From NCBI RefSeq assembly GCF_013388255.1, contig NZ_CP058215.1:1612001-1676000 (forward strand): a stretch of DNA of 64,000 nt, given 5' to 3'. The position numbers and the translations under genes are program-made. Shown here piece after piece: positions 1 to 64,000 of this stretch; the stretch's first letter is position 1; each line of letters begins with the position of its first letter. Below the pieces are notes generated by a model. That model did not search any database. It was given only the letters and a program-made list of their open reading frames with translations, and was not told the origin of the DNA. Source of the stretch: Methanolobus zinderi. Lineage in GTDB: Archaea > Halobacteriota > Methanosarcinia > Methanosarcinales > Methanosarcinaceae.

Positions 1-1626
1 AGAACAGAAGAAACAAAGCCTATCAAATCATTGCATCGATATCTGTGGGAGCAGATATCCACTCTCGGAAAGAAGAGAACCGAACTTCCTGCTTATGACC
101 CTCAACTGCACGGACCTCTTGTTGAGTTCGAAATACCTCAGGGTTATGAGGAAATCGAGAGGTACTGGGTCAATGAGCCCTATTCTTTTGTGACCGTTCT
201 TGAAAAGAGAAGTGTATTCCATTATTTTGTGGTTGAACCTGAACTCACTCTTTATGAAAGGGACATACTTGAAAGAATATATGATGACCTGAGGGACATT
301 CTAAGTCTTGGAGGAATCGGCTCTAAAAAGGACAAGGAAGAAGTATTGGTAGAGCAGACACTCACACTTCTCAGCAGGTATCACGCCAACCTTGAGTATA
401 GTTCCATCTACAGGATATTATATTATCTTAAACGTAACTTTCTTGGCAGCGACAGGCTGCACTCACTGATGCTTGACCCGGATATCGAGGACATATCATG
501 TGACGGAGTCGACATCCCGGTTTTCCTGTATCATAATAAATATCGAAATATCAAAACAAATATCTCCTTTGGCGAGGAGGAACTCAACTCCCTGGTGATC
601 AAGCTCTGCCAGAAAAGCGGCAAACACATCTCAATAAGCGATCCCATGGTGGATGCAACACTTCCGGATGGTTCTAGGCTTCAGGCAACCCTTGGCAAGG
701 AGGTTACCACAAGGGGGAGCTCCTTTACCATCCGCAAGTTCCGGGGAGACCCCATCACCGCCATCGACCTTATCGATTTTAACACATGCAGCGTAGAAAT
801 GATCGCCTATTTCTGGCTTGCCATAGAAAACGGCAATTGCGCCATCTTTGCAGGAGGAACCGCATCTGGTAAGACCTCCATGCTCAATGCGGTATCTCTT
901 TTCATACCCCCTCTTTCAAAGGTAGTATCAATCGAGGATACACGCGAGCTGACCCTGCATCACGACAACTGGATCGCGGGTATCACGAGAAAATCACTCA
1001 GCTCCGGAAATACAGGGGAAGTCAACATGTACGACCTGCTGCGCTCAGCACTCAGGCAGCGTCCTGAGTACATCCTTGTGGGTGAGATTCGTGGTGAGGA
1101 GGCACTTACACTTTTCCAGGCAATATCCACGGGACATGCAACATATTCCACCATGCATGCCGGCGATGTGCAGACCGTTGTAAACAGGCTGGACAGCCCA
1201 CCACTGAACGTACCCCATGTGATGCTGCAGTCGCTGGATATCCTGAGCATACAGACACAGACCTTTGTCAATGACAGGCGCGTGAGGCGTACGCAGAGTA
1301 TCGTGGAACTCACAGGAATAGACGCAAAGACCGGCTATATCCGCATCAATGAACTATACCGCTGGGATCCTGCAACTGACACTTTCAAACGCAGCGGGGA
1401 TTCCTATGCCATAAATAAAATAATGCAGGCACGTGGATGGAACCGGGAGAAACTGATCTCAGAGCTGGAAACAAGAGAGCGCATACTTGAATATATGCGC
1501 AAGAAGGAAATGAGAGACTATGTCAGCATATCCCTTGTGGTCCAGGCATATACCGCCAACCCTGAAATGGTTCTGAAGGCAATAGACGACGATAACCTTG
1601 AGGAGATAATATCACAGGAATTCTGA
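1..1626 (+). CDS. Type II/IV secretion (type IV pilus-like) assembly ATPase, 5'-truncated by window edge
   Basis: Cytoplasmic hexameric ATPase of the GspE/PilB/FlaI superfamily, which powers assembly of archaeal pili or related surface filaments. The reading frame is open from base 1, so the true start lies outside the window; the TTG at 31 is only the first start-like codon inside it. Counting from 31, Walker A (GGTASGKTS) lies near residue 281, the Asp box (SIEDTREL) follows, Walker B is in ILVGEIRGEEA, and the His box is STMHAGD. The N-terminal ~230 residues match the FlaI/TadA-like N-terminal region. The membrane platform gene starts 10 bp downstream and a pilin-like gene follows, so this is one assembly operon. 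Whether it makes an adhesive pilus or another filament cannot be told from this gene. Confidence 0.93.
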   Translation, partial: RTEETKPIKSLHRYLWEQISTLGKKRTELPAYDPQLHGPLVEFEIPQGYEEIERYWVNEPYSFVTVLEKRSVFHYFVVEPELTLYERDILERIYDDLRDILSLGGIGSKKDKEEVLVEQTLTLLSRYHANLEYSSIYRILYYLKRNFLGSDRLHSLMLDPDIEDISCDGVDIPVFLYHNKYRNIKTNISFGEEELNSLVIKLCQKSGKHISISDPMVDATLPDGSRLQATLGKEVTTRGSSFTIRKFRGDPITAIDLIDFNTCSVEMIAYFWLAIENGNCAIFAGGTASGKTSMLNAVSLFIPPLSKVVSIEDTRELTLHHDNWIAGITRKSLSSGNTGEVNMYDLLRSALRQRPEYILVGEIRGEEALTLFQAISTGHATYSTMHAGDVQTVVNRLDSPPLNVPHVMLQSLDILSIQTQTFVNDRRVRRTQSIVELTGIDAKTGYIRINELYRWDPATDTFKRSGDSYAINKIMQARGWNREKLISELETRERILEYMRKKEMRDYVSISLVVQAYTANPEMVLKAIDDDNLEEIISQEF

Positions 1627-1636
1627 AGGTGTATAC

Positions 1637-3583
1637 GTGAACGGATTTGATTATGTTGCACATCGGATCTTCGGAGAATATATCAGAGAGCGTATCGATG
1701 ATTTAGAGAGTACACGCATAATCCTCAGAAAGGCCAATATGGGCATGCTTGTGGAGCAATACATATCCCAGGCGTGTCTTGTATCAGCAATTACGGGCAT
1801 CCTTGCAGCACTTGTCGGAATTTTCATCGGGCTTTATTTCTTCAGGGACATTGCATTGTACAATATTGGTACATGGATCGTTCCCGCATGGATCAGTTCC
1901 AATTTTGCAAATATTTTTGCTTTACTTCTTTCCATTACATTCCTGGTGGTCGCTACATCGCTCACATACTATATTTTCATGTCAATTCCACAGGTACAGG
2001 CAAATGTCAGGAGTTCGCTTATCAACCAGTCCCTCCCCCATACAACAGCCTACCTGTACGCTCTGAGCAGAGGTGGAGGTCTGAATCTTCTGGACATCAT
2101 GCGCTCGATCACTGAAAACTACCACATATATGGTGCTGCTGCGGAGGAGATAGGCTATATAGTCAAGGATATGGATTGCTACGGGACCGACCTGCTGACG
2201 GCTCTTGAGAAGGCCACTATCAGGACACCCTCTCAGAAGTTCAAGGACTTTATCGAGGGCCTGGAATCCATTGTGGCCAGCGGAGGGGATATAACTGCAT
2301 ATCTCAAGGCAAAGAACGATCAGTACCGGCTTACCGCAACAAAAGAGCAGAAGATATTCTTCGAAACCCTCGGAGTACTTGCCGAGGTATATATATCAGC
2401 CTTTGTTGCCGGTCCGCTTTTCCTTATTACCATACTTGTAGTACTCGGACTGGTAAACTCCGGATCCATAGCCATACTTAATTTCATCATCTACATCGTG
2501 ATCCCTATCAGTACCGTTATTTTCGTACTGTTGCTAAGTTCGATAACAGGGGAGAATGCAAACTTTCAGAACATCTATGTGCGTGAAAAGAAGCTTGATG
2601 TATTCTCACATGTCAGGATCAGAGCCGGGCCGGAAAACGAGGATGAGCTACGTAAAAAGATGCGCTTTTATGAGAACTTCATCAAAGTACGTAATACAGT
2701 CTTCCATCCATTCCATTTCCTGAAAAGCAGGCCTTCTTATGTGTTTGCCATAAGTCTGCCACTCGCCCTGTTGTATCTGTTGTTTACAGTACAGGATTAC
2801 ATTAACAGTTTCAATCTTACAGCTTTTAAGACCATAAACACAGCAAAACTTGCAGTTATAGATGATCATGTGTTCATGGCATTGCTTATACTTTTTGTAC
2901 CATTTGTGATCTTTGACGAAATCAGGAATCACCGGGTAAAACAGATAGAATCCCATATCCCTGAATTCCTGAAGAACCTTGCCAGCATAAACGAGGCAGG
3001 TATAATGCTTGTTGATGCGATCGAGATGAGCACAAAACTGAAAATAGGTGTGCTACATGCTGAGGTCAAAAGACTTGTTAACGATCTGTCCTGGGGTACA
3101 AAAATCGATGATGCCCTTAAGAAATTCGAGTACCGCATCAGGACGGATATGACAAGACGTATAATCACCCTTATCATCAAGGCTAACGAGGCTACAAGCG
3201 ATATCAAGAGCGTCCTGACCATAGCAGCCCATGATGCAGACGTCCAGAAACAGCTCAAGAAGGAACGCAATGCCGAGATGTTCGTGTATGTTTTTATCAT
3301 CTACATTGCATTCATGGTATTCCTCTTCATAGTATACATCCTTGCGGCCTATTTCCTGCCTGCGATGCCCTCGGGTACTAACGATATACAGGCAGGCATG
3401 CCACTGATATCAGAGTTCGATCTTGAAGCCTATACCATGCTTTTCTTCCATGCTGCAATGATACAGGGATTCTGCTCAGGCATAGTTGCAGGGAAGATGG
3501 GAAGCGGAAAAGTCTATTCAGGACTCAAACACTCATTGCTGATGATGTCGATCGCATATATTATCTTTACAATGTTCATCTGA
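1637..3583 (+). CDS. Type II secretion F-domain membrane platform protein (TadC/FlaJ-like)
   Basis: Integral membrane partner of the upstream ATPase in an archaeal type IV pilus-like system. At 648 residues it has two T2SSF-type cytoplasmic helical domains, roughly residues 110-210 and 440-540, separated and followed by clusters of hydrophobic membrane segments (about 40-110, 245-310, 365-440, 550-645). This duplicated, long architecture is typical of archaeal FlaJ/TadC proteins. The GTG start is preceded by GGTG with a 5-nt spacer. It sits 10 bp after the ATPase and 8 bp before the pilin-like gene, so translation is probably coupled. The family assignment is secure; the filament type is inferred. 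Confidence 0.9.
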   Translation: MNGFDYVAHRIFGEYIRERIDDLESTRIILRKANMGMLVEQYISQACLVSAITGILAALVGIFIGLYFFRDIALYNIGTWIVPAWISSNFANIFALLLSITFLVVATSLTYYIFMSIPQVQANVRSSLINQSLPHTTAYLYALSRGGGLNLLDIMRSITENYHIYGAAAEEIGYIVKDMDCYGTDLLTALEKATIRTPSQKFKDFIEGLESIVASGGDITAYLKAKNDQYRLTATKEQKIFFETLGVLAEVYISAFVAGPLFLITILVVLGLVNSGSIAILNFIIYIVIPISTVIFVLLLSSITGENANFQNIYVREKKLDVFSHVRIRAGPENEDELRKKMRFYENFIKVRNTVFHPFHFLKSRPSYVFAISLPLALLYLLFTVQDYINSFNLTAFKTINTAKLAVIDDHVFMALLILFVPFVIFDEIRNHRVKQIESHIPEFLKNLASINEAGIMLVDAIEMSTKLKIGVLHAEVKRLVNDLSWGTKIDDALKKFEYRIRTDMTRRIITLIIKANEATSDIKSVLTIAAHDADVQKQLKKERNAEMFVYVFIIYIAFMVFLFIVYILAAYFLPAMPSGTNDIQAGMPLISEFDLEAYTMLFFHAAMIQGFCSGIVAGKMGSGKVYSGLKHSLLMMSIAYIIFTMFI

Positions 3584-3591
3584 GGAGTATT

Positions 3592-4491
3592 ATGAAGGTA
3601 GCACAATATACATTCAAGGAATCGGAATCAGCGGTCTCCTCTGTTGTAGCTGCTGTGCTGCTTCTCGGAATAATCGTGTCGGTCATAACAGTTGTAAATG
3701 TAAGCTATATTCCCGAATGGAAGACCGGAGCAGAGCAGGCACATATGGATGAGGTTTTGTTTGATATGTCAAACCTGAAATCACATATTGACATACTGTC
3801 TGCAACTGCTGATGATCAGTCCTCATCCCCGGTAGCTATCAATGTACCCATTAGAGCCGGAGGTGGCAGCATACCGGTAGTTAGTCCGGATAAGTCCGGT
3901 GGTGTACTGGGTGTCGGAATAAATGACATCAGCATGCGGACATCAGCCAGTGATTCCACTCTTAACTATAGCAGCGGGGATTTCCTGGAAAACTTGGGAT
4001 CTGTCAGCTATCGCTCAGACAACAGTTACTTTGTTGACCAGGAGTACGAGTACGAAAACGGAGCACTTATCCTCGCACAGGGGGAATATTCCCTGATGAA
4101 GCAGTCACCGTCCTTTGATATCAGAAGAGCGGACAATAATTCGAATATAAGCCTGAATATCAACGCCGTACAAATCAGGGGACCCGTCAGGAGTATAAGC
4201 AGCAACTCCATGGAAGAGCTGCATATCCGGTATAATTCTTCGTCCACACTTTACTCAGGAGAGCAGCTTTTTACAGAAATGATTCTGACGATCGATACAG
4301 ACTATCCTGTATCATGGGAAAGGTTCCTTGAAAAACTCATCAGCGACGCAGGACTTAAGACTTCAGAATATTCACTGAATTCGAATTCCACAGCCGTGGT
4401 ACTTACACTTAGCGGCTCTCCGGGCGAGGATATAAAGGCAAATATCCGGAAGGATGTCTTTGATGTACGGCTGAACGTTTATGGAAGCTGA
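3592..4491 (+). CDS. Archaeal type IV pilin-like protein (class III signal peptide)
   Basis: Secreted or filament-forming protein whose N-terminus looks like an archaeal pilin: a short charged leader, then SAVSSVVAAVLLLGII, a hydrophobic helix of about 20 residues that forms the pilin core. The rest (about residues 50-299) is hydrophilic, Ser/Asn-rich and beta-predicted with several possible N-glycosylation sites (NNS, NSS and NIS type). At 299 residues it is longer than typical pilins and resembles the DUF7289-type proteins that accompany TadA/TadC pairs. GAGGAG lies 4 nt upstream of the ATG. Third gene of the pilus operon. Likely processed by a prepilin peptidase, not present in this window. 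Confidence 0.75.
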   Translation: MKVAQYTFKESESAVSSVVAAVLLLGIIVSVITVVNVSYIPEWKTGAEQAHMDEVLFDMSNLKSHIDILSATADDQSSSPVAINVPIRAGGGSIPVVSPDKSGGVLGVGINDISMRTSASDSTLNYSSGDFLENLGSVSYRSDNSYFVDQEYEYENGALILAQGEYSLMKQSPSFDIRRADNNSNISLNINAVQIRGPVRSISSNSMEELHIRYNSSSTLYSGEQLFTEMILTIDTDYPVSWERFLEKLISDAGLKTSEYSLNSNSTAVVLTLSGSPGEDIKANIRKDVFDVRLNVYGS

Positions 4492-4599
4492 ACATTCGCT
4501 TACCTTGAACTCTGAAGCTTTTTTGTGATGTCTGATAAAATAACTGTCTTCCAACATTCCCATATATGATACGGTCAATCTTTAATCCGGGGACACATT

Positions 4600-5613
4600 G
4601 TGATCAAAGAAGTAATGCTTTATGATAAGCTGGAAGACAATAAGGTCCAGTGCAGGATATGCAGCCACAGATGCAGGATCTCACCGGGAAAGAGGGGATT
4701 CTGCAGAGTAAGGGAGAACAGGGAAGGAACGCTTTACGCCCTGAATTACAGTGTCGTTTCAAGTGAGGCACTTGATCCTGTGGAAAAAAAGCCGCTATTT
4801 CATTTCTATCCAGGGTCCCCGGTATATTCCCTGGGAAGCATAGGCTGTAATTTCAGGTGTAAGCATTGCCAGAACTGGACAATATCCCAGGTAGAAATTG
4901 ATTCGGCAAATGCCTTTGAGCTCAGCCCTGAGCAGGCAGTGTCCAGAGCAGTAGAACTGGGTGCAAGGTCTATCGCCTGGACATATAATGAGCCAAGTAT
5001 CTGGTTCGAGTACACATATGACTGTGCAAAACTGGCAAAAGAAGCTGGACTTGCTACCATTTACGTCACCAACGGATACATTACACCCGAAGCTCTCAGA
5101 AAAATAGCACCCTACCTGGATGCCTACAGAGTTGATATAAAAGCATTCAACGAGGACTTCTACAGAAAAATTGCAAGTGCAAAACTTGCGCCTGTGCTGG
5201 AGTCCACAATACTTGCAAAGGAACTTGGAATGCATATAGAGGTCGTGAACCTTATCATACCGACAATGAACGACGACCCGGAAGAGATAAGAAATATGGT
5301 AAAATGGATCCACGACAAAATTGGCGCGGACACGCCCATTCATTTCACACGCTTCCACCCCTTCTATCAGTTGACGGATGTGCCATCAACACCTCTCAAA
5401 ACACTGGAAAAGGCATATGACATTGCCAGGGAAGAGGGTATGCAATATGTTTATCTTGGAAATGTAATGGGAACCGAGAAAGAGCATACATTCTGCCCGA
5501 GCTGTGATGAGATGCTGATAAGAAGAGGGGCATTCGACACACTCGCCTGTACGGTTACGCAAGATAATAAATGCCCCGCCTGCGGAGCATCAATTAATGT
5601 TATCAATGACTGA
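4600..5613 (+). CDS. amrS: AmmeMemoRadiSam system radical SAM enzyme
   Basis: Radical SAM protein related to pyruvate formate-lyase activating enzymes, of the AmrS family that co-occurs with AMMECR1 and MEMO proteins across archaea and bacteria. The [4Fe-4S]/SAM cluster motif CNFRCKHC is near residue 83. N-terminal cysteines (CRICSHRCRI, residues ~18-27) and a C-terminal zinc-ribbon-like pair (CPSCDE and CPACGA, residues ~305 and ~328) are present. Length (337 aa) is normal. The GTG start at 4600 is used; the ATG at 4615 is an alternative. AMMECR1 and MEMO are not neighbours here. The natural substrate of this family is not firmly established. Confidence 0.88.
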   Translation: MIKEVMLYDKLEDNKVQCRICSHRCRISPGKRGFCRVRENREGTLYALNYSVVSSEALDPVEKKPLFHFYPGSPVYSLGSIGCNFRCKHCQNWTISQVEIDSANAFELSPEQAVSRAVELGARSIAWTYNEPSIWFEYTYDCAKLAKEAGLATIYVTNGYITPEALRKIAPYLDAYRVDIKAFNEDFYRKIASAKLAPVLESTILAKELGMHIEVVNLIIPTMNDDPEEIRNMVKWIHDKIGADTPIHFTRFHPFYQLTDVPSTPLKTLEKAYDIAREEGMQYVYLGNVMGTEKEHTFCPSCDEMLIRRGAFDTLACTVTQDNKCPACGASINVIND

Positions 5614-5855
5614 TCTATTATGGTCAAAGCGACGCAGCAGACAAATTATGCATGTAACAAAAAACGATGACACAAAAAATGCAAATCGAGTCCACCCCTG
5701 CACTTCCACTGGAAAGCATATCTCCGAGCATATATTATACTCATGATAATGATGGATGCAATATCTGGCCGGAAGCCTTCCTGAAACAGAGGCAATCAAA
5801 AGGTTTAAAAGCAATAAGTGCATTAAGAGGATTCGCGCGTTGGCGCCACGAAAGA
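5614..5855. other. Intergenic spacer upstream of tRNA pair
   Basis: No coding potential is convincing here. The 97-residue open frame starting at 5667 runs through the tRNA-Asn gene and is spurious. The only recognised signal is the TATA-like box close to the tRNA. Confidence 0.5.
5804..5811 (+). promoter_or_regulatory. Archaeal TATA box for the tRNA genes
   Basis: The octamer TTTAAAAG lies 45-52 bp before the first base of tRNA-Asn. With the usual ~25-bp TATA-to-start distance, transcription would begin near 5835, leaving a ~20-nt leader for RNase P removal. Confidence 0.5.
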
Positions 5856-5928
5856 GCCGCAATAACTCAGTTGGTAGAGTGTCTGGCTGTTAACCAGAAT
5901 GTCACAGGTTCGAGCCCTGTTTGCGGCG
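5856..5928 (+). tRNA. tRNA-Asn (GTT)
   Basis: Full cloverleaf: acceptor stem GCCGCAA (5856-5862) pairs with TTGCGGC (5921-5927), discriminator G at 5928. The anticodon stem TCTGG/CCAGA encloses loop CTGTTAA, anticodon GTT at 5889-5891. The T arm carries GGTTCGAGCC. No CCA is encoded and no intron is seen. Probably co-transcribed with the next tRNA, 22 bp downstream. Confidence 0.96.
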
Positions 5929-5950
5929 CTCAAAACTTCCTTTTCTCGAT

Positions 5951-6025
5951 GGGCCTGTAGCTTAGCCAGGTTAGAGCGCTCGGCTCATAACCGAGCGGTC
6001 ACCGGTTCGAATCCGGTTAGGCCCA
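5951..6025 (+). tRNA. tRNA with CAT anticodon: probably tRNA-Ile2, less likely elongator tRNA-Met
   Basis: Cloverleaf: GGGCCTG (5951-5957) pairs with TAGGCCC (6018-6024) with one G-T pair; discriminator A at 6025. The anticodon arm CTCGG-CTCATAA-CCGAG gives anticodon CAT. It is not an initiator: it lacks the G-C triplets typical at the base of the initiator anticodon stem. The GGGCC acceptor end and A73 match archaeal tRNA-Ile2, whose C34 is changed to agmatidine by TiaS so that it reads AUA. Automatic annotation usually calls such genes tRNA-Met. The Ile2 identity is inferred from the acceptor bases. Confidence 0.9.
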
Positions 6026-6064
6026 CTAAATAATTTTAGATATTGCTGACTTAATTACGTTTTG

Positions 6065-6118
6065 TAGTCGTTATTCTGTAAAAAGGTTCAACTCATTTGG
6101 CTATTTTGTGGGCAACTC
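6065..6118. repeat. Direct repeat copy 1 (insertion-sequence end relic)
   Basis: About 54 bp beginning TAGTCGTTATTCTGTAAAAA and running through TATTTTGTGGGC. It is repeated with few mismatches and one indel at 9640-9694, same orientation, 3.6 kb away. The two copies bracket the three-gene radical SAM cassette and the TnpB relic. The CTGTAAAAA core resembles insertion-sequence ends and also the left edge of the DDE transposase relic at ~10564. Confidence 0.75.
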
Positions 6119-6290
6119 AAAGAATGAGCTTTAACTAACTTAATCCAGTAGTTCTCTAATTTTCCTCTATCTTGTTCCTGCCACAATTGAATTACCTTAA
6201 ACATTGCATTACTAACGAATTCTTAACTTCCCCTAAGCCATTCTTCAAGTGTGAAAGTAGCCCTGTGAAGTGATATTCTGGCAATGGATG
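6088..6290 (-). pseudogene. Degenerate open frame, possible transposase C-terminal relic
   Basis: On the minus strand a coding-like frame ends with TGA at 6090-6088, inside repeat copy 1. It is broken by an in-frame TAA after ...LEEWLRGS and continues as VSNAMFKVIQLWQEQDRG. No start or complete domain is visible. The overlap with a repeated end sequence suggests the tail of a transposase, but I do not recognise the family. Confidence 0.35.
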
Positions 6291-6383
6291 GACAGATAAG
6301 GTGATCACAGTCGATATACTTTCTGTTTTTGTTAATATTTCTGTACCTAGAGGCATGAGTATTTGATTGGCATCCTAATTTTT

Positions 6384-6405
6384 ATACTATTTACTCTAAT
6401 AGTAT
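6384..6405 (+). promoter_or_regulatory. Inverted repeat overlapping a TATA-like box
   Basis: ATACTATT (6384-6391), 6-nt spacer, AATAGTAT (6398-6405): a perfect 8-bp dyad. Its left arm overlaps the TATA-like TTTTTATACT about 75 bp upstream of the first gene of the cassette. Its placement suits an operator for a repressor acting on the cassette promoter. Confidence 0.45.
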
Positions 6406-6461
6406 CTATACATTGATTAGGAAATCATATGATTGGACCAGGATTATAAACAGGTGGTAAG

Positions 6462-7196
6462 ATGAATGCGAAAAAAGGAAACACAAAGTTAGTACTGTTG
6501 ACAGTTGCCATATTGGTCTTAGGTAGCGTTTTTTGGGTATATGCAAGTTTTTCTCTTTTGGGACCAAAAGATCTGGGAGTCGAGTATACCCACGAGGATT
6601 ATGTAAATGCTTTAGAAAAGACCGGAATCCAGATAGAATACGAAGGCATGACCGGCGAGGAGCTTGAAGAGTACAAGTTGAATGCTGAAAAGAAATCTAT
6701 TCACGATTACAATTTTGAGTTCTCGGATTATGAGCAAAAACAATTCACTCTGACGGCAGCTGAGTCAACTGCCCTGCTCAACGAAATAGCTCCCGGATTC
6801 TGGTGGTTTGATGATCTGCAGGTGAAGGTCCTGCCTGATGGAACCATGGAAGGGTCTAGCACGGCTGACATAAAACGGCTTAAGGAAGACCTGTATTCAG
6901 ATGTTGCGGACGATGTCCCGCTCCCGCTTCCGGACAGTTTGAACATCTACAGTAAGGGCAGGGTCAGCGTTGTTAACAACCAGCTGAGCGGAGACCCGGA
7001 AAACTTCTATCTTGGAGCAGTCCAGCTTCCCGACAAATATCTGGAAGAAGAAAGCGTGAACACCATGGAGGATTATTTCCCCAGAATCTATACAGTCGTC
7101 CCGGGACTGGAGATAACAAGCCTTACTTCCAATTCCAATGGCGAGTTCGTCTTTGATGGGGTCATCCCTCAAAAGGTGTCCGTGACCAAAAAATAA
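6462..7196 (+). CDS. Membrane-anchored extracytoplasmic protein of unknown function
   Basis: Not recognised. The 244 residues start with a short positive segment (MNAKKGNTK) followed by a single hydrophobic helix (about residues 10-30) with no lipobox, so it is probably an uncleaved anchor. The remaining ~210 residues are acidic and soluble, ending in a positive tail VSVTKK. AGGTGG precedes the ATG by about 5 nt. It is the first gene of a tight three-gene set: the radical SAM gene starts within 30 bp of its stop. The context suggests it is a substrate, receptor or helper of the radical SAM enzyme or hydrolase. The cassette lies between direct repeats and insertion-sequence relics, which suggests acquisition by transfer. 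Confidence 0.7.
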   Translation: MNAKKGNTKLVLLTVAILVLGSVFWVYASFSLLGPKDLGVEYTHEDYVNALEKTGIQIEYEGMTGEELEEYKLNAEKKSIHDYNFEFSDYEQKQFTLTAAESTALLNEIAPGFWWFDDLQVKVLPDGTMEGSSTADIKRLKEDLYSDVADDVPLPLPDSLNIYSKGRVSVVNNQLSGDPENFYLGAVQLPDKYLEEESVNTMEDYFPRIYTVVPGLEITSLTSNSNGEFVFDGVIPQKVSVTKK

Positions 7197-7225
7197 GATT
7201 TGGGGTTTTGCACTTGAGGTATCTG

Positions 7226-8494
7226 ATGATCAATGGGAACAAGGAGAAGATCCCTCCGTTCCCGCATCACAAGGCTTACATCTACAGGAGTAAACAGTTC
7301 TTTTTAGCAAGTGGGATAACCACCCACCTGACCATGGGCAATTTAATCACGCTCAAAGAGTTATATAAGGGATTCAGTAACAAATGTTCCATCCCAAGGG
7401 TTCTGCTGGTGGATCCTACGAGTGACTGCAATTTGAGATGTAAGGGCTGCTGGTCACAGGACTATGAGAGTGGTCATAATATCTCCTATGAGAAGTTTGA
7501 CGATATATTGGATCAGGCTGAAAAGCTGGGGATCATGGATTGTCTGATGACGGGCGGAGAGCCCTTACTTCGCAAGGATGATATCCTGAAACTGTGCAAA
7601 AAGCATGATCGCATGACCTTTGGAGCATTTACGAATGCAACTTTGATCGATGAGGAACTCGCCGATGACATGGCAAGACTGGGAAATCTGAATGTCTTCG
7701 TAAGTATCGAGGGAACAAAAGAGGAAACAGATTTCAGAAGAGGGCCGGGAGTCTACGATAAAGCTATCAGGGCTATGGATATCCTGAGATCCCGGGACAT
7801 AGGTTTCGGATTTTCGGCATGTTACCATTCCAGGAACTACAAGACCATAGCCAGCGATGAATTCCTGGATCGTATGCGAGAGAGAGGAGCATGGTTCGGA
7901 TGGCTTTTCCAGTATATCCCTGTGGGAAGCAATGCCGATACCTCCCTTGTATGCACTCCTGAGCAAAGGGCATACGTGCAGGAGAAGATCCGGGATTATT
8001 GTACTGAACATGACTATATGATCATAGATTTCTGGAATAACGGGCATCTTTCTTTTGGTTGCATCGGTGCGGGTGTTGGTTTTGCCCACATCAACGCTAA
8101 AGGTGACGTTGAACCCTGTGCTTTCTGCCATTATTCCGATTCGAATATATACGAAGTATCGCTTGCTGAAGCTCTCAGGTCCAAGTTCTTTACCACATTC
8201 AGAAATGCTCAACCATTTTCACAGAATCCGTTAAGGCCATGTCCTCTAATAGATAATCCGGAGGCGCTAGTTGATGTGGTCAGGAATACAGGAGCAAGAT
8301 CGACCCATATGGCCAACCCGGAATCCGCAGAGGAACTTGCAAGTAAAAGCTATGAGCGTGCAAAGCAGTGGGAAAGGATCTCCGAAGACCTGTTCCGTAA
8401 AATGCCTGAGCATAACAGGAAGAACTTCCCCCTGTTCTTAAAGTACCTTGCTTTTAAGAAAGGAATAACCGATGGCAGGAGAAAGAAGGTTTAG
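7226..8494 (+). CDS. Radical SAM / SPASM-like protein
   Basis: Cytoplasmic radical SAM enzyme. The cluster motif CNLRCKGC is near residue 72, followed by MTGGEPLLR, a typical SAM-binding glycine motif. A C-terminal SPASM-like region has scattered cysteines (FGCIG, EPCAFCHY, RPCPL) that could bind one auxiliary Fe-S cluster. The ~45 residues before the core and ~80 after it are not familiar. Start chosen at ATG 7226, with GAGGT 5 nt upstream; TTG 7208 or 7214 would add 4-6 residues. The hydrolase gene overlaps its 3' end by 23 bp. It could modify a peptide, a lipid-like molecule or the neighbouring anchored protein; the sequence does not decide. Confidence 0.85.
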   Translation: MINGNKEKIPPFPHHKAYIYRSKQFFLASGITTHLTMGNLITLKELYKGFSNKCSIPRVLLVDPTSDCNLRCKGCWSQDYESGHNISYEKFDDILDQAEKLGIMDCLMTGGEPLLRKDDILKLCKKHDRMTFGAFTNATLIDEELADDMARLGNLNVFVSIEGTKEETDFRRGPGVYDKAIRAMDILRSRDIGFGFSACYHSRNYKTIASDEFLDRMRERGAWFGWLFQYIPVGSNADTSLVCTPEQRAYVQEKIRDYCTEHDYMIIDFWNNGHLSFGCIGAGVGFAHINAKGDVEPCAFCHYSDSNIYEVSLAEALRSKFFTTFRNAQPFSQNPLRPCPLIDNPEALVDVVRNTGARSTHMANPESAEELASKSYERAKQWERISEDLFRKMPEHNRKNFPLFLKYLAFKKGITDGRRKKV

Positions 8495-9242
8495 TTGTGA
8501 AGTTCACCAAGTAGGTCATACTTCCAGATGGCTGGTGTTGGTACACGGTTTTGGAGGCAGTGCAAGGACCTGGAAGAAACAGGTAGAGTTCTTTTCCAGG
8601 CACTATAACCTGCTTGTGCCACAAATGCACGAGGATATGGACGATGAGTATCTTGATGTCGATAAGGTCTGTGAGATAATAAGCAATACGTTGGACCACC
8701 ATAATATTGAGAAAGCTTACTTTGTTGGTTTTTCTTTCAGCTCGCTGATCTGTTTGCGGTTTGCCGTGCTCTACCCGGAGAAGGTGGATTCAATGATCAT
8801 GGGAGGAGGGATCATAAAGTTCAACCTGAAAACAAGATTCCTGCTTTCCCTGGCAATCACTTTTAAAAAATGCATCAATTACATGTTCCTCTACAGATTC
8901 TTTGCTTACATCATAATGCCGAGAAAGAACCATTCAAGGTCACGAAGCATATTTGTGAAGGAAGCAGAGAAACTGGGATATGTTGAGTTCTGTAAATGGG
9001 TCGACATAATCCCTCAAACGAAACAAAGTCTGAACTGGCTGGAAAGTATAAGCGATGACATTGACATCCTGTATGTTTCAGGTAACCAGGACTATCTTTT
9101 TTTAAAGGACACTCTCAAGTATAGTAAAAGATTTAGCAACTCCAGAGTAGAAATAATTGAAAACTGCGGGCATGTATGTTCCATCGAACAACACGATAAG
9201 TTCAACAACATTGTTTTCCGATACTTGAATCGAATGGCTTAG
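8472..9242 (+). CDS. Alpha/beta hydrolase
   Basis: Alpha/beta-hydrolase fold enzyme, probably esterase or thioesterase. The oxyanion-hole motif HGFGGSARTW is at residue ~25, the nucleophile elbow is GFSFSS (Ser ~92, GxSxS), the acid is probably the Asp in GNQDYL (~197), and the catalytic His is in ENCGHVCSIEQ (~233). A hydrophobic cap segment (residues ~120-150) may give a lipid-like substrate pocket or membrane contact. AAAGGA lies 7 nt before the ATG, inside the end of the radical SAM gene; the overlap implies translational coupling. Last gene of the cassette. Substrate unknown. Confidence 0.85.
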   Translation: MAGERRFSCEVHQVGHTSRWLVLVHGFGGSARTWKKQVEFFSRHYNLLVPQMHEDMDDEYLDVDKVCEIISNTLDHHNIEKAYFVGFSFSSLICLRFAVLYPEKVDSMIMGGGIIKFNLKTRFLLSLAITFKKCINYMFLYRFFAYIIMPRKNHSRSRSIFVKEAEKLGYVEFCKWVDIIPQTKQSLNWLESISDDIDILYVSGNQDYLFLKDTLKYSKRFSNSRVEIIENCGHVCSIEQHDKFNNIVFRYLNRMA

Positions 9243-9283
9243 AGGCTTTATCATGTGTATTGCACTTGGCAGGGGTGATTACT

Positions 9284-9303
9284 CCCTCCACTGAAGTGGA
9301 GGG
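9284..9303. repeat. Hairpin at the right end of an IS200/IS605-type element
   Basis: CCCTCCACT / GA / AGTGGAGGG is a perfect 9-bp stem with a 2-nt loop. It sits just downstream (minus strand) of the tnpB stop. Subterminal hairpins of this type mark the right end of IS200/IS605-family elements and form part of the guide RNA scaffold in intact TnpB systems. It may also terminate transcription of the cassette. Confidence 0.6.
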
Positions 9304-9306
9304 CAT

Positions 9307-9600
9307 CTAAGCTTTTTGTACTAAAGACCTTAGCCACAGTTTGAGTATATTAACTGCAGCGTTGTGATACTCTGCCCAGAACAAGACCACAGAAAGTACA
9401 ACTGTGTGTTCTTTCAGACAGGTTTTTCTGGCAATTTAACAACAACCAGGACACATTTGCGAAATAGACCTTTAAAGAACAAGTTCCAGAATGGGCCGTC
9501 CCGGGTTCGGTCAGCTTTGGAGAGCCTCTTCTGTTTGGAGTATGAAAGGCCTTTCAAACTTCATGGCCTGGAACACCTTATGATAGTTCAGTGAGACACG
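9307..9600 (-). pseudogene. tnpB: TnpB (IS200/IS605 OrfB) C-terminal relic
   Basis: Minus-strand translations in different frames rebuild the end of a TnpB protein: a first zinc-finger half (SQ-MCPGC), then HSCTFCGLVLGR (second CxxC), then EYHNAAVNILKLW and a TAG stop at 9309-9307. The pieces lie in different frames, so at least two frameshifts separate them. The RuvC core and N-terminus are absent. It cannot encode an active nuclease. It shows that an IS605-like element once sat at the 3' side of the radical SAM cassette. Confidence 0.7.
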
Positions 9601-9639
9601 CTTAGAAACTTTAGATAGTATTTATTAAATTATGTTTTT

Positions 9640-9694
9640 TAGTCGTTATTCTGTAAAAAGGTTCAACTTATTTTGACTATTTTGTGGGCGACTC
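9640..9694. repeat. Direct repeat copy 2 (insertion-sequence end relic)
   Basis: Second copy of the sequence at 6065-6118, in the same orientation, one base longer. It begins TAGTCGTTATTCTGTAAAAA and includes GACTATTTTGTGGGC. It lies between the TnpB relic and the MntA-HepT pair and forms the right flank of the region carrying the radical SAM cassette. Confidence 0.75.
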
Positions 9695-9772
9695 TAAGTA
9701 GTAAAATATATTTTAATGACTTAGTCATAGAAGGAAGGATCATTTCATTTTTCCATGTTAGAAATTGCCTGC

Positions 9773-10111
9773 TCAATCTATCTCAACCAGAATTGCCCGG
9801 ATAGAATCCCTTAAACCAATCAGACGATTGCCAACAACATCCCACACAATCACATAATCGATTCCGAAATAACCATGAGCTAAGCGATCCCGCATACCGG
9901 CAATCACTCTCCATGGAACGTCAGAATAACTTGTTTTAATTTCATCCGGCACATTTTTAGCGGCTTCACCGATGATCTCTATATTCTTCACAACTGCCTT
10001 CTGGGTTTTCCTATCGTTCTGAAATTCAGTGAAGTCCATTCCTGAAGTGAACTCTTCAATTTCATCAATCGCTTCAACAATGTCAGCTAAAAACAACCTG
10101 TACTCGCGCAT
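9773..10111 (-). CDS. hepT: HepT-like toxin (DUF86 HEPN ribonuclease)
   Basis: Toxin of a type VII MntA-HepT system: HEPN-fold RNase that cuts RNA and is silenced when MntA adds AMP groups to a tyrosine. The Rx4-6H signature is visible as RDRLAHGYF near residue 77, including the tyrosine next to the motif that is modified in characterised members. Length of 112 aa is typical. The start was moved to the internal ATG at 10111 because GAGGTGG lies 5 nt upstream; the longer frame would begin at 10135. MntA lies 10 bp upstream on the same strand. Confidence 0.88.
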   Translation of the reverse strand: MREYRLFLADIVEAIDEIEEFTSGMDFTEFQNDRKTQKAVVKNIEIIGEAAKNVPDEIKTSYSDVPWRVIAGMRDRLAHGYFGIDYVIVWDVVGNRLIGLRDSIRAILVEID

Positions 10112-10121
10112 GAAAACCACC

Positions 10122-10421
10122 TCATGCATGTACATAAATAACTTCTGAGAAAATTTTTTGTTTTAACTCATCCCTTACGGCACGTTTCGAGATGATATCC
10201 ACCTTTGACTCGAACTCGTCTTCAAGAAAAATTCCAAGGGCTGCGAGATCAAAAAGATCTGCACCTTTCTCGAACTCAACAAGGAAGTCAATATCGCTTC
10301 CGGTCTTGTAGTCATTCCTTACCACCGACCCAAAAAGGCCTATTTCCTTTACCTTATAGTTCCTTTTCAACTCCGGAAGCAGTTCATCAAGTCTCCCCAG
10401 AACAATATCCCTCTTGATCAT
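10122..10421 (-). CDS. mntA: MntA-like minimal nucleotidyltransferase antitoxin
   Basis: Minimal nucleotidyltransferase of the DNA polymerase beta fold, antitoxin partner of HepT. The active-site signature GSVVRNDYKTGSDIDFLVEF shows the GSxxR and SDxD metal-binding aspartates near residues 29-47. It has 99 residues and is transcribed first, directly before hepT. Biochemically studied family members transfer AMP to HepT; that activity is inferred here from the motif and the pairing. The module sits between two insertion-sequence relics, in line with horizontal movement. Confidence 0.88.
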   Translation of the reverse strand: MIKRDIVLGRLDELLPELKRNYKVKEIGLFGSVVRNDYKTGSDIDFLVEFEKGADLFDLAALGIFLEDEFESKVDIISKRAVRDELKQKIFSEVIYVHA

Positions 10422-10563
10422 ATTGATTCTCTTATGATAACTCTGCTACATATTTTGGATTCTTTTTGTATATTATTTCTTTGGTTGGCGTTGTCTGACT
10501 ACTTCCATGAATTCATGTGAGTGGTTAATATTTCAACTACTAGTTTTATAGATCTCAACAGAT

Positions 10564-11093
10564 GGCTCTGTAAAAAACCTATTTCCTACTTAATTTAGTC
10601 CGTAATTCTTTAAAATGGATAAAAATCAAAGTGTTGCTTGCTATCGAAAACACAAAGGGAATGTTTAGTATTTTGTTCCAGATCAAAGATCTGGAACTCC
10701 CATTAAATATTCGATTTGATGGCAGAGTAACAAGTACTTAAAGTTTGTCGATGCAGCTTTAGCTGCATCAGGAAACTCACCTTTGGAGATATACAGTTGT
10801 AAGTATTCCAAGAGTAAATATACGCAACATCAGCTATTGACATTGGTTTTGTTGAAAGAGTACCTGAAAACTGATTACAGGAGTTCGATGAAGGATTCTA
10901 TCATAATAGAAATCTAGTTGAAACTATGTTCTCAGTCCTTAAAAGGGAATATGGTGAAGAAATCAAGGCAAGAAAGTACTGGAATCAGGTAAAGGAGATT
11001 AAAGTAAAGTTAATAGTGCACAACCTTAGCAGGTGTGCCAAGGTTGTCCATGTAATTCAAATTAGGATTTCTACAAAGCATAAATTAAATTAA
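10564..11093 (+). pseudogene. Internally deleted DDE transposase relic (IS5-like)
   Basis: Remains of an insertion sequence. The left edge near 10564 has GGCTCTGTAAAAAACC, an IS-end-like sequence. A short start fragment (MDKNQSVACYRKHKGN) runs from 10615 to a stop. At 10741-10890 a second piece reads LEIYSCKYSKSKYTQHQLLTL-type N-terminal transposase sequence. It then joins out of frame to a C-terminal part (10881-11093) reading HNRNLVETMFSVLKREYG, which carries the final Glu-containing motif of DDE transposases. The catalytic centre between them is missing. The exact IS family is not certain. Confidence 0.65.
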
Positions 11094-11109
11094 ATTAAAT
11101 TAAATTAAA
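11081..11109. repeat. TAAAT pentanucleotide tandem repeat
   Basis: Five perfect TAAAT units (11081-11105) followed by TAAAC. It covers the stop codon of the transposase relic. Probably a slippage product at the element's edge. Confidence 0.9.
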
Positions 11110-11121
11110 CTAATACTGACC

Positions 11122-11268
11122 TTAGAACTGAACCAACTCGAATCTGCCTACATTCGGGAAATCCTGCTGGAATCGATTCATAGCCTCAATTTCCGTATTT
11201 GCATGTACAGGAACTTCTCTCAATATTTTGTTCTTTTCATCTTCCTGAAATTTAAACCAATAACACAT
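11122..11268 (-). CDS. Small protein of 48 residues, unknown
   Basis: Short open frame with a strong start signal: GGGGG lies 7 nt upstream of the ATG at 11268. The product begins MCYWFKFQEDEKNKILREVP and ends GRFELVQF; it has mixed charge, no membrane segment and no known motif. It looks like a compact alpha/beta mini-protein, resembling small conserved hypothetical proteins of methanogens. It sits between a transposase relic and a putative zinc-ribbon gene. Homology not recognised. Confidence 0.5.
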   Translation of the reverse strand: MCYWFKFQEDEKNKILREVPVHANTEIEAMNRFQQDFPNVGRFELVQF

Positions 11269-11561
11269 AGATTTACCCCCATTTTAAATTTAGATCTGAA
11301 TTTTGGACAGTTTTAAAATTCACCAATCAGATACCTCCTATTAGTCGGTATCTGGCTAGCTACTGCTCCAGATTTTCGTAAACTTTCTCATGAGTATCCT
11401 GGAATCCTTGTTCCTGATCATATTCTGTTCTTTATTAGAGACGCTGGACAAATAACATCCAAAGAGCAAATGTGAATTGAGCATATTCATAACGGCTGGT
11501 TGCCTGAACATACTTCTGCGCTCCGGACAGGATCCTGTTACCTGTCTTTTCATTCACTCAC
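11269..11561. other. Low-information stretch between two small genes
   Basis: No convincing gene. Two overlapping minus-strand frames exist: a 65-residue frame with odd composition and a 40-residue frame (11435-11557, GTG start) whose middle reads YVQATSRYEYAQFTFALW and is more protein-like. Neither has a well-spaced ribosome-binding site. A dyad AGATACC...GGTATCT surrounds 11330-11353 (AGATACCTCCTATTAGTCGGTATCT). Confidence 0.35.
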
Positions 11562-11699
11562 CTATGCAAATACCATTAAAGTGTCGAGTCTGGCAGTTCC
11601 TTTCTCGGTCCAGTATCCACATATTTCGCAATGCTGTATATTCCGGTCCACCTGATTCAGGCGTGCGTTACACTCAGGACATTCTTTTAGTTGATTCAA
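11562..11699 (-). CDS. Putative zinc-ribbon mini-protein, 45 residues
   Basis: Minus-strand frame starting at TTG 11699 with GGGG about 8-9 nt upstream. It has two cysteine pairs in knuckle arrangement, KECPECNARL and HCEICGYW, spaced 16 residues apart, which together can bind one zinc ion. The C-terminus (WTEKGTARLDTLMVFA) is short. It may be a genuine mini zinc ribbon or the remnant of a longer protein. No neighbour suggests a role. Confidence 0.4.
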   Translation of the reverse strand: MNQLKECPECNARLNQVDRNIQHCEICGYWTEKGTARLDTLMVFA

Positions 11700-11947
11700 T
11701 TAATTACCCCACTACTGTCAGGAAATACATCCGTTCCCCACCGATATAGGCCTCCGGGAACTTCATCCTGACAATACCTACCATTACATACTTTTATTTA
11801 AGCTAACCTATTATTATCTTCATCGACCTGTTTAAAATAATACGCCTATGAAATTTTCAACAGCATAGTTTATTGTTTCAGAAGAAAAAGCCTGACTTCT
11901 GTACTTTTATGTATACAAAAAATAATTGGAGACACGGTGCCTGATTC

Positions 11948-13000
11948 TCAGGGATAGTCGATATCCGCACTGTTCCACCACTCATAAATATCCTCACAGC
12001 TGGTGATCCAGGCATCCTTTTTGTTGCAATAGTCAAGTATTTTTATGTACAGCTTCTTCCAATCCTTCAAATGAGGGGAACTGAAGGTATTATTGTGCCA
12101 CAGTAAAGTGATTATACCGTTGTACTTTTCCCCGGAATCCAGTATCTGCTTTGAAAGTTCCCACGCCTCCTTGAAAGATCCGGCGTACTCACAAAGTGCT
12201 ACATCCATTATATTGAGAGGTATTTCCAGAATATCCAGCGTCTTTTTTTCCTCTGAATTATATGGCCTGAAAGGATGGCACATACCATTCCTGAAACCCA
12301 CTGTATTGTTAAAACCCAGGGTGGTATCGTATTTGAAACCTGCTTTTGAGAGCATTTCCCATGATTCGTTTATTTTCAACCTCAGATAGTGGTTCCTGAA
12401 GCCTATCACCTCTTTCCCCAGTACACTTTCCAGCTTTTGCTTTTCATATAAGAGATTGTTGTAATTAGCATAGGAATAATAGCCACCATGCAGCCCGACT
12501 TCCCACCCGCGGTCTACGATCTCACCCATATAAGCCTCGGTATCCTCTATATCATAGCGGAATCTTCGCGGATCCTTATCCGCAGCAAGGAAATAGAAGG
12601 ATGATTTTCCACCAAACTGCTCTTCTATATCCATTATCTCCCTGAAGTTGAGATACGGAGACTGAGCTTTACCATTGACTCTCCATAGACAATGGGTTTT
12701 GATTCCGCTCAGATCAATATTTCTGGCAGAGTAGTAGACCGACAGAAGAGTATGATAAAATGGAGGGTAAATGTCATCTATATCATGTGTCAGACAAACA
12801 CCGAATTTTTTATCATCGGGAAACTCCATTTCAAGGCCTTCTTCCACTAATTTCCTTGAAACATCAGGTGACAGTACCTCCTCCATATCATGTCTTGCAA
12901 AATTACAATAGCTGTCCACACAGGAATACTGATCGAAATCATCTCCTTTAGAGGTAAATCTCTCCCACAGGCTGGAATGCTTTTTTATTGAGTCATACAT
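11948..13000 (-). CDS. Polysaccharide deacetylase family protein
   Basis: Carbohydrate esterase-4-like (NodB homology) enzyme of 350 residues, expected to remove acetyl groups from amino-sugar polymers. The metal-binding motif region is CLTHDIDDI (catalytic Asp-Asp near residue 73), with the second part in GWEVGLHGGYYS (~170) and a late His in TLLWHNNTF (~300). No signal peptide is visible, so it may act in the cytoplasm or on lipid-linked precursors. It is divergently arranged with a FemAB-like transferase 530 bp away. The same two families co-occur in bacterial exosortase-linked polysaccharide clusters. The start ATG at 13000 has only a weak upstream GGTA signal. Confidence 0.75.
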   Translation of the reverse strand: MYDSIKKHSSLWERFTSKGDDFDQYSCVDSYCNFARHDMEEVLSPDVSRKLVEEGLEMEFPDDKKFGVCLTHDIDDIYPPFYHTLLSVYYSARNIDLSGIKTHCLWRVNGKAQSPYLNFREIMDIEEQFGGKSSFYFLAADKDPRRFRYDIEDTEAYMGEIVDRGWEVGLHGGYYSYANYNNLLYEKQKLESVLGKEVIGFRNHYLRLKINESWEMLSKAGFKYDTTLGFNNTVGFRNGMCHPFRPYNSEEKKTLDILEIPLNIMDVALCEYAGSFKEAWELSKQILDSGEKYNGIITLLWHNNTFSSPHLKDWKKLYIKILDYCNKKDAWITSCEDIYEWWNSADIDYP

Positions 13001-13529
13001 GCACTATACCCGGAAACCATACCTTACAGCAGAAGATAAACCCATTTTCCCATACATATTTCAAAATACGGACCTGATCTAAAATAAAATAATTATCATC
13101 CATGTTCCACCCCTTTTGTACAATATCACCGAAATATTAACTTATTAAAGCTAATAAACCCCGGATATTAAGAGATTTTCATTGTTACATATAGATATTG
13201 AGTGAAGTCGAAATAACTCAGGAAACCTGCATATCTTTCACTCAAACATATGTCATGTATCAATCAAACCCCGGATATAATTTCTCTACTAAAGATATAA
13301 TACTTTTCCGTGTTTCTCAACTAAAATTTTATAAATCCTTCAGCAATGTCCTCACATTTTTGAACTGAATAAGTTCTTAAGTGAAGAGTCGAATAATGCC
13401 TGTGCTGCAAGATAGTGATAATTCAGGAATATAGAGCAACAATGCTCTGAAATCCGAATTAATAGGCCTTGTGGGGAGGCTGAATTGCAGGAAGCTTTGT
13501 TGCAGTAGCTAAAAAATATCTTCAGGAGA
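13001..13529. promoter_or_regulatory. Divergent intergenic region between deacetylase and FemAB-like genes
   Basis: 529 bp without a coding signal. It is AT-rich and contains several TATA-like stretches, for example AAAATTTTATAAATCC near 13323-13338, which could drive the rightward gene. Both genes read outward from it, so it should hold two promoters. No strong dyad was found. Confidence 0.4.
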
Positions 13530-14558
13530 ATGGGGAAAAGAATGATACAAGTATCAACTATGGATGACTCCCGAATATGGGATGATTTCGTAGATCAAAG
13601 TCCTTACGGCACTCTGTTTCATAAATGGGGATTTTTAAAGACCATAGAGAAGCACACAGGTTACAAATTACTCCCATATGCTGTGTATGATGAAGAGGAT
13701 CTTGTATGCCTATATCCATCTTTTGTGAAAACGAATTATGGTATGAATGTCATACTATCACCTCCTCCACGCACAGGAGTACCCTACATGGGCTTTGTAT
13801 TGGGCGCGGATTATGATGACCTGACACAGAGTGGTAAAGAAAAGCGTCTGAAAGAAATTACAAAACTTACAACGGAAAAAATTGAAGAACTATCACCCAT
13901 CTACACTTCCGTCCAGTTGACCCCTTCATTTAATGATATCAGGGAGTTCAAATGGAACGGATTCTCAGTCGAGCCCCTGTTCACATATTATATTCCAACT
14001 GAAACGTCCCTTGATGAAATATTAAAAGGATTCAGCCGTTCAACAAGGCGTCTGATAAAGGGTATAAAGAATAACAAATACAATATGGAGATGACAGAAA
14101 GCGATAGTATCGCACCCTTTTGTCAATTCCTGTCTAAACGGTATGAAGAACAGAACCTGAAATTTCCTATTGAGAGTACGGAATACCTCGAGGATCTGCT
14201 GGAACTCTATCCCGATAACATCAGACTTTTTTACGTACACGATGAGAATAACGATATTATCGGCTCGAACATAGTTGTAAGTTACAAAAATAAAGTAATA
14301 TCATGGCTGGGTACTCCTAAACCTGAAGTGGACCTGCCGGTGAATGAACTGATATTCTGGGAGCTGATCAAGTTATCCAAAAAAAACGATAGTATCTTTG
14401 AGATAGGAGGTGCCGACACCGAACATCTCTGCTCGTTCAAATCACGTTTCAATCCACTACTTGAAACAAACTACCGGATATTCTGGCATAATAATCTGGG
14501 AGCCATAGCAGAATGGTTTTACCTTAACGTATACAGAAAAAGCAGTGCTCCTGTATGA
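13530..14558 (+). CDS. FemAB-like / GNAT-fold aminoacyl or acyl transferase
   Basis: Protein of 342 residues with the double-GNAT layout of FemAB-type transferases: an N-terminal GNAT-like half with SPYGTLFHKWGFLKTIE (residues ~25-42), and a C-terminal half with NDIIGSNIVVSYKNKVISWLG and a glycine-rich end FEIGGADTEHL. Bacterial FemAB adds amino acids to peptidoglycan precursors; this archaeon has no peptidoglycan genes here, so surface glycan modification is the likely role. A start 4 codons later (ATG 13542) is possible because AGGAG is almost adjacent to the first ATG. Divergent from the deacetylase; probably the same pathway. Confidence 0.75.
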   Translation: MGKRMIQVSTMDDSRIWDDFVDQSPYGTLFHKWGFLKTIEKHTGYKLLPYAVYDEEDLVCLYPSFVKTNYGMNVILSPPPRTGVPYMGFVLGADYDDLTQSGKEKRLKEITKLTTEKIEELSPIYTSVQLTPSFNDIREFKWNGFSVEPLFTYYIPTETSLDEILKGFSRSTRRLIKGIKNNKYNMEMTESDSIAPFCQFLSKRYEEQNLKFPIESTEYLEDLLELYPDNIRLFYVHDENNDIIGSNIVVSYKNKVISWLGTPKPEVDLPVNELIFWELIKLSKKNDSIFEIGGADTEHLCSFKSRFNPLLETNYRIFWHNNLGAIAEWFYLNVYRKSSAPV

Positions 14559-14603
14559 TATCCGGAACAAACTTTACGGTTTTAAAATTCGATGTTTCGG
14601 AAA

Positions 14604-16385
14604 TCATATGAGAATACTATCTGATATGATCTCTTTTTTTGTGTCCACATCACACGATTCCCGGGAATCATTGAGATTTCTCTGATCCTCTATCACAAAC
14701 GTAAAGGTGCTTCCCTTTCCTTCCTCGCTTTTCACGTCAATATTTCCATTATGCATTTCCACAATCTTTTTGACCAGAGCAAGTCCGAGTCCTGTCCCTT
14801 TGTATTTCTTACTGGTTGAGGATTCTATCTGTTTGAAGGGTTCGAATATCTCATCATATCTGTTCTGTGGAATTCCTATACCACTATCGCTTACAGATAC
14901 CTGAACAGCATTACCAATGTCTTCACAATTCACAGTTACCTCACCTTTTTCAGGCGTGAACTTTATTGCATTACTGAACAGGTTCAGCATAACCTGTTTG
15001 AATTTTTGCCTGTCTGCATATATCCCGGTATTTTCCGGTGCATCTATGATCAGGTCAATGTCTTTGTTTGCTGCCATTGGAGCTATCAGTTTTTCTATCT
15101 CTTCAATTGCATCTTTTACAGAGAACTCCTCACATTCGAGTTCCATCTTACCTGCTTCGATCTTGGAAATATCAAGAATATCGTTTATCAGATCGAGAAG
15201 ATGCTTTCCGGCGGTTTCTATGTTCAGGACATATTTCATCTGATCGTCATTCAGTTCTCCCACTGCTTCCTGTTCCAGAAGCTGGGAAAAACCGATTACC
15301 GCATTGAGAGGAGTGCGCAGTTCGTGGCTCATATTCGCAAGGAAGCCACTTTTCATATGATTGGCCTCCTCTGCCATTAGTTTACCCCTGATAAGGGCTT
15401 CTTCTGCAAGTTTACGGTCAGTTATATTGTCCAGCACGATCATCTTTCCACGTATTTCACCATACTTATTACGAAGAGGAAGAAGGCTTGCGGCAAACCA
15501 GAGCTCAGTTCCTCCAACGGACTTTTTGAACTCCAGTCTGTTCTCTTCATTGCATTTATCCTCAAGATCGATGAGTTGTGGCCAGGACGCAAAGAATTCG
15601 GATGCTGGTAATCCAAGGCCTTTCCCGGACGTTCCAAGATGTTCTGTCGCAAAATGGTTGAAATCAACAACCCTGTCCTTCCTGTCAAGTACAACCACTC
15701 CTGAAGGAACATTATCAAAGAGAAAACTGCGCGCCAGAGGTGCTATATCAAATAAACTGTAACGTAAAATACCAGTGTAAATCATTAAAGCACCCATTAT
15801 TAATACAAAAGGAACCGGATCAACCCCTTTTGGAAAAAAACCTGTAAGATAAAGCAGGTAAACAGAAAAAGGGATTGAAGAGCTGATGAGCAGGACTAAT
15901 AGGTGTCTGCTGAAAAATGCTTTTGTATCAATCCACATTCTTAAAAAGAAATACATACCAAGTAAAATCAGAGTAATACAATATGTCTGATGGATCCAGT
16001 AATAGATTCCCGGTTCGAATACAAGACCCCTTAGCCCATCAGCATTTAAATAAAAACTTTCGTGGAAAAAATTATGATAATCAGTTGTGAAAACCATTAA
16101 TAGTGTGATGGCAGGAATAAAGAATATAGTAATTTTTAAAGAATGTGTGATCAGGTGTTTCCTTCCCGTATAACCCATGGAAAACAAGAGGAAAAGTGGC
16201 GGTATGAATGATATCCCCAGATATTGTAGCTTATAGGACAAAAGGACGGAATCCAGTTCTGTTAATGATACCTCCATTGAGTAAAATACGGAATAAACGG
16301 AAATTGCAACCAGAAAAAGTGAAAAAGCATCCACTCCATCCGTATCCCTGAACTGCCTTATGTAAAAAGCCAGCACTAACAACAA
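14604..16385 (-). CDS. Sensor histidine kinase with 7TM N-terminal region and PAS domain
   Basis: Membrane sensor kinase. About seven hydrophobic segments fill residues 1-215 (histidine-kinase 7TM type), then a PAS domain (~225-340), a HisKA dimerisation domain with the phospho-acceptor His in [16 protein letters not shown] (~355), and a HATPase_c domain with the N box (NLFSNAIKF), DSGIGIP and [14 protein letters not shown] 16385 is the first standard start, but it cuts the first membrane helix. The frame stays open upstream to an ATA at 16430-16428, which has AAGGAG 9 nt before it. The real N-terminus is therefore probably 15 residues longer. No response regulator gene is nearby. Confidence 0.88.
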
Positions 16386-16624
16386 GAGTGCGGAAATTAT
16401 TAGAAGATCAGAGTACAGACTCAGGTTTATAAAATACAGCTCCTTATCTTTTTGAATATCGTATTTTACGATGACCGTATATATTAAAAATGTTTTTATT
16501 TTAACAATTATATAATCTATTTCTATCTTTTATAGATTCAACTGCAGGATAAAAAATGAAATACACTTAAAATTAAGATAAGCAGCCCGGATATAGACCA
16601 GGTTGTCAAAATATTGTTTTTTAA

Positions 16625-16828
16625 TTAATCAGCTCTCGGACGGGACTTATACTCCATGGTTATATGGCTTCCGTCACAGAAAGGCTGGCTGGAACTTTTT
16701 CCACAACGGCACAATGCTATCTGTTGAGATTCATCGAACTGGAACTTCTTATCATTCATGTCCACCAGATCGACATTACCAATTACCATATAAGGTCCGT
16801 CATCCATTACTTTAATAATTACACTCAT
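16625..16828 (-). CDS. CDGSH iron-sulfur domain protein
   Basis: Small protein of 67 residues with one CDGSH-type motif: CRCGKSSSQPFCDGSH (residues ~40-55). The three Cys and one His bind a [2Fe-2S] cluster. No membrane anchor. GGGG lies about 10 nt before the ATG. The bacterial and archaeal relatives are small redox or cluster-transfer proteins of unclear partner. The next gene on the same strand, 73 bp upstream in transcription order, encodes a 4Fe-4S protein, so the two could be co-transcribed. Confidence 0.9.
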   Translation of the reverse strand: MSVIIKVMDDGPYMVIGNVDLVDMNDKKFQFDESQQIALCRCGKSSSQPFCDGSHITMEYKSRPRAD

Positions 16829-16901
16829 ACTGTTTATTCCCCCAATAAGATTGTGATTTTTTACAATATAAGTGTTTTATCCATCAGTGCACATTAAATG
16901 A

Positions 16902-17597
16902 TCACAGAGGACAGACCTTTATACACATTCCGCATCTAAGTCCGCCCAGTTTATTGAACATATAATCCGCACATTTTTGTCTGTCAATTGTCCCATCCTC
17001 TGAGATGGCATCAACCGGACAGATCTCCACGCATTTCTTACAGGTAGTGCAGGCTTTGTTCAGAAACGGAAGTGGATTCTCTTCCCGCGTCCCAAGCTTT
17101 GCATCTGTCAGCAATGCGGTCATGCGTACCCTCGGACCAAAGTCATCTGTCAGGAGAAGATGGTTCAGGCCGAAATTACCAATACCTGCATGATATGAAG
17201 CGTATTTGATGGACATGTTCGCTTTCAGGGTTTCACGGTCGGCATACCAGTAACCGAACTCACTTCCCTCGGATGGTAAAATTGTTGCCAGATATCCGTT
17301 CTTCTCGATAATCCTGGCCAGCTGAAAAGCAATTACTCTTAGTGTGGCAGTGGCCGCCATCAGTGTGTTTGTATACTCGGCCCTGCCATTTGGAAGTGGC
17401 TCGAAGGCTCCGCGTGGTACTCCCACTCCCAGCACTATGACCGACTGAAGATCCTTCATCACATCCTGTGGTTTATTACCGGTGTATTCTGGACCAAGGA
17501 AGCATTCCGGATCAGCAAATCCAATGAGATCTGCGTTCATTTCCGTGGCAGTGTCCTGAAGAGTTTTTTTCAGCGTTTTATCTAGAGGATCTTTCAT
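16902..17597 (-). CDS. 4Fe-4S double-cluster protein, epoxyqueuosine reductase (QueG)-like
   Basis: Cytoplasmic iron-sulfur protein of 231 residues. The C-terminal part has two [4Fe-4S] motifs: CTTCKKCVEICP (~183) and CGMCIKVCP (~221). The central region (GYLATILPSEGSEFGYW, GIGNFGLNHLLL) matches the cobalamin-binding fold of QueG and reductive-dehalogenase-like proteins. It is about 100 residues shorter than QueG and ends right after the second cluster, lacking the C-terminal repeats, so it is more likely a methanogen-specific relative than true QueG. The start was set at ATG 17597 (AAGGAGAT, 6 nt spacer) rather than the longer frame at 17648. Confidence 0.75.
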   Translation of the reverse strand: MKDPLDKTLKKTLQDTATEMNADLIGFADPECFLGPEYTGNKPQDVMKDLQSVIVLGVGVPRGAFEPLPNGRAEYTNTLMAATATLRVIAFQLARIIEKNGYLATILPSEGSEFGYWYADRETLKANMSIKYASYHAGIGNFGLNHLLLTDDFGPRVRMTALLTDAKLGTREENPLPFLNKACTTCKKCVEICPVDAISEDGTIDRQKCADYMFNKLGGLRCGMCIKVCPL

Positions 17598-17773
17598 TTT
17601 ACATCTCCTTTGTAGCAAAACTTTACTGTGATACATAAATGTATACAATATTTATATATTACAATGACAGCAGATAGCATTTTCTTGCAAGCAAAACACC
17701 TAAGTAAGGTTGGCAACCTCCTGTTACACGGAATGAGTTAAGACTTGTTTTAACTAATATTTGAGTTGATATA

Positions 17774-18199
17774 TTGTCAATTAAAGATGGCGACACAATA
17801 AAAATTGATTACACAGGTAAGCTGGACGACGGTTCAGTGTTTGATAGTTCCGAGAAACATGGAGAACCTCTTGAATTCACAGTAGGTGAAGGACAGGTAA
17901 TTTCCGGTTTCGAGGAAGCTGTAAGAGGCATGGACGAAGGAGATGAGAAGGAATTCAGAATCGAACCATCCGAAGCTTACGGCGAGTACAATGAAAACCT
18001 TTCCCAGCAGGTTCCAAAAGATGCCATTCAGGCCAACATGGATATCCAGGAAGGGATGATGATACTTGTAAGAACCCCTGACGGAAGGGAAATGCCTGCC
18101 AAGGTAACCAGGATGGGAGATGAGGAGATCACACTGGATATGAATCATCCCCTTGCAGGTAAAGCATTGAACTTCAACATCAAGATTGTTGAAGCATAA
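17774..18199 (+). CDS. FKBP-type peptidyl-prolyl cis-trans isomerase (SlyD-like)
   Basis: Archaeal short FKBP that catalyses prolyl isomerisation and acts as a chaperone. Residues 5-60 give the FKBP half (DYTGKLDDGSVFDSSE, then GQVISGFEEAVRGM), followed by an insert-in-flap chaperone domain (~75-125) and a closing strand (HPLAGKALNFNIKIV). Length of 141 aa is typical. It starts with TTG 17774; the upstream GAGTTGAT is a weak ribosome site. A strong terminator-like hairpin follows the stop. No metal-binding His-rich tail is present. Confidence 0.92.
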   Translation: MSIKDGDTIKIDYTGKLDDGSVFDSSEKHGEPLEFTVGEGQVISGFEEAVRGMDEGDEKEFRIEPSEAYGEYNENLSQQVPKDAIQANMDIQEGMMILVRTPDGREMPAKVTRMGDEEITLDMNHPLAGKALNFNIKIVEA

Positions 18200-18210
18200 A
18201 ATACATTTCA

Positions 18211-18258
18211 CCCGGTTTTACAGCCTACTGGCTGTGTTTCCGGGATAAAACCTTTTTT
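18211..18258 (+). terminator. Stem-loop terminator between convergent genes
   Basis: Nested stem: CCCGG (18211-18215) with CCGGG (18240-18244), enclosing CAGCC-TACT-GGCTG. A T6 run follows at 18253-18258. It lies between the FKBP gene and the oppositely oriented helicase gene. Confidence 0.6.
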
Positions 18259-18283
18259 GACTATTCTCTGTTCTGACTACAGA

Positions 18284-21088
18284 TTAGATTTCTTTCTGAG
18301 CCTTTTTTCGAAGTTCTGATATCTTAGCATCATCCGGCTTTAGTTTCAAAGCCTCATCATAAGCTTTTATCGAGTTTACGTAGTCCCCAAGATAATATAG
18401 TGCAATACCTTTCTGTACCCAGACGGAAGCCTGCCTGTGTCCCAGACCAATCAGTCTGTTGAAACATTCAAGAGCCATTTGATAGCGATGCAGATGCATA
18501 CATGTAATTCCTTTGTTCATAATAGCAACTGCATTATCCGGTTCAAGTTGCAGAGCAGCCTCAAAACATTCATAGGCAGTAGCATGATCTTTCTTTTCCC
18601 TGCCGGCAGATATGCCTTCTTTTATCAGTTCTCCGGTACTTCTGTTTTCTCTCTGCCTGAGTTTTCGCCTTGCTCTGCCAAGGGCAGTTACGGGATCAAA
18701 ACGTTTTTCCCGTATTTTGCCTCCCATAGCATCATCGCCACTGGATGATGATTTCTTTTCTCCGGATTTTACGGTTTTCTTCTTCTTAACAGGCACATAA
18801 TCAGGTTTGCCCAGTATCTTACGAAGTATTATGATCGCAGCGTCCTTATCCAGAGGATTGTTGTTATTACCACATTTCGGAGACTGGATACAGCTCGGGC
18901 ATCCATCCAGGCAGGAGCAGCTTTCAATGGATTTCAAAGTGACTTCCAGAATCCGTGATATTATCTCATAGCCACTTTCGGCATATCCCACACCTCCTTG
19001 ATGTCCGTCGTATACGAATATGGCACTTTTACCACCAAGGTCAGGATGTTCAGGGGTTGAAACACCACCGATGTCATTGCGGTCAGCGAGCAGGTGCAGA
19101 GGATACATTGCTATCATTGCATGTTCAATGGCATGAATACCGCCAGCAAAATCCCGGTCATGCATTTCAACCGCTTCTGTGAACCTGTGAGGAAGTTCCA
19201 GCCACAGAGCCTCGGTCTGCAGAGTGAATGTCGGCATCTCCAGGGAATGTTGTCCGAGTTCCTTATCACTGCGCTGCTGAATCTTCCTGTAGCCGGTCAC
19301 CTGCTGGGTAACATCCACATCACCGAAGCCTATCTTCACATCTTCACAGGAAGGCAATATTGAACTGTGGACGGTGCCCCTGATAATTATATCCGAGGAT
19401 ACCATCACCCTTGTATAGTAACCGTCCCTGGCCTTCTCTACCAGAATCTCTTTTTTAGTGTGATCCTGTTTTGTAACACAGTACGGGATTCCCTTGTTGA
19501 TATAAACCGCACCCTCAAAGGCTTCCCTGTAGGCCTGAAGACGTGTAAGATCCTTCTCAATGGGTTTTCGACTTCCTTTTTCAAGCATCGTGTAGGCATC
19601 ATTATCAATATCCCGAATAGAGACCTTACCATGTGGATGGGGATCAAGACACTGTTTTGCAAAGGATCCCTGCAGCAGGCCTTCCTCCTCGAGCACAGTT
19701 ACAATTGTATGATACTCACTTCCAAAATAATCCGCATCTTCCGGTTTCAAGGGAATCTCCCTGGCAGCACACAAGAGATGTCCGGCCTGAATATAGCGAT
19801 TCGAGACATTTACCACCGCTTCCTCACATTCGCGACGGAAGAAGTCTGCGGGATTTCGCATATAATACTGATCAAGGGCATTGGAATCCGCTACAAGGAC
19901 CACAATACTTTCACCGCTTCCACGTCCGGCACGACCTGCCTGCTGTCTTGCGCTCATGATAGTACCCGGAAAGCCATCCATGATACAGGCATCAAGTCCG
20001 CCAATATCGATACCAAGTTCAAGGGCATTGGTAGAGATCACACCCTCGATGGATCCTTCAGATAGCTTTTTTTCTATGGCTTCGCGCTCTTCCCCGTAGT
20101 ATCCTCCCCTATACGAGCTGATAGCATGCTGTGCTCCTCTGTTTGAGAGCATGTTCCTGGCTTCAACGTACATTCTTTCGACCTTCTGCCTTGATCTGGC
20201 AAAAACAATGGTCTGAAAGCCGCTCTGGACAAAATTTGAAAATAGATTAACGGTTTCACCGAAACTGGATTTGCGTCTAGTGAAGTTCGCAGATTTTACA
20301 TAGAGAGGAGGATTCCAGAAAAGAAATTTCTGTGCTCCCCGTCCCGAACTGTCGCTGTCCACAAGACTTACATCCTTACCGATCAGAGCCGAAGTGTGTT
20401 CTTCGGGATTTCCGATGGTAGCCGTGCAGCAGATGTATTGCGGATTCGAGCCGTAGTACTCACATACCCGGTTAAGCCTTCTCAGCAGATTTGCCATGTG
20501 GCTGCCCATCACACCACTGTAGGAATGACTCTCATCTAGTACAATGAACTTCAGATTTGCAAGAAAACCTCTCCATTGGTGCTTCCAGCCCAAGAAACTC
20601 AGGTGAAGCATGTCAGGATTTGTGAAAACAATGCGGGGATTTCCGTACTTGACATCGCTTTTTTCTTTCCGGGACATGGTTCCGATGAACTTCTCGATCC
20701 TTATATCCTGACCCATGAGGTGTGAAAAATCCCGGAACGTCTGGAGCTGGTCGTTTACCAGGGCATTCAGAGGAGAGATGTAGAGTGCGGTTGCTGCAGG
20801 GTCTTCAAGCATGGTTTCGAATATAGGTAACATATAGCACAGGGATTTGCCACTGGCTGTGCTTGTGGATAGTACGATATTCTTCCCTTCACGTACCTTT
20901 TGTATAGCTTCTGCCTGGTGAACGTAGAGCTTAGTTATGCCTTTCTCATCCAGTGCATAGTTTATCATGGGCTTGAGTTCCACTGAAGCGTAGGCGGGCT
21001 CTTTTTCAGGAATATCTTCTACGTGTACTATCTGTCCTTCATACCTCGTAGATGACCTGACACGGTTTATAAGTTCAGGGACGTCCAT
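18284..21088 (-). CDS. MrfA/YprA-like superfamily 2 helicase with DUF1998 zinc domain and C-terminal TPRs
   Basis: DNA helicase of 934 residues. Domain order: DEAD/DEAH ATPase (~40-240) with Walker A STSTASGKS and the box DESH; helicase C domain (~270-410) with QQAGRAGRG; a middle region; and a DUF1998-type zinc site CSCLDGCPSCIQSPKCG (~690-706). After a charged linker rich in Lys and Ser (~735-765) there are about three TPR units (~810-930) with the ALQLEPDNA and ALKLKPDDA pattern. MrfA in Bacillus acts in mitomycin C damage repair; that role is inferred here. The TPR tail is an addition to the usual design and may recruit partner proteins. Confidence 0.88.
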   Translation of the reverse strand: MDVPELINRVRSSTRYEGQIVHVEDIPEKEPAYASVELKPMINYALDEKGITKLYVHQAEAIQKVREGKNIVLSTSTASGKSLCYMLPIFETMLEDPAATALYISPLNALVNDQLQTFRDFSHLMGQDIRIEKFIGTMSRKEKSDVKYGNPRIVFTNPDMLHLSFLGWKHQWRGFLANLKFIVLDESHSYSGVMGSHMANLLRRLNRVCEYYGSNPQYICCTATIGNPEEHTSALIGKDVSLVDSDSSGRGAQKFLFWNPPLYVKSANFTRRKSSFGETVNLFSNFVQSGFQTIVFARSRQKVERMYVEARNMLSNRGAQHAISSYRGGYYGEEREAIEKKLSEGSIEGVISTNALELGIDIGGLDACIMDGFPGTIMSARQQAGRAGRGSGESIVVLVADSNALDQYYMRNPADFFRRECEEAVVNVSNRYIQAGHLLCAAREIPLKPEDADYFGSEYHTIVTVLEEEGLLQGSFAKQCLDPHPHGKVSIRDIDNDAYTMLEKGSRKPIEKDLTRLQAYREAFEGAVYINKGIPYCVTKQDHTKKEILVEKARDGYYTRVMVSSDIIIRGTVHSSILPSCEDVKIGFGDVDVTQQVTGYRKIQQRSDKELGQHSLEMPTFTLQTEALWLELPHRFTEAVEMHDRDFAGGIHAIEHAMIAMYPLHLLADRNDIGGVSTPEHPDLGGKSAIFVYDGHQGGVGYAESGYEIISRILEVTLKSIESCSCLDGCPSCIQSPKCGNNNNPLDKDAAIIILRKILGKPDYVPVKKKKTVKSGEKKSSSSGDDAMGGKIREKRFDPVTALGRARRKLRQRENRSTGELIKEGISAGREKKDHATAYECFEAALQLEPDNAVAIMNKGITCMHLHRYQMALECFNRLIGLGHRQASVWVQKGIALYYLGDYVNSIKAYDEALKLKPDDAKISELRKKAQKEI

Positions 21089-21241
21089 TGATCTAAAGCT
21101 CCGTTATGTGTGAGAAAAATGATTTAAACTGCAATTGTTCTGAATTTTGTCTTCCACCTGTAACTCTTATCGGAAAAACCTTTTCCTCAGCTGAATGTCC
21201 TGTCAGAATATGGGTAAATTAAAAAAAGAGGACAACGTCTC

Positions 21242-22033
21242 ATGGACTATATGGACCGACTGAACTTTGATGGCTCCTGCGATCCCAATCCCGGAGGTAG
21301 GATGGGTTTTGGATGGGTCATCACCTGGAAAACGAAAAGATCTCCTACAGAGGGAAGTAAAGAGAAAAGGAAGTCACCCACAAACACCAATAATGTTGCC
21401 GAATATACCGCACTTAAAGAAGGCATCTTAAACTACCTGAAACTCAAAGGCAAAGGACCGCTTCAGGTCTGCGGGGATAGTAAACTGGTTATCAACCAGA
21501 TGTCAGGAAAGTGGAAAATAAATAACAAGAAGCTTGCAGATATCCACGGTCAGATAAATGAGATCATCAAAAAGAACGATCTGAAAATAAAATATAAGTG
21601 GGTACCCAGAAACCAGAATGCAGATGCAGACAGACTGGCAATGCCCGCAGGCAAGCAGCAGGCAAAGATACGGGAAGTAAAACCCGCCGACAGGAAGGTA
21701 ATAGCCGATACGAACACAGCTTCTGTCTCACCAAGACTCAGGGTAAAGATAAACGAGCTGAATACCAATCCATCGCCCGGATTCAAGGAATTTGCCCGAC
21801 TTAAGGTCGGAGGTAGGGATTCATTCTCCAGCAAAAGGATAGAGGAACTGGAAAAACTTGCAGGCAAGGATGCTACAAAGCTTGTCAAAAAAGAGTTTTC
21901 CAGTGATTTAAAGAATCAGGCTTCAGCACTCAGATGGATGCTCAGGGGGCTGGCAGCGGACCTTGCTGTACAAAAAGTGAAAGTGGATGCTGAGATAAGT
22001 AAGAAGCGTGAGAAAAAAATGAGAAAACGTTGA
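21242..22033 (+). CDS. rnhA: Ribonuclease HI family protein with C-terminal extension
   Basis: RNase H fold enzyme that cuts RNA in RNA/DNA hybrids. Catalytic residues are visible: Asp in FDGSCDPNPGG (~10), Glu in NNVAEYTALKEG (~55), Asp in CGDSKLVINQM (~80) and Asp in NQNADADRLA (~130). The ~145-residue catalytic domain is followed by ~115 basic residues (~147-263) of unknown fold, ending in KKREKKMRKR, perhaps for nucleic acid or ribosome contact. Total 263 aa. Divergent from the helicase with ~150 bp between them. Confidence 0.88.
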   Translation: MDYMDRLNFDGSCDPNPGGRMGFGWVITWKTKRSPTEGSKEKRKSPTNTNNVAEYTALKEGILNYLKLKGKGPLQVCGDSKLVINQMSGKWKINNKKLADIHGQINEIIKKNDLKIKYKWVPRNQNADADRLAMPAGKQQAKIREVKPADRKVIADTNTASVSPRLRVKINELNTNPSPGFKEFARLKVGGRDSFSSKRIEELEKLAGKDATKLVKKEFSSDLKNQASALRWMLRGLAADLAVQKVKVDAEISKKREKKMRKR

Positions 22034-22152
22034 TCTTTAACAAAACAACCTTGATTTTAACAATCCCTGACCTTTACAGTCTACACATAATTCTGCACAG
22101 CAGATATATGTAAGAAAGAACAAAATTCACTGGTGTAGAAGAGGACCAATGC

Positions 22153-22983
22153 ATGACAGCCCAATGTTCTTTATCCAGAGAGTTACCTGTTGAGGAGTAT
22201 ATCATTGAGGACGAGCCATATTATGTTCCGGTAGGTAATGAAGTAGAAATATTCACTGCCGCTTACAAGAACCTATTACCCGTAAACCTGAAAGGACCAA
22301 CAGGGTCCGGCAAAACAAGGTTCATGGAGTATATGGCCTACAAATTGAAAAGGCCCTTAATAACCGTTGCTTGTCATGAGGACCTGACTGCAACCGATCT
22401 TGTGGGAAGATATCTTATTAAAGGAGAGTCGGTGGAGTGGAGCGACGGACCTCTCACAAAAGCTGTCAAGAACGGAGCCATATGTTATCTTGATGAAGTT
22501 GTGGAAGCCAGGAAGGATACCATCGTTGTCATACATCCGTTAACTGATGACAGGCGTATAATCCCTATTGATAAGCTGGGAGTTATCCTTCAGGCACCAC
22601 CTGATTTCAGTCTTGCCATCTCATATAATCCGGGTTACCAGAGTGCTGTAAAGGACCTGAAACAGAGTACCAGGCAGAGGTTCGTAGCAATTGACTTCGA
22701 CTATCCACCTCCCGAACTTGAAAGGAAGATCGTTGCCCATGAAAGCATGGTGAACGGAGAAATGGCAAAGGACCTGGTGAAAATCGGTCAGAGGATACGC
22801 AACTTCAGACACCACGGACTAGAGGAAGGTGTCAGTACGCGTCTTCTGATATATGCCGGCAAGCTCATACATGAAGGCATAGAACCCAGGGAAGCCTGCA
22901 GGATAGCAATGGCGCGGCCGATAACCGATAACTCTGACCTGCAGCAGAGCATCGACGAGATCATTAATGCCATCATGGAGTGA
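22153..22983 (+). CDS. MoxR/CbbQ/NorQ-type AAA+ ATPase
   Basis: AAA+ ATPase of the MoxR clade, CbbQ/NorQ branch. Walker A GPTGSGKT (~48), Walker [11 protein letters not shown] (~112), sensor 1 region AISYNPGYQ, and the C-terminal CbbQ_C-like domain (~200-276). CbbQ partners with a VWA protein (CbbO/NorD) to remodel metalloenzymes, such as Rubisco or NO reductase; the substrate in a methanogen is not known. The VWA partner starts 9 bp downstream, which fixes the pairing. Start ATG 22153. Confidence 0.9.
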
Positions 22984-22992
22984 AAGCATACC

Positions 22993-25900
22993 TTGCCAAA
23001 GGATACTGCAGAGCCTGCTGAGGAAGAGTTATTCGAACTCATCGAAAGCAGATTCTCCAAACTGGACAGAGATGATCTGGCTTCGGTGACTGAACAGTTT
23101 AAAGGGCTGCAGCAAAGCGAAGTGGAAGACATACTGAAGGCCGGAGAACCGCTTGGTAAAAGCGGAAAAAGAATAATCCTTGCCTACCTCAGAACATCAC
23201 CTTTGGTCTATAGTTTCAGTACGGATGAAGATTTCAGGAGATGGCTGAAACTTGCCTATAGAGCCTCGTCTTTAAGTGTTTCCTGCTGCGAGGGCTTTTT
23301 CGACTATTCAGTGCTTATATTAAAAAAGGGAGGTATAGAGCTTCTTGAAAAATGGACAGACAAAGGTATGTCCTATACGGAAAAAAGCAAGTGGCTCTCA
23401 ATAGCTTATTTCAAGTACACTGGTAATGTAGTGGTTACAACTGATTTTGATACCTTTGAGCAACTAGTATCAGCAGGCAGTGCTTTTGCGGATTCGGACG
23501 TAAACGTTGCCGAGGAATATTTTAGGAACCTTCCACATCTGTATTCACTCTTATCCGTCAATAATTTTCGTTCATGGTGCAGCATCATAGTAACTATACT
23601 TGAAAAGAACTGGATCACTGCTGTGGATATAATAGATTCAAGCGTGGAGGTACTGTTTCAGATTCCACCGCGCAGGGTCAGCACATTCCTTGAAGCGCTG
23701 GACTCTTTTGCGGAACATGACAGGAAAACGGTCTTTGCATTTTTCAAAAATTCACCCCATTCAATGGAGGTACTTAGTGATCATGAATATAAAGCATGGG
23801 TGAAAGAAGCTTGTAAGATAGCGAAGACAGATGAAGCGGCATCTGTGTCGTTCATGAACAGAAGTCCTGATATGCTTGGTTCCATCGATGTTAGCGAAAT
23901 GGAGGAATGGACCGATAAAGCCCTGGCTTCGCTAGCCTCTGATAAAGTTGCCCTTGAGGCTTTCATCTATGGAAGTTTCAAGGGACTGGTAAACCACTAC
24001 GGAATTCAGAGCCATGAGGGAATAAAAGGCCGTGGGGAGAGGAGGCTTCTACTTGATACCGGTACGAATCTTGCACTTATAAATCCGGATTGTGTGGAAA
24101 GCTATTTTGAACATGCTCCAAAGGCGTTGAAAATCCTTACAAAGGACAAATTCTACGAATGGGTACGTATCGGAGAGGAAGTGTCAAAGGAAGGTCGCAA
24201 CTTCGGAACAGCCTTTTACAGTAATTTCACCTTCGTTCTGAGAAAAAGCAGTTCAGCTTACCATAGAGAACTGCTCAGAACCGCCAATATGTTGCTCGAT
24301 AAGGACAGAACACTTGCTGGTGTGTTCTTTGAGAACCTGCCCGAAGCGGCAGAGTATACCGGTCCCAAGGGAATCAGGAAATGGGCGGGTACAGGAATAA
24401 AGATATACGATCAGGATAAGGATCTGGCAATCGATTTCTTTTCCTACTCCGCTAAACTCCTGAAGGACCTGGATCTCAGCGAACTTGAAGAATGGGCTTT
24501 GAACGGTATCGGTATATTCGAGGAGAATCCTCCGCTTGGAAAGCCTTATTTTTCACTGAAATCAAAGAGCTCAAAGGAATTCATCGAGGATCTTACAGGA
24601 TCTGCAGCTCTCAAAGAGTTTGCCGGAGTGCTCAGATACTATGCACTCGGGCTTTCCGGTGTCAGTTTTAACATACTTTCCAGAAGGACTCTTCAAATGG
24701 AAGCAGAACCCGAGGGTATAAATCCGGTGGTTGCAGGCAGAAGCATCTATCTTGCACCAAGGATCAGGAAATATACTGATTTTGAAGATAATTTCAAAAT
24801 ATACAAGCTGAGCATAATGCATGAGGTCGGCCATGTGCAGTTCAGCTCACACACAGCTACACTGGAAGATGCAGCAGGACTGATGGCCGATATTAGGAAA
24901 AAATATACTACCAGAAAGAAGGGAAGCTATCTTTCAGGACAGAAACCCGAAGGTATTGTTGATATTTCAGATATAATAGCCATGTTCCCGAACGAGGCAC
25001 TTGCAGGTACCACTCTGGGGATACTGGAAGATGCAAGGGTCGAGTACAGGATCATGGAGAACTATAAGGGAGTACGTCAGGAGCTTGAACGAATCAGACA
25101 GCAGATGCTTCTGGAACGGCCTGTCCCGGAAGGGGGAAAACTTGAGGAATTCATGGAATCCCTGCTCTGGATCTCCACAGGTCATGAACCTGCATACAGT
25201 TTCAGCAAAGACACGGAGAGCCTTCTGGATCCTGCCAAGAATCTACTGCGGGAAATGATATTCAGGGAAGAATCCTCGATTCTCGACTCCCTTGATGCGA
25301 CCTTCAGGATATACACCATGCTTGATGAGAAAATGGGACCCCTGAGTCAGACAGAATATGAAGTTATGAAAAACCTGGACTACCGTGGTGTGGGTATTGG
25401 CGCCTACGGTAAGAAGGATCCCCTTTCATCCAGGTCACATGAGAATATCATCAAGAACTTCATTCCCGAAAGCGAGGTGGACCTGACAGCAGAGCAGGAA
25501 AGGCCAAAAGAGGAAAAGGTCCAGCGCCAGTCCACCTATGCTGCGGATAAGCACTGGAAGATACTTGGCAGCTACAGGTATGATGAATGGGATGCTGTTA
25601 TCGGTGATTACAAGGCTGACTGGGTCACGGTCAATGAGGTCGAGCCCAGCGGGATGTCCAGTGAATACTACAGGGAAGCATCGAAACAGTACAGGAACGA
25701 GATAGCCCTTATCAAAAGAGTATTCAACAGGATGAAACCCGAAACCTTCCGAAAGATGAAGCAGCAGACCGATGGCACGGAGATAGATATCGACGCCTTT
25801 ATCGATTCCCTGATACAGAAGCAGTGCGGTATCAACCCGGATGACAGGCTGTATCTTAGATGGGATAAGCACGAAAGGGATGTTGCAGCCCTTTTCCTTA

Positions 25901-26472
25901 TAGATGTCAGCTACTCGACCCGGAAAATGGTTGGATACGAGGGAAAGAGCATACTCAATGTGGAAAAAGACTCGCTTACCATCATGATACAGGCCCTTGA
26001 AAGTATTGGCGACAAGTACTCCATTTACGCATTCTCAGGCCAGACAAGGGATGATGTGGAATACTTTGTCATCAAGGAATTCGACGAGGAACTATCAGAA
26101 GACGTTGCCCGCAGGATAAGCCTGCTGGAGCCCGTATCAAACACAAGGCTCGGACCCGCAATCCGGCATTCCATCAGGAAACTGGAGAAGGTTGCCGCTA
26201 AAACAAAGTTACTCATACTGCTTTCAGACGGTGAGCCATTCGATACATCCAGGGGAGAGAGCGCCTACAAGGGAAGTGTTGCGGAAGAAGATACCAGGGT
26301 AGCAATCGAGGAAGGAAATGCCCGAGGGATACAATTCTTCTGTATCACAGTGGACTCGAATCCCGGAAAGTACCTGGATAACATATTCTCCGATGTGGGA
26401 TATACTATAATAGATGATGCCAGGTCGCTGCCGGAGAGGCTTCCGGTGTTGTACAAGCGCATAACTACGTGA
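22993..26472 (+). CDS. Giant CbbO/NorD-like VWA-domain protein with helical repeats
   Basis: Partner of the upstream MoxR ATPase, 1159 residues. Residues ~35-540 consist of ~40-45-residue helical units, each with a Trp in a pattern like F..W......I and an aromatic-rich turn such as FFKNSPHSME or YFEHAPKAL; perhaps ten units. At 610-614 is HEVGH, a zinc-metalloprotease-like HExxH motif followed by an acidic helix. Residues ~800-930 link to a C-terminal VWA domain with MIDAS motif DVSYS (Asp 971), later Thr and LSDGEPFD. CbbO and NorD are ~600-780 aa, so the N-terminus is a large extension. TTG start 22993. Confidence 0.85.
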   Translation: MPKDTAEPAEEELFELIESRFSKLDRDDLASVTEQFKGLQQSEVEDILKAGEPLGKSGKRIILAYLRTSPLVYSFSTDEDFRRWLKLAYRASSLSVSCCEGFFDYSVLILKKGGIELLEKWTDKGMSYTEKSKWLSIAYFKYTGNVVVTTDFDTFEQLVSAGSAFADSDVNVAEEYFRNLPHLYSLLSVNNFRSWCSIIVTILEKNWITAVDIIDSSVEVLFQIPPRRVSTFLEALDSFAEHDRKTVFAFFKNSPHSMEVLSDHEYKAWVKEACKIAKTDEAASVSFMNRSPDMLGSIDVSEMEEWTDKALASLASDKVALEAFIYGSFKGLVNHYGIQSHEGIKGRGERRLLLDTGTNLALINPDCVESYFEHAPKALKILTKDKFYEWVRIGEEVSKEGRNFGTAFYSNFTFVLRKSSSAYHRELLRTANMLLDKDRTLAGVFFENLPEAAEYTGPKGIRKWAGTGIKIYDQDKDLAIDFFSYSAKLLKDLDLSELEEWALNGIGIFEENPPLGKPYFSLKSKSSKEFIEDLTGSAALKEFAGVLRYYALGLSGVSFNILSRRTLQMEAEPEGINPVVAGRSIYLAPRIRKYTDFEDNFKIYKLSIMHEVGHVQFSSHTATLEDAAGLMADIRKKYTTRKKGSYLSGQKPEGIVDISDIIAMFPNEALAGTTLGILEDARVEYRIMENYKGVRQELERIRQQMLLERPVPEGGKLEEFMESLLWISTGHEPAYSFSKDTESLLDPAKNLLREMIFREESSILDSLDATFRIYTMLDEKMGPLSQTEYEVMKNLDYRGVGIGAYGKKDPLSSRSHENIIKNFIPESEVDLTAEQERPKEEKVQRQSTYAADKHWKILGSYRYDEWDAVIGDYKADWVTVNEVEPSGMSSEYYREASKQYRNEIALIKRVFNRMKPETFRKMKQQTDGTEIDIDAFIDSLIQKQCGINPDDRLYLRWDKHERDVAALFLIDVSYSTRKMVGYEGKSILNVEKDSLTIMIQALESIGDKYSIYAFSGQTRDDVEYFVIKEFDEELSEDVARRISLLEPVSNTRLGPAIRHSIRKLEKVAAKTKLLILLSDGEPFDTSRGESAYKGSVAEEDTRVAIEEGNARGIQFFCITVDSNPGKYLDNIFSDVGYTIIDDARSLPERLPVLYKRITT

Positions 26473-26497
26473 ATATCAGACTAAAAGATGACAGATA

Positions 26498-26676
26498 TTA
26501 TTTTCCTAAATTTAATGTCAGCATCCTTCTTGCATTGTTCAGCATATTATGATTGTTGTTGAAATAGATGTGAATTCTATCAGGATTTATCTCTTTTACA
26601 TGGTCTGCAAGATCTGTTAGTTCCTGTTCCGAATAATCATACTGGTACCACTGTTTTTGATACTGAAAACAAAATC
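26498..26676 (-). pseudogene. DUF72 (YecE-like) C-terminal relic
   Basis: Minus-strand frame ending at TAA 26500-26498. It reads QWYQYDYSEQELTDLADHV and then IHIYFNNNHNMLNNARRM, which is the typical end of DUF72 proteins (YDYSxEEL and VYFNN motifs). The N-terminal ~190 residues expected for the TIM-barrel-like domain are missing and no start is present. It directly abuts the VUT transporter stop codon, so a deletion probably joined them. Confidence 0.65.
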
Positions 26677-26679
26677 CGG

Positions 26680-27390
26680 TTACTGCCTGTCAGTTACCGG
26701 GTTATCTTCAAGATATCTCTTGTACCATATGAACCAGGGTGTGTCAAGCAGACCTATCAGGTTCTTGGCCACTATCTGTCCAATGATAAGCGGGACAACG
26801 GGAGCTACCCCATAGAATGCCAGCACTACAAATATCAGACTGTCGAAGGTGAGACTGATCACATCACTTGAAGCACTCCTGAGGAATACCTGTTTGGGGT
26901 ACTTTCTTTTCAGCCAGGCAAACACATAGGCATCCAGATTCTGGAATACAAGGAATGAAAGCCAGGATGCTATGATTATTCTTATACTCTGGGAAAATAT
27001 TCCCTGCCATGCATCCTCGTATGCAAAGAAAGGAGCTGGAGAGAGGCTGTTTGTCATAAAGATAAATATTACAAAAAGCACCTGTGTGATAAAAGCTATG
27101 ATTATAGCGATGTGAGTTTTCCTTTCACCGTAGACCTCGTTTATCATATCAATTGCCTGTGAGAGGAAAGGATACAAAAATACTGCAGCAGGTGCAAAGA
27201 ATGTATAGAAGCCGAGGTCGAACTCGATCAGGCGGGCTGCCACTATCTGGGAGGCGGTCAGATAGATAGTATAGAAAGCCACAAGTGCTGCAAAGCCATA
27301 TTCCCTGTATCTGTTGATAATGAAAGCCGATACATATGTAACAACTGTAAGACTGAAGATCCAGTAAATCCATACAACAGGTATTGCCAT
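26680..27390 (-). CDS. VUT-family (YhhQ/DUF165) queuosine-precursor-type transporter
   Basis: Integral membrane protein of 236 residues with about six hydrophobic segments. It has the family hallmarks DMINEVYGERKTHIA (~80-95) and SSDVISLTFDSLIFV (~170-185), with the conserved Asp/Asn pair in the membrane. Bacterial YhhQ imports preQ0 and preQ1. In an archaeon it could supply preQ0 for archaeosine in tRNA. No queuosine or archaeosine synthesis genes adjoin it. The DUF72 relic lies at its 3' end. Confidence 0.88.
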   Translation of the reverse strand: MAIPVVWIYWIFSLTVVTYVSAFIINRYREYGFAALVAFYTIYLTASQIVAARLIEFDLGFYTFFAPAAVFLYPFLSQAIDMINEVYGERKTHIAIIIAFITQVLFVIFIFMTNSLSPAPFFAYEDAWQGIFSQSIRIIIASWLSFLVFQNLDAYVFAWLKRKYPKQVFLRSASSDVISLTFDSLIFVVLAFYGVAPVVPLIIGQIVAKNLIGLLDTPWFIWYKRYLEDNPVTDRQ

Positions 27391-27645
27391 GATATCGACC
27401 TTGAATTTGAAATTATATAATAGAAGTTTGAGATGGATGCAATGAGAAGTGTAAATCGTATATAAGGTTTTCTAGAAACAGTAAACACAACAACTATAAT
27501 TAAACGATCTAAGTAGTGTATACCTTGTTAGTCATTTCCGACCTGGACAACCATCAGTTTGATAAGACAGTTTCATGTATAGGATGGAGTCAGTATCCGG
27601 CAATAGAAAATAAATCTGCGTGATCTAAATAAAGGATGATATTAG

Positions 27646-28188
27646 ATGGCACCTAAAAGGGCGTTTTTAACCAAAGGCTTTGGCGTTCACAAACACAGAC
27701 TGGCTTCATTCGAGCTTGCTTTACGTGATGCACAGATAGAAAAATTCAATCTTGTCAGTGTATCCAGTATACTTCCTCCAAACTGTAAGATAATCCCAAA
27801 GGATGAGGGAGTAAAACAATTAGGAGCAGGTGAGATCGTCCACTGCGTCCTTGCACGTAACGATACGAACGAACCACACAGACTGGTGGCTGCTGCAGTT
27901 GGAACTGCCGTTCCTGTAAATGAGGAGAACTATGGCTATATCTCCGAGCACCATTCATACGGGGAAGATGAAGAGACGGCGGGAGAATATGCTGAAGACC
28001 TTGCTGCAACAATGCTTGCAACCACCCTGGGAATCGAATTCGATATTGATTCTGCCTGGCAAGACAGAGAAAATGTTTACAAGACAAGCGGTCATATAAT
28101 AGACACGACCCATTACTGTCAGACAGCTCACGGAGATCCTGATGGTAAGTGGACAACGGTCGTGGCAGCAATGGTGTTCATTGAATGA
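27646..28188 (+). CDS. pdaD: Pyruvoyl-dependent arginine decarboxylase
   Basis: Converts arginine to agmatine and CO2, the archaeal entry to polyamines and to the agmatine used in agmatidine modification of tRNA-Ile2. The 180-residue proenzyme cleaves itself between two serines in the VSVSSILPP segment (~45-53) to make the pyruvoyl group. Other conserved parts are GEIVHCVLAR and YISEHHSYGED. AAGGATGAT sits 5 nt before the ATG. Monocistronic by spacing. The agmatine link to the CAT tRNA in this window is inference. Confidence 0.94.
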   Translation: MAPKRAFLTKGFGVHKHRLASFELALRDAQIEKFNLVSVSSILPPNCKIIPKDEGVKQLGAGEIVHCVLARNDTNEPHRLVAAAVGTAVPVNEENYGYISEHHSYGEDEETAGEYAEDLAATMLATTLGIEFDIDSAWQDRENVYKTSGHIIDTTHYCQTAHGDPDGKWTTVVAAMVFIE

Positions 28189-28204
28189 TTCAGGAAAAGA
28201 GTAT

Positions 28205-28390
28205 TTAAGCAGATAAATTTTTGAACTTTTCTTTTTTCTTTTTAAATTCGTGCCTCATATCAGCACAGGCTATCGTTTCAAATAGCTTTTTTTGATTTAG
28301 ATCAGTTGATACAATCAAAATATTTAATTGTTCGAAATTAAATTGATATAAATACTTTACTCCTAAACTATAAGTAGAAATAAATGTCAT
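28205..28390 (-). CDS. Hypothetical protein of 61 residues, doubtful
   Basis: Minus-strand frame with GAGGGTG 4 nt before its ATG. It reads as a plausible small protein with a basic C-terminus (HEFKKKKEKFK). No motif or family is recognised. It lies in an AT-rich spacer between pdaD and the betaine transporter, so chance is possible. Confidence 0.3.
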   Translation of the reverse strand: MTFISTYSLGVKYLYQFNFEQLNILIVSTDLNQKKLFETIACADMRHEFKKKKEKFKNLSA

Positions 28391-28534
28391 GTTACACCCT
28401 CATTGCTCAAAAAGAGTTCTATTAGGGTAGGTTTTTATAATAATAAATCGAAACCCTCTTATAGAATAACAAAATCGTTCATTCTAATTATACAAAAACC
28501 ATATCAGGATATTCATACTGAGGTATTACCATTC
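28391..28534 (+). promoter_or_regulatory. Promoter region of the glycine betaine operon
   Basis: AT-rich spacer with TATA-like TTTTTATAATAATAAATC (28432-28449) and a second TCTTATAGAATA (28455-28466). GAGGT at 28521-28525 is the ribosome site for the GTG at 28535. Confidence 0.4.
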
Positions 28535-28619
28535 GTGAAAAAAAAAAATAGAAGTACGAAATCTTGTTAAGATTTTTGGGAAACAACCCCAGAAAGCCCT
28601 TTCACTGGTAGAGAAAGGC

Positions 28620-29753
28620 ATGTCAAAACAAGAGATCTTCGAAAAAACAAATCAGACAGTAGGTCTGTACAATGTTAACTTCGATGTCTATGATGGAGAG
28701 ACTTTCGTACTCATGGGACTTTCGGGTTCCGGGAAGTCTACCCTTCTCCGATGTCTCAATAGACTTATATCGCCCACAGACGGGCACATACTCATCGATG
28801 GCGATGACATCGCAGCCATGAATACCGAAGAACTGCGCAATGTCCGCAGGAAAAAGATGACCATGGTATTCCAGAGCTTTGCCCTGTTGCCACATCGGAC
28901 GGTCATCGACAATGTAGCCTTCGGACTTGAGATACAGGGTGTGTCAAAAGAGGAACGTTATGCAAGTGCAGAGGATGCCATAAACAAAGTTGGACTTAAA
29001 GGACACGGGGAAAGTACCACATCTTCACTGAGTGGAGGTATGCAGCAGCGTGTGGGACTTGCAAGAGCACTTGCAACCGACCCTGACGTACTCTTAATGG
29101 ATGAAGCTTTCAGTGCTCTTGACCCTCTCATCAGGACAGAGATGCAGGATGAGCTGCTGGCCCTTCAGGACAAGATGAAAAAGACCATTGTCTTCGTATC
29201 CCATGACCTGGATGAGGCTCTGAAGCTCGGGGACAGGATCGCTATCATGAAGGACGGGTACATAGCCCAGATAGGAACTCCTGAAGAGATTCTTACAAAC
29301 CCGGCTGACGACTATGTCTCCGAATTCGTTGCCGGTGTTGACCGTGCAAAGATCCTGACAGCTGATAATGTAATGAAACGTCCTGAGCCGGTAGTGTCGA
29401 TCAACTCCGAGCTGACAGTTGCCGTTCAGTTGATGAAAAGGCATGGGATTTCATCGATCTTTGTTGTGAATCCAGACAAGGTCCTGCAGGGAATAGTGCT
29501 TATAGATCATGCTGTATCTGCAATGAAACAAAAGAAAAAGATTGTTGATATAATGATCGGGGACTTCCCAAAGCTGCAGCTGGATACTCCTGTAAAGGAC
29601 ATAATTCCAATAGTTGCTGAAAGTCAGTATCCTCTTCCGGTTGTAGACGATGCCAATAAGCTCAGGGGGATAATTGTTCGTGGAAGTGTGCTTGGAGCAC
29701 TGGCTATGACAGATCAAGAAGCAGAAGAGAAGATAGAGGAGGTTGCTCAGTAA
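28620..29753 (+). CDS. Glycine betaine ABC transporter ATP-binding protein (OpuAA/ProV type), N-terminus frameshifted
   Basis: Cytoplasmic ATPase of an osmoprotectant importer. Walker A GLSGSGKST, signature LSGGMQQR, Walker B LLMDEAFSALD, and two C-terminal CBS domains (~245-370) that sense ionic strength in OpuA. ATG 28620 is internal: the expected N-terminus (EVRNLVKIFGKQPQKALSLV) is encoded in the same frame from 28551. The likely start, GTG 28535 with GAGGT 9 nt upstream, is one base out of frame because of an A11 run (28538-28548). With ten As the protein would begin VKKKIEVRN. Overlaps the permease start by one base. Confidence 0.9.
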   Translation: MSKQEIFEKTNQTVGLYNVNFDVYDGETFVLMGLSGSGKSTLLRCLNRLISPTDGHILIDGDDIAAMNTEELRNVRRKKMTMVFQSFALLPHRTVIDNVAFGLEIQGVSKEERYASAEDAINKVGLKGHGESTTSSLSGGMQQRVGLARALATDPDVLLMDEAFSALDPLIRTEMQDELLALQDKMKKTIVFVSHDLDEALKLGDRIAIMKDGYIAQIGTPEEILTNPADDYVSEFVAGVDRAKILTADNVMKRPEPVVSINSELTVAVQLMKRHGISSIFVVNPDKVLQGIVLIDHAVSAMKQKKKIVDIMIGDFPKLQLDTPVKDIIPIVAESQYPLPVVDDANKLRGIIVRGSVLGALAMTDQEAEEKIEEVAQ

Positions 29754-30586
29754 TGGTTTTACCGAATCTTCAGATTGGAGAAAGCGTTGAATCCATAGTT
29801 TACTGGATCGATGATTATTTCGGATTTCTACTTGACTTTTTCAGTAACTTCGTTGATATACTGATATCAGGACTCAGGGATGCACTGTTATTTCTGCCTC
29901 CACTGGCCTTTACAGTGATCGCAGCCTTGTTGGTCTATTTCCTGGCAAAGCGCAAAGCTGCACTGGCAATTGGAACTGCGGTGGGATTTCTGGTAATTGA
30001 TTCCATGGGACTATGGGGTCTTGCAATGGAGACACTGGCCCTTGTGCTTTCATCAGCGTTGATAGCACTTGCCATCGGAATACCTTTAGGTATCCTGGCT
30101 GCCAAGAATGAGGTAATCTACCACATAACAAAACCGGTTCTCGATTTCATGCAGACCATGCCTTCATTTGTATACCTGATTCCTGCAGTAATATTCTTCG
30201 GACTGGGTAATGTACCCGGACTGGTTGCAACCGTTGTGTTTGCAATGCCTCCCACTATACGCCTGACAAACCTTGGTATAAGACAGGTTCCTGTGGAACT
30301 TGTAGAGGTTTCCGACGCGTTCGGAACCACTCCAATGCAGAAACTTATGAAGGTTGAGCTACCCGTAGCCATTCCCACAATAATGGCCGGTGTGAATCAG
30401 TGTATCATGTTGTCCCTTTCAATGGTAGTTATTGCCGCCATGATCGGTGCACGCGGACTTGGTTACCAGGTGCTCGTGGGTATCCAGAGGGTGGATATCG
30501 GACAGGGATTCGAGGCAGGTCTGGCTATTGTAATAATTGCCATAGTACTTGACAGGCTTACCCAGAACCTCACACCAAAAAAATAA
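29753..30586 (+). CDS. Glycine betaine ABC transporter permease (OpuAB/ProW type)
   Basis: Membrane channel subunit of the betaine importer, 277 residues. A short amphipathic N-terminus is followed by about six transmembrane segments. The EAA loop is visible as EVSDAFGTTPMQKLMKVELP (~180-200). Its ATG overlaps the TAA of the ATPase gene (TAATG), giving translational coupling. After its stop there is an AAAGGAG ribosome site (30586-30591 region) with no start codon at a workable distance, pointing to a lesion at the next gene. Confidence 0.92.
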   Translation: MVLPNLQIGESVESIVYWIDDYFGFLLDFFSNFVDILISGLRDALLFLPPLAFTVIAALLVYFLAKRKAALAIGTAVGFLVIDSMGLWGLAMETLALVLSSALIALAIGIPLGILAAKNEVIYHITKPVLDFMQTMPSFVYLIPAVIFFGLGNVPGLVATVVFAMPPTIRLTNLGIRQVPVELVEVSDAFGTTPMQKLMKVELPVAIPTIMAGVNQCIMLSLSMVVIAAMIGARGLGYQVLVGIQRVDIGQGFEAGLAIVIIAIVLDRLTQNLTPKK

Positions 30587-31448
30587 AGGAGATACGGAAA
30601 CAGATACCGTAGATGAGAACGTAGATAAAGAAGCTACAATAGGATATGTTCTCTGGGATGGCGAGATTGCCAGTACCAATGTAATGAAACTTGTCCTTGA
30701 GGAAGCAGGATATGACGTTGAGATAATTGCCGTCGATGCGGGTGCACTCTATCAGGGACTTGCTGACAGCCAGTTCGACTTTACAACATCCGCATGGCTT
30801 CCCCAGACCCAGCAGAACTACTGGGAACAGTATGGAGAAGACATTGACAGCGTTGCAGTAAACCTTGAGGACTGCCGTATCGGACTTGTTGTTCCTACAT
30901 ATGTAACCATTGACTCTATTGAGGAGCTCAATGATAACCAGGAACAGTTCAATGGCGAGATCATTGGTATCGATCCTGGTGCAGGTATTATGTCCACAAC
31001 AGAGACTGCTATTGAGGAATACGACCTTGACTATAGCCTCGTATCCAGCAGCAGTGCAGGTATGACTGCCTCACTTACAAACTCAGTCGAAGACGAGGAA
31101 TGGACAGTTGTAACCCTATGGTCACCACACTGGGCATTCAACAAGTTCGATCTGAAATACCTTGAAGATCCACAGGGAGTATATGGTGAAGCAGACCATG
31201 TTGAAACCCTTGCAAGGCAGGGACTTGAAGAAGATGATCCCGAACTCTATGGCATCATAAGCAGATTCCAGTGGACACATGATGATATACAGTCCGTAAT
31301 GGAAGACCTTGCTGACGGCGTGCCTGAAGAGGAAGCTGCCAGAACATGGGTAGAGAACAACCCTGAACAGGTAAACTACTGGATCACCGGGGAAATGCCC
31401 GAAGATGCAGCAACAGAAAATACATCAACAGAGGAAATTACTGAGTAA
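30549..31448 (+). CDS. Glycine betaine ABC transporter substrate-binding protein, lacking a signal peptide
   Basis: OpuAC-type binding protein. The domain begins at ATIGYVLWDGEIAST (about 20 residues after the permease stop) and includes the betaine-binding aromatic regions SAWLPQTQQNYW and TLWSPHWAF. No signal peptide or lipobox is encoded: the open frame starts at ATG 30549 inside the permease gene in another frame and gives a nonsense leader. A good AAAGGAG site after the permease stop leads straight into the acidic linker DTETDTVDENV. Either the leader was deleted or a +1 shift at the permease stop would fuse the two, as in OpuABC proteins. Without repair it would stay in the cytoplasm. 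Confidence 0.8.
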   Translation: MTGLPRTSHQKNKGDTETDTVDENVDKEATIGYVLWDGEIASTNVMKLVLEEAGYDVEIIAVDAGALYQGLADSQFDFTTSAWLPQTQQNYWEQYGEDIDSVAVNLEDCRIGLVVPTYVTIDSIEELNDNQEQFNGEIIGIDPGAGIMSTTETAIEEYDLDYSLVSSSSAGMTASLTNSVEDEEWTVVTLWSPHWAFNKFDLKYLEDPQGVYGEADHVETLARQGLEEDDPELYGIISRFQWTHDDIQSVMEDLADGVPEEEAARTWVENNPEQVNYWITGEMPEDAATENTSTEEITE

Positions 31449-31461
31449 TTTCTCTGCCGGT

Positions 31462-31506
31462 CACCGTTCCTATATAAGATAACGGTGGCTGTAATTTATT
31501 TTTTTA
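31462..31506 (+). terminator. Terminator of the betaine operon
   Basis: CACCGTT (31462-31468) pairs with AACGGTG (31481-31487) and is followed by a T-rich run ending at 31506. It lies 14 bp after the stop of the binding-protein gene. Confidence 0.5.
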
Positions 31507-31680
31507 CATTACATTTAGACAAACTACTGGCCGTTAATTCCTGAAAACGGTTCAATCTTTAAAACCTCACCTTTTTCTCAGAATCCATCAGAAACGCTGT
31601 TGACTCCATTATTGAAAGCGTATATGACTGCTCCACTATATCGAAAGAGTTAAATAAAATATAGGAAATCAGTAGGCACC

Positions 31681-31704
31681 TATAGAATATATAGAATATA
31701 TAGG
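31681..31704 (+). repeat. TATAGAATA tandem repeat before the acidic lipoprotein gene
   Basis: Two full TATAGAATA units and a third partial one that merges into TATAGGAG, the ribosome site of the following gene. The unit is TATA-like and could vary in number by slippage, changing promoter or leader spacing. Confidence 0.7.
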
Positions 31705-31714
31705 AGAATACGTT

Positions 31715-31993
31715 ATGAGAAAAATGCTGAGCATACTATTAGTTTTCCTGATGATCGGACTTGTAGCCGTATCAGGATGCACAGATACAGCTGAAGAAGA
31801 TGTAACCGAAGAAGAACCTGCAGAAGATGCTGGTGAGGATGAAGTTACTGAAGACAATATGACCGACGAGAACATGACCGAGGAAGTTGTCGTAGATGAG
31901 AACGCCACCGAGGAAATGACTGATATGAATGTCACCGATGAGGAGACAAACGTAACCGAAGAAGAGATGACTGAAGAGGAAGTCGAAGAATAA
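31715..31993 (+). CDS. Small acidic lipoprotein rich in N-glycosylation sequons
   Basis: Secreted lipoprotein of 92 residues. Signal peptide: MRKM, a hydrophobic core (~5-19), then the lipobox VSGC with Cys ~21. The mature ~70 residues are nearly all Glu, Asp, Thr, Val and Met in low-complexity repeats. Five NxT sequons are present: NMT twice, NAT, and NVT twice. No folded domain is expected. It looks like a heavily glycosylated, negatively charged surface spacer. It follows the betaine operon's terminator and has TAGGAG upstream. It is notable that this gene has the leader-lipobox-acidic-linker arrangement that the binding protein upstream lacks. Confidence 0.75.
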   Translation: MRKMLSILLVFLMIGLVAVSGCTDTAEEDVTEEEPAEDAGEDEVTEDNMTDENMTEEVVVDENATEEMTDMNVTDEETNVTEEEMTEEEVEE

Positions 31994-32131
31994 TCCTGCT
32001 TTTTATCTGCCGCTATTCCTGTGGATTAGTGGCATTATCTCTTTTACAAAACAATTTTGGATCTGCCTGGATTTTTCCAGCATTTCAATCCTTCCCTCAC
32101 ATGACCTTTCTTCAGCAAAATGCTCTGAGCA

Positions 32132-32629
32132 TCATTTTTTTGCAAGCTCTAAGAATTCCTTTTCACCAAGACGGTATACTATCCACTCTTCGTGGGCCTC
32201 TGCACCCAGGTTTTCATAGAATTTCCTTGCAGGATTCCAGTTAAGAACGCTCCAGTCCATCCTGCCACATCCCCGCTCTTTTGCAATCCTGGCACAATAA
32301 GCCATTAATAACCTGCCAACTCCCTGTTTCCTGTATTCGGAATGAACATAGATGTCCTCTACATAAAGACCCGGCTTTCCTACAAAGGAAGAGAAATTAT
32401 GGAAATAGGTGACAAAACCGGCGGGTTCCTTATTCACTTCTGCGATTGCAGCCTCGGCAAAGGGCTTCGGACCAAAGAGTGATTTCCTTATATCCTCCTC
32501 GCTTGCAAGCACACTGTCACCCAGGTCTTCAAAATCAGCAATAGCTTTTATAAATTCCATAATAAGCGGAACATCTTCTTCATCTGTCGGCCTGATACTA
32601 ACTGTTATATCATTGACATTCTTTGCCAT
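32132..32629 (-). CDS. GNAT N-acetyltransferase (diamine acetyltransferase-like)
   Basis: GNAT-fold acetyltransferase of 165 residues. The acetyl-CoA motif is RKQGVGRLLMAYCARIA (~100-115). The pattern of YVEDIYVHSEYRKQG, GCGRMDWSVLNWN and ARKFYENLGA matches the spermidine/spermine N1-acetyltransferase (SSAT, thialysine acetyltransferase) branch. A polyamine or amino-acid substrate is likely but not shown. The start was set at ATG 32629, preceded by GGGTG with a 5-nt spacer; the longer frame adds 14 residues without such a site. Confidence 0.82.
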   Translation of the reverse strand: MAKNVNDITVSIRPTDEEDVPLIMEFIKAIADFEDLGDSVLASEEDIRKSLFGPKPFAEAAIAEVNKEPAGFVTYFHNFSSFVGKPGLYVEDIYVHSEYRKQGVGRLLMAYCARIAKERGCGRMDWSVLNWNPARKFYENLGAEAHEEWIVYRLGEKEFLELAKK

Positions 32630-32787
32630 TTTTGCACCCGGGTCTATTTGTAAAATGTATTGTTTTATCATTGTAGTGTTTTATCGTCATATGACAACTA
32701 TCTGCACAATGAACAATCTTATTAAAGTATTGGCAGAATTAGTAAATATAGCATAAACAATAAATATGGAAGGAAGAAAAGTAAAAT

Positions 32788-32961
32788 ATGCAACTGTTCC
32801 TAAGATTTATAATCAGTTTCATAGTCCTGATAATGATAACGATCATTGTGACCGAGTCACTTGCAGACAGGATTTTCTTCTCTCTTTTTGCGGGAATTCC
32901 GGCCGGAATCCTGAGTTTTATTGTCACATTCATACTTCTGAGTAAACAAAGTGAAGAATAA
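32788..32961 (+). CDS. Small membrane protein, 57 residues
   Basis: Short gene coding for a protein with two transmembrane helices: residues ~5-21 (LRFIISFIVLIMITIIV) and ~29-48 (FFSLFAGIPAGILSFIV), ending in the hydrophilic tail SKQSEE. AGGAA lies about 12 nt upstream, a rather long spacer. The composition is clearly membrane-like and the frame is clean. Function unknown; similar tiny two-helix proteins are common in methanogen genomes. It is followed by the DUF1638 gene on the same strand. Confidence 0.6.
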   Translation: MQLFLRFIISFIVLIMITIIVTESLADRIFFSLFAGIPAGILSFIVTFILLSKQSEE

Positions 32962-33043
32962 AACTGGGTTCTGAATACAGATAAATAATATCTGGCATGA
33001 AAACCAGAGAAGATATCAAGACTAATTGAATGAAGATGAGAAC

Positions 33044-33838
33044 ATGCCGGTAATGACAATATTATCATGCAAGATTTTACAGGATGAAATTATCCACCTG
33101 CTTGAGAACGATCCTCAGATAGATAACGTTGTTGTCGTAAAAAATAACGAGGAGAAGGAGTTTGCTGCTAAAATGGATAATGTTGGTCTGGATTATGATT
33201 TGAAAGTTTTGAACGATATTCCTCCAGTCAGCGAAAGAGATGATAGTAAATACACGGTCATGATCTATCTGGTTGAACTTGCACTTCATGAGTTCCCAAA
33301 AATACTCCGGGAAGAGATATACAAGCTTCTTGAAAAAGTCACTCCTTACTCAGATGGAATACTTCTCTTTTATGGCCTGTGCGGCAATGTACTGGATAAG
33401 GTTGAAGAAGACTTCAGGGACCAGGAATCCACATGTCCTGTAAGGATACTCAGGGACGATAAGCGAATAGTTGATGACTGTGTTGGTGCAACCCTCGGTG
33501 GCTGTGATGAATACCTTAAAACCCTTAAAGAATTCAGTGACCAGGGAACCTTTCTTTTTACACCCATGTATGCCCATTCATGGAGAGAGATCATGAGGGT
33601 AGACCCGGAAAATCCTGAAAAGACATTGAAGATGCTCAAAAAAGTGAACGATATTACCGGATATAAGAGAGTGGCTAAGGTGCATACCAATCTGGGATAC
33701 ACCGCCGGATTCGATGAGAAGGTAGAGGAATTTGCCAGTATATTCGACTTCGAGATACTTGAGATCGAAGGTAACCAGGATGTATTTACAAATTGCTACT
33801 CTTCCATGAAAAAAGAAATGGGACTGACAGATACTTAG
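33044..33838 (+). CDS. DUF1638 family protein
   Basis: Soluble protein of about 264 residues of the DUF1638 family, common in methylotrophic methanogens and bacteria with trimethylamine- or betaine-type methyltransferases. Family marks: TILSCKILQDEI at the start, GILLFYGLCGNVLD (~105) and the cysteine/aspartate segment VDDCVGATLGGCDEYL (~145). The conserved Cys residues suggest metal or cofactor binding. Its biochemical function is not established. The start was placed at ATG 33044; 33026 and 33053 are alternatives. No methyltransferase gene is adjacent here. Confidence 0.8.
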   Translation: MPVMTILSCKILQDEIIHLLENDPQIDNVVVVKNNEEKEFAAKMDNVGLDYDLKVLNDIPPVSERDDSKYTVMIYLVELALHEFPKILREEIYKLLEKVTPYSDGILLFYGLCGNVLDKVEEDFRDQESTCPVRILRDDKRIVDDCVGATLGGCDEYLKTLKEFSDQGTFLFTPMYAHSWREIMRVDPENPEKTLKMLKKVNDITGYKRVAKVHTNLGYTAGFDEKVEEFASIFDFEILEIEGNQDVFTNCYSSMKKEMGLTDT

Positions 33839-33977
33839 GCAAATTCATCCCCGGTTAATGCACAGAATCTGAGAAAAATATATACATCATCTGAGCAGAC
33901 TTAGTTTCATCTTAAAAAAAAGGCAGAATCGGGTTTCAGGACACACAGATGTTTCTGCCGGTTCATTGGGGGATAAT

Positions 33978-34481
33978 ATGACAACAAAAGAAGAATTACT
34001 GAGTGAGGGAAACGAGATCGCAACCTTTGCAGCCGGCTGTTTCTGGGGAGTTGAATCTACATTCAGAAAGGTAAAAGGTGTGAAGTATACACAGGTAGGA
34101 TACACAGGCGGAGACTACGAAAACCCGGGTTACAAAGATGTATGCAGTGGAAAGACCGGTCATGCGGAAGCAGTTGAGCTTATATTTGACCCGGAGGAAG
34201 TGTCCTATGAAAAGCTGCTTGAGCTCTTCTGGGCCATGCATAACCCTACAACACTTAACCGGCAGGGTCCCGACATAGGTTCCCAGTACAGATCGGCGAT
34301 CTTCTATCACAATGAAGAACAGAAAAACGCCGCCCTGGCATCCAGGACCAACCAGCAGAAATCCGGTGAGTATAAATCAGGAATCGTCACCGAGATCGTT
34401 CCGGCAGGAACATTCTATCGTGCAGAGGAATACCATCAGCAGTATTTCGAAAAGACCGGAAGAGGAGCTTGTGGGATATAA
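33978..34481 (+). CDS. msrA: Peptide methionine sulfoxide reductase A
   Basis: Reduces methionine-S-sulfoxide in proteins, repairing oxidative damage. The catalytic Cys lies in AAGCFWGVE (~18), followed by [15 protein letters not shown] and [14 protein letters not shown], all typical of MsrA. It has 167 residues, normal for a stand-alone MsrA without an MsrB fusion. The start was set at ATG 33978, with GGGGG 5-6 nt upstream, rather than TTG 33966. The C-terminal GRGACGI carries a Cys that may act as resolving residue. A cytochrome b5-like gene follows 106 bp downstream. Confidence 0.95.
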
Positions 34482-34587
34482 TTAGCAGGATAAAAAAAAA
34501 ATTTCAGTCAATATCTTTAAGAGGACGAAAAGCCAGATACTAGCTTAAGTTCTACATAGAAGTTAATAGCCTTGAGTTGGTGAAGAT

Positions 34588-34824
34588 ATGCAGGAATTCA
34601 CACTGGAAGAAGTTGCACAGTATAATGGTAGAGACGGGCAAAGAGCCTATGTTGTCTACTCCGGTAAAGTCTATGATGTAACAGATAGCGATTTCTGGGA
34701 TGACGGAGAGCACATGGGACTCCATGAAGCAGGAGCGGACCTTACCGAAAGCCTGGATCTTGAAGCTCCCCATGAAGCAGAGTCACTTGATAGATATCCA
34801 CTCGTAGGTGTTATCAAAAAATAA
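34588..34824 (+). CDS. Cytochrome b5-like heme/steroid-binding domain protein
   Basis: Single-domain protein of 78 residues with the cytochrome b5-like fold. It has FTLEEVAQYNGRDGQRAYVVYSGKVYDVT-like opening strands and GEHMGLHEAGADLTE in place of the heme-binding HPGG segment. A His is present in GLHEAG and again in APHEAE, so heme ligation by two His is possible although the classic HPGG is not kept. GGTG lies 5 nt before the ATG. Similar small proteins occur in many methanogens. Located next to msrA, which may point to redox duty. Confidence 0.85.
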   Translation: MQEFTLEEVAQYNGRDGQRAYVVYSGKVYDVTDSDFWDDGEHMGLHEAGADLTESLDLEAPHEAESLDRYPLVGVIKK

Positions 34825-34884
34825 ATATTCTGAATTCAATCTTTACTTTTCTGGATCACAGGGTTTTGCAGTTCAGATGCTAAA

Positions 34885-37809
34885 CTAATAATTCAGCGGA
34901 AGCTCAAGAATAAACGAAGAACCTCTTCCGGGTTCGCTCTCAACCCTTATTTTGCCACCATGCATCTCTATATACCTTTTAACTATAGCAAGACCCAGCC
35001 CGGTTCCCTCATATGATCTGTTCAGGGCGGAATCCACCTGTTTGAATGGTTCGAACAGATATTTCTGATCCTCAGAGGGAATACCGATTCCATCGTCTTT
35101 TATAATAATATGCAAGCTGGTACCGGACACATGAGCAGATATGTCAATATTACCATCTTCCGGAGTGAACTTGACAGCATTACCTATGATGTTATAGAGT
35201 ATCTGTTTGAATTTCAGCCTGTCAGCGTTTATAATAATACCTTCATCTGCTTCCACATTGATCCCAAGGTTTTTCTTATTGCCAATAGGTATGAGTGACT
35301 TTAACACTTCATCCACAACATCGGACACATTAAACTCTTCAATGTTCAGGCTGGTCATTCCTGCTTCTACCTTGGAAAGATCAAGAATGTCATTAATGAT
35401 ATCCAGTAAATGTCTGCCACTGCTGGATATATTTCCTATGTAGCGCTTCTCTTTGTCAGTAAACCTATCCTCATTTAACTGCAACATGTCCGAAAAGCCG
35501 ATTATCGCGTTTAGAGGGGTACGGAGTTCATGACTCATATTGGCAAGGAATTCACTCTTTGACTGGTTGGATTCCTCGGCAGCGATCTTAGCCTTTACTA
35601 GAGTCTCTTCAACTTTCATTCTTACGGAAAGGTCATAGAAACTTTCGATCAGGTACTCCTTCTCATGCATTTTTACTGAAACAACAGACTTGACTATAGG
35701 TAACTGTTCACCATCCCTTGTGAGGAGGATACGTTCTGATTTGTCAACTTTCTGATTGAGGTCTACGATCGGGCACTTACCTTTGTCTGCAGGGCATACG
35801 AAATTGTGACAGAGATTTCCAACTATTTCCTCTTTAGGCAAACCGATGAGTCTTGCAGCAACCGGATTCACATCAACAATCTCTTTTGTGACCGCATCGA
35901 TCATCATGATACCACTATCTACGTTATTGATAATGGTGGTCAGCCTTTCAAGAATCTCCTTCTCCATCGAATCCAGTTGTTTGCGTTCAGTGATATCACG
36001 TATTATGGCCACAGCATTCCAGCTTCCGTCGGAGAGCTTTATAGAGGAAAGTGAAAGCTCGATTGGAAACTCGGTACCATCCTTTCTTCTGGCTTCCAGC
36101 TCAAGGGTGTGGCCGACTGCATTACCTTCACCCGTACTTACAAATTTATCGAAGTTCTTCCTGAAGTTATTAAGATATCTTTCAGGTGACAACAGTGAGT
36201 GGATATCCCTGCCCGCTACCTCACTTCCCTTGTACCCGAAAATACGTGTAGCTGCCTGATTCCAGAAGATGGTCTTGCCTTTGCTGTCGATCATGATCAT
36301 TGCATCGTATGCGAATGTGGCTATCTTTGAGAACTTCTCCTCACTTATAAGGAGTTCTTTCTCGATCTTCTCACGAATCATAATCTGCTGTTTGAGTTCT
36401 TCCTCCCGCTGGATAACTTCAGTGATCTCATGGAGGATATGCATTCTTCCCGCAACATCCCCTTCCATCACGATCGGGAGAGAGTAAGTTTCAAATGATC
36501 TTCCATCTTTGAATTTTACAAGAGTTTTGCCTTTAAGATCTGATCCTCTCCTATCATTGATTTTGCCAAGAAGGTCTTCTTTATTATCTACTAATTCAAG
36601 AAAATGAGCCAGCACTTTAGAGGCATCTCTTTCGAATTGTAATTCAACAGGCAGATCACATATCTGTTTATAAGAAGAATTGATCAAAAGCACATGTTGC
36701 TCATTATCAACTATTATTATTCCATCTACTGTTGTTTCGATGGTCGAGTTCAATAGCAATGAAGTATCTTCCAGTGAAGAGAGCATCCCGTTTATATTGT
36801 CGGCAAGTGTGCTAAGTTCATCATCACCGCCTATTTCCAGACGAGAACTTAAGTCACCCTGAGACCCAACTGCATTTACGCTCTCACCCAGAAGGTTCAG
36901 ACGTGAAAACAGGTTTTTCTTTAATATCCATGAAATTAAAAGAGCTACTATAAGGAAAATACCTATAACCAGATAGAAAATCGAATCCATAATACGAAGC
37001 CCGCTAAAATAGATATCCCTGTCCATCTGAGTCCGCAGGATCAGAGCAGGGTTCCCGAAAACATCGTACATTAAACCATAGCCGGACACGGTTTCGCTAT
37101 TTTCAGAAACGCTTACGGAATAATTATTGTTGGATACTTCAACTATATCGTATTCGAGTCTGTCCGGCAGGTCAGTATTTCGGTAATATAGCAACTCCAC
37201 GGGAAGCAGGGTATTTTCCTCTAAGGACATTATCATGGACTCATCAAGATACCTTCCCATGACCAGGGTCCCTTTGATAGGTCCCTGTTTATTGGTTCCT
37301 GTCACCGGCCGGGAAGCAACGATCATTGGTGATGTTGAGGACATTAGCAGACCTGATATGTTTGAACGTGTATCGGAATGCTCAAGAAGATAGCTTCCTG
37401 GCTGGAAAAGTTCCACAAGGTTTTTAGGAGGAGTGATAGTTTCCTCTTTCTCAAGATCATAGAACTTACTATAGACAATGTTCCCGGAAGAGTCGAAAAA
37501 TAACATGAAATTTATGTCAAGCAGAGAAAAGGTTTCATCCGCAAGATTTGATTCAATATATTCCGAATTATTAGTTTCAATAAAACGGTATGTATCATCC
37601 CATGCAGCCCAATCATAGACAGTGGTGTCAAGATAGGAGATATCCGACTGTATAGCCCTCTCTATTCTTATGACATTGTCTTCCATTTCCTGCTCTTCTA
37701 TTTGCTCATAGCCATCAAGCAACAAATGGTTGACAGTAGCAGTGATCATTAAGAGCATAATCAGAAAAGCCACACCAAGGGTGATCATTGTTTTATTATA
37801 AACCTTCAT
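34885..37809 (-). CDS. Sensor histidine kinase: CHASE4-HAMP-PAS-PAS-PAS-HisKA-HATPase
   Basis: Membrane sensor of 974 residues. Transmembrane helix 1 (~8-28), an extracytoplasmic CHASE4-type domain (~40-270), helix 2 (~275-295), HAMP (~300-350), a PAS domain (~355-470), a coiled coil, PAS (~488-610), PAS (~620-735) with cysteines (LCHNFVCPADKGKCP), HisKA with the phospho-His in [16 protein letters not shown] (~755), and HATPase_c (NIIGNAVKF, DDGIGIP, GTGLGLAIVK). CHASE4 binds unknown small ligands. The CxxxxxxC-type PAS3 segment could be redox- or metal-sensitive. No receiver domain and no adjacent regulator. Its HisKA end is closely similar to that of the kinase at 14.6 kb. Confidence 0.9.
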   Translation of the reverse strand: MKVYNKTMITLGVAFLIMLLMITATVNHLLLDGYEQIEEQEMEDNVIRIERAIQSDISYLDTTVYDWAAWDDTYRFIETNNSEYIESNLADETFSLLDINFMLFFDSSGNIVYSKFYDLEKEETITPPKNLVELFQPGSYLLEHSDTRSNISGLLMSSTSPMIVASRPVTGTNKQGPIKGTLVMGRYLDESMIMSLEENTLLPVELLYYRNTDLPDRLEYDIVEVSNNNYSVSVSENSETVSGYGLMYDVFGNPALILRTQMDRDIYFSGLRIMDSIFYLVIGIFLIVALLISWILKKNLFSRLNLLGESVNAVGSQGDLSSRLEIGGDDELSTLADNINGMLSSLEDTSLLLNSTIETTVDGIIIVDNEQHVLLINSSYKQICDLPVELQFERDASKVLAHFLELVDNKEDLLGKINDRRGSDLKGKTLVKFKDGRSFETYSLPIVMEGDVAGRMHILHEITEVIQREEELKQQIMIREKIEKELLISEEKFSKIATFAYDAMIMIDSKGKTIFWNQAATRIFGYKGSEVAGRDIHSLLSPERYLNNFRKNFDKFVSTGEGNAVGHTLELEARRKDGTEFPIELSLSSIKLSDGSWNAVAIIRDITERKQLDSMEKEILERLTTIINNVDSGIMMIDAVTKEIVDVNPVAARLIGLPKEEIVGNLCHNFVCPADKGKCPIVDLNQKVDKSERILLTRDGEQLPIVKSVVSVKMHEKEYLIESFYDLSVRMKVEETLVKAKIAAEESNQSKSEFLANMSHELRTPLNAIIGFSDMLQLNEDRFTDKEKRYIGNISSSGRHLLDIINDILDLSKVEAGMTSLNIEEFNVSDVVDEVLKSLIPIGNKKNLGINVEADEGIIINADRLKFKQILYNIIGNAVKFTPEDGNIDISAHVSGTSLHIIIKDDGIGIPSEDQKYLFEPFKQVDSALNRSYEGTGLGLAIVKRYIEMHGGKIRVESEPGRGSSFILELPLNY

Positions 37810-38084
37810 GGATCCACCACAGGATGTTTAAGTTGCCAAAATTAACTTGCGATAATAAGATTTTCTGAGTTTTGCGTTTTTAAGAGTCGATGCTGGCCGG
37901 GCAAGATTATTTTTCCGGGACGAATAAACCATGTAGCATATTATTTGATATAGGATATATATAAAAATATAGCATATATATTAACTTCCGCCATAATATA
38001 CATGTCAGAAATTATATTCAAACCAGAGGAGCTAGGTTTATTTATAATAGCCTTGTATAGCATCAATCGAACAGGTGATATTTT

Positions 38085-38537
38085 TTGGTAAGGGTACTCG
38101 CTACAGGAACATTCGATCTGCTTCATCCGGGCCATATATTCTATCTCACTAAAGCAAAAGAGCTCGGGGATGAGCTGTACGTAATAGTTGCCAGAAAATC
38201 AATGGTCAAGCATAAGCCAAAGCCTGTCATCCCTGACGAACAACGGGTAAGTATGGTAGGCTCACTTGCTGTGGTTGATAAAGCAGTACTGGGAAGCGAG
38301 TCGGATATATTCGAACCCATTAGAGAGATAAAACCTGATATCATAGCAATAGGATATGACCAGACATTCGATATCGGAGAACTCCAAAGTGAACTTCACA
38401 AGCGTGGATTGCATGCCAGGGTTGTGCGTGTGAAGGATTCCAGAACCTGTCCGCTATGCAGTACAGGAAAAATAATAAAAAAGATAATTGAGCGTTGCGA
38501 CCAGGAATCTTCTGAAAATAATAAAAGAATCAGGTAA
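38085..38537 (+). CDS. ribL: FAD synthase (archaeal RibL, nucleotidyltransferase)
   Basis: Transfers AMP from ATP to FMN to make FAD (EC 2.7.7.2). The cytidylyltransferase-like fold shows GTFDLLHPGHIFYL (HxGH, ~8-21) and, near the end, the flexible signature with conserved cysteines RTCPLCSTG (~125), which matches Methanocaldococcus RibL, whose Cys residues affect activity. 150 residues. TTG start with AGGTGAT about 7 nt upstream. Overlaps the convergent aminotransferase by 8 bp. It lies close to the lumazine and riboflavin synthase genes, so flavin synthesis is grouped in this window. Confidence 0.88.
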   Translation: MVRVLATGTFDLLHPGHIFYLTKAKELGDELYVIVARKSMVKHKPKPVIPDEQRVSMVGSLAVVDKAVLGSESDIFEPIREIKPDIIAIGYDQTFDIGELQSELHKRGLHARVVRVKDSRTCPLCSTGKIIKKIIERCDQESSENNKRIR

Positions 38538-39672
38538 GTGCGGATTCTATCCGCGACAGTCCTTCTTTTATCCTTTCTTTTGATGCTGCATAGGATATCC
38601 TTATGAAATCCCTGCCACTATCACCGAATGCAGAACCAGGGGTCACTGCAACATGTGCATCCACAAGAAGCTTTTCTGAGATCTCATCACCGTTGCCGAA
38701 CTCGCTCACATCCGCAAATGCATAGAATGCACCGCCGGGCGTCTGACACTTGATTCCTATATCGTTCAGGCCTTTCACCAGGACATCACGTCTTGCCTTG
38801 AACTTATTAACCATCTCAGTTACAGGTTCCTGCGGACCCTGCAAAGCTTCCAGACCTCCATATTGAACAAAGCTTGTTGCGCTGCTTACTGAATGGGATT
38901 GTATCTTGAGCATTCCCTGGAAGATATCCGGTCTAGCGCATACATAACCAAGTCTCCAGCCTGTCATGGCATAGGCCTTGGAGAAGCCGTTTACCGTAAT
39001 TGTCCTATCCTGCATGCCTTCCATGGAACCCAGACTTATATGTTCCCTGTCATAGATTATCTTCTCGTATATCTCATCGGACAATACAAGAACATCATGA
39101 TCGATGGCAATATCAGCGATATTCTTTAAAGTATCTCTGTCATATACAGCACCTGTGGGATTGCCGGGGGTGTTGACCACGATTATACGTGTTTTATCAG
39201 TAATATACTCCTCGAGGTCAAGTGGTTTGAAATTATCATGGGTGTCCGTGGGTACCCAGACAGTATCGGCGCCTGCGAATCTGATTGCAGAGTTATATGA
39301 GACCCAGGCCGGATCAAAGAGGATGGCCTCATCACCATCGTCAAGTACGGTCATCATGATCTCGAAAATAGCCTGTTTCGCACCCGGTGTCACAAGTACG
39401 TCAGATCCGTTTACATCAAGTCCGTTCTCTGTCCTGAGTTTTTCTGCTATTGCATCCCTGAGTTGTGGAATTCCGGCAGAGGGAGTATAGTGAGTCTCAC
39501 CCCGGTACATAGCATCGGCAGCTGCATCGCATATATTTTTGGGTGTGTCAAAATCTGGCTCACCCAGACTGAAACTGATGACATCTGTGCCTTCTTGTCT
39601 TAACTTATTAGCTATGTTAGCAACTTTTATAGTCGCCGATTCTTCCACTCTTTTTAGCCTTGATGATGCCAT
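38530..39672 (-). CDS. PLP-dependent aminotransferase (aspartate aminotransferase, class I)
   Basis: Class I/II aminotransferase of 380 residues that moves amino groups between amino acids and 2-oxo acids. Conserved parts: FSLGEPDFDTPKNI (~35), YTPSAGIPQLRDAI, NTPGNPTGAVYD (~175), and the PLP-lysine motif NGFSKAYAMTGWRLGY with Lys ~230. The closing Arg region FIRISYAAS is present. Substrate could be aspartate or aromatic amino acids. It ends 8 bp into ribL on the other strand and starts ~40 bp from ribH, which lies upstream on the same strand. Confidence 0.9.
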   Translation of the reverse strand: MASSRLKRVEESATIKVANIANKLRQEGTDVISFSLGEPDFDTPKNICDAAADAMYRGETHYTPSAGIPQLRDAIAEKLRTENGLDVNGSDVLVTPGAKQAIFEIMMTVLDDGDEAILFDPAWVSYNSAIRFAGADTVWVPTDTHDNFKPLDLEEYITDKTRIIVVNTPGNPTGAVYDRDTLKNIADIAIDHDVLVLSDEIYEKIIYDREHISLGSMEGMQDRTITVNGFSKAYAMTGWRLGYVCARPDIFQGMLKIQSHSVSSATSFVQYGGLEALQGPQEPVTEMVNKFKARRDVLVKGLNDIGIKCQTPGGAFYAFADVSEFGNGDEISEKLLVDAHVAVTPGSAFGDSGRDFIRISYAASKERIKEGLSRIESALT

Positions 39673-39714
39673 GGAAATCCTAACCGGTTCGCTTTATATA
39701 TAAACTTTTTCAGA

Positions 39715-40119
39715 TTAAAGGCGCTGGACAAGTTTTACTGCAGCTTCCACGGCACGCTTTCCGTAGTCAACACGCTCGTGTGCTTCCATTCTTGTCATGC
39801 CCGGTCCTGCGATACCAAGGGTCACAGGCTTGTTGTACTCAAGAGAAAGGTCGGTGATTTTCCTTGCTGCATGCTGCACGACAATCTCGTCATGCTCGGT
39901 GGCTCCCTCTATCACTATACCAAGAGTTACCACTGCATCGATCTCATTGTTCTCACAGAGTTTCTTGATCGCCAGCGGCATATCATATACTCCCGGAACC
40001 AGTACCTTGTCTATAACTTCGGCTCCGAGGAACTTTGCATGTTCCTCACCCAGAAGTTCCATCTGGTAGGTGAGGTCCCTGTTGAATTCGGCTATTACAA
40101 ATCCCAATTTGATGCTCAT
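39715..40119 (-). CDS. ribH: 6,7-dimethyl-8-ribityllumazine synthase
   Basis: Condenses 5-amino-6-ribitylaminouracil with dihydroxybutanone phosphate, the step before riboflavin. It has [14 protein letters not shown] at the start, [13 protein letters not shown] (~48), [14 protein letters not shown] (~72; the EGATEHDE segment carries the catalytic His) and a conserved end. The start was set at ATG 40119 with GTGAT 5 nt upstream; a GTG three codons earlier is possible. 134 aa, normal. Transcribed just after ribC (44 bp spacer), so the two probably form an operon. Confidence 0.94.
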
Positions 40120-40163
40120 ATCGATCACTTTAATTTTTCATAAATAACAGATTTTATTCCTGG

Positions 40164-40640
<477 letters not shown>

Positions 40641-40654
40641 TCACCTGAAAAGTA

Positions 40655-41806
40655 TTAAAGCAGGGTATCCAGCACATCGCTGGCAGCCTCAACACCTGCT
40701 CCAATATCAGATACAACGTTTCTCTTCTTAAGGACAACTTCAAGTTCCTGTATTGTGAGCATTATATCCTTTGGCTGCACGTTACCCATGCTGCCTATCC
40801 TGAATATCTTACCACTGAGATGTGCCTGGCCACCGGCAATGGTGATACCCCTTGCAATCATATCCTTCTTTATATCATTACCTGAAACTCCTTCAGGAGC
40901 TTTCATTGCGGTGACGGTGTTTGAATAGTGGCTGTTATCATCATTAAGCTGCGGGAACATCTCGATGCCCATTGCATCTGCTGCTGCACGTATGGCCTTA
41001 GCCCCGGTTGCATGGCGGTTGATCCTGGCATCCATGCCTTCTTCCTTTACGATGTGCAGGGCTTCCTGCAGACCAAAGAAGAGAGGTACTGCCGGAGTAT
41101 AAGGAGTCTGTGATTTGCCACCGCTCTTTTTGTATGCTTTGAGGTCAAGGTAGTATGGAAGACTGTCCTTCTTTTCCATTGCTTCAAAGGCACGCTCACT
41201 TACGGAGATCATGGAAAGACCCGGTGGTGCTGCCAGACATTTCTGGGAACCAACTACAGCTACATCCACACCCCAGTCATCGGTCATGACAGTATCCCCG
41301 CCAAGGGTTGTCACACCGTCCATGATAAAGAGTGCATCATGCTTCTTTGCAAGCTTACCGATCTCCTTTGCAGGATTCTGTATTCCTGTGGAGGTCTCGT
41401 TGTGAACAAGGGTAATGGCTTCAGCGCCTTCTTCGAGTTTCTTTTCAACCTCTTCGAGATCAAAGGAGTGACCCCATTCGTTCTCCAGAGGGTTTACTTT
41501 TCCGTATCTTGCGATAATGTCCTTGAAACGCTCTCCGAACTTACCGTTCTCAAGGGCAACTACCGTGTCTTCGGGGCCTACGGTACAGGCAACTGCAGCC
41601 TCCATTGCAGCGGTACCTGAACCGCTTAAAATGAATATATCGTTCTTTGTCTGGAAAACATCGGCCAGAACTTCACAGCAGTCATCATACATTGCCGAAA
41701 ATTCAGCTCCCCTGTGATTGATCATGGGCTTTGACATCGCCCGAAGAACGCGAGGTGCTACAGGAACCGGTCCCGGCATCATAAGAAGTGTATCTTCAAT
41801 TTCCAT
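40655..41806 (-). CDS. PLP-dependent aminotransferase, alanine/serine-glyoxylate (class V) family
   Basis: Class V aminotransferase of 383 residues. It begins MMPGPVPVAPRVLRAM, contains HNETSTGIQNP (~148), the cofactor Lys region VAVVGSQKCLAAPPG with Lys ~198, and ends near RIGSMGNVQPKDI. Close relatives transfer amino groups between alanine or serine and glyoxylate or pyruvate; in methanogens a role in phosphoserine or other metabolism is debated. It is the first gene of a four-gene run with ribC, ribH and the class I aminotransferase, all read leftward. Whether it helps flavin synthesis is unclear. Confidence 0.85.
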   Translation of the reverse strand: MEIEDTLLMMPGPVPVAPRVLRAMSKPMINHRGAEFSAMYDDCCEVLADVFQTKNDIFILSGSGTAAMEAAVACTVGPEDTVVALENGKFGERFKDIIARYGKVNPLENEWGHSFDLEEVEKKLEEGAEAITLVHNETSTGIQNPAKEIGKLAKKHDALFIMDGVTTLGGDTVMTDDWGVDVAVVGSQKCLAAPPGLSMISVSERAFEAMEKKDSLPYYLDLKAYKKSGGKSQTPYTPAVPLFFGLQEALHIVKEEGMDARINRHATGAKAIRAAADAMGIEMFPQLNDDNSHYSNTVTAMKAPEGVSGNDIKKDMIARGITIAGGQAHLSGKIFRIGSMGNVQPKDIMLTIQELEVVLKKRNVVSDIGAGVEAASDVLDTLL

Positions 41807-42039
41807 GCAAATCTCCTAATCCTCTGATAATATATGTGAATGACAGAATCTCTCATAATTAAAATCTTTGACGACTGAACAGATAACTGATATGTATATT
41901 GTGTTGCGGGCCATTTTAACTATTAGGATTCGTGCCCCATATGTAACATTATTATTTAAATGTATTAGGATGGCACGTATATGAGGACTTTTGAGAAATA
42001 GCCGTCTTTTCTTCTATCCACTGTTGAACAGGTATTTTA
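41807..42039. other. Spacer between flavin operon and defence island
   Basis: About 230 bp, AT-rich, with no coding frame. It should carry the promoter of the leftward aminotransferase-rib operon near its left side. No clear dyad was found. Confidence 0.4.
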
Positions 42040-42795
42040 TCAGCTTATAAGAGAAATTGTGCGGTCAATGATAATTCTGGCATCACCATATGATATTCTA
42101 TTGTATTTTTCTACCCCTTCATTGGAATTATATACAGATATTAAGGACTCTTTGAGAAACGGATATTTTTCCATTAATTTACCCAAAACGGAAATATCAA
42201 TCTGATTTCCACCATGCTCAGGGTCGATCAAAGCCAGAATGTCTGCATGATCTTTTATCAGTTTCCCGGTTTCCCATTCAAGATCAGCAGATAGTTGCTT
42301 TTCAATTCGATAACTTCTATCCCAGATGGCCTTCAGTTTCAAAACCAGAAGTGTTGCTCTGTTGGGAACTGCGATCTCAGTACCTCCCCTGATCTCTCTT
42401 AGTTCGGTGTTCCCTTCAAGAATATTAAAATCCAGATCTGCATCAGTTCCTTCAAAGGGAAACGGCTTCTGCTTCGTTGCAAAATCAATAATTATAGCAC
42501 CAGCCTCTGTTTCCTTTTTCACACTCGTTGGCAGTCCTGTCAACCTGTAAGGCATAAAACCGCGTTGATCCCTGAGATAATAACTGAGGCTTTGTCTTGT
42601 ACTGCTGTTTGTTATGAGATCTATATCAACAGATCCGAACCAGGGATTATAAGAATCAACTGCCCAGCCTCCGACGAGCACTGTAACAGGATGTTTGAAG
42701 TCTTCTTTTTCCATAAGGTAGTGACTGATCTCCTGCAACTCATCCAGAGAATATCTGATGATAGCACTGCTACTGTTCAGTTCATAGCCTGTCAT
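42040..42795 (-). CDS. AbiEii-like nucleotidyltransferase (putative toxin)
   Basis: Protein of 251 residues with a nucleotidyltransferase fold. The signature is VGGWAVDSYNPWFGSVDIDLI (GG at ~42, catalytic DxD at ~57). The third Asp is in the AIIIDFATK strand (~97). The C-terminal half is helical. Proteins of this type are the toxin half of AbiE-like systems, modifying tRNA or other RNA ends in studied cases; here that is inferred. The gene overlaps its wHTH partner by 14 bp, the usual antitoxin-then-toxin order. It lies next to the type I restriction operon. Confidence 0.75.
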   Translation of the reverse strand: MTGYELNSSSAIIRYSLDELQEISHYLMEKEDFKHPVTVLVGGWAVDSYNPWFGSVDIDLITNSSTRQSLSYYLRDQRGFMPYRLTGLPTSVKKETEAGAIIIDFATKQKPFPFEGTDADLDFNILEGNTELREIRGGTEIAVPNRATLLVLKLKAIWDRSYRIEKQLSADLEWETGKLIKDHADILALIDPEHGGNQIDISVLGKLMEKYPFLKESLISVYNSNEGVEKYNRISYGDARIIIDRTISLIS

Positions 42796-43807
42796 ATTTG
42801 GATACCATATCTTTTGTGATGTCCATTGCAGAATATCCCATTCCTGCGAGATCCAGAAGTGTCTGTGAAGGGGATACTATTCTGATTCCCTCTTTTTCCA
42901 GGGTTCCTTTGAATACTTCCCTGTCAGGCCTGTAGATCATTGCTTTGATGCTCTCCTCAGAAGAAGTCTCGAACAGTTCACGGAAGTAGTCGACATGCTC
43001 ATCTTTAAGATACAAATACACTGCATCATGTCTTACTCCATAGCCCGTGTAAAGCGCGGCAGCAGTGTATGAGGTAAATCCAATATCCAGGTCATCCTGC
43101 ATTTCAAAGGCCTGTGTTATTTCCTTTGCCGCACTCATCGATTCACTGAAAGAGATGTTTATCTCGGCTGCCTTAATATTCGCCAGAGGTCTTTCCCATG
43201 CAACCCCATTAAGCAGTTTGTCGGTGTTTGAGATGCTAACGCTTCCATACTCCTGTTTTATGATCTGCTGCCCGACCAGTGCCTGTACGGTCTTGTGAGC
43301 CCAGCCATATGAGACATCCTCCAGCAGTGATAGTTGTCGTATAGAAGTTCTTTTTTCCTTAAGTAGTCGGGATACAATCTTCCAGGACTTCTCAGATGTG
43401 ATCCTGTGGGTTCCGGATCTCGAACTCCTCTGAGATGAAGTTTTGAAAGACCATGGAAGTTTGAGCATGGTGATGTCCAGCTGTTGCAGGATCTTCTTTT
43501 CCCTTTCAGGAAATGATTTTGCGGCAAAAACGGTGCGAATGTCCTTTTTCAGATCCTCGTTCTCTGACCAGATATCCCTGAGCAGATTCAGCCATGCAAT
43601 TGCATCAAGGGTGGCCTTTGGATTTATCTCAACGAGATATATTGTATTGAAATCTTCCAGTACTGCATCCGGCTTAAAAGAAAAATCACCAGAGGAGTTT
43701 TCACGCAGAACATCGATTCCATTATCAGATACTTTAGAAGAGATTCCAAGAGAGTCACTTACATAATTCAGTATCCGTTCATATTCAAGTGGGTCCGGTT
43801 CTGTCAT
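42782..43807 (-). CDS. AbiEi-like winged-helix regulator/antitoxin with nuclease-like N-terminal domain
   Basis: Protein of ~341 residues. Residues ~1-125 look like a restriction-endonuclease-like fold (FKPDAVLEDFNTIYLVEINPKAT: D, then E-x-N in place of the usual E-x-K). A winged helix follows (~135-200: IRQLSLLEDVSYGWAHKTVQAL). The rest is a C-terminal domain seen in AbiEi-like proteins, with VSPSQTLLDLAGMG near the end. The start was set at ATG 43807, preceded by GTGAT within a palindrome; GTG 43813 is an alternative. The operator array begins directly upstream, so autorepression is likely. Confidence 0.7.
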   Translation of the reverse strand: MTEPDPLEYERILNYVSDSLGISSKVSDNGIDVLRENSSGDFSFKPDAVLEDFNTIYLVEINPKATLDAIAWLNLLRDIWSENEDLKKDIRTVFAAKSFPEREKKILQQLDITMLKLPWSFKTSSQRSSRSGTHRITSEKSWKIVSRLLKEKRTSIRQLSLLEDVSYGWAHKTVQALVGQQIIKQEYGSVSISNTDKLLNGVAWERPLANIKAAEINISFSESMSAAKEITQAFEMQDDLDIGFTSYTAAALYTGYGVRHDAVYLYLKDEHVDYFRELFETSSEESIKAMIYRPDREVFKGTLEKEGIRIVSPSQTLLDLAGMGYSAMDITKDMVSKYDRL

Positions 43808-43813
43808 TTGCAC

Positions 43814-43900
43814 TTATCACTATATAGTGATAACTATATAAAGTTATCAGTGATATGTATCATACTATTATGATAAGTATATGAATGTATCAGTGATAGG
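43814..43900 (-). promoter_or_regulatory. Palindromic operator array of the AbiE-like operon
   Basis: Four related sites in 87 bp: TTATCACTATATAGTGATAA (43814-43833, a perfect 20-bp palindrome), TTATCAGTGATA (43844-43855), TATCATACTATTATGATA (43859-43876, 6-bp arms) and TATCAGTGATA (~43889-43899). All share the half-site TATCA. The first overlaps the ribosome-binding region of the regulator gene, and TATA-like stretches lie among them, so binding would block transcription or translation. Confidence 0.7.
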
Positions 43901-43970
43901 AGAAACCAGATACCATAAAAAATGATTAAATATTTAGAGTAGTGACATCAAAAACAAAAATTATTTTTGT

Positions 43971-45482
43971 TCAGCCCTGCTTCAACATCTCTTTGAGTTC
44001 AGCAACATTAGTCTTTATCTGATCTTCCAGTTCCTCTATTTTCTGTATAATGACTTCTGGCTCCTCATACTCTATTTCTTCATATTCGATTTCCTTATAC
44101 CGGGAAATCGAGAGATCATAGCCATTTTCCTTTATTTCAGTGAATGGAACATAGAAGCATTTACCCTTCCTGTCCTGAGGATTTTCTGTTTTTCTGCTCC
44201 TGTACCTCTCGATTATATCAGGAATATCTCCCTTCATATCAGTGGGAGCCCTTTTGTCGTCCAGAGAATAGCCATCTGCCTCCATATCATAGAACCAGAC
44301 CTTTTCTGTGCTGCCACCCTTGACGAATATCAGCACAGCAGTCGAAACCCCTGCATAGGGCTTGAATACACCTGATGGCATGGAAACTATGCCTTCAAGC
44401 TGGCAGTTCTCAAGTAACATTTTCCTCAGTTGCTTATGAGCTTTGGAACTGCCAAAGAGCACACCATCGGGAACAATGACACCACATTTTCCACCCATCT
44501 CAAGCAGGCGAATCATGTTCTCCACAAAGAGCAGTTCGGTCTTCTTTGTGTTAAGTGTCAGTTTGTCGTTGATATCATCCTTGTCTATGCTGCCCTTGAA
44601 AGGCGGATTGGCAAGGATTACATTGTAACGGTTTTCTTCATTATATAGGTTTGAAAGAGTGTCTGTAAGTCTGATATGCGGGGATTTGATTCCGTGCAGC
44701 ACCATGTTCATAAGTGCAATTCTCACCATAGTCGATTCAAAATCAAAACCATAGAAAGCATCACCATGAAGTTTCTCCCAGTATTCATCTTCTACAATGT
44801 GATCTCCAATCAGATTATGATAGTCTCCTTCTTTATCCTGCTCGATGAGTTCAGGAGAGGTATATTTCCTGAGTATAGACTTGTAGGCTGAGAAAAGGAA
44901 ACCACCTGTGCCACAGGCAGGGTCGCAAATACGGTCATTGATGTCCGGGTCTACAAGTTCCACCATCATCCTGATAATGTGTCTTGGAGTCCTGAACTGC
45001 CCGTTCTTTCCGGCTGTTGAAAGCTGGCTCAGCAGATACTCATAAAGATCACCCTGCACGTCTGCCGACTGAGCCGAGATGTTGAGCTCGTCGATGATGC
45101 TAACAGCTTCCTGCAAAAGCGTAGGCTTTGGAATGATGAACACAGCATCTTTCATGTGCTCGGAGAACAGCGTCTTCTCCCCGTCATGAATGTTCTTGAC
45201 AAAAGGAAACACAACTTCCCTTACATGCTTTAACATATCCTCGGCAGACTTGTGCTTCCACACAGACCACCTGCATTCCTCATTACCCTCGAAGATTGAC
45301 CTGTACTCCTTCCCCATGGAATTAGCACGCCTCTGCTCCAGAACATCCATGTCCTCAAGCCTTTTCATGAATATGAGATAGGACATCTGTTCTATGGATT
45401 GCAGGGGATTTGACAAACCACCACTCCAGAACCTGTCCCAGAGTGAATCTATCTTTGATTTCATTTCAGGTGAGAGTCTCAT
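43971..45482 (-). CDS. hsdM: Type I restriction-modification methyltransferase subunit HsdM
   Basis: N6-adenine DNA methyltransferase subunit, 503 residues. An N-terminal helical HsdM_N domain (~1-140) is followed by the methylase core with SAM-binding DPACGTGGFLFSAY (~185) and catalytic NPPF (~295). The C-terminal ~70 residues form a Glu-rich coiled segment that contacts HsdS, including an IEYEEIEYEE duplication. It is the last gene of the operon, separated from hsdS by the hicAB pair. Confidence 0.95.
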   Translation of the reverse strand: MRLSPEMKSKIDSLWDRFWSGGLSNPLQSIEQMSYLIFMKRLEDMDVLEQRRANSMGKEYRSIFEGNEECRWSVWKHKSAEDMLKHVREVVFPFVKNIHDGEKTLFSEHMKDAVFIIPKPTLLQEAVSIIDELNISAQSADVQGDLYEYLLSQLSTAGKNGQFRTPRHIIRMMVELVDPDINDRICDPACGTGGFLFSAYKSILRKYTSPELIEQDKEGDYHNLIGDHIVEDEYWEKLHGDAFYGFDFESTMVRIALMNMVLHGIKSPHIRLTDTLSNLYNEENRYNVILANPPFKGSIDKDDINDKLTLNTKKTELLFVENMIRLLEMGGKCGVIVPDGVLFGSSKAHKQLRKMLLENCQLEGIVSMPSGVFKPYAGVSTAVLIFVKGGSTEKVWFYDMEADGYSLDDKRAPTDMKGDIPDIIERYRSRKTENPQDRKGKCFYVPFTEIKENGYDLSISRYKEIEYEEIEYEEPEVIIQKIEELEDQIKTNVAELKEMLKQG

Positions 45483-45517
45483 GATATCACATTACGTTTT
45501 TATACGGATGAATGTTG

Positions 45518-45760
45518 TCAGAAGATAATCAGTTGCTTTAGCAGTTCTATCCATTCATCACGCGTTATTTTTGTATCCTTCATTATTTTTTTGATCAGCC
45601 CTTTACCAATCCTTTCCTGCGAGTGGACAGGAACCACTGTCACCCTGCCGTCAGGATGTCTCATGAACAGGTGGCTGCCTTTCTGCCTCACCTGCTCAAA
45701 TCCCAGCTTTTCAAGTGCTTTGACTACCTTTTTCGCAGGAAGTGGCTTTATCTCTTTCAT
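45518..45760 (-). CDS. hicA: HicA mRNA interferase toxin
   Basis: Small RNase toxin of 80 residues with a double-stranded-RNA-binding-like fold. The family motif is VRQKGSHLFMRHPDGRVTVVPVH, with the catalytic His in GSHLF (~29) and a second His at VPVH. A C-terminal extension (~60-80) makes it slightly longer than the 60-residue minimal type. It begins one base after the hicB stop. Embedded inside the restriction operon. Confidence 0.93.
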   Translation of the reverse strand: MKEIKPLPAKKVVKALEKLGFEQVRQKGSHLFMRHPDGRVTVVPVHSQERIGKGLIKKIMKDTKITRDEWIELLKQLIIF

Positions 45761-45982
45761 TCAAACGCCAACTCTGACCTTCTGTATACCAATGAAGTCA
45801 AGATGCTTCTCGTTGTCCTCTTCCGACATGACATCAAGATAAAGCTCTATTGCCTCTCTGACTCTAACATTGAGTTCATCAAGTGTCTCGGCCTGCGTAT
45901 GACATCCTTCAAGCTCAGGCACGGAAGCAACATATATGCCGTCCTCATCCTGCTCAATAACAACAGTAAACTCTCTGACCAA
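45761..45982 (-). CDS. hicB: HicB antitoxin
   Basis: Partner of HicA, 73 residues with the partial RNase H-like HicB fold: FTVVIEQDEDGIYVASVPELEGCHTQAETLDEL. No DNA-binding domain is evident in this short version, so autoregulation would need another factor or the toxin complex. Translated directly before hicA. It lies ~70 bp after hsdS on the same strand, so it may be co-transcribed with the restriction genes or have its own promoter in that gap. Confidence 0.92.
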   Translation of the reverse strand: MVREFTVVIEQDEDGIYVASVPELEGCHTQAETLDELNVRVREAIELYLDVMSEEDNEKHLDFIGIQKVRVGV

Positions 45983-46049
45983 ATTTATTCCTCAAGTCTT
46001 TCTTAAAAATAAGATATAATTGCAAGATATTAAGAGTTAATCCCATCTC

Positions 46050-47207
46050 TCATGCTATCAGTTCTCCTTTGAAGGCTTTTTGCATGAGGGCGTTGAAAAG
46101 AGTTTCTAGTTCAGTAGAAGAATAGCTTTGATGCTGCTTCGTTTTGTTAATTTTCTGTATAATTGCAGCATACTTTCTTTGTAGATTAAGTGGCGGTATG
46201 ATAATCGGCATTTCTTTAATTATTTTCATGTTTAGGCCATCCATGATAGCACCATTTGCTTTTGACAAAAGATACTGCTTTGAAACTGGATGTTGCAAGA
46301 AGTAACCATGCAAATAAGGTGGTAAACACATTTCTTGATTAAGAGTTATACAACAGAGGTGCTTAGTGTTTATTGCCAATGGAGTATCATCAGGTACAAT
46401 AGCGCAACGACCACATGTACCCATTATAGTAATGATAACATCACCTGGGTGAACCGTATATCTCTTTAGTTCCTGATATTTAGATTCATTAATATACCGC
46501 CTTTTACTCCACTCAAATTCATTTTTGACTGCATTGTCTATTCCTAAAACTGCTATTCCTTCTTCAACAAATTCACTATGCAATAGTTGACTCCCAAAAG
46601 GGCCTGTACGTATTGATCCTTTATTTGGATGAACGATTTCTTCAACAGTAGTCACAAGCCAATTTTCATCAGGATTACCAAACATCTCCAAAAATACACT
46701 TTGCAGAAGTTGCTGTGTCAGTTCATCAGCCTGTGCCCGCAGTTTCTTAGTTTCTTCGGCTTTTTCTAGGATTGAAACAATTTTGTGTTGGATTTGGGGA
46801 GTAGAAATTGGTAAATTCAAAGTACGTAAATCTTTAGGATACACATGTGGCTGACCACCACCTTTCTGCAAGGCATAAATTTGATTTTGATGTGCTCTCA
46901 GATTCCAGTACAGAAATTTAGCAGACAAGTTTTCTGATTCTTTTGGCTTTATAGTACTGCAATCAGATGCAAAAATAGGATTATTAAAGTAATTAACAAA
47001 GCCAGCATAAGCGCCAGAAGCACTAACTGTAATCGTTTCACCATCCCTGTTTGCTTCATTATGGAAATATGCAGGTGCTCTTCCACCAGCTATAACGGGA
47101 ACATTTCCCTCGACGATTGTATTTTTAGTGATGGTGCTGCCTTTTTTTATTTCAGCAATGTCCCCCAGCTTCTTCCATTCCCATCCCTCAGGTAACTCAT
47201 TTTTCAT
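46050..47207 (-). CDS. hsdS: Type I restriction specificity subunit HsdS
   Basis: Sets the DNA target of the type I complex. It is 385 residues with two target-recognition domains (~5-120 and ~185-330), each starting in typical style: PEGWEWKKLGDIAEIKKGS and ENWLVTTVEEIVHP. Conserved helical spacers follow each domain (HKIVSILEKAEETKKLRAQ and RKYAAIIQKINKTK). It is complete. Only three bases separate it from the hsdR stop. The recognised sequence cannot be read from the protein. Confidence 0.94.
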   Translation of the reverse strand: MKNELPEGWEWKKLGDIAEIKKGSTITKNTIVEGNVPVIAGGRAPAYFHNEANRDGETITVSASGAYAGFVNYFNNPIFASDCSTIKPKESENLSAKFLYWNLRAHQNQIYALQKGGGQPHVYPKDLRTLNLPISTPQIQHKIVSILEKAEETKKLRAQADELTQQLLQSVFLEMFGNPDENWLVTTVEEIVHPNKGSIRTGPFGSQLLHSEFVEEGIAVLGIDNAVKNEFEWSKRRYINESKYQELKRYTVHPGDVIITIMGTCGRCAIVPDDTPLAINTKHLCCITLNQEMCLPPYLHGYFLQHPVSKQYLLSKANGAIMDGLNMKIIKEMPIIIPPLNLQRKYAAIIQKINKTKQHQSYSSTELETLFNALMQKAFKGELIA

Positions 47208-47210
47208 CCA

Positions 47211-50051
47211 TCATGCCTCTGAACCAAAAATCTCTCTTTCGACTCCGTTGCAGATATCGATGAAGGCATTTAACTCTTCCTGAGAGAACATGGGCATGGG
47301 GGCGGTTGTGCCGAAATTTGTGAAGGGAGCATTCCAGAGGGTTGAGAACTCGATGTGTTTCTTTCTCAGGAATACGGTCTGGAGCGTACGGATGAAATTG
47401 AGCTGGTCGGCTGTGTAGTGCTTGTTGTTTTCGATGATGAAAGTCTGGAAAGCGTCTTTTATTGTTTCTTCGGGGGATGGGAAATCGTAGAGGCCGAGGA
47501 TGTGTTTGATAAGTTCCACAAGGTCTGTGTTCTGTCTATGGTATATCTGCTTTAATCTTGATTCGTTTAGGGTGAGTTCCGAGTTGAAAAGGGTGTCTTC
47601 AAGTTGCTGGAGGTCGCTTTCGGTGATGATCTCGTCATTTTTGATCTTGTGGACAACAGGATGGGTTTCTGCCAGTTCCTTGATCCAGTTCTCAACATTT
47701 TCCCTGTATGTTGTCACATACTCTGCTTCATCCTCATTGATAACCCACTGCTTTCTCTCTGCGATCTTATCGCTCATATCGATAACAATAGTATCCCTTG
47801 GTTCCCTGGACATATAGGGCATAAGAGGTGCAATCTCATCAACCATTCTCTTGGCATCCTCATAGCTTACTTCATTCCAGAAAGCATGGGACAGTATCTC
47901 ATCAATGAACGTTTCATTCTCACGCACCCTGTCCAGCGTCCTTGGCAAGCGCTCCACCATCCCGGCAATGGATTCTTTCAGGCGCTCTATCTCATTGGTA
48001 TTGTTCTGGAGCACCGCAAAGGCAAGCTTCTCACATTTCAGGGCAAAAGTAGCTTCTTTCAGGTTCACACCGGGTTTGAACTTCATCAGCGGCATGATAT
48101 TCTTCTGTAGGAAATCAATCGGGTCGAGTCCCACATTATCCCAGAGTTTTGGAGACAATGCCTTTTCCACATCCTGCAGATGCTCCCTGACAGTTACGGA
48201 ATCCTGAGGCAGGGTTTTGACATCTTCAATGAGACTCTCCTTCACCTTCTCCGCAAGTTCGTCATTTCCACGGCTCTGCAATTCATTCAGTTGCTTGAGT
48301 TTAAAAAGGAAAATACGGTTTGTAATAGCCTCAGGTGATTCGTTCTTCACACCTTCCGGGTTCATATCCCAATACTCGAAGTTGTTCCAGAAATCAAAGA
48401 CCTTAAAGTATTCCTTCCTGCCTTCCGGAAGCCATTCTCTGTGTTTGCACGCGGCATCGGCCCTCGTACCCCTTCCAAGCATTTGCCAGAACTTGATCTT
48501 CGAGAAAACAGGCTTTGCAAAAACCAGATTGCAAACCTCAGGTACATCTATGCCTGTATCCATCATATCCACAGAGATTGCAACCCTCGGGAAAGGTTTT
48601 GTTTTGAAATCCTCGATCGAATTCAATGCCCTTGAATCCTCGGAGATTATCATCTTTGCAAGCTTACCTTTATACTCAGGATATAGTCTTTCAAAGGCTT
48701 CCCAGATTCTTTTTGCGTGAAGCTTTGATATTGCAAAGAAAATGGTCTTTGCCGGCATTGTACCCGACTGGTCGGTAAGGCAGTTTTCCATGAACTCCCT
48801 GACTATAGCCTCTGAAGTTCCCTTCAGAGCAACCTTCTTCTCAAGCTCCGTACCTTCAAAGTCAATGGCATCAGGATCGATTCCCTTCTGTATAAGTTCA
48901 TCACGTTCACTCTCTGTCAAATCATCTGGCCTGATACCTTTGATTTGGAAATATGTCCTCGCACCCGAAACATTCTTTCGGAAATCACAAAGAACTCCAT
49001 CATTTACAGCCTCTTCATAAGAATAAAGAGCAGTTGGGGAACCATCATCACACTCAAAGAACCTGAAAGTATCCCTGTCAACCAGATCAGCAGGTGTTGC
49101 GGTCAACCCAATCTGTATGGCATCCAGATATGTAAAAATCCCCTTCCACTTAGAATAAATAGACCTGTGAGCCTCATCTGAAAAGATGAGGTCAAACTCT
49201 CCTGGAGAAATCCTGTATACTCCATTGCTGTCTTTCTGGTTGTAAATCTCCTGAAATGTCTGGATCGTGGAAACATACAGCCTCTTGTTAGAATCATAGT
49301 TTCCGGAAAGAATTTTCCCTTTTGACTCGTCCGGGAAATATTTCATAAAGCCATCATCAAAAGCCTGTTTTCTGAGTGCCTTGCGATCAGTAAGGAACAA
49401 GGCATTCTGAACACGTCCTTCACGCATAAGCTGGTCAATAATAGCCATTGAAACACGGGTCTTTCCAGTTCCCGTAGCCATGACAATCAAAGCCTTCCTG
49501 TGTCCTTTGTGAATATGTTCAACAACTCTTTTTGCAACCTCAACGCTTTTCTGACGGTCTACAATACTCCTGTTAATCTCAATATCATGCTCTATTTGAC
49601 CATGCTGAATCTGGTAATCCATATTCTCAAGGTCTTTTTGAGAATGGAAACCCTTAATTTGTCTGACAGGATACCGTTCCCTGTCCCAGAACCAAATTTC
49701 ATATCCATTGGAAAGATAGATAAAAACATCCTTTCCAGTCTGGGTTTTTATGTCGTCAGCATACTCTTCGGCCTGTTTTTGTCCCAGAACAGGGTCTTTT
49801 AACGTCCTTTTAGCTTCAATAATTGCAAGAGGTTTTCCCAGGCTGTCAAGTAAAAGATAATCTGCATATTTGCTCTCTAAATCATTTCTTCTGGTTTCAG
49901 TGACCTGTTTATAGAGTTGTTTTTGAAAATCAGATTGTTTTGTATCAACCTCATCGATAACTTTTGACCTGTCAGAAACATCCCATCCATATTCTTTAAG
50001 AAGAGCATCGATCTTTTGTATTCGGGTCTGCAACTCGTTGAGATTGAGCAT
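47211..50051 (-). CDS. hsdR: Type I restriction endonuclease subunit HsdR
   Basis: Motor and nuclease subunit, 946 residues. The N-terminal nuclease domain has the Asp/Glu-x-Lys pair in YADYLLLDSLGKPLAIIEAKR (~60-80). The helicase motor has Walker A MATGTGKT (~192), the box SDEAHRSIY (~291) and the second RecA-like domain with MDTGIDVPEV (~495) and QMLGRGTR (~525). The C-terminal ~350 residues contact the methylase. It is complete and first in the operon: hsdR-hsdS-hicB-hicA-hsdM. Spacer to the divergent PfkB gene is ~235 bp. Confidence 0.95.
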   Translation of the reverse strand: MLNLNELQTRIQKIDALLKEYGWDVSDRSKVIDEVDTKQSDFQKQLYKQVTETRRNDLESKYADYLLLDSLGKPLAIIEAKRTLKDPVLGQKQAEEYADDIKTQTGKDVFIYLSNGYEIWFWDRERYPVRQIKGFHSQKDLENMDYQIQHGQIEHDIEINRSIVDRQKSVEVAKRVVEHIHKGHRKALIVMATGTGKTRVSMAIIDQLMREGRVQNALFLTDRKALRKQAFDDGFMKYFPDESKGKILSGNYDSNKRLYVSTIQTFQEIYNQKDSNGVYRISPGEFDLIFSDEAHRSIYSKWKGIFTYLDAIQIGLTATPADLVDRDTFRFFECDDGSPTALYSYEEAVNDGVLCDFRKNVSGARTYFQIKGIRPDDLTESERDELIQKGIDPDAIDFEGTELEKKVALKGTSEAIVREFMENCLTDQSGTMPAKTIFFAISKLHAKRIWEAFERLYPEYKGKLAKMIISEDSRALNSIEDFKTKPFPRVAISVDMMDTGIDVPEVCNLVFAKPVFSKIKFWQMLGRGTRADAACKHREWLPEGRKEYFKVFDFWNNFEYWDMNPEGVKNESPEAITNRIFLFKLKQLNELQSRGNDELAEKVKESLIEDVKTLPQDSVTVREHLQDVEKALSPKLWDNVGLDPIDFLQKNIMPLMKFKPGVNLKEATFALKCEKLAFAVLQNNTNEIERLKESIAGMVERLPRTLDRVRENETFIDEILSHAFWNEVSYEDAKRMVDEIAPLMPYMSREPRDTIVIDMSDKIAERKQWVINEDEAEYVTTYRENVENWIKELAETHPVVHKIKNDEIITESDLQQLEDTLFNSELTLNESRLKQIYHRQNTDLVELIKHILGLYDFPSPEETIKDAFQTFIIENNKHYTADQLNFIRTLQTVFLRKKHIEFSTLWNAPFTNFGTTAPMPMFSQEELNAFIDICNGVEREIFGSEA

Positions 50052-50287
50052 GAGGAGTCCTCAAAGATAGAATATAACTAACTTTAGAACATATTCCATT
50101 TATTAATATAAATAAGTTGATAGTGAAATGCTATAAAGAGATCGGTGAAGTCTGAATTTTCCACATAATGAGATCGAGTGACTATTTCAATTACCCGGAA
50201 TTAAAAATGCTAACAATATTATGTCAAAACGCGCTTCTAACCCATATATAAACACCAAGCTCATACTAATACAGCAGGAGAACTTCT

Positions 50288-51217
50288 ATGAGCAACATCG
50301 TCACACTGACAATGAACCCGACCATCGACAAGAGTACAAGTACGGATAACGTAATGGCCGAGCATAAGATACGTTGCGATCCCCCGAGCTTTGAACCCGG
50401 AGGAGGAGGCGTCAATGTTTCAAGAGCAATAAAGAAGCTTGGCGGAGAATCATTGCTGATGTACACTTCAGGTGGTATGGCAGGACAGAGACTGCACAAT
50501 CTTCTGGATCAGGAAGATATACTTCAGCAACCCCTGCTCATTGAAGGTATGACAAGGGAGAACTTCGTAGTTTTTGAAAGGTCCACCGAAAGGCAATACC
50601 GTTTCGGTATGCCGGGACCTGAGCTTAAAGAGAACGAATGGGAGAGCTGTATTAAAGAACTGTCCTCACTGGATCCGGTGCCTGATTACATTGTTGCAAG
50701 CGGAAGCCTGCCTCCCGGCGTGCCCGTTGATTTCTATGCACGAGTGGCACGTATCGGAAAAGATATCGGGGCGCGGGTTATTGTAGATGCATCAGGTGAT
50801 GCTCTGAAGATGGCACTTGAGGAAGGAGTCTATCTGATAAAGCCAAATATACGCGAGTTTAGCAGGCTGCTTGGTCAGGAAAAGATAGGGGAGTCGGAGA
50901 TACTGGACAAGGGCAAGAAAATAGTCAGTGCATGCAAATGCGAGATCATTGTAGTATCCCTGGGAGCCGGAGGTGCATTGCTTCTTTCGGATGAACTTGT
51001 CGAGCGCATGATCCCACCTGCAGTGCCCATCAGCAGCAAAGTGGGTGCAGGTGACAGCATGGTCGCAGGAATAGTCCTGGCAATGTCAAGAGGTAAACCG
51101 TTAAGGGAGGCAGTACTCTACGGACTGGCTGCCGGTTCTGCCGCAGTCATGACCCCCGGCACGGAGCTGTGCAGGAAGGAAGACACAGAGCGCCTGTATG
51201 CAAAAATGATGGAATGA
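50288..51217 (+). CDS. PfkB-family sugar kinase (1-phosphofructokinase/6-phosphofructokinase type)
   Basis: Ribokinase-fold kinase of 309 residues that phosphorylates a hexose phosphate. N-terminal motif DPPSFEPGGGGVNVSRAI (~33), central GSLPPGVPVDFY (~138), and C-terminal motif GAGDSMVAGIVLAMSRG (~255) with the catalytic Asp. This branch includes bacterial PfkB and tagatose-6-phosphate kinases, uncommon in methanogens; glycogen-related catabolism is possible. GGAGAA sits before the ATG. Preceded by the hsd operon and followed by regulators, so it stands alone. Confidence 0.88.
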   Translation: MSNIVTLTMNPTIDKSTSTDNVMAEHKIRCDPPSFEPGGGGVNVSRAIKKLGGESLLMYTSGGMAGQRLHNLLDQEDILQQPLLIEGMTRENFVVFERSTERQYRFGMPGPELKENEWESCIKELSSLDPVPDYIVASGSLPPGVPVDFYARVARIGKDIGARVIVDASGDALKMALEEGVYLIKPNIREFSRLLGQEKIGESEILDKGKKIVSACKCEIIVVSLGAGGALLLSDELVERMIPPAVPISSKVGAGDSMVAGIVLAMSRGKPLREAVLYGLAAGSAAVMTPGTELCRKEDTERLYAKMME

Positions 51218-51268
51218 CCATTCATCCAATACAAAATGCGGAACACAGAAAATTAAAATATTCTCAAT

Positions 51269-51293
51269 TTTCCCACTAAATTATAGTGGGAAA
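51269..51293 (+). promoter_or_regulatory. Inverted repeat upstream of the frameshifted regulator
   Basis: TTTCCCACTA (51269-51278), loop AATTA, TAGTGGGAAA (51284-51293): a perfect 10-bp stem 72 bp before ATG 51366. There is no T-run after it, so an operator is as likely as a terminator for the kinase gene. Confidence 0.5.
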
Positions 51294-51365
51294 CTTGCAT
51301 TAATTTAGTAAATACAACGAACATACCAAAAGTAGGAAAAAACTGGTTTTGGGAATAGTGTCTGC

Positions 51366-52189
51366 ATGAAGAAAAGCCTGCTTGACGTGATATTTGCATC
51401 AGATAAAAGGAAAAAAGTACTCCTGCTATTGCAGGACAGTCCTCAGGAAATGGAAACACTCCTGGAGTTACTGGACACAAGAAGACATCACTACTTCCTC
51501 AGGTAAGAGTACTTGAAGGTCATCATCTCATATCCCAGCTGGATGACAGCTACGAACTGACAGCTATAGGCAAGGTTATTGTCAGAAAGATGAAGACCCT
51601 TATAGCTACTGTAGATCTCTTTGACGACAATATACATTACAGGGGAAAACGAAGTCTTGAGCGAATTCCACCCCCATTTCTGAAAACGATTCACAGGCTA
51701 GGTAAGTGTGAGGTCATTAAGCCCAGTCATTGGGATCTATACAATGCTCCTCAAGAGATTTATTCAACGGTGCAAGAATCATCTTCGAAAATAGAGAAAG
51801 TAACAGAAGATTCGATCGAATCAAAGTACTACGGTGCAGTTACTACATATCTTTATCCGAATAGCAATCAGATAATAGCTGAAATGCTTGACAATAAAGT
51901 AGACGTCAATTTAATAGTTGCTGAAAACCTTATGGATAAATATACGCTGAATTCTATACACCTTTCAAAAAATTCCTCAAAAACCCGTTATTCCATTTCT
52001 ATTTTCAGGCAAAGAAGCAGGCTTCCTTTCGTTTGCACATACCAACTCTTGCTTTCTTATGCGTCTGTTGAACAAGAAAGGAAGTACGATAGCAAGTATA
52101 TCTTAGGCTCAGATTCAGATGCACTTCGATGGGCAAAAGAGCTCTTTGAATATTATCATGAAGATGCCACAGCTGTGACGGAATTATAA
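51366..52189 (+). pseudogene. DUF1724 winged-helix regulator, frameshifted tandem copy
   Basis: Close paralogue of the next gene, broken by a shift. ATG 51366 reads MKKSLLDVIFASDKRKKVL, matching the intact copy, up to the LLELLDTRRHH stretch and then stops at 51504. The rest (SLLPQVRVLEGHHLISQLDD...) continues in another frame to the TAA at 52187-52189. Comparison with TRQALLPQ in the intact copy places a two-base excess or one-base loss near 51484-51493. The downstream ATG 51590 could still give a C-terminal protein of 199 aa without the DNA-binding part. A single-base error or real decay are both possible. Confidence 0.75.
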
Positions 52190-52232
52190 TGATCACTATT
52201 AATTAAATGGTTTACATTGATTTTAAGTAATA

Positions 52233-52256
52233 CTTCACACATACTTAAATGTGAAG
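52233..52256 (+). promoter_or_regulatory. Dyad upstream of the DUF1724 regulator
   Basis: CTTCACA (52233-52239) and TGTGAAG (52250-52256), separated by 10 bp, lie 25-48 bp before ATG 52281. The centre ACATACTTAAATG is AT-rich and may be the TATA element. It fits an autoregulatory operator. Confidence 0.45.
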
Positions 52257-52280
52257 AAGAATCTTTTTCGGGGAAATTGT

Positions 52281-53072
52281 ATGGCGGCAAAGAAAACCTT
52301 GCTTGACGTGATATTCGCATCAGACAAAAGAAAGAACGTACTTCTGATGCTGCAAAACGGCCCCCAGGAAATGCAAAAGATCCTTAAGTCCCTGAATACA
52401 ACACGCCAGGCGTTACTTCCGCAGATAAGAATACTGGAAGATCACCACCTTGTTTCACATATTGATGACAGTTACCAGTTGACCACTATTGGAGAGAGGG
52501 TTGTCGATGAAATGGTGCCTCTGCTTGATACGGTAAATGTACTGGATACAAACAGCGATTTCTGGGGGGAACGTGATCTTGACTTCATTCCGCCGGAGCT
52601 GCTGAGCAGGATCAGGGAACTGGGTGATTACCAGATAAATGAACCACCCATATCCAACATCCATGAGTTGAACAGGGATTTTACAGAAGAGTCCGCAAGA
52701 TCAAGCAGGATGTGCGCCGTTACCACCATATTCCATCCTAACTTTGTGGACCTGTTCGCACTGTGGACCGAAAATAAAACAGAAATTACGATGGTCATAT
52801 CCAGAGAGCTTTATGAAAAGCTCCGAACACATGATCAAGATGATTTTCAGAACTTACTGGATAATGAGTACATAAAATTTTATCTGTATGACAGACCATT
52901 CAACTTTGTCTATTTTGCGTTGAACGACTACTGTATCTTGATGACAATGCTCACAAAAGAAGGATGGTATGATAACAAAGAACTTATATCCTTCAGTGAT
53001 TCCGCAATTGAGTGGGGTAAAGACCTCTTTGCTTACTACTTAGAGAACTCCACACCAATAACTAAAATCTGA
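52281..53072 (+). CDS. Methanogen winged-helix regulator (ArsR-like HTH plus DUF1724)
   Basis: Transcription regulator of 263 residues: an N-terminal winged helix (~8-85: KRKNVLLMLQNGPQEMQKIL, then ALLPQIRILEDHHLVSHID) and a C-terminal DUF1724 / FilR1-like middle domain (~110-263, with VISRELYEKLR). Members control methanogenesis and corrinoid/methyltransferase genes (Msr proteins) in Methanosarcina. The start was set at ATG 52281, with GGGG 8 nt upstream; the GTG at 52251 is an alternative. The nearly identical upstream copy is frameshifted, so this one may be the working paralogue. Confidence 0.88.
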   Translation: MAAKKTLLDVIFASDKRKNVLLMLQNGPQEMQKILKSLNTTRQALLPQIRILEDHHLVSHIDDSYQLTTIGERVVDEMVPLLDTVNVLDTNSDFWGERDLDFIPPELLSRIRELGDYQINEPPISNIHELNRDFTEESARSSRMCAVTTIFHPNFVDLFALWTENKTEITMVISRELYEKLRTHDQDDFQNLLDNEYIKFYLYDRPFNFVYFALNDYCILMTMLTKEGWYDNKELISFSDSAIEWGKDLFAYYLENSTPITKI

Positions 53073-53078
53073 ATATTT

Positions 53079-53636
53079 TTATTCACTTAGTAGTTTTAGA
53101 ACATCGTACTTTGTCACAACCCCGACAACCTGTCCCTTTTCCAGCACAAGGACAGCTGGATTTCTTTCCAGCATGTGAGAGACCATGTTTATATCCGTGT
53201 TCGGAGAGACCGTGGGGAAGGAATCGCCCATCAGTTCCCTTATCAGCATATGCGATACTGCTGCCTTTTTCTTATCAGCCATGGACCTTACTATCATTTC
53301 CTCGGATATACTTCCCACCGGCACACCATTTGAAAGTACGGGAATCTGAGAGATATTATGTTTTTCCATGATCTGAACTGCAATATCAATATGGTCTTCC
53401 GGTGCGGCAGAGATCACATTCGTATGCATGATATTTACGACGTGTATATCTTCCCTTTCAACATCCTCAAAAACGCTGATGATCTTACGGAGCGTCGATA
53501 ACCGTGGATCGACGTCACCTGATTCTATCCTGGCTATCAGAGGCTGACTGACACCTGCACGTTTTGCAAGATCGTTTTGTGTGAGTCCAAGTTCCGTTCT
53601 CTTATCTTTTAATTCCTCGGGTGTTGGAAGCTGCAT
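53079..53636 (-). CDS. HTH-XRE regulator with paired CBS domains
   Basis: Protein of ~185 residues: an XRE-type helix-turn-helix (~8-60, LGLTQNDLAKRAGVSQPLIARIESG) joined to two CBS domains (~70-125 and ~130-183). CBS pairs bind adenosyl compounds such as AMP, ATP or SAM, so this looks like a nucleotide-sensing repressor, a common archaeal form. The start was set at ATG 53636, preceded by GGGTAATATT; an upstream GTG/ATG at 53660 or 53648 is possible. Convergent with the DUF1724 regulator, 6 bp between stops. Confidence 0.85.
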   Translation of the reverse strand: MQLPTPEELKDKRTELGLTQNDLAKRAGVSQPLIARIESGDVDPRLSTLRKIISVFEDVEREDIHVVNIMHTNVISAAPEDHIDIAVQIMEKHNISQIPVLSNGVPVGSISEEMIVRSMADKKKAAVSHMLIRELMGDSFPTVSPNTDINMVSHMLERNPAVLVLEKGQVVGVVTKYDVLKLLSE

Positions 53637-53743
53637 AATATTACCCATGGTAATTATCATATATAAGACATACCTTCTATTTAAAAACCAGATGGAAGAT
53701 TGAAAAATACAGTTAATCGGCTAGATGGAAAAAATAAAGGGAA

Positions 53744-54211
53744 TTACATTTGGGAATTCTCATCAAACTCCATGGAAAATCCATTGGCAGCATTGATTGA
53801 GACCTTGCCGTCTACTACCCTCATTTCCGAGATAACGGTGTTCTGATCATCATAGAACTTCATAATCATATTCTCCTCATCTTCGGACCAGAAATATTCA
53901 AGGCTGGAAACACCATTCTCAGATTCATCTAACTCCGCTGTTGCATGGCACATCTCAATTCCTTCAATGGTCTCCTTGCCGACTATATCCACAGTATAGG
54001 CCTGGCCTGTCTGGGGATCGGAGGTCTGGATGGTTGAACCCACAGGACACCACTGGCCTTCGGTGTTCTCCGAAAAATCAGCCGCATCAACTGAATTTTC
54101 ATCTCCGATATCTGTGACCTCATCGACCGTATCTTCCTTGTCTTCAGTACATCCTGATGCCGAAAGAACAACAAGGAGTAAAATTAAAATAAGTGTAAGT
54201 TTTTTCATCAT
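53744..54211 (-). CDS. Lipoprotein of unknown function
   Basis: Secreted lipoprotein of ~155 residues. Signal peptide with hydrophobic core LTLILILLLVVL and lipobox SASGC (Cys ~21), followed by an acidic spacer and then a beta-rich domain (~50-155) with a Cys pair (QWCPVGSTI and IEMCHATAE) that might form a disulfide. It reads like a small YxeF/PBP-type sensor or binding domain, but I do not recognise the family. Start ATG 54211 or the adjacent ATG 54208. Upstream GTGA. Confidence 0.8.
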   Translation of the reverse strand: MMKKLTLILILLLVVLSASGCTEDKEDTVDEVTDIGDENSVDAADFSENTEGQWCPVGSTIQTSDPQTGQAYTVDIVGKETIEGIEMCHATAELDESENGVSSLEYFWSEDEENMIMKFYDDQNTVISEMRVVDGKVSINAANGFSMEFDENSQM

Positions 54212-54265
54212 ATGAATCACTTACAGTTTCAACATTTGATGATTTAAGGCTGTCGTTTTCCTAAT

Positions 54266-55213
54266 TCATCTGAAGTAGATGAAAAGGCCGGCAATGTAGG
54301 CTGCATATGTCACAAAAATCACAGCACCTTCCCATTTTTCCAGTTTTCTTCCCGTAATACCGAAAATTACCAGTAACAGCATGATAAGCAACATCACAGG
54401 AAAATCATACACAACGGACTGTTCCAGTATGTCAAGGTTCCTTATCTGGGAAGACACACCCAGGATAAGAGTGATATCCATGATGTTTGCACCCAGAATA
54501 TTACCAATTGAAATATCCTGATGTCCTTTCAGGGTTGATGAGAGTGCTGTTATGACCTCGGGCAAGGATGTACCAAAAGCCACAAGTGTAAGACCTATAA
54601 GCATTTTAGGCACATCGAGCCATTCTGCCAGGGTGATACCCGAATCCACGAGTATCCGGCTACCGATCACAACCAGACTGGCACCCACGATGAAAAGCAG
54701 AATCTCCTTTTTCATATCCTTTGCAGAAGCCCTTACGAAATCCTCATCCGATTCTTTAAAGATGGTTCGCTGGAGCTTGTAATTGTAGTACATGAAAGCC
54801 ACAAATACTGCCAGGAGGATCAGACCGTCAAGAGACGATAGTTGCCGGTCCAGGGTTGTAAGCACAAGCAGGACACCGGAGACAAGCATAAAGGCACTCT
54901 TACGTATAAAACTGTGCCTGTTAACCGGAACTGCCTTGATTAGAATAACAAGCCCGAGTGCAAGCCCGATGTTACATATCGCAGAGCCAACTGCATTACC
55001 AACCGAGAGATCCGTATGACCTATATACGCAGCAGTCACGGATACGGCAAACTCGGGCGAGGTGGTGGCAAAACTCACGATAGTGGCACCTACTATAATC
55101 TTCGGTATACCACTTTTTTCTGAAATGACCACCGCCGACTCAACAAACCAGTCTGCACCCTTGGTGATCATAAGAACACCTGCTACCAGTAATGCAATTG
55201 TTTCGAGTATCAT
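54266..55213 (-). CDS. Calcium/sodium antiporter (CaCA family, YrbG-like)
   Basis: Membrane cation exchanger of 315 residues with ten hydrophobic segments in two inverted halves. Each half carries an alpha-repeat: SFATTSPEFAVSVTAAYIG (~47-65) and VAFGTSLPEVITALSSTLKG (~212-230), whose Glu residues bind Ca2+. Other hallmarks are GNAVGSAICNIGLALG and GNILGANIMDITLILG. It probably expels Ca2+ in exchange for Na+. Possible role in osmotic and cation balance in a marine or saline organism (inference). Confidence 0.94.
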   Translation of the reverse strand: MILETIALLVAGVLMITKGADWFVESAVVISEKSGIPKIIVGATIVSFATTSPEFAVSVTAAYIGHTDLSVGNAVGSAICNIGLALGLVILIKAVPVNRHSFIRKSAFMLVSGVLLVLTTLDRQLSSLDGLILLAVFVAFMYYNYKLQRTIFKESDEDFVRASAKDMKKEILLFIVGASLVVIGSRILVDSGITLAEWLDVPKMLIGLTLVAFGTSLPEVITALSSTLKGHQDISIGNILGANIMDITLILGVSSQIRNLDILEQSVVYDFPVMLLIMLLLVIFGITGRKLEKWEGAVIFVTYAAYIAGLFIYFR

Positions 55214-55337
55214 TGAGACTGCCTATACTGCACCATTACATTTAAAGGTAAGAGTCACGCGGAAGTAAAAAAATAAATTTGTGGAAAAATAGAACAATGG
55301 CTCCTGAGGGAACCAGATAGCAGTTATGTGTTCAAGC

Positions 55338-55979
55338 TTATCTGTTCCTCCTGACTACGAATGCCAGCCCGACTATAACTAATACTGGTATGGCAATAGT
55401 GGGAAACTCAGGAATACTCTCCGGTAAGTTCTCAGCCGGCATTGCAGAGCTTATGGCACCCACAGCATCGATATCAGCACCTTCATACGATTTTCCGGAG
55501 CGTGTACTGCCCATGTCAACAAGCCTCACATAAGTATAACCTGTATTGATATTGACATCGGATACTGTGTCTATATCTATGAGCGTTTTCTTGTTGGCTT
55601 CTCCAACCTTTATCCAGTTCTCATTATCCTTACTGATGAATACCTCTACTTTTTCTTTTGAGGAGGAGCCGTATTCGAATATACACAGATCAGGATTGTC
55701 GTCTCCTGAAGCTATCAGGAGATTATTCGTGAATTTCAAGGTAACGGAACCACCTGATCCCAGAGCTACATATTCATTGTCAGGAGAAGAAAGAGCATTC
55801 CCGGGGTCCCCGCCAGTGGCGCCGCCCCTTAAATCATATGAGATTACCTCATCGGCAAATGAAGAGTCACCTTCAGGAAATTCGACACTTTTATACTCAA
55901 CTGCTCCGGCGCTGCTGACAAGCAGGCCAACGACAAGCAATGCTACGGTTAACTTCAAAACATAACATATTTTTTTCAT
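55338..55979 (-). CDS. PEF-CTERM surface protein
   Basis: Exported protein of 213 residues. Signal peptide (~1-26, ending VSSAGA). The middle (~30-180) is a beta-sandwich-like domain with the Asp/Gly-rich DLRGGATGGDPG and SGDDNPDLCIFEYG, typical of carbohydrate-binding or discoidin-like modules. The end has the PEF-CTERM sorting signal: PEFPTIAIPVLVIVGLAFV followed by RRNR. Archaeosortase C is expected to cut at PEF and attach it to a lipid. No archaeosortase gene is in this window. It is rarely annotated by function. Confidence 0.85.
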   Translation of the reverse strand: MKKICYVLKLTVALLVVGLLVSSAGAVEYKSVEFPEGDSSFADEVISYDLRGGATGGDPGNALSSPDNEYVALGSGGSVTLKFTNNLLIASGDDNPDLCIFEYGSSSKEKVEVFISKDNENWIKVGEANKKTLIDIDTVSDVNINTGYTYVRLVDMGSTRSGKSYEGADIDAVGAISSAMPAENLPESIPEFPTIAIPVLVIVGLAFVVRRNR

Positions 55980-56091
55980 TTACAATACCACCTTTCTAGA
56001 TTAAACATAAAAAAAGTTATCCGCATATAAAACTTTCTAAACTAAATTATGCATAAGAAAATAAAATAACAGTTAAAAAATCATCAAGGAA

Positions 56092-56616
56092 TTATTCCAG
56101 TCCGAGCAAGGTAACCGCCGCAACGATCAGGATCCCAAGGCCCACCATGCGGACCGAATGAAGGATAAGGCTCTGCCTTGCAAGCTTTCCTGAGAATACA
56201 CCCAGTATCGACAGCACAATTATACTGAAGATGATAGCAGTTTCAAGCTGGTAGGCATCCAGGAACACAAAAGGCAGAATAGGCACAAGTGAGCCTGCAA
56301 AACTGGCACCGCCGTGGAAGAACGAATCACTCCAGATCTTACTTTTGGTCTCCTGTTCCAGTTTGGTGCGTCCCAGACTTCTCATCAGGGGCTTTTCCAG
56401 TTCTGCAAGTCTGCCATACTCAACGGCACTTTCCGCAAGATAGGAACCCACACCGTTAGTCAGTGCAAGTGCTACGGCGCCGCCCAGTGCAGCATTAATG
56501 ACGATTGAAGGGTCGTCCGATACATGGGTTGTTCCGATAACGACTCCCAGAACAGCAAGAATACCGTCTATGCTGCCCAGTATTATATAGCGACCCTGTT
56601 CGGTCTTCAGTTTCAT
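56092..56616 (-). CDS. VIT1/CCC1-family (TIGR00267-like) membrane protein
   Basis: Membrane protein of 174 residues with about four or five hydrophobic segments. It resembles the VIT1/CCC1 iron and manganese transporters: SIDGILAVLGVVIGTTHVS (~15-33), the NAALGGAVALALTNGVGSYLAE segment (~41-62) and a cytoplasmic Glu-rich helical region (~66-95). It is shorter than yeast CCC1, as is usual for the archaeal version. A role in Fe2+/Mn2+ handling is inferred from family. Confidence 0.8.
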   Translation of the reverse strand: MKLKTEQGRYIILGSIDGILAVLGVVIGTTHVSDDPSIVINAALGGAVALALTNGVGSYLAESAVEYGRLAELEKPLMRSLGRTKLEQETKSKIWSDSFFHGGASFAGSLVPILPFVFLDAYQLETAIIFSIIVLSILGVFSGKLARQSLILHSVRMVGLGILIVAAVTLLGLE

Positions 56617-56773
56617 ATCAAATTTTCCGGAAAATAGTTTTTTATGGTTATTTTATGATAAGCCACTAAACTAGATAAATGTACACACAAAGCTTTTTTA
56701 GTTTTTCGGATATTAGCAGGTAAACGTTTATGTATTTCACAGGATACCTTCACAGCTTAAGAGGAATTGATCA

Positions 56774-57649
56774 ATGAAAGTTCACCCACGATGCACATAC
56801 TGCCTGCTCTCAAGAGTACATATGGAAGCGGAACTGTCAACCGATGATGTTGAGCTCATGCACGAAGCGGTAAGAGGAGGCATAGAAGTTCTCAATAGCA
56901 TCTACACCCCAGATATGCCCGCTGCTGCCCTCTCAACTCCCATGCACAGAAAAGCATATGAGATACTCAACGACAATGATCCCTACCGGGAAAAGAAAGA
57001 GCTGAGCAGCAAAGTTGCAGAGAGGTTCCTTCCCACAATACGCTCATATGTATTCGACGGGGACGGAGATGATATTGCCACGTTCAAGCGTGCGGTACTG
57101 GCAGCTGTCATAGGCAATTACTTCGATTACGGAGTAATGGGACTTGAGGTACCCATAGATGTGTTTGATGAGACCTTCAGGGAACACTTCAAACGCGGGC
57201 TGGATATAGACGACACCGACAGGATGCTGGACAAACTGGATAATGTGCTTTACTTGGCCGACAACTGTGGGGAGATACTGATCGATACACTTGTCTTTGA
57301 AATGATAAGAAAAATGGGCGGGAAAATAACTCTTGTAGTTCGCGGTGCCCCCATACTCAATGATGTAACAATGGAAGAGATAGAACAGTTCGGTATTGAA
57401 GATAAGGTTGACAGGGTTCTTACAACGGGTTCCAACGCAATAGGTGTATGTTTTGACGAAGCCCCGGAAGAACTTAAAGAAGCTCTTGATAATGCCTCAC
57501 TTATAATCAGCAAAGGAATGGCCAATTACGAAACTCTGTCAGAAGAAAATTATAGGCCCATAGTCTATATGTTAAAGGTAAAGTGCGATCCTGTGGGGGA
57601 AGATATAGGCGCTCCGATGGGCTGCTCGGTAGCCAAGTTACTTGAATAA
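56774..57649 (+). CDS. DUF89 (ARMT1-like) metal-dependent phosphatase, subfamily I
   Basis: Damage-control phosphatase-type protein of 291 residues. It has the N-terminal CTYC pair (~8-11) of the subfamily I members, the metal-binding DNCGE motif (~166) and Asp in VRGAPILNDV and GSNAIGV. DUF89 enzymes remove phosphate from reactive sugar- or cofactor-derived phosphometabolites; the substrate of the CxxC branch is not settled. A CooT-type Ni-binding protein starts 16 bp downstream and is probably coupled. Confidence 0.88.
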   Translation: MKVHPRCTYCLLSRVHMEAELSTDDVELMHEAVRGGIEVLNSIYTPDMPAAALSTPMHRKAYEILNDNDPYREKKELSSKVAERFLPTIRSYVFDGDGDDIATFKRAVLAAVIGNYFDYGVMGLEVPIDVFDETFREHFKRGLDIDDTDRMLDKLDNVLYLADNCGEILIDTLVFEMIRKMGGKITLVVRGAPILNDVTMEEIEQFGIEDKVDRVLTTGSNAIGVCFDEAPEELKEALDNASLIISKGMANYETLSEENYRPIVYMLKVKCDPVGEDIGAPMGCSVAKLLE

Positions 57650-57665
57650 AAAGGAGAAAGATAGA

Positions 57666-57854
57666 ATGTGTGAATTAAATGCGATACTGGTAAAGGGAGA
57701 TGAGCGTAAAACTGTTATGGAATCCGTCACAAAGATGGTTGTGGAGGGGGATTCTATCCTGCTTTATGGTATGCTCGGAGAAAAAGAGACCGTAGAGGGT
57801 TCAATAAAAGAGGTCGATTTTTCGAAAGGGGAAACTATAATACTTGGAAAATAG
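57666..57854 (+). CDS. CooT-family nickel-binding protein
   Basis: Small protein of 62 residues starting MCELNAILV. The Cys at position 2 matches CooT, which binds Ni through its N-terminal MC residues. The rest is a small beta-barrel with charged strands (GDERKTVMESVTKM). The start was set at ATG 57666 because AAGGAG lies 8 nt upstream; the longer reading frame adds 8 residues and hides the Cys2. In CO-oxidising bacteria CooT supplies Ni to CO dehydrogenase; methanogens need Ni for several enzymes. Paired with the DUF89 gene. Confidence 0.88.
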   Translation: MCELNAILVKGDERKTVMESVTKMVVEGDSILLYGMLGEKETVEGSIKEVDFSKGETIILGK

Positions 57855-57952
57855 TATACAGGACGAAAAAGTTTGTAAATTGGTTTACTGATCCTGTATT
57901 GTTTTCATTCAAACGGCAATCGGAATTTCAGATCAAACGGAAGGGACAATAG

Positions 57953-58960
57953 ATGTCAAAGGTAAAAGTCGCGATAAACGGTTACGGTACAATAGGTAAA
58001 AGAGTGGCAGATGCTGTCAGCCTGCAGGATGACATGGAAATAGTAGGAGTTTCCAAGACCAGGCCTAACTTCGAAGCATCCATCGCAGTCGACAAGGGCT
58101 ATGCGGTATACGCACCTGCAGAAAAGGTGGATTCAATGAAAAAGGGCGGAATATCTGCCGCAGGTACCGTTGAAGACATGGTGGAGAGTGCGGATATTGT
58201 TGTGGACTGTACTCCCGGTGGCATAGGGGAGAAGAACAAACCACTCTATGAGAAGGCAGGGGTCAAGGCTATCTGGCAGGGTGGCGAGGACCACGAGCTT
58301 GCAGGTGTTTCATTCAACGCATCCGCCAACTACGAAGAAGCTCTTGGTGAAGACTTCGTAAGGGTCGTCTCCTGTAACACAACAGGTCTTTCCAGGGTGA
58401 TCTACCCTGTGGACCAGGAATATGGAGTAAAGAAGGTCAGGGTCACACTTATGAGAAGGGCAGCGGACCCCAATGATGTTAAGAAGGGACCGATCAACGC
58501 GATCGTACCAAACCCTATAACCCTGCCATCACACCACGGTCCGGACATCAAGACCGTTATGCCACACATAGACATTGCAACCACCGCAGTCAAGCTTCCG
58601 ACAACATTGATGCACGTGCACACGGTGAACATGGAGCTTGAAAAGGATTGCAGTACGGATGATGTGAAGGAACTGTTCGAGAAGCAGTCCCGTATAATGC
58701 TCATCGAAAAAGGAATTGGCTCAACTGCTGAAATAATGGAGCTTGGCAGAGACCTCGGACGTCCAAGAGGAGACATGTGGGAGAACTGTGTCTGGAAGGA
58801 TTCAGTCACCATGTATGAAGGCGAACTCTACTTCTTCCAGGGAATCCACCAGGAATCAATCGTGATTCCTGACAATGTCGATGCTATCCGTGCCATGATG
58901 GAACTTGAGAGCGATGGCGCAAAATCCATAGCAAAGACAAACAAGACAATGGGTATCTGA
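57953..58960 (+). CDS. gap: Glyceraldehyde-3-phosphate dehydrogenase, archaeal type II
   Basis: Converts glyceraldehyde-3-phosphate and phosphate to 1,3-bisphosphoglycerate, working mostly backward in gluconeogenesis. Rossmann motif NGYGTIGKRVADAV (~8-21), catalytic Cys in SCNTTGLSR (~140), PITLPSHHGPDI (~187). 335 residues, usual length. GAAGGGACAATAG precedes the ATG. It heads a run of gluconeogenic and nucleotide genes: the FBPase/IMPase starts 16 bp after its stop. Confidence 0.96.
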   Translation: MSKVKVAINGYGTIGKRVADAVSLQDDMEIVGVSKTRPNFEASIAVDKGYAVYAPAEKVDSMKKGGISAAGTVEDMVESADIVVDCTPGGIGEKNKPLYEKAGVKAIWQGGEDHELAGVSFNASANYEEALGEDFVRVVSCNTTGLSRVIYPVDQEYGVKKVRVTLMRRAADPNDVKKGPINAIVPNPITLPSHHGPDIKTVMPHIDIATTAVKLPTTLMHVHTVNMELEKDCSTDDVKELFEKQSRIMLIEKGIGSTAEIMELGRDLGRPRGDMWENCVWKDSVTMYEGELYFFQGIHQESIVIPDNVDAIRAMMELESDGAKSIAKTNKTMGI

Positions 58961-58976
58961 TACCCATACTTTTTTT

Positions 58977-59780
58977 ATGCCGCAAAATGGTTACTTTCTT
59001 GAACTCAGTAACAGGATAGCGGATGCTGTCTATGAAAGAATAAAGGATATTGTCGGGACCTTCAATGCAAATGACGTGGTGTATATGGGTGCCGACGGTA
59101 CTCCCACTAAGCTGATAGATGACATATCCGAGAAAGTTATACTGGATGTGCTTGAAAAGGAAGGACGGTCTGTCAGGGTACTCAGTGAGGAATGCGGCGA
59201 GAAACTAATAGGCAGTTATCCTGAATTCACCATAATCGTTGACCCCATAGACGGAACCTACAATGCATCCTTCGGGATTCCCTTCTACAGCATATCCCTT
59301 GCAATATCAACCAACGGTCCGAAGGACATATGTTTCGGATATGTCAGAAACCTCGCAACAGGAGATACATTCCATGCTGTGAGGGGGAAAGGGGCATTCC
59401 TAAATAATCAGAGAATACAAATATCCGGTAGAGAAGAAATTAACAAGTTATGTATAAGTGTCTATGGTTACAGGCCCCACATAGAAGCAACCGCTATACT
59501 TTGCAGGAATGTCAGAAGAATCAGGGTCCTGGGAAGCGTTGCACTTGAACTTTGTTATGTCGCAGCCGGGAAGTTTGACGCATTTGTCGATGTCAGGGGA
59601 TCCCTGCGTTTGACGGACGTAGCTGCAGGAAAGCTGATGGTCGAAGAGGCAGGAGGAAAAGTTACCGACAGCCTTGGTGAGCCTCTTGAGCTTGAAGACA
59701 GTATCCTTAACAGAGTATACATGGTAGCTTCCAACGGACATGTGCACGAAACAATATTAAACATTTCAAAGGAAGATTAA
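58977..59780 (+). CDS. suhB: Bifunctional fructose-1,6-bisphosphatase / inositol monophosphatase
   Basis: Mg2+-dependent phosphatase of 267 residues of the archaeal FBPase/IMPase class. Metal-site residues: EECGEK (~72), DPIDGTYNASFGIPFYS (~89-105) and Asp in LRLTDVAAGKLMVEEAGG (~206). It can hydrolyse fructose-1,6-bisphosphate in gluconeogenesis and inositol-1-phosphate for lipid heads. It follows gap and is followed one base later by NAD kinase, a common archaeal grouping. Confidence 0.93.
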   Translation: MPQNGYFLELSNRIADAVYERIKDIVGTFNANDVVYMGADGTPTKLIDDISEKVILDVLEKEGRSVRVLSEECGEKLIGSYPEFTIIVDPIDGTYNASFGIPFYSISLAISTNGPKDICFGYVRNLATGDTFHAVRGKGAFLNNQRIQISGREEINKLCISVYGYRPHIEATAILCRNVRRIRVLGSVALELCYVAAGKFDAFVDVRGSLRLTDVAAGKLMVEEAGGKVTDSLGEPLELEDSILNRVYMVASNGHVHETILNISKED

Positions 59781-59781
59781 G

Positions 59782-60615
59782 ATGAGGGTTGAAAAGATAG
59801 GCATTGTATCACGCTTTGATAACCAGGAAGCCCTGGATATGGTCAAAAATATCATGGAGGCTTTTGAGGACAAAGTCGACATCGTCCTGTCCCCGGGAAC
59901 CGCACAGCACCTTGATATAGATGATAAGTGCATGCCTGTGGAAGATATGCGTGATGCGGGTGTGGAGCTCATTGTGTCCGTGGGAGGCGACGGTACAGTA
60001 CTTCGCAGCATTTCCAAGATGGAAGACCCTCTGCCCACCCTTGGGATCAACCTGGGAACCCTGGGTTTCCTTGTTGATGTACAGCCGGAGGATGCCCTCA
60101 CAGCCATAAACGATGTACTGAAAGGGTTTACCTACACAGAACGCAGCAGGCTCGGAGTTTATCTTAATGGGAGAGCGCTGCTTCCTGCAACCAACGAGGT
60201 TGTGCTTATCACCGCAAGACCTGCAAAGATACTTACCTTCAGGGTATCCGTGGATGACTCAATGATCGAGGAACTGCGTGCCGATGGTGTTGTTTTCGCA
60301 ACCCCTACAGGATCCACAGCCTATGCGATGAGTGCGGGCGGACCAATAGTTGATCCCAGGGTCGATGCATCATTGATCGTACCCCTTGCACCGTTCAAGC
60401 TTTCAGCACGCCCGTGGGTCGTACCTGCAAGCAGCAGGATATCGGTGGAAATGTTAATTCCCGAAAAGGAAGCTGCCATCGTAATCGATGGTCAGCACTC
60501 TTACAACATCAAGGCCAGTGACAGGGTCGTTCTTACCAAAGCACAGAATCCTGCAAGATTTGTCAGCAGTTCAATCAATGGTTTTTACGAAAAGGTCCAG
60601 AGCAAACTTTCATAG
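59782..60615 (+). CDS. nadK: NAD kinase
   Basis: Phosphorylates NAD to NADP with ATP or polyphosphate. Motif GGDGTVLRSISKM (~72), NLGTLGFL (~91), the second motif ADGVVFATPTGSTAYAMSAGGP (~173-194) and the C-terminal strand IVIDGQHSYNI. 277 residues. It starts one base after the FBPase stop (TAAGATG), so the genes are coupled. Last gene of the gap-suhB-nadK cluster. Confidence 0.95.
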   Translation: MRVEKIGIVSRFDNQEALDMVKNIMEAFEDKVDIVLSPGTAQHLDIDDKCMPVEDMRDAGVELIVSVGGDGTVLRSISKMEDPLPTLGINLGTLGFLVDVQPEDALTAINDVLKGFTYTERSRLGVYLNGRALLPATNEVVLITARPAKILTFRVSVDDSMIEELRADGVVFATPTGSTAYAMSAGGPIVDPRVDASLIVPLAPFKLSARPWVVPASSRISVEMLIPEKEAAIVIDGQHSYNIKASDRVVLTKAQNPARFVSSSINGFYEKVQSKLS

Positions 60616-60808
60616 ATGGCCGGGTCAGGGCGCAACCGGACATAAATGCTTGAATTCCTCAATTCTGACCGGAACTTGCAGTCAGCTGCCTTTTACTTCC
60701 TAAATAAAGATTACTGTTTGGCGACAGGCTTTTAACGGAAAAGAAGGCTAAAAAACCTAAAATTTATATTCAGTATTGGGGATTTCGTCGTCTACAGGAA
60801 TTGAGAAT

Positions 60809-61981
60809 ATGTCAGAAGTCGAAGCTTATTCAAGGAACAAACTCATCGATTATCTTAACCTGCCACCACTTGATATCGAAATATGTGATGTCACCCTGAG
60901 AGATGGTGAGCAGACACCCGGAGTTGTGTTCACAAGAGATGAGAAGATAGCACTTGCAACTGAACTCGACAATGTAGGGGTTGAGATTATCGAAGCCGGG
61001 TTCCCGGTGGTGTCACCTGCTGAAAAAGATATTGTCAAAGAAATCTCCAATATGGGACTCAATGCAAAGACATGCTGTCTTGCACGCTCAAAGATCAGTG
61101 ATGTGGAGACAGCGGTTGATTGTGATGTTGATTTTATCAGTATTTTCATCGCTATGTCAGATCTCCATCTCAAGCACAAATATCACAAAAGCTACGACGA
61201 GATGTTCACGTCCGCAATGAGCGCTATTGAGTATGCCAAGGATCATGGAGTTGGTGTAAGGTTTGCTGCGGAAGATGGTACAAGGACCGATGTTGATGTC
61301 CTGAAGAAAGCTTTTGTTGCCGCAGAGGATTATAAGGTGGATTATGTGAGTATCGCAGACACTATCGGTATACTCAATCCGAGCACAGCATATTATCTTG
61401 TGAGCGAGATCAAAAAAGTGGTGCACACTCCGATATGTATACACTGTCACAACGATCTCGGACTTGCCACCGCAAACACACTGGCTGCCGCGGAAGCAGG
61501 TGCAAAACAGCTCCATACCACAGTCAATGCGATCGGTGAGAGGGCAGGCAATGCATCCCTTGAGGAACTGCTTGTTGCACTGAGGGTCCAGTACGGCATC
61601 GAAAGATACGATACTACCAGACTGACGAAACTCTCAAAGATGGTCAACGAATTCTCTGGAATCAAACCTGCAATTAACAAGGCCATCGTGGGCGAGCATA
61701 CATTCTCACATGAGTCCGGCATACATGTGTGTGCAATCCTTGAAGAACCCAGGACCTATGAGCTCTTCAGTCCGGAAATGGTCGGAGGAGAGCGCCACCT
61801 CATAGTAGGCAAACATACGGGAATGAAGGCTCTGAAGGGTATTGTAAAAAGTATGGGTTATGAACTCGAAAAAGAGCAACTCTGTGTACTGCTCGACAAA
61901 ATAAAGAACTGTACGGAAGCAAAGAAGGGAATACCCCCGTCCAGGCTTGATGAAATGGTTGCGGACCTTTCCCGGAACTAG
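60809..61981 (+). CDS. aksA: Homocitrate synthase AksA (coenzyme B pathway)
   Basis: Condenses 2-oxoglutarate and acetyl-CoA and then longer homologues, the chain-extension step of coenzyme B synthesis in methanogens. The HMGL-like TIM barrel begins ICDVTLRDGEQTPGVVFTRD (~22), with CIHCHNDLGLATANTLAAAEAG (~212; HxH metal site) and the NAIGERAGNASLEELL signature (~242). Residues ~320-390 form the subdomain. The start was set at ATG 60809; TTG 60776 would add 11 residues. The alternative identity is citramalate or isopropylmalate synthase, but the sequence style matches AksA. Convergent with the NYN gene by 4 bp. Confidence 0.88.
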   Translation: MSEVEAYSRNKLIDYLNLPPLDIEICDVTLRDGEQTPGVVFTRDEKIALATELDNVGVEIIEAGFPVVSPAEKDIVKEISNMGLNAKTCCLARSKISDVETAVDCDVDFISIFIAMSDLHLKHKYHKSYDEMFTSAMSAIEYAKDHGVGVRFAAEDGTRTDVDVLKKAFVAAEDYKVDYVSIADTIGILNPSTAYYLVSEIKKVVHTPICIHCHNDLGLATANTLAAAEAGAKQLHTTVNAIGERAGNASLEELLVALRVQYGIERYDTTRLTKLSKMVNEFSGIKPAINKAIVGEHTFSHESGIHVCAILEEPRTYELFSPEMVGGERHLIVGKHTGMKALKGIVKSMGYELEKEQLCVLLDKIKNCTEAKKGIPPSRLDEMVADLSRN

Positions 61982-62568
61982 TAATCCATCATAGCATCTT
62001 TTTTTCTGCGCGATCCGGGAACGATGTCATCATCGATATCCTCATCCCGACTTTTGCTTTCTGTGAGATATTCTTCGTAATAGTTCATCTGATCGTTCTC
62101 AAGGACTATCACATAATCCGCAGAATTTCGCAATGCTGTTGAGAATCCGGGCTCCACACCGAATATGATGGTCTCTTTGCCGTGTTCGTTCGCCTTGTTC
62201 AGCAGTGGCTTGAAATCCGCATCCCGTGTCACCAGTGCCAGAGTGTCAATGGTGGGATTGCACACAAGTTCCATTCCTTCCACCGCAAGCCGGACATCCA
62301 CATCACTTGAACATATGATCGGCTCAAAACCATTGTTCTCAATGGCTTCGACAAGTTTATCCGATGCATATTGATTCAAAAAAACCCTGCCGATCTTTAC
62401 ATTTCCGTATTCTTTAAGAACATCCCTTATCTCTTCGAGATTCACATTGAACTCTTTACGGAGTACATTCGGACCGTCAACAAGCAGGCCTATGCTGCGT
62501 CTGCCAGTTTCCTTCTTTGTACTAAGGTACTTGACAATGGAGTTCAGTCCGGTTTTAACGTTGGCCAT
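61978..62568 (-). CDS. NYN (LabA/PIN-like) domain protein
   Basis: PIN-like nuclease-fold protein of 196 residues, TIGR00288-type. Motifs: LLVDGPNVLRKEFN (first Asp, ~29), SSDVDVRLAVEGMEL (~91) and LALVTRDADFKPLLNKANEHGKE (~109-131), which supply the acidic residues of a metal-dependent RNase centre. The C-terminal tail is acidic then basic (SRDEDIDDDIVPGSRRKKD). RNA processing is likely; the target is unknown. Overlaps the end of aksA by 4 bp in the convergent direction. Confidence 0.87.
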   Translation of the reverse strand: MANVKTGLNSIVKYLSTKKETGRRSIGLLVDGPNVLRKEFNVNLEEIRDVLKEYGNVKIGRVFLNQYASDKLVEAIENNGFEPIICSSDVDVRLAVEGMELVCNPTIDTLALVTRDADFKPLLNKANEHGKETIIFGVEPGFSTALRNSADYVIVLENDQMNYYEEYLTESKSRDEDIDDDIVPGSRRKKDAMMDY

Positions 62569-62737
62569 GATACCTCTCTATAATGATAATAACTGTTATA
62601 ATGCTTACACGCAACCCTGAAGTTGCAATTACACATGCTATATATTTACTATAGACAATATAATAACGTGTAAATGTTTGACAATGATAGCATATAATCC
62701 TTACTAAAAGTTTACATAAATGCAAACTCTGTCCGTC

Positions 62738-63157
62738 TTACAGAATATCTGCAAGTAGTTTTTCCTTCACACTAACTTCAGGAACAGAATCCTTTTCCAG
62801 CCTGAAATAGTTAACCAGTCTCCCGCCATTCTTAATTCTGGTGTAACGGATTTCACCGCCATGTTTTATAAACATATCCACTACCTCCTCAAACTGGGAC
62901 CTCTCCATCTCGGACAGCTCTATAAGGCTCTCCCCGTCGGATAACCAGTTGTAGACTCTGAGCACGGTTACCTCCCGTACCCTTTTAAGGTCCTCTGTAT
63001 CCTTGAAATCATCCACATAGACCGAGCGCTTCAGACCCGGAGACCAGCCTGCAAGTTTTTTCTGCATATCAATTAAATGGACCGGAATCTCCTCATTCTC
63101 CTTTGGTCGCGGAAAAAAACGTTTGAGATGGCTTATATCCTTCTCAGACAGGAGCAA
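62738..63157 (-). CDS. DUF61 (UPF0216) family protein
   Basis: Archaeal conserved protein of 139 residues, UPF0216/DUF61. The N-terminal helix (LSEKDISHLKRFFPRP) and the C-terminal part (FIKHGGEIRYTRIKNGGRL) suggest a small alpha/beta fold that may bind nucleic acid. The TTG at 63157 directly follows the rhomboid stop (TGATTG); AAGGTGA lies right against the TTG, which is unusually close, so a start a few codons in (a CTG) cannot be excluded. Coupled to the rhomboid gene. Function unknown. Confidence 0.8.
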   Translation of the reverse strand: MLLSEKDISHLKRFFPRPKENEEIPVHLIDMQKKLAGWSPGLKRSVYVDDFKDTEDLKRVREVTVLRVYNWLSDGESLIELSEMERSQFEEVVDMFIKHGGEIRYTRIKNGGRLVNYFRLEKDSVPEVSVKEKLLADIL

Positions 63158-64000
63158 TCACCTTCTATAGTAGCTATTAGGATTGTTCCATATATTTCTC
63201 TTATTCTGCTGGCGTATCCTGTAGCCCATGAACAGGCCCACCACAATACCAAACAGGTGAGCAGTATGTGCAACCATGTCGTTTGATCCCAGGAATAGGA
63301 AATCAACCAGCGCAAAGAGCACCAGAGCATGCCATATCTTCATGGGAATGAAATATACATATACCTTTATTTCAGGAGCTATCACCGCAAGTGCGGCAAA
63401 CACACCAAGTATGGCACCGCTAGCCCCCACAACAGGTTCACTGCTCGTGAGGGAATAACCAAGAGCCGCTATTATACCCGATGCAAAGAACACACCCAGG
63501 AACGCACCTTTACCCGCTCTTCTTTCAAGTTCGGGTCCGAAGAAGAAGAGGACCAGCATGTTGAAGAAGAGATGGAAGAAGCCCACATGCAGGAACATAT
63601 GAGTGATCAGCGTCCAGGGACGGGCAAATACCATACCGGGAACCAGCATCAGAGCCTCAAAGTAGCCAGGTATCACCTGCAATATAAATGATATTACACA
63701 GATAACTATTATAGCCATTGAAGGGCTGCTTTTCATTGAATACTTTATATTGGACCCTACACCCCTTACTGCACTTTTCGCAGCATACTTTGCAGTATCC
63801 TTGAACATATCCTTGAGAACATCGTCTGCCTCAGGCATGGTGCGGGTATTGGCATTTCTACCGGGAGAGCCGCGTTCCTTTACAAACTCCAGGCCTTCAC
63901 ATGCATGTTGTTCCGGGAGTCGGTGTCGGGAGCAGAACACTTTCCCACAAAAGCGGCATTGGAAAGGGATGTATTCTTCCCTGCCGCATATCCAGCATTT
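63158..64000 (-). CDS. Rhomboid-family intramembrane protease with N-terminal AN1 zinc finger (5'-truncated by window end)
   Basis: The frame remains open to base 64000, so the start is outside. Reading inward, an AN1-type zinc finger appears first: CWICG, CRFCGKVFCSRH and LPEQHACEG, giving the C2-C2-CH-HC set. A linker follows, then ~6 transmembrane segments of a rhomboid protease with WTLITHMFLHVGFFHLFFNM, the catalytic Ser in VGASGAILGVFAAL and the His in AHTAHLFGIVVGLFMGYRI. The fusion is common in haloarchaea and methanogens. The shorter ATG frame at 63940 would cut the finger. Confidence 0.92.
   Translation of the reverse strand, partial: KCWICGREEYIPFQCRFCGKVFCSRHRLPEQHACEGLEFVKERGSPGRNANTRTMPEADDVLKDMFKDTAKYAAKSAVRGVGSNIKYSMKSSPSMAIIVICVISFILQVIPGYFEALMLVPGMVFARPWTLITHMFLHVGFFHLFFNMLVLFFFGPELERRAGKGAFLGVFFASGIIAALGYSLTSSEPVVGASGAILGVFAALAVIAPEIKVYVYFIPMKIWHALVLFALVDFLFLGSNDMVAHTAHLFGIVVGLFMGYRIRQQNKRNIWNNPNSYYRR

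Follow-up and report, generated by a model that had tools for sequence, protein, structure and literature searches.

An uncharacterised radical SAM family with exchanged extracytoplasmic partners, and its conserved accessory operon in Methanolobus zinderi

Our analysis of a window of 64,000 nucleotides (the whole stretch of DNA analysed) from Methanolobus zinderi revealed that three neighbouring genes, encoding a membrane-anchored extracytoplasmic protein (P1), a radical SAM enzyme (P2) and an alpha/beta hydrolase (P3), form an accessory operon that is conserved among methylotrophic Methanosarcinaceae and probably changed its address in this lineage. Compared with the original prediction, made from the letters alone, this operon is better conserved and its mobility less evident. 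Moreover, P2 belongs to an uncharacterised, well-conserved radical SAM family with members in methylotrophic methanogens, Clostridia and Bacteroidales, whose gene usually adjoins that of a membrane-anchored extracytoplasmic protein; what is thereby defined is a fixed enzyme with swapped extracytoplasmic partners in both archaea and bacteria. As for the substrate class, the order of the steps and the role of each partner, we infer the following, tentatively and at somewhat less than even confidence: the cytosolic enzyme P2 would make or modify a hydrophobic, lipid-like molecule, P3 would cleave an ester- or thioester-type bond in the substrate or product, and P1, anchored in the membrane with an outer domain, would bind or carry the molecule at the cell surface, the conserved operon as a whole having probably come from Clostridia.

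The three genes are co-directional on the forward strand, with P1 (244 amino acids) at 6462..7196, P2 at 7208..8494 and P3 at 8472..9242, and the three protein kinds proposed for them are borne out by the open reading frames together with Pfam and the predicted topology. Packing with overlaps had also been claimed; this holds for the P2/P3 junction, where the overlap is 23 bp, but not for P1 and P2, which are separated by 11 bp. The gaps within the operon, of about 10-20 bp, leave no room for a separate precursor gene, and the 400 bp flanking the trio are conserved between sister genomes only. In the upstream region, the dyad described as part of a promoter (6384..6405, ATACTATT-tactct-AATAGTAT) does have perfect 8-bp arms; however, a dyad of this kind arises in 8% of the shuffled versions of the region, which is near the chance level, and it is not kept upstream of the other methanogen copies, so that a regulatory dyad was rejected. 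As was stated beforehand, no named system with this trio could be found in NCBIfam, Pfam or the literature searched. Likewise, neither P2 nor P3 can be assigned to an NCBIfam equivalog, and the papers searched that name both Methanolobus and radical SAM contain nothing on this radical SAM enzyme.

P2 matches Radical_SAM (PF04055, 1.6e-19) and, in its C-terminal part, SPASM (PF13186, 25.3 bits with a cut-off of 21.5). Across an alignment of 45 homologues, with a mean column identity of 63% taken on a diverse subset, the cysteines C74, C78 and C81 of the CX3CX2C motif of the SAM cluster are invariant in 45/45, and the same invariance is seen for the cysteines at 205 (in an S-x-C-Y-H motif), 285, 304, 307 and 345. 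The full seven-cysteine SPASM pattern, with its two auxiliary clusters, is absent in P2; the four invariant cysteines found there, C285, C304, C307 and C345, fit one auxiliary cluster, and one auxiliary [4Fe-4S] cluster is thus predicted. Since the core is so strongly conserved across the 45 proteins, one reaction is likely to be common to the family.

The hydrolase P3 matches Abhydrolase_1 (PF00561, 4.4e-16), and its Ser88-Asp207-His234 triad is invariant in 18/18 homologues, by which it should be an active serine hydrolase. Between the Ser and the Asp lies a hydrophobic stretch of sequence that would form a cap. P3 is absent from the more distant P1-P2 loci, which places it outside the core reaction.

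For P1, the topology predicted from sequence consists of a positively charged start, one membrane helix (about residues 5-31) and an outer domain. Neither Pfam nor a sequence comparison with solved structures gave a match, and the alignment of 27 homologues revealed seven invariant residues, namely G166, N173, G185, Y210, P214, G227 and P236. The AF2 model (pLDDT 83.5, pTM 0.75) has as its nearest solved folds TULIP lipid binders, with BPI first and LBP, CETP, YceB and SPLUNC1 also listed, YceB being a TULIP protein (PMC6791001). These matches are weak (Foldseek best E 2.5e-3; VIA Z <=3.4, rmsd 7.3), and ToxS, StART and NTF2 folds are among the structure matches as well. The layout of P1 suggested DUF2140/YpmS, but a profile comparison, in which one DUF2140 protein was compared, gave nothing usable and did not support the assignment. 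In Clostridia P1 is rare, with matches in 4 of 341 genomes, and several of the clostridial P1 proteins have a zinc ribbon ahead of the membrane helix; at two loci (L050, L051) a protein of about five zinc ribbons is encoded directly upstream of such a P1 with an N-terminal zinc ribbon.

In other bacteria the place of P1 is taken by other proteins. The partner in Bacteroidales is a lipoprotein of about 213 amino acids with a 4-TM protein, and in some Clostridia it is a lipoprotein of about 500 amino acids with an ABC ATPase and two ABC-2 permeases, so that the partners of P2 are of three sequence-unrelated kinds. In fact, homology of P1 to either lipoprotein (families c4 and c8) was rejected, as the profile comparison gave no match, and none of the three had a match above cut-off to the NCBIfam lipoprotein families. 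The model of the Bacteroidales partner (pLDDT 72.3) resembles YmcC-like lipoproteins with Z of 7.0 and 6.8 and LolA with Z of 4 to 5. Z values of the size seen for this partner and P1 may mean a common arrangement only; taken together, the weak fold matches of the two modelled partners would point to the binding of a hydrophobic ligand.

A P2 tree was built by quick maximum likelihood, with a midpoint root for drawing only. The P2 rows from trio loci group into a single clade (SH-aLRT 95), archaeal rows are nested inside the clostridial ones, the P1-P2 pairs lie on several separate branches, and the Bacteroidales form is one clade. From this we infer that P1-P2 would be the older pairing, which P3 would have joined once, and that the trio would have passed from Clostridia to methanogens; its acquisition from Clostridia is probable.

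The enzyme stays constant whereas the protein outside changes, in one case along with an exporter, and this makes a small molecule a better candidate for the substrate than a protein. A more far-reaching form of the lipid reading, which we regard as rather doubtful, is that of an as yet unrecognised system in which one conserved radical SAM enzyme of archaea and bacteria would produce a new lipid-like molecule and pass it to interchangeable lipid-binding proteins anchored at the surface, namely TULIP-like ones in methanogens and in some of the Clostridia, YmcC/LolA-like ones in Bacteroidales, and a third lipoprotein with its exporter in other Clostridia. If the lipid reading is true, it would mean a new membrane or secreted-lipid chemistry.

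The original prediction allowed that the anchored protein is helper or substrate of the enzyme, and this is plausible in itself. If P1 is the substrate, P2 would modify one of its residues in the cytosol, ahead of or in the course of its insertion into the membrane, with P3 as an accessory hydrolase; in Bacteroidales and some Clostridia this part would fall to the unrelated lipoproteins. Peptides are frequent targets of radical SAM/SPASM enzymes. P1 is the sole polypeptide that always adjoins P2 in the trio loci, its seven invariant residues would suit such a role, and NCBIfam holds a hypothetical 'rSAM with lipoprotein' family (TIGR04133). However, the partner families have no detectable homology to each other while the enzyme is strongly conserved, P1 shows no leader-core layout, and its domain is folded and outside whereas the enzyme is inside. 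A substrate role of P1 is thus unlikely in our estimation; if it were true, radical modification would be seen here in a new form, on a whole anchored protein.

A system for an antimicrobial or signalling small molecule, with P1 for self-protection or as receptor and P3 as activator, would agree with the ABC-2 exporters that adjoin the clostridial form, with the patchy presence and loss of the trio, and with the TetR regulator gene on the Methanosphaera plasmid pNP174 (L164), directly 3' of which a distant P2 relative (35%) is encoded. Against it, the loci compared share no toxin-, immunity- or regulator-like gene next to the trio, and we hold this reading to be quite unlikely. Relatives of P2 at 35% are also found on one Klebsiella and one Escherichia albertii plasmid (L162, L163). 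Altogether the plasmid, phage and virus sequences hold P2 relatives of only 35-46%, of full-length type, and none of those found there is annotated with the trio. A reading as a defence system was rejected, the similarity to viperins being only weak and of the general radical SAM kind.

The 3.6-kb segment had been taken for a mobile cassette boxed by two direct repeats of about 54 bp; on this view, an insertion beside the tRNA gene would have duplicated an attachment site and so given the repeats. The repeats are real and in the same orientation, with 47 of 54 bases identical in the best 54-base stretch against at most 31 of 54 in 200 shuffles, but their length was understated and is about 97 bp each. 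The left one (~6027..6123, forward strand) begins directly 3' of tRNA-Met(CAT) (5951..6026, forward), next to tRNA-Asn(GTT) (5856..5929, forward), and is the resident 3' flank of tRNA-Met, while the right one (~9602..9698, forward) is a second, diverged copy of this flank. These are the only two copies in the single-contig genome of 2.70 Mb; they are 78% alike, and closer to each other than to any relative's. Of 26 relatives (tRNA loci L093-L116), about 12 have the same sequence, much diverged, 3' of their tRNA-Asn/tRNA-Met pair, and no relative with a recognisable repeat at the pair has the trio there. We read the repeats as an old duplication of the tRNA 3' flank in this lineage. Such duplications happen, as the tRNA pair is itself duplicated in tandem in another genome of the genus (G004, L099/L118, G004:C1:364943-365415).

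The repeats matched no Rfam family, and their reading as ends of an insertion sequence was rejected, since they match the tRNA flank only and occur twice. The approximately 100 non-coding bases after tRNA-Met are recognisable in about half of the genus, and are possibly a trailer or a small RNA. Upstream of the tRNA pair, a radical SAM gene of the AmmeMemoRadiSam system (4600-5613, forward; TIGR04337, 361 bits, above cut-off) is syntenic across the genus and unrelated to P2.

To the right of the trio, the expected TnpB relic is confirmed at 9275..9463 on the reverse strand by comparison with the DNA of relatives, where it matches at 78-86% the C-terminal end of TnpB genes (IS200/IS605 type) that are open there and up to 385 amino acids long; Pfam gave no match on the relic itself. 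Farther on come an overlapping pair of a HepT-like RNase and a MntA-like nucleotidyltransferase (9773-10421, reverse), which scores below the NCBIfam cut-offs for type VII toxin-antitoxin equivalogs and whose nucleotidyltransferase matches PADLOC PDC-S09, a decayed DDE transposase remnant (~10860-11070; DDE_Tnp_1, 0.0029), and a second TnpB-type zinc-ribbon remnant, recognised by eye (~11640-11740, reverse). The right side is a graveyard of mobile elements, and no intact element brackets the trio: at the repeat edges there is no intact transposase or integrase, only the decayed TnpB remnant on the right.

A cassette would account for these relics, for the trio adjoining the tRNA pair here and lying at other sites in relatives, and for M. 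halotolerans, whose genome record carries the trio but not at the syntenic tRNA interval. In that species the interval (tRNA pair, DUF2334 gene, FemAB gene) is occupied by genes for a surface protein and a transporter, so that the search for an empty site did find an interval lacking the trio, but not a clean empty one. The reciprocal comparison, which sought the M. halotolerans position in M. zinderi, did not locate the site: one of the flanking genes gave no match there, and the other, a histidine kinase gene, gave 40. On the other hand, terminal repeats made by insertion would be near-identical, these are homologous to a tRNA flank in relatives with no trio there, and there is neither an integrase nor a third repeat copy genome-wide; we consider the cassette very unlikely.

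The complete trio is present in 18 of 27 genomes of the genus, M. zinderi included, with partial sets in two others (part of P2 with P3 at a contig end in G010, P1 only in G023), whereas the 33 genomes from other genera in the same sample lack its genes altogether; a scan of public genomes adds Methanomethylovorans, Methanococcoides, Methanosalsum and several Clostridia as carriers. In most Methanolobus-type genomes the trio stands at another site and has no such repeats around it, and it does occur free of the flanking relics, as a proposed check had asked. At nine methanogen loci it lies near a c6 gene (NnrU/PEMT-like) and/or a c7 gene. For example in G006, which has no trio, the order is c6, a P1 fragment (residues 137-164), a P3 fragment (151-251, with a stop), c13 and c7, and at the junction (L149 3081-3412) the P1 and P3 pieces are joined directly with P2 wholly gone. 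This arrangement is the scar of an internal deletion, and thus absence of the trio means loss in at least one case. In G005 an MFS-type transporter stands between c6 and c7 in place of the trio, and in M. zinderi c7 is found at 1.32 Mb, where neither c6 nor the trio accompanies it. Considering these neighbours, the scar, the replacement and the other addresses, the c6-c7 site was probably the ancestral place of the trio, which some species would then have lost and others relocated, such being the order of events that the loci suggest.

Among known systems, the best curated matches of P2 are NirJ, NirJ2 and AhbD, heme enzymes of the same superfamily matched over the radical SAM core. A tetrapyrrole or some other cofactor as the substrate of P2, with P1 and P3 carrying and trimming it, would agree with these top NCBIfam matches, but it is highly improbable, as the scores are 73-91 bits, 80.1, 75.0 and 72.8 among them, with cut-offs of 500 or more, and the genes around P2 encode lipoproteins and ABC-2 exporters instead of heme-pathway enzymes. 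It does speak against the lipid reading that these nearest families are heme-type and that HpnH, the adenosyl-hopene transferase, which as a radical SAM enzyme acting on a lipid has the kind of role proposed for P2, is matched at only 45-49 bits against a cut-off of 225. P3 has the fold and the Ser-Asp-His triad in common with MenH/BphD-type alpha/beta hydrolases, and differs from MenH in score (69 bits, cut-off 208.55) and in neighbours. For P1, the TULIP lipid-binding proteins BPI, CETP and YceB rank first among solved folds, if weakly. The hypothetical family TIGR04133 'rSAM_w_lipo', a term contained in no paper found, pairs by its name with a lipoprotein; P2 scores 60.9 bits and the Bacteroidales P2 57.9 bits against its cut-off of 425, and what it has in common with P2 is the radical SAM/SPASM type of enzyme and an anchored extracytoplasmic protein as neighbour.
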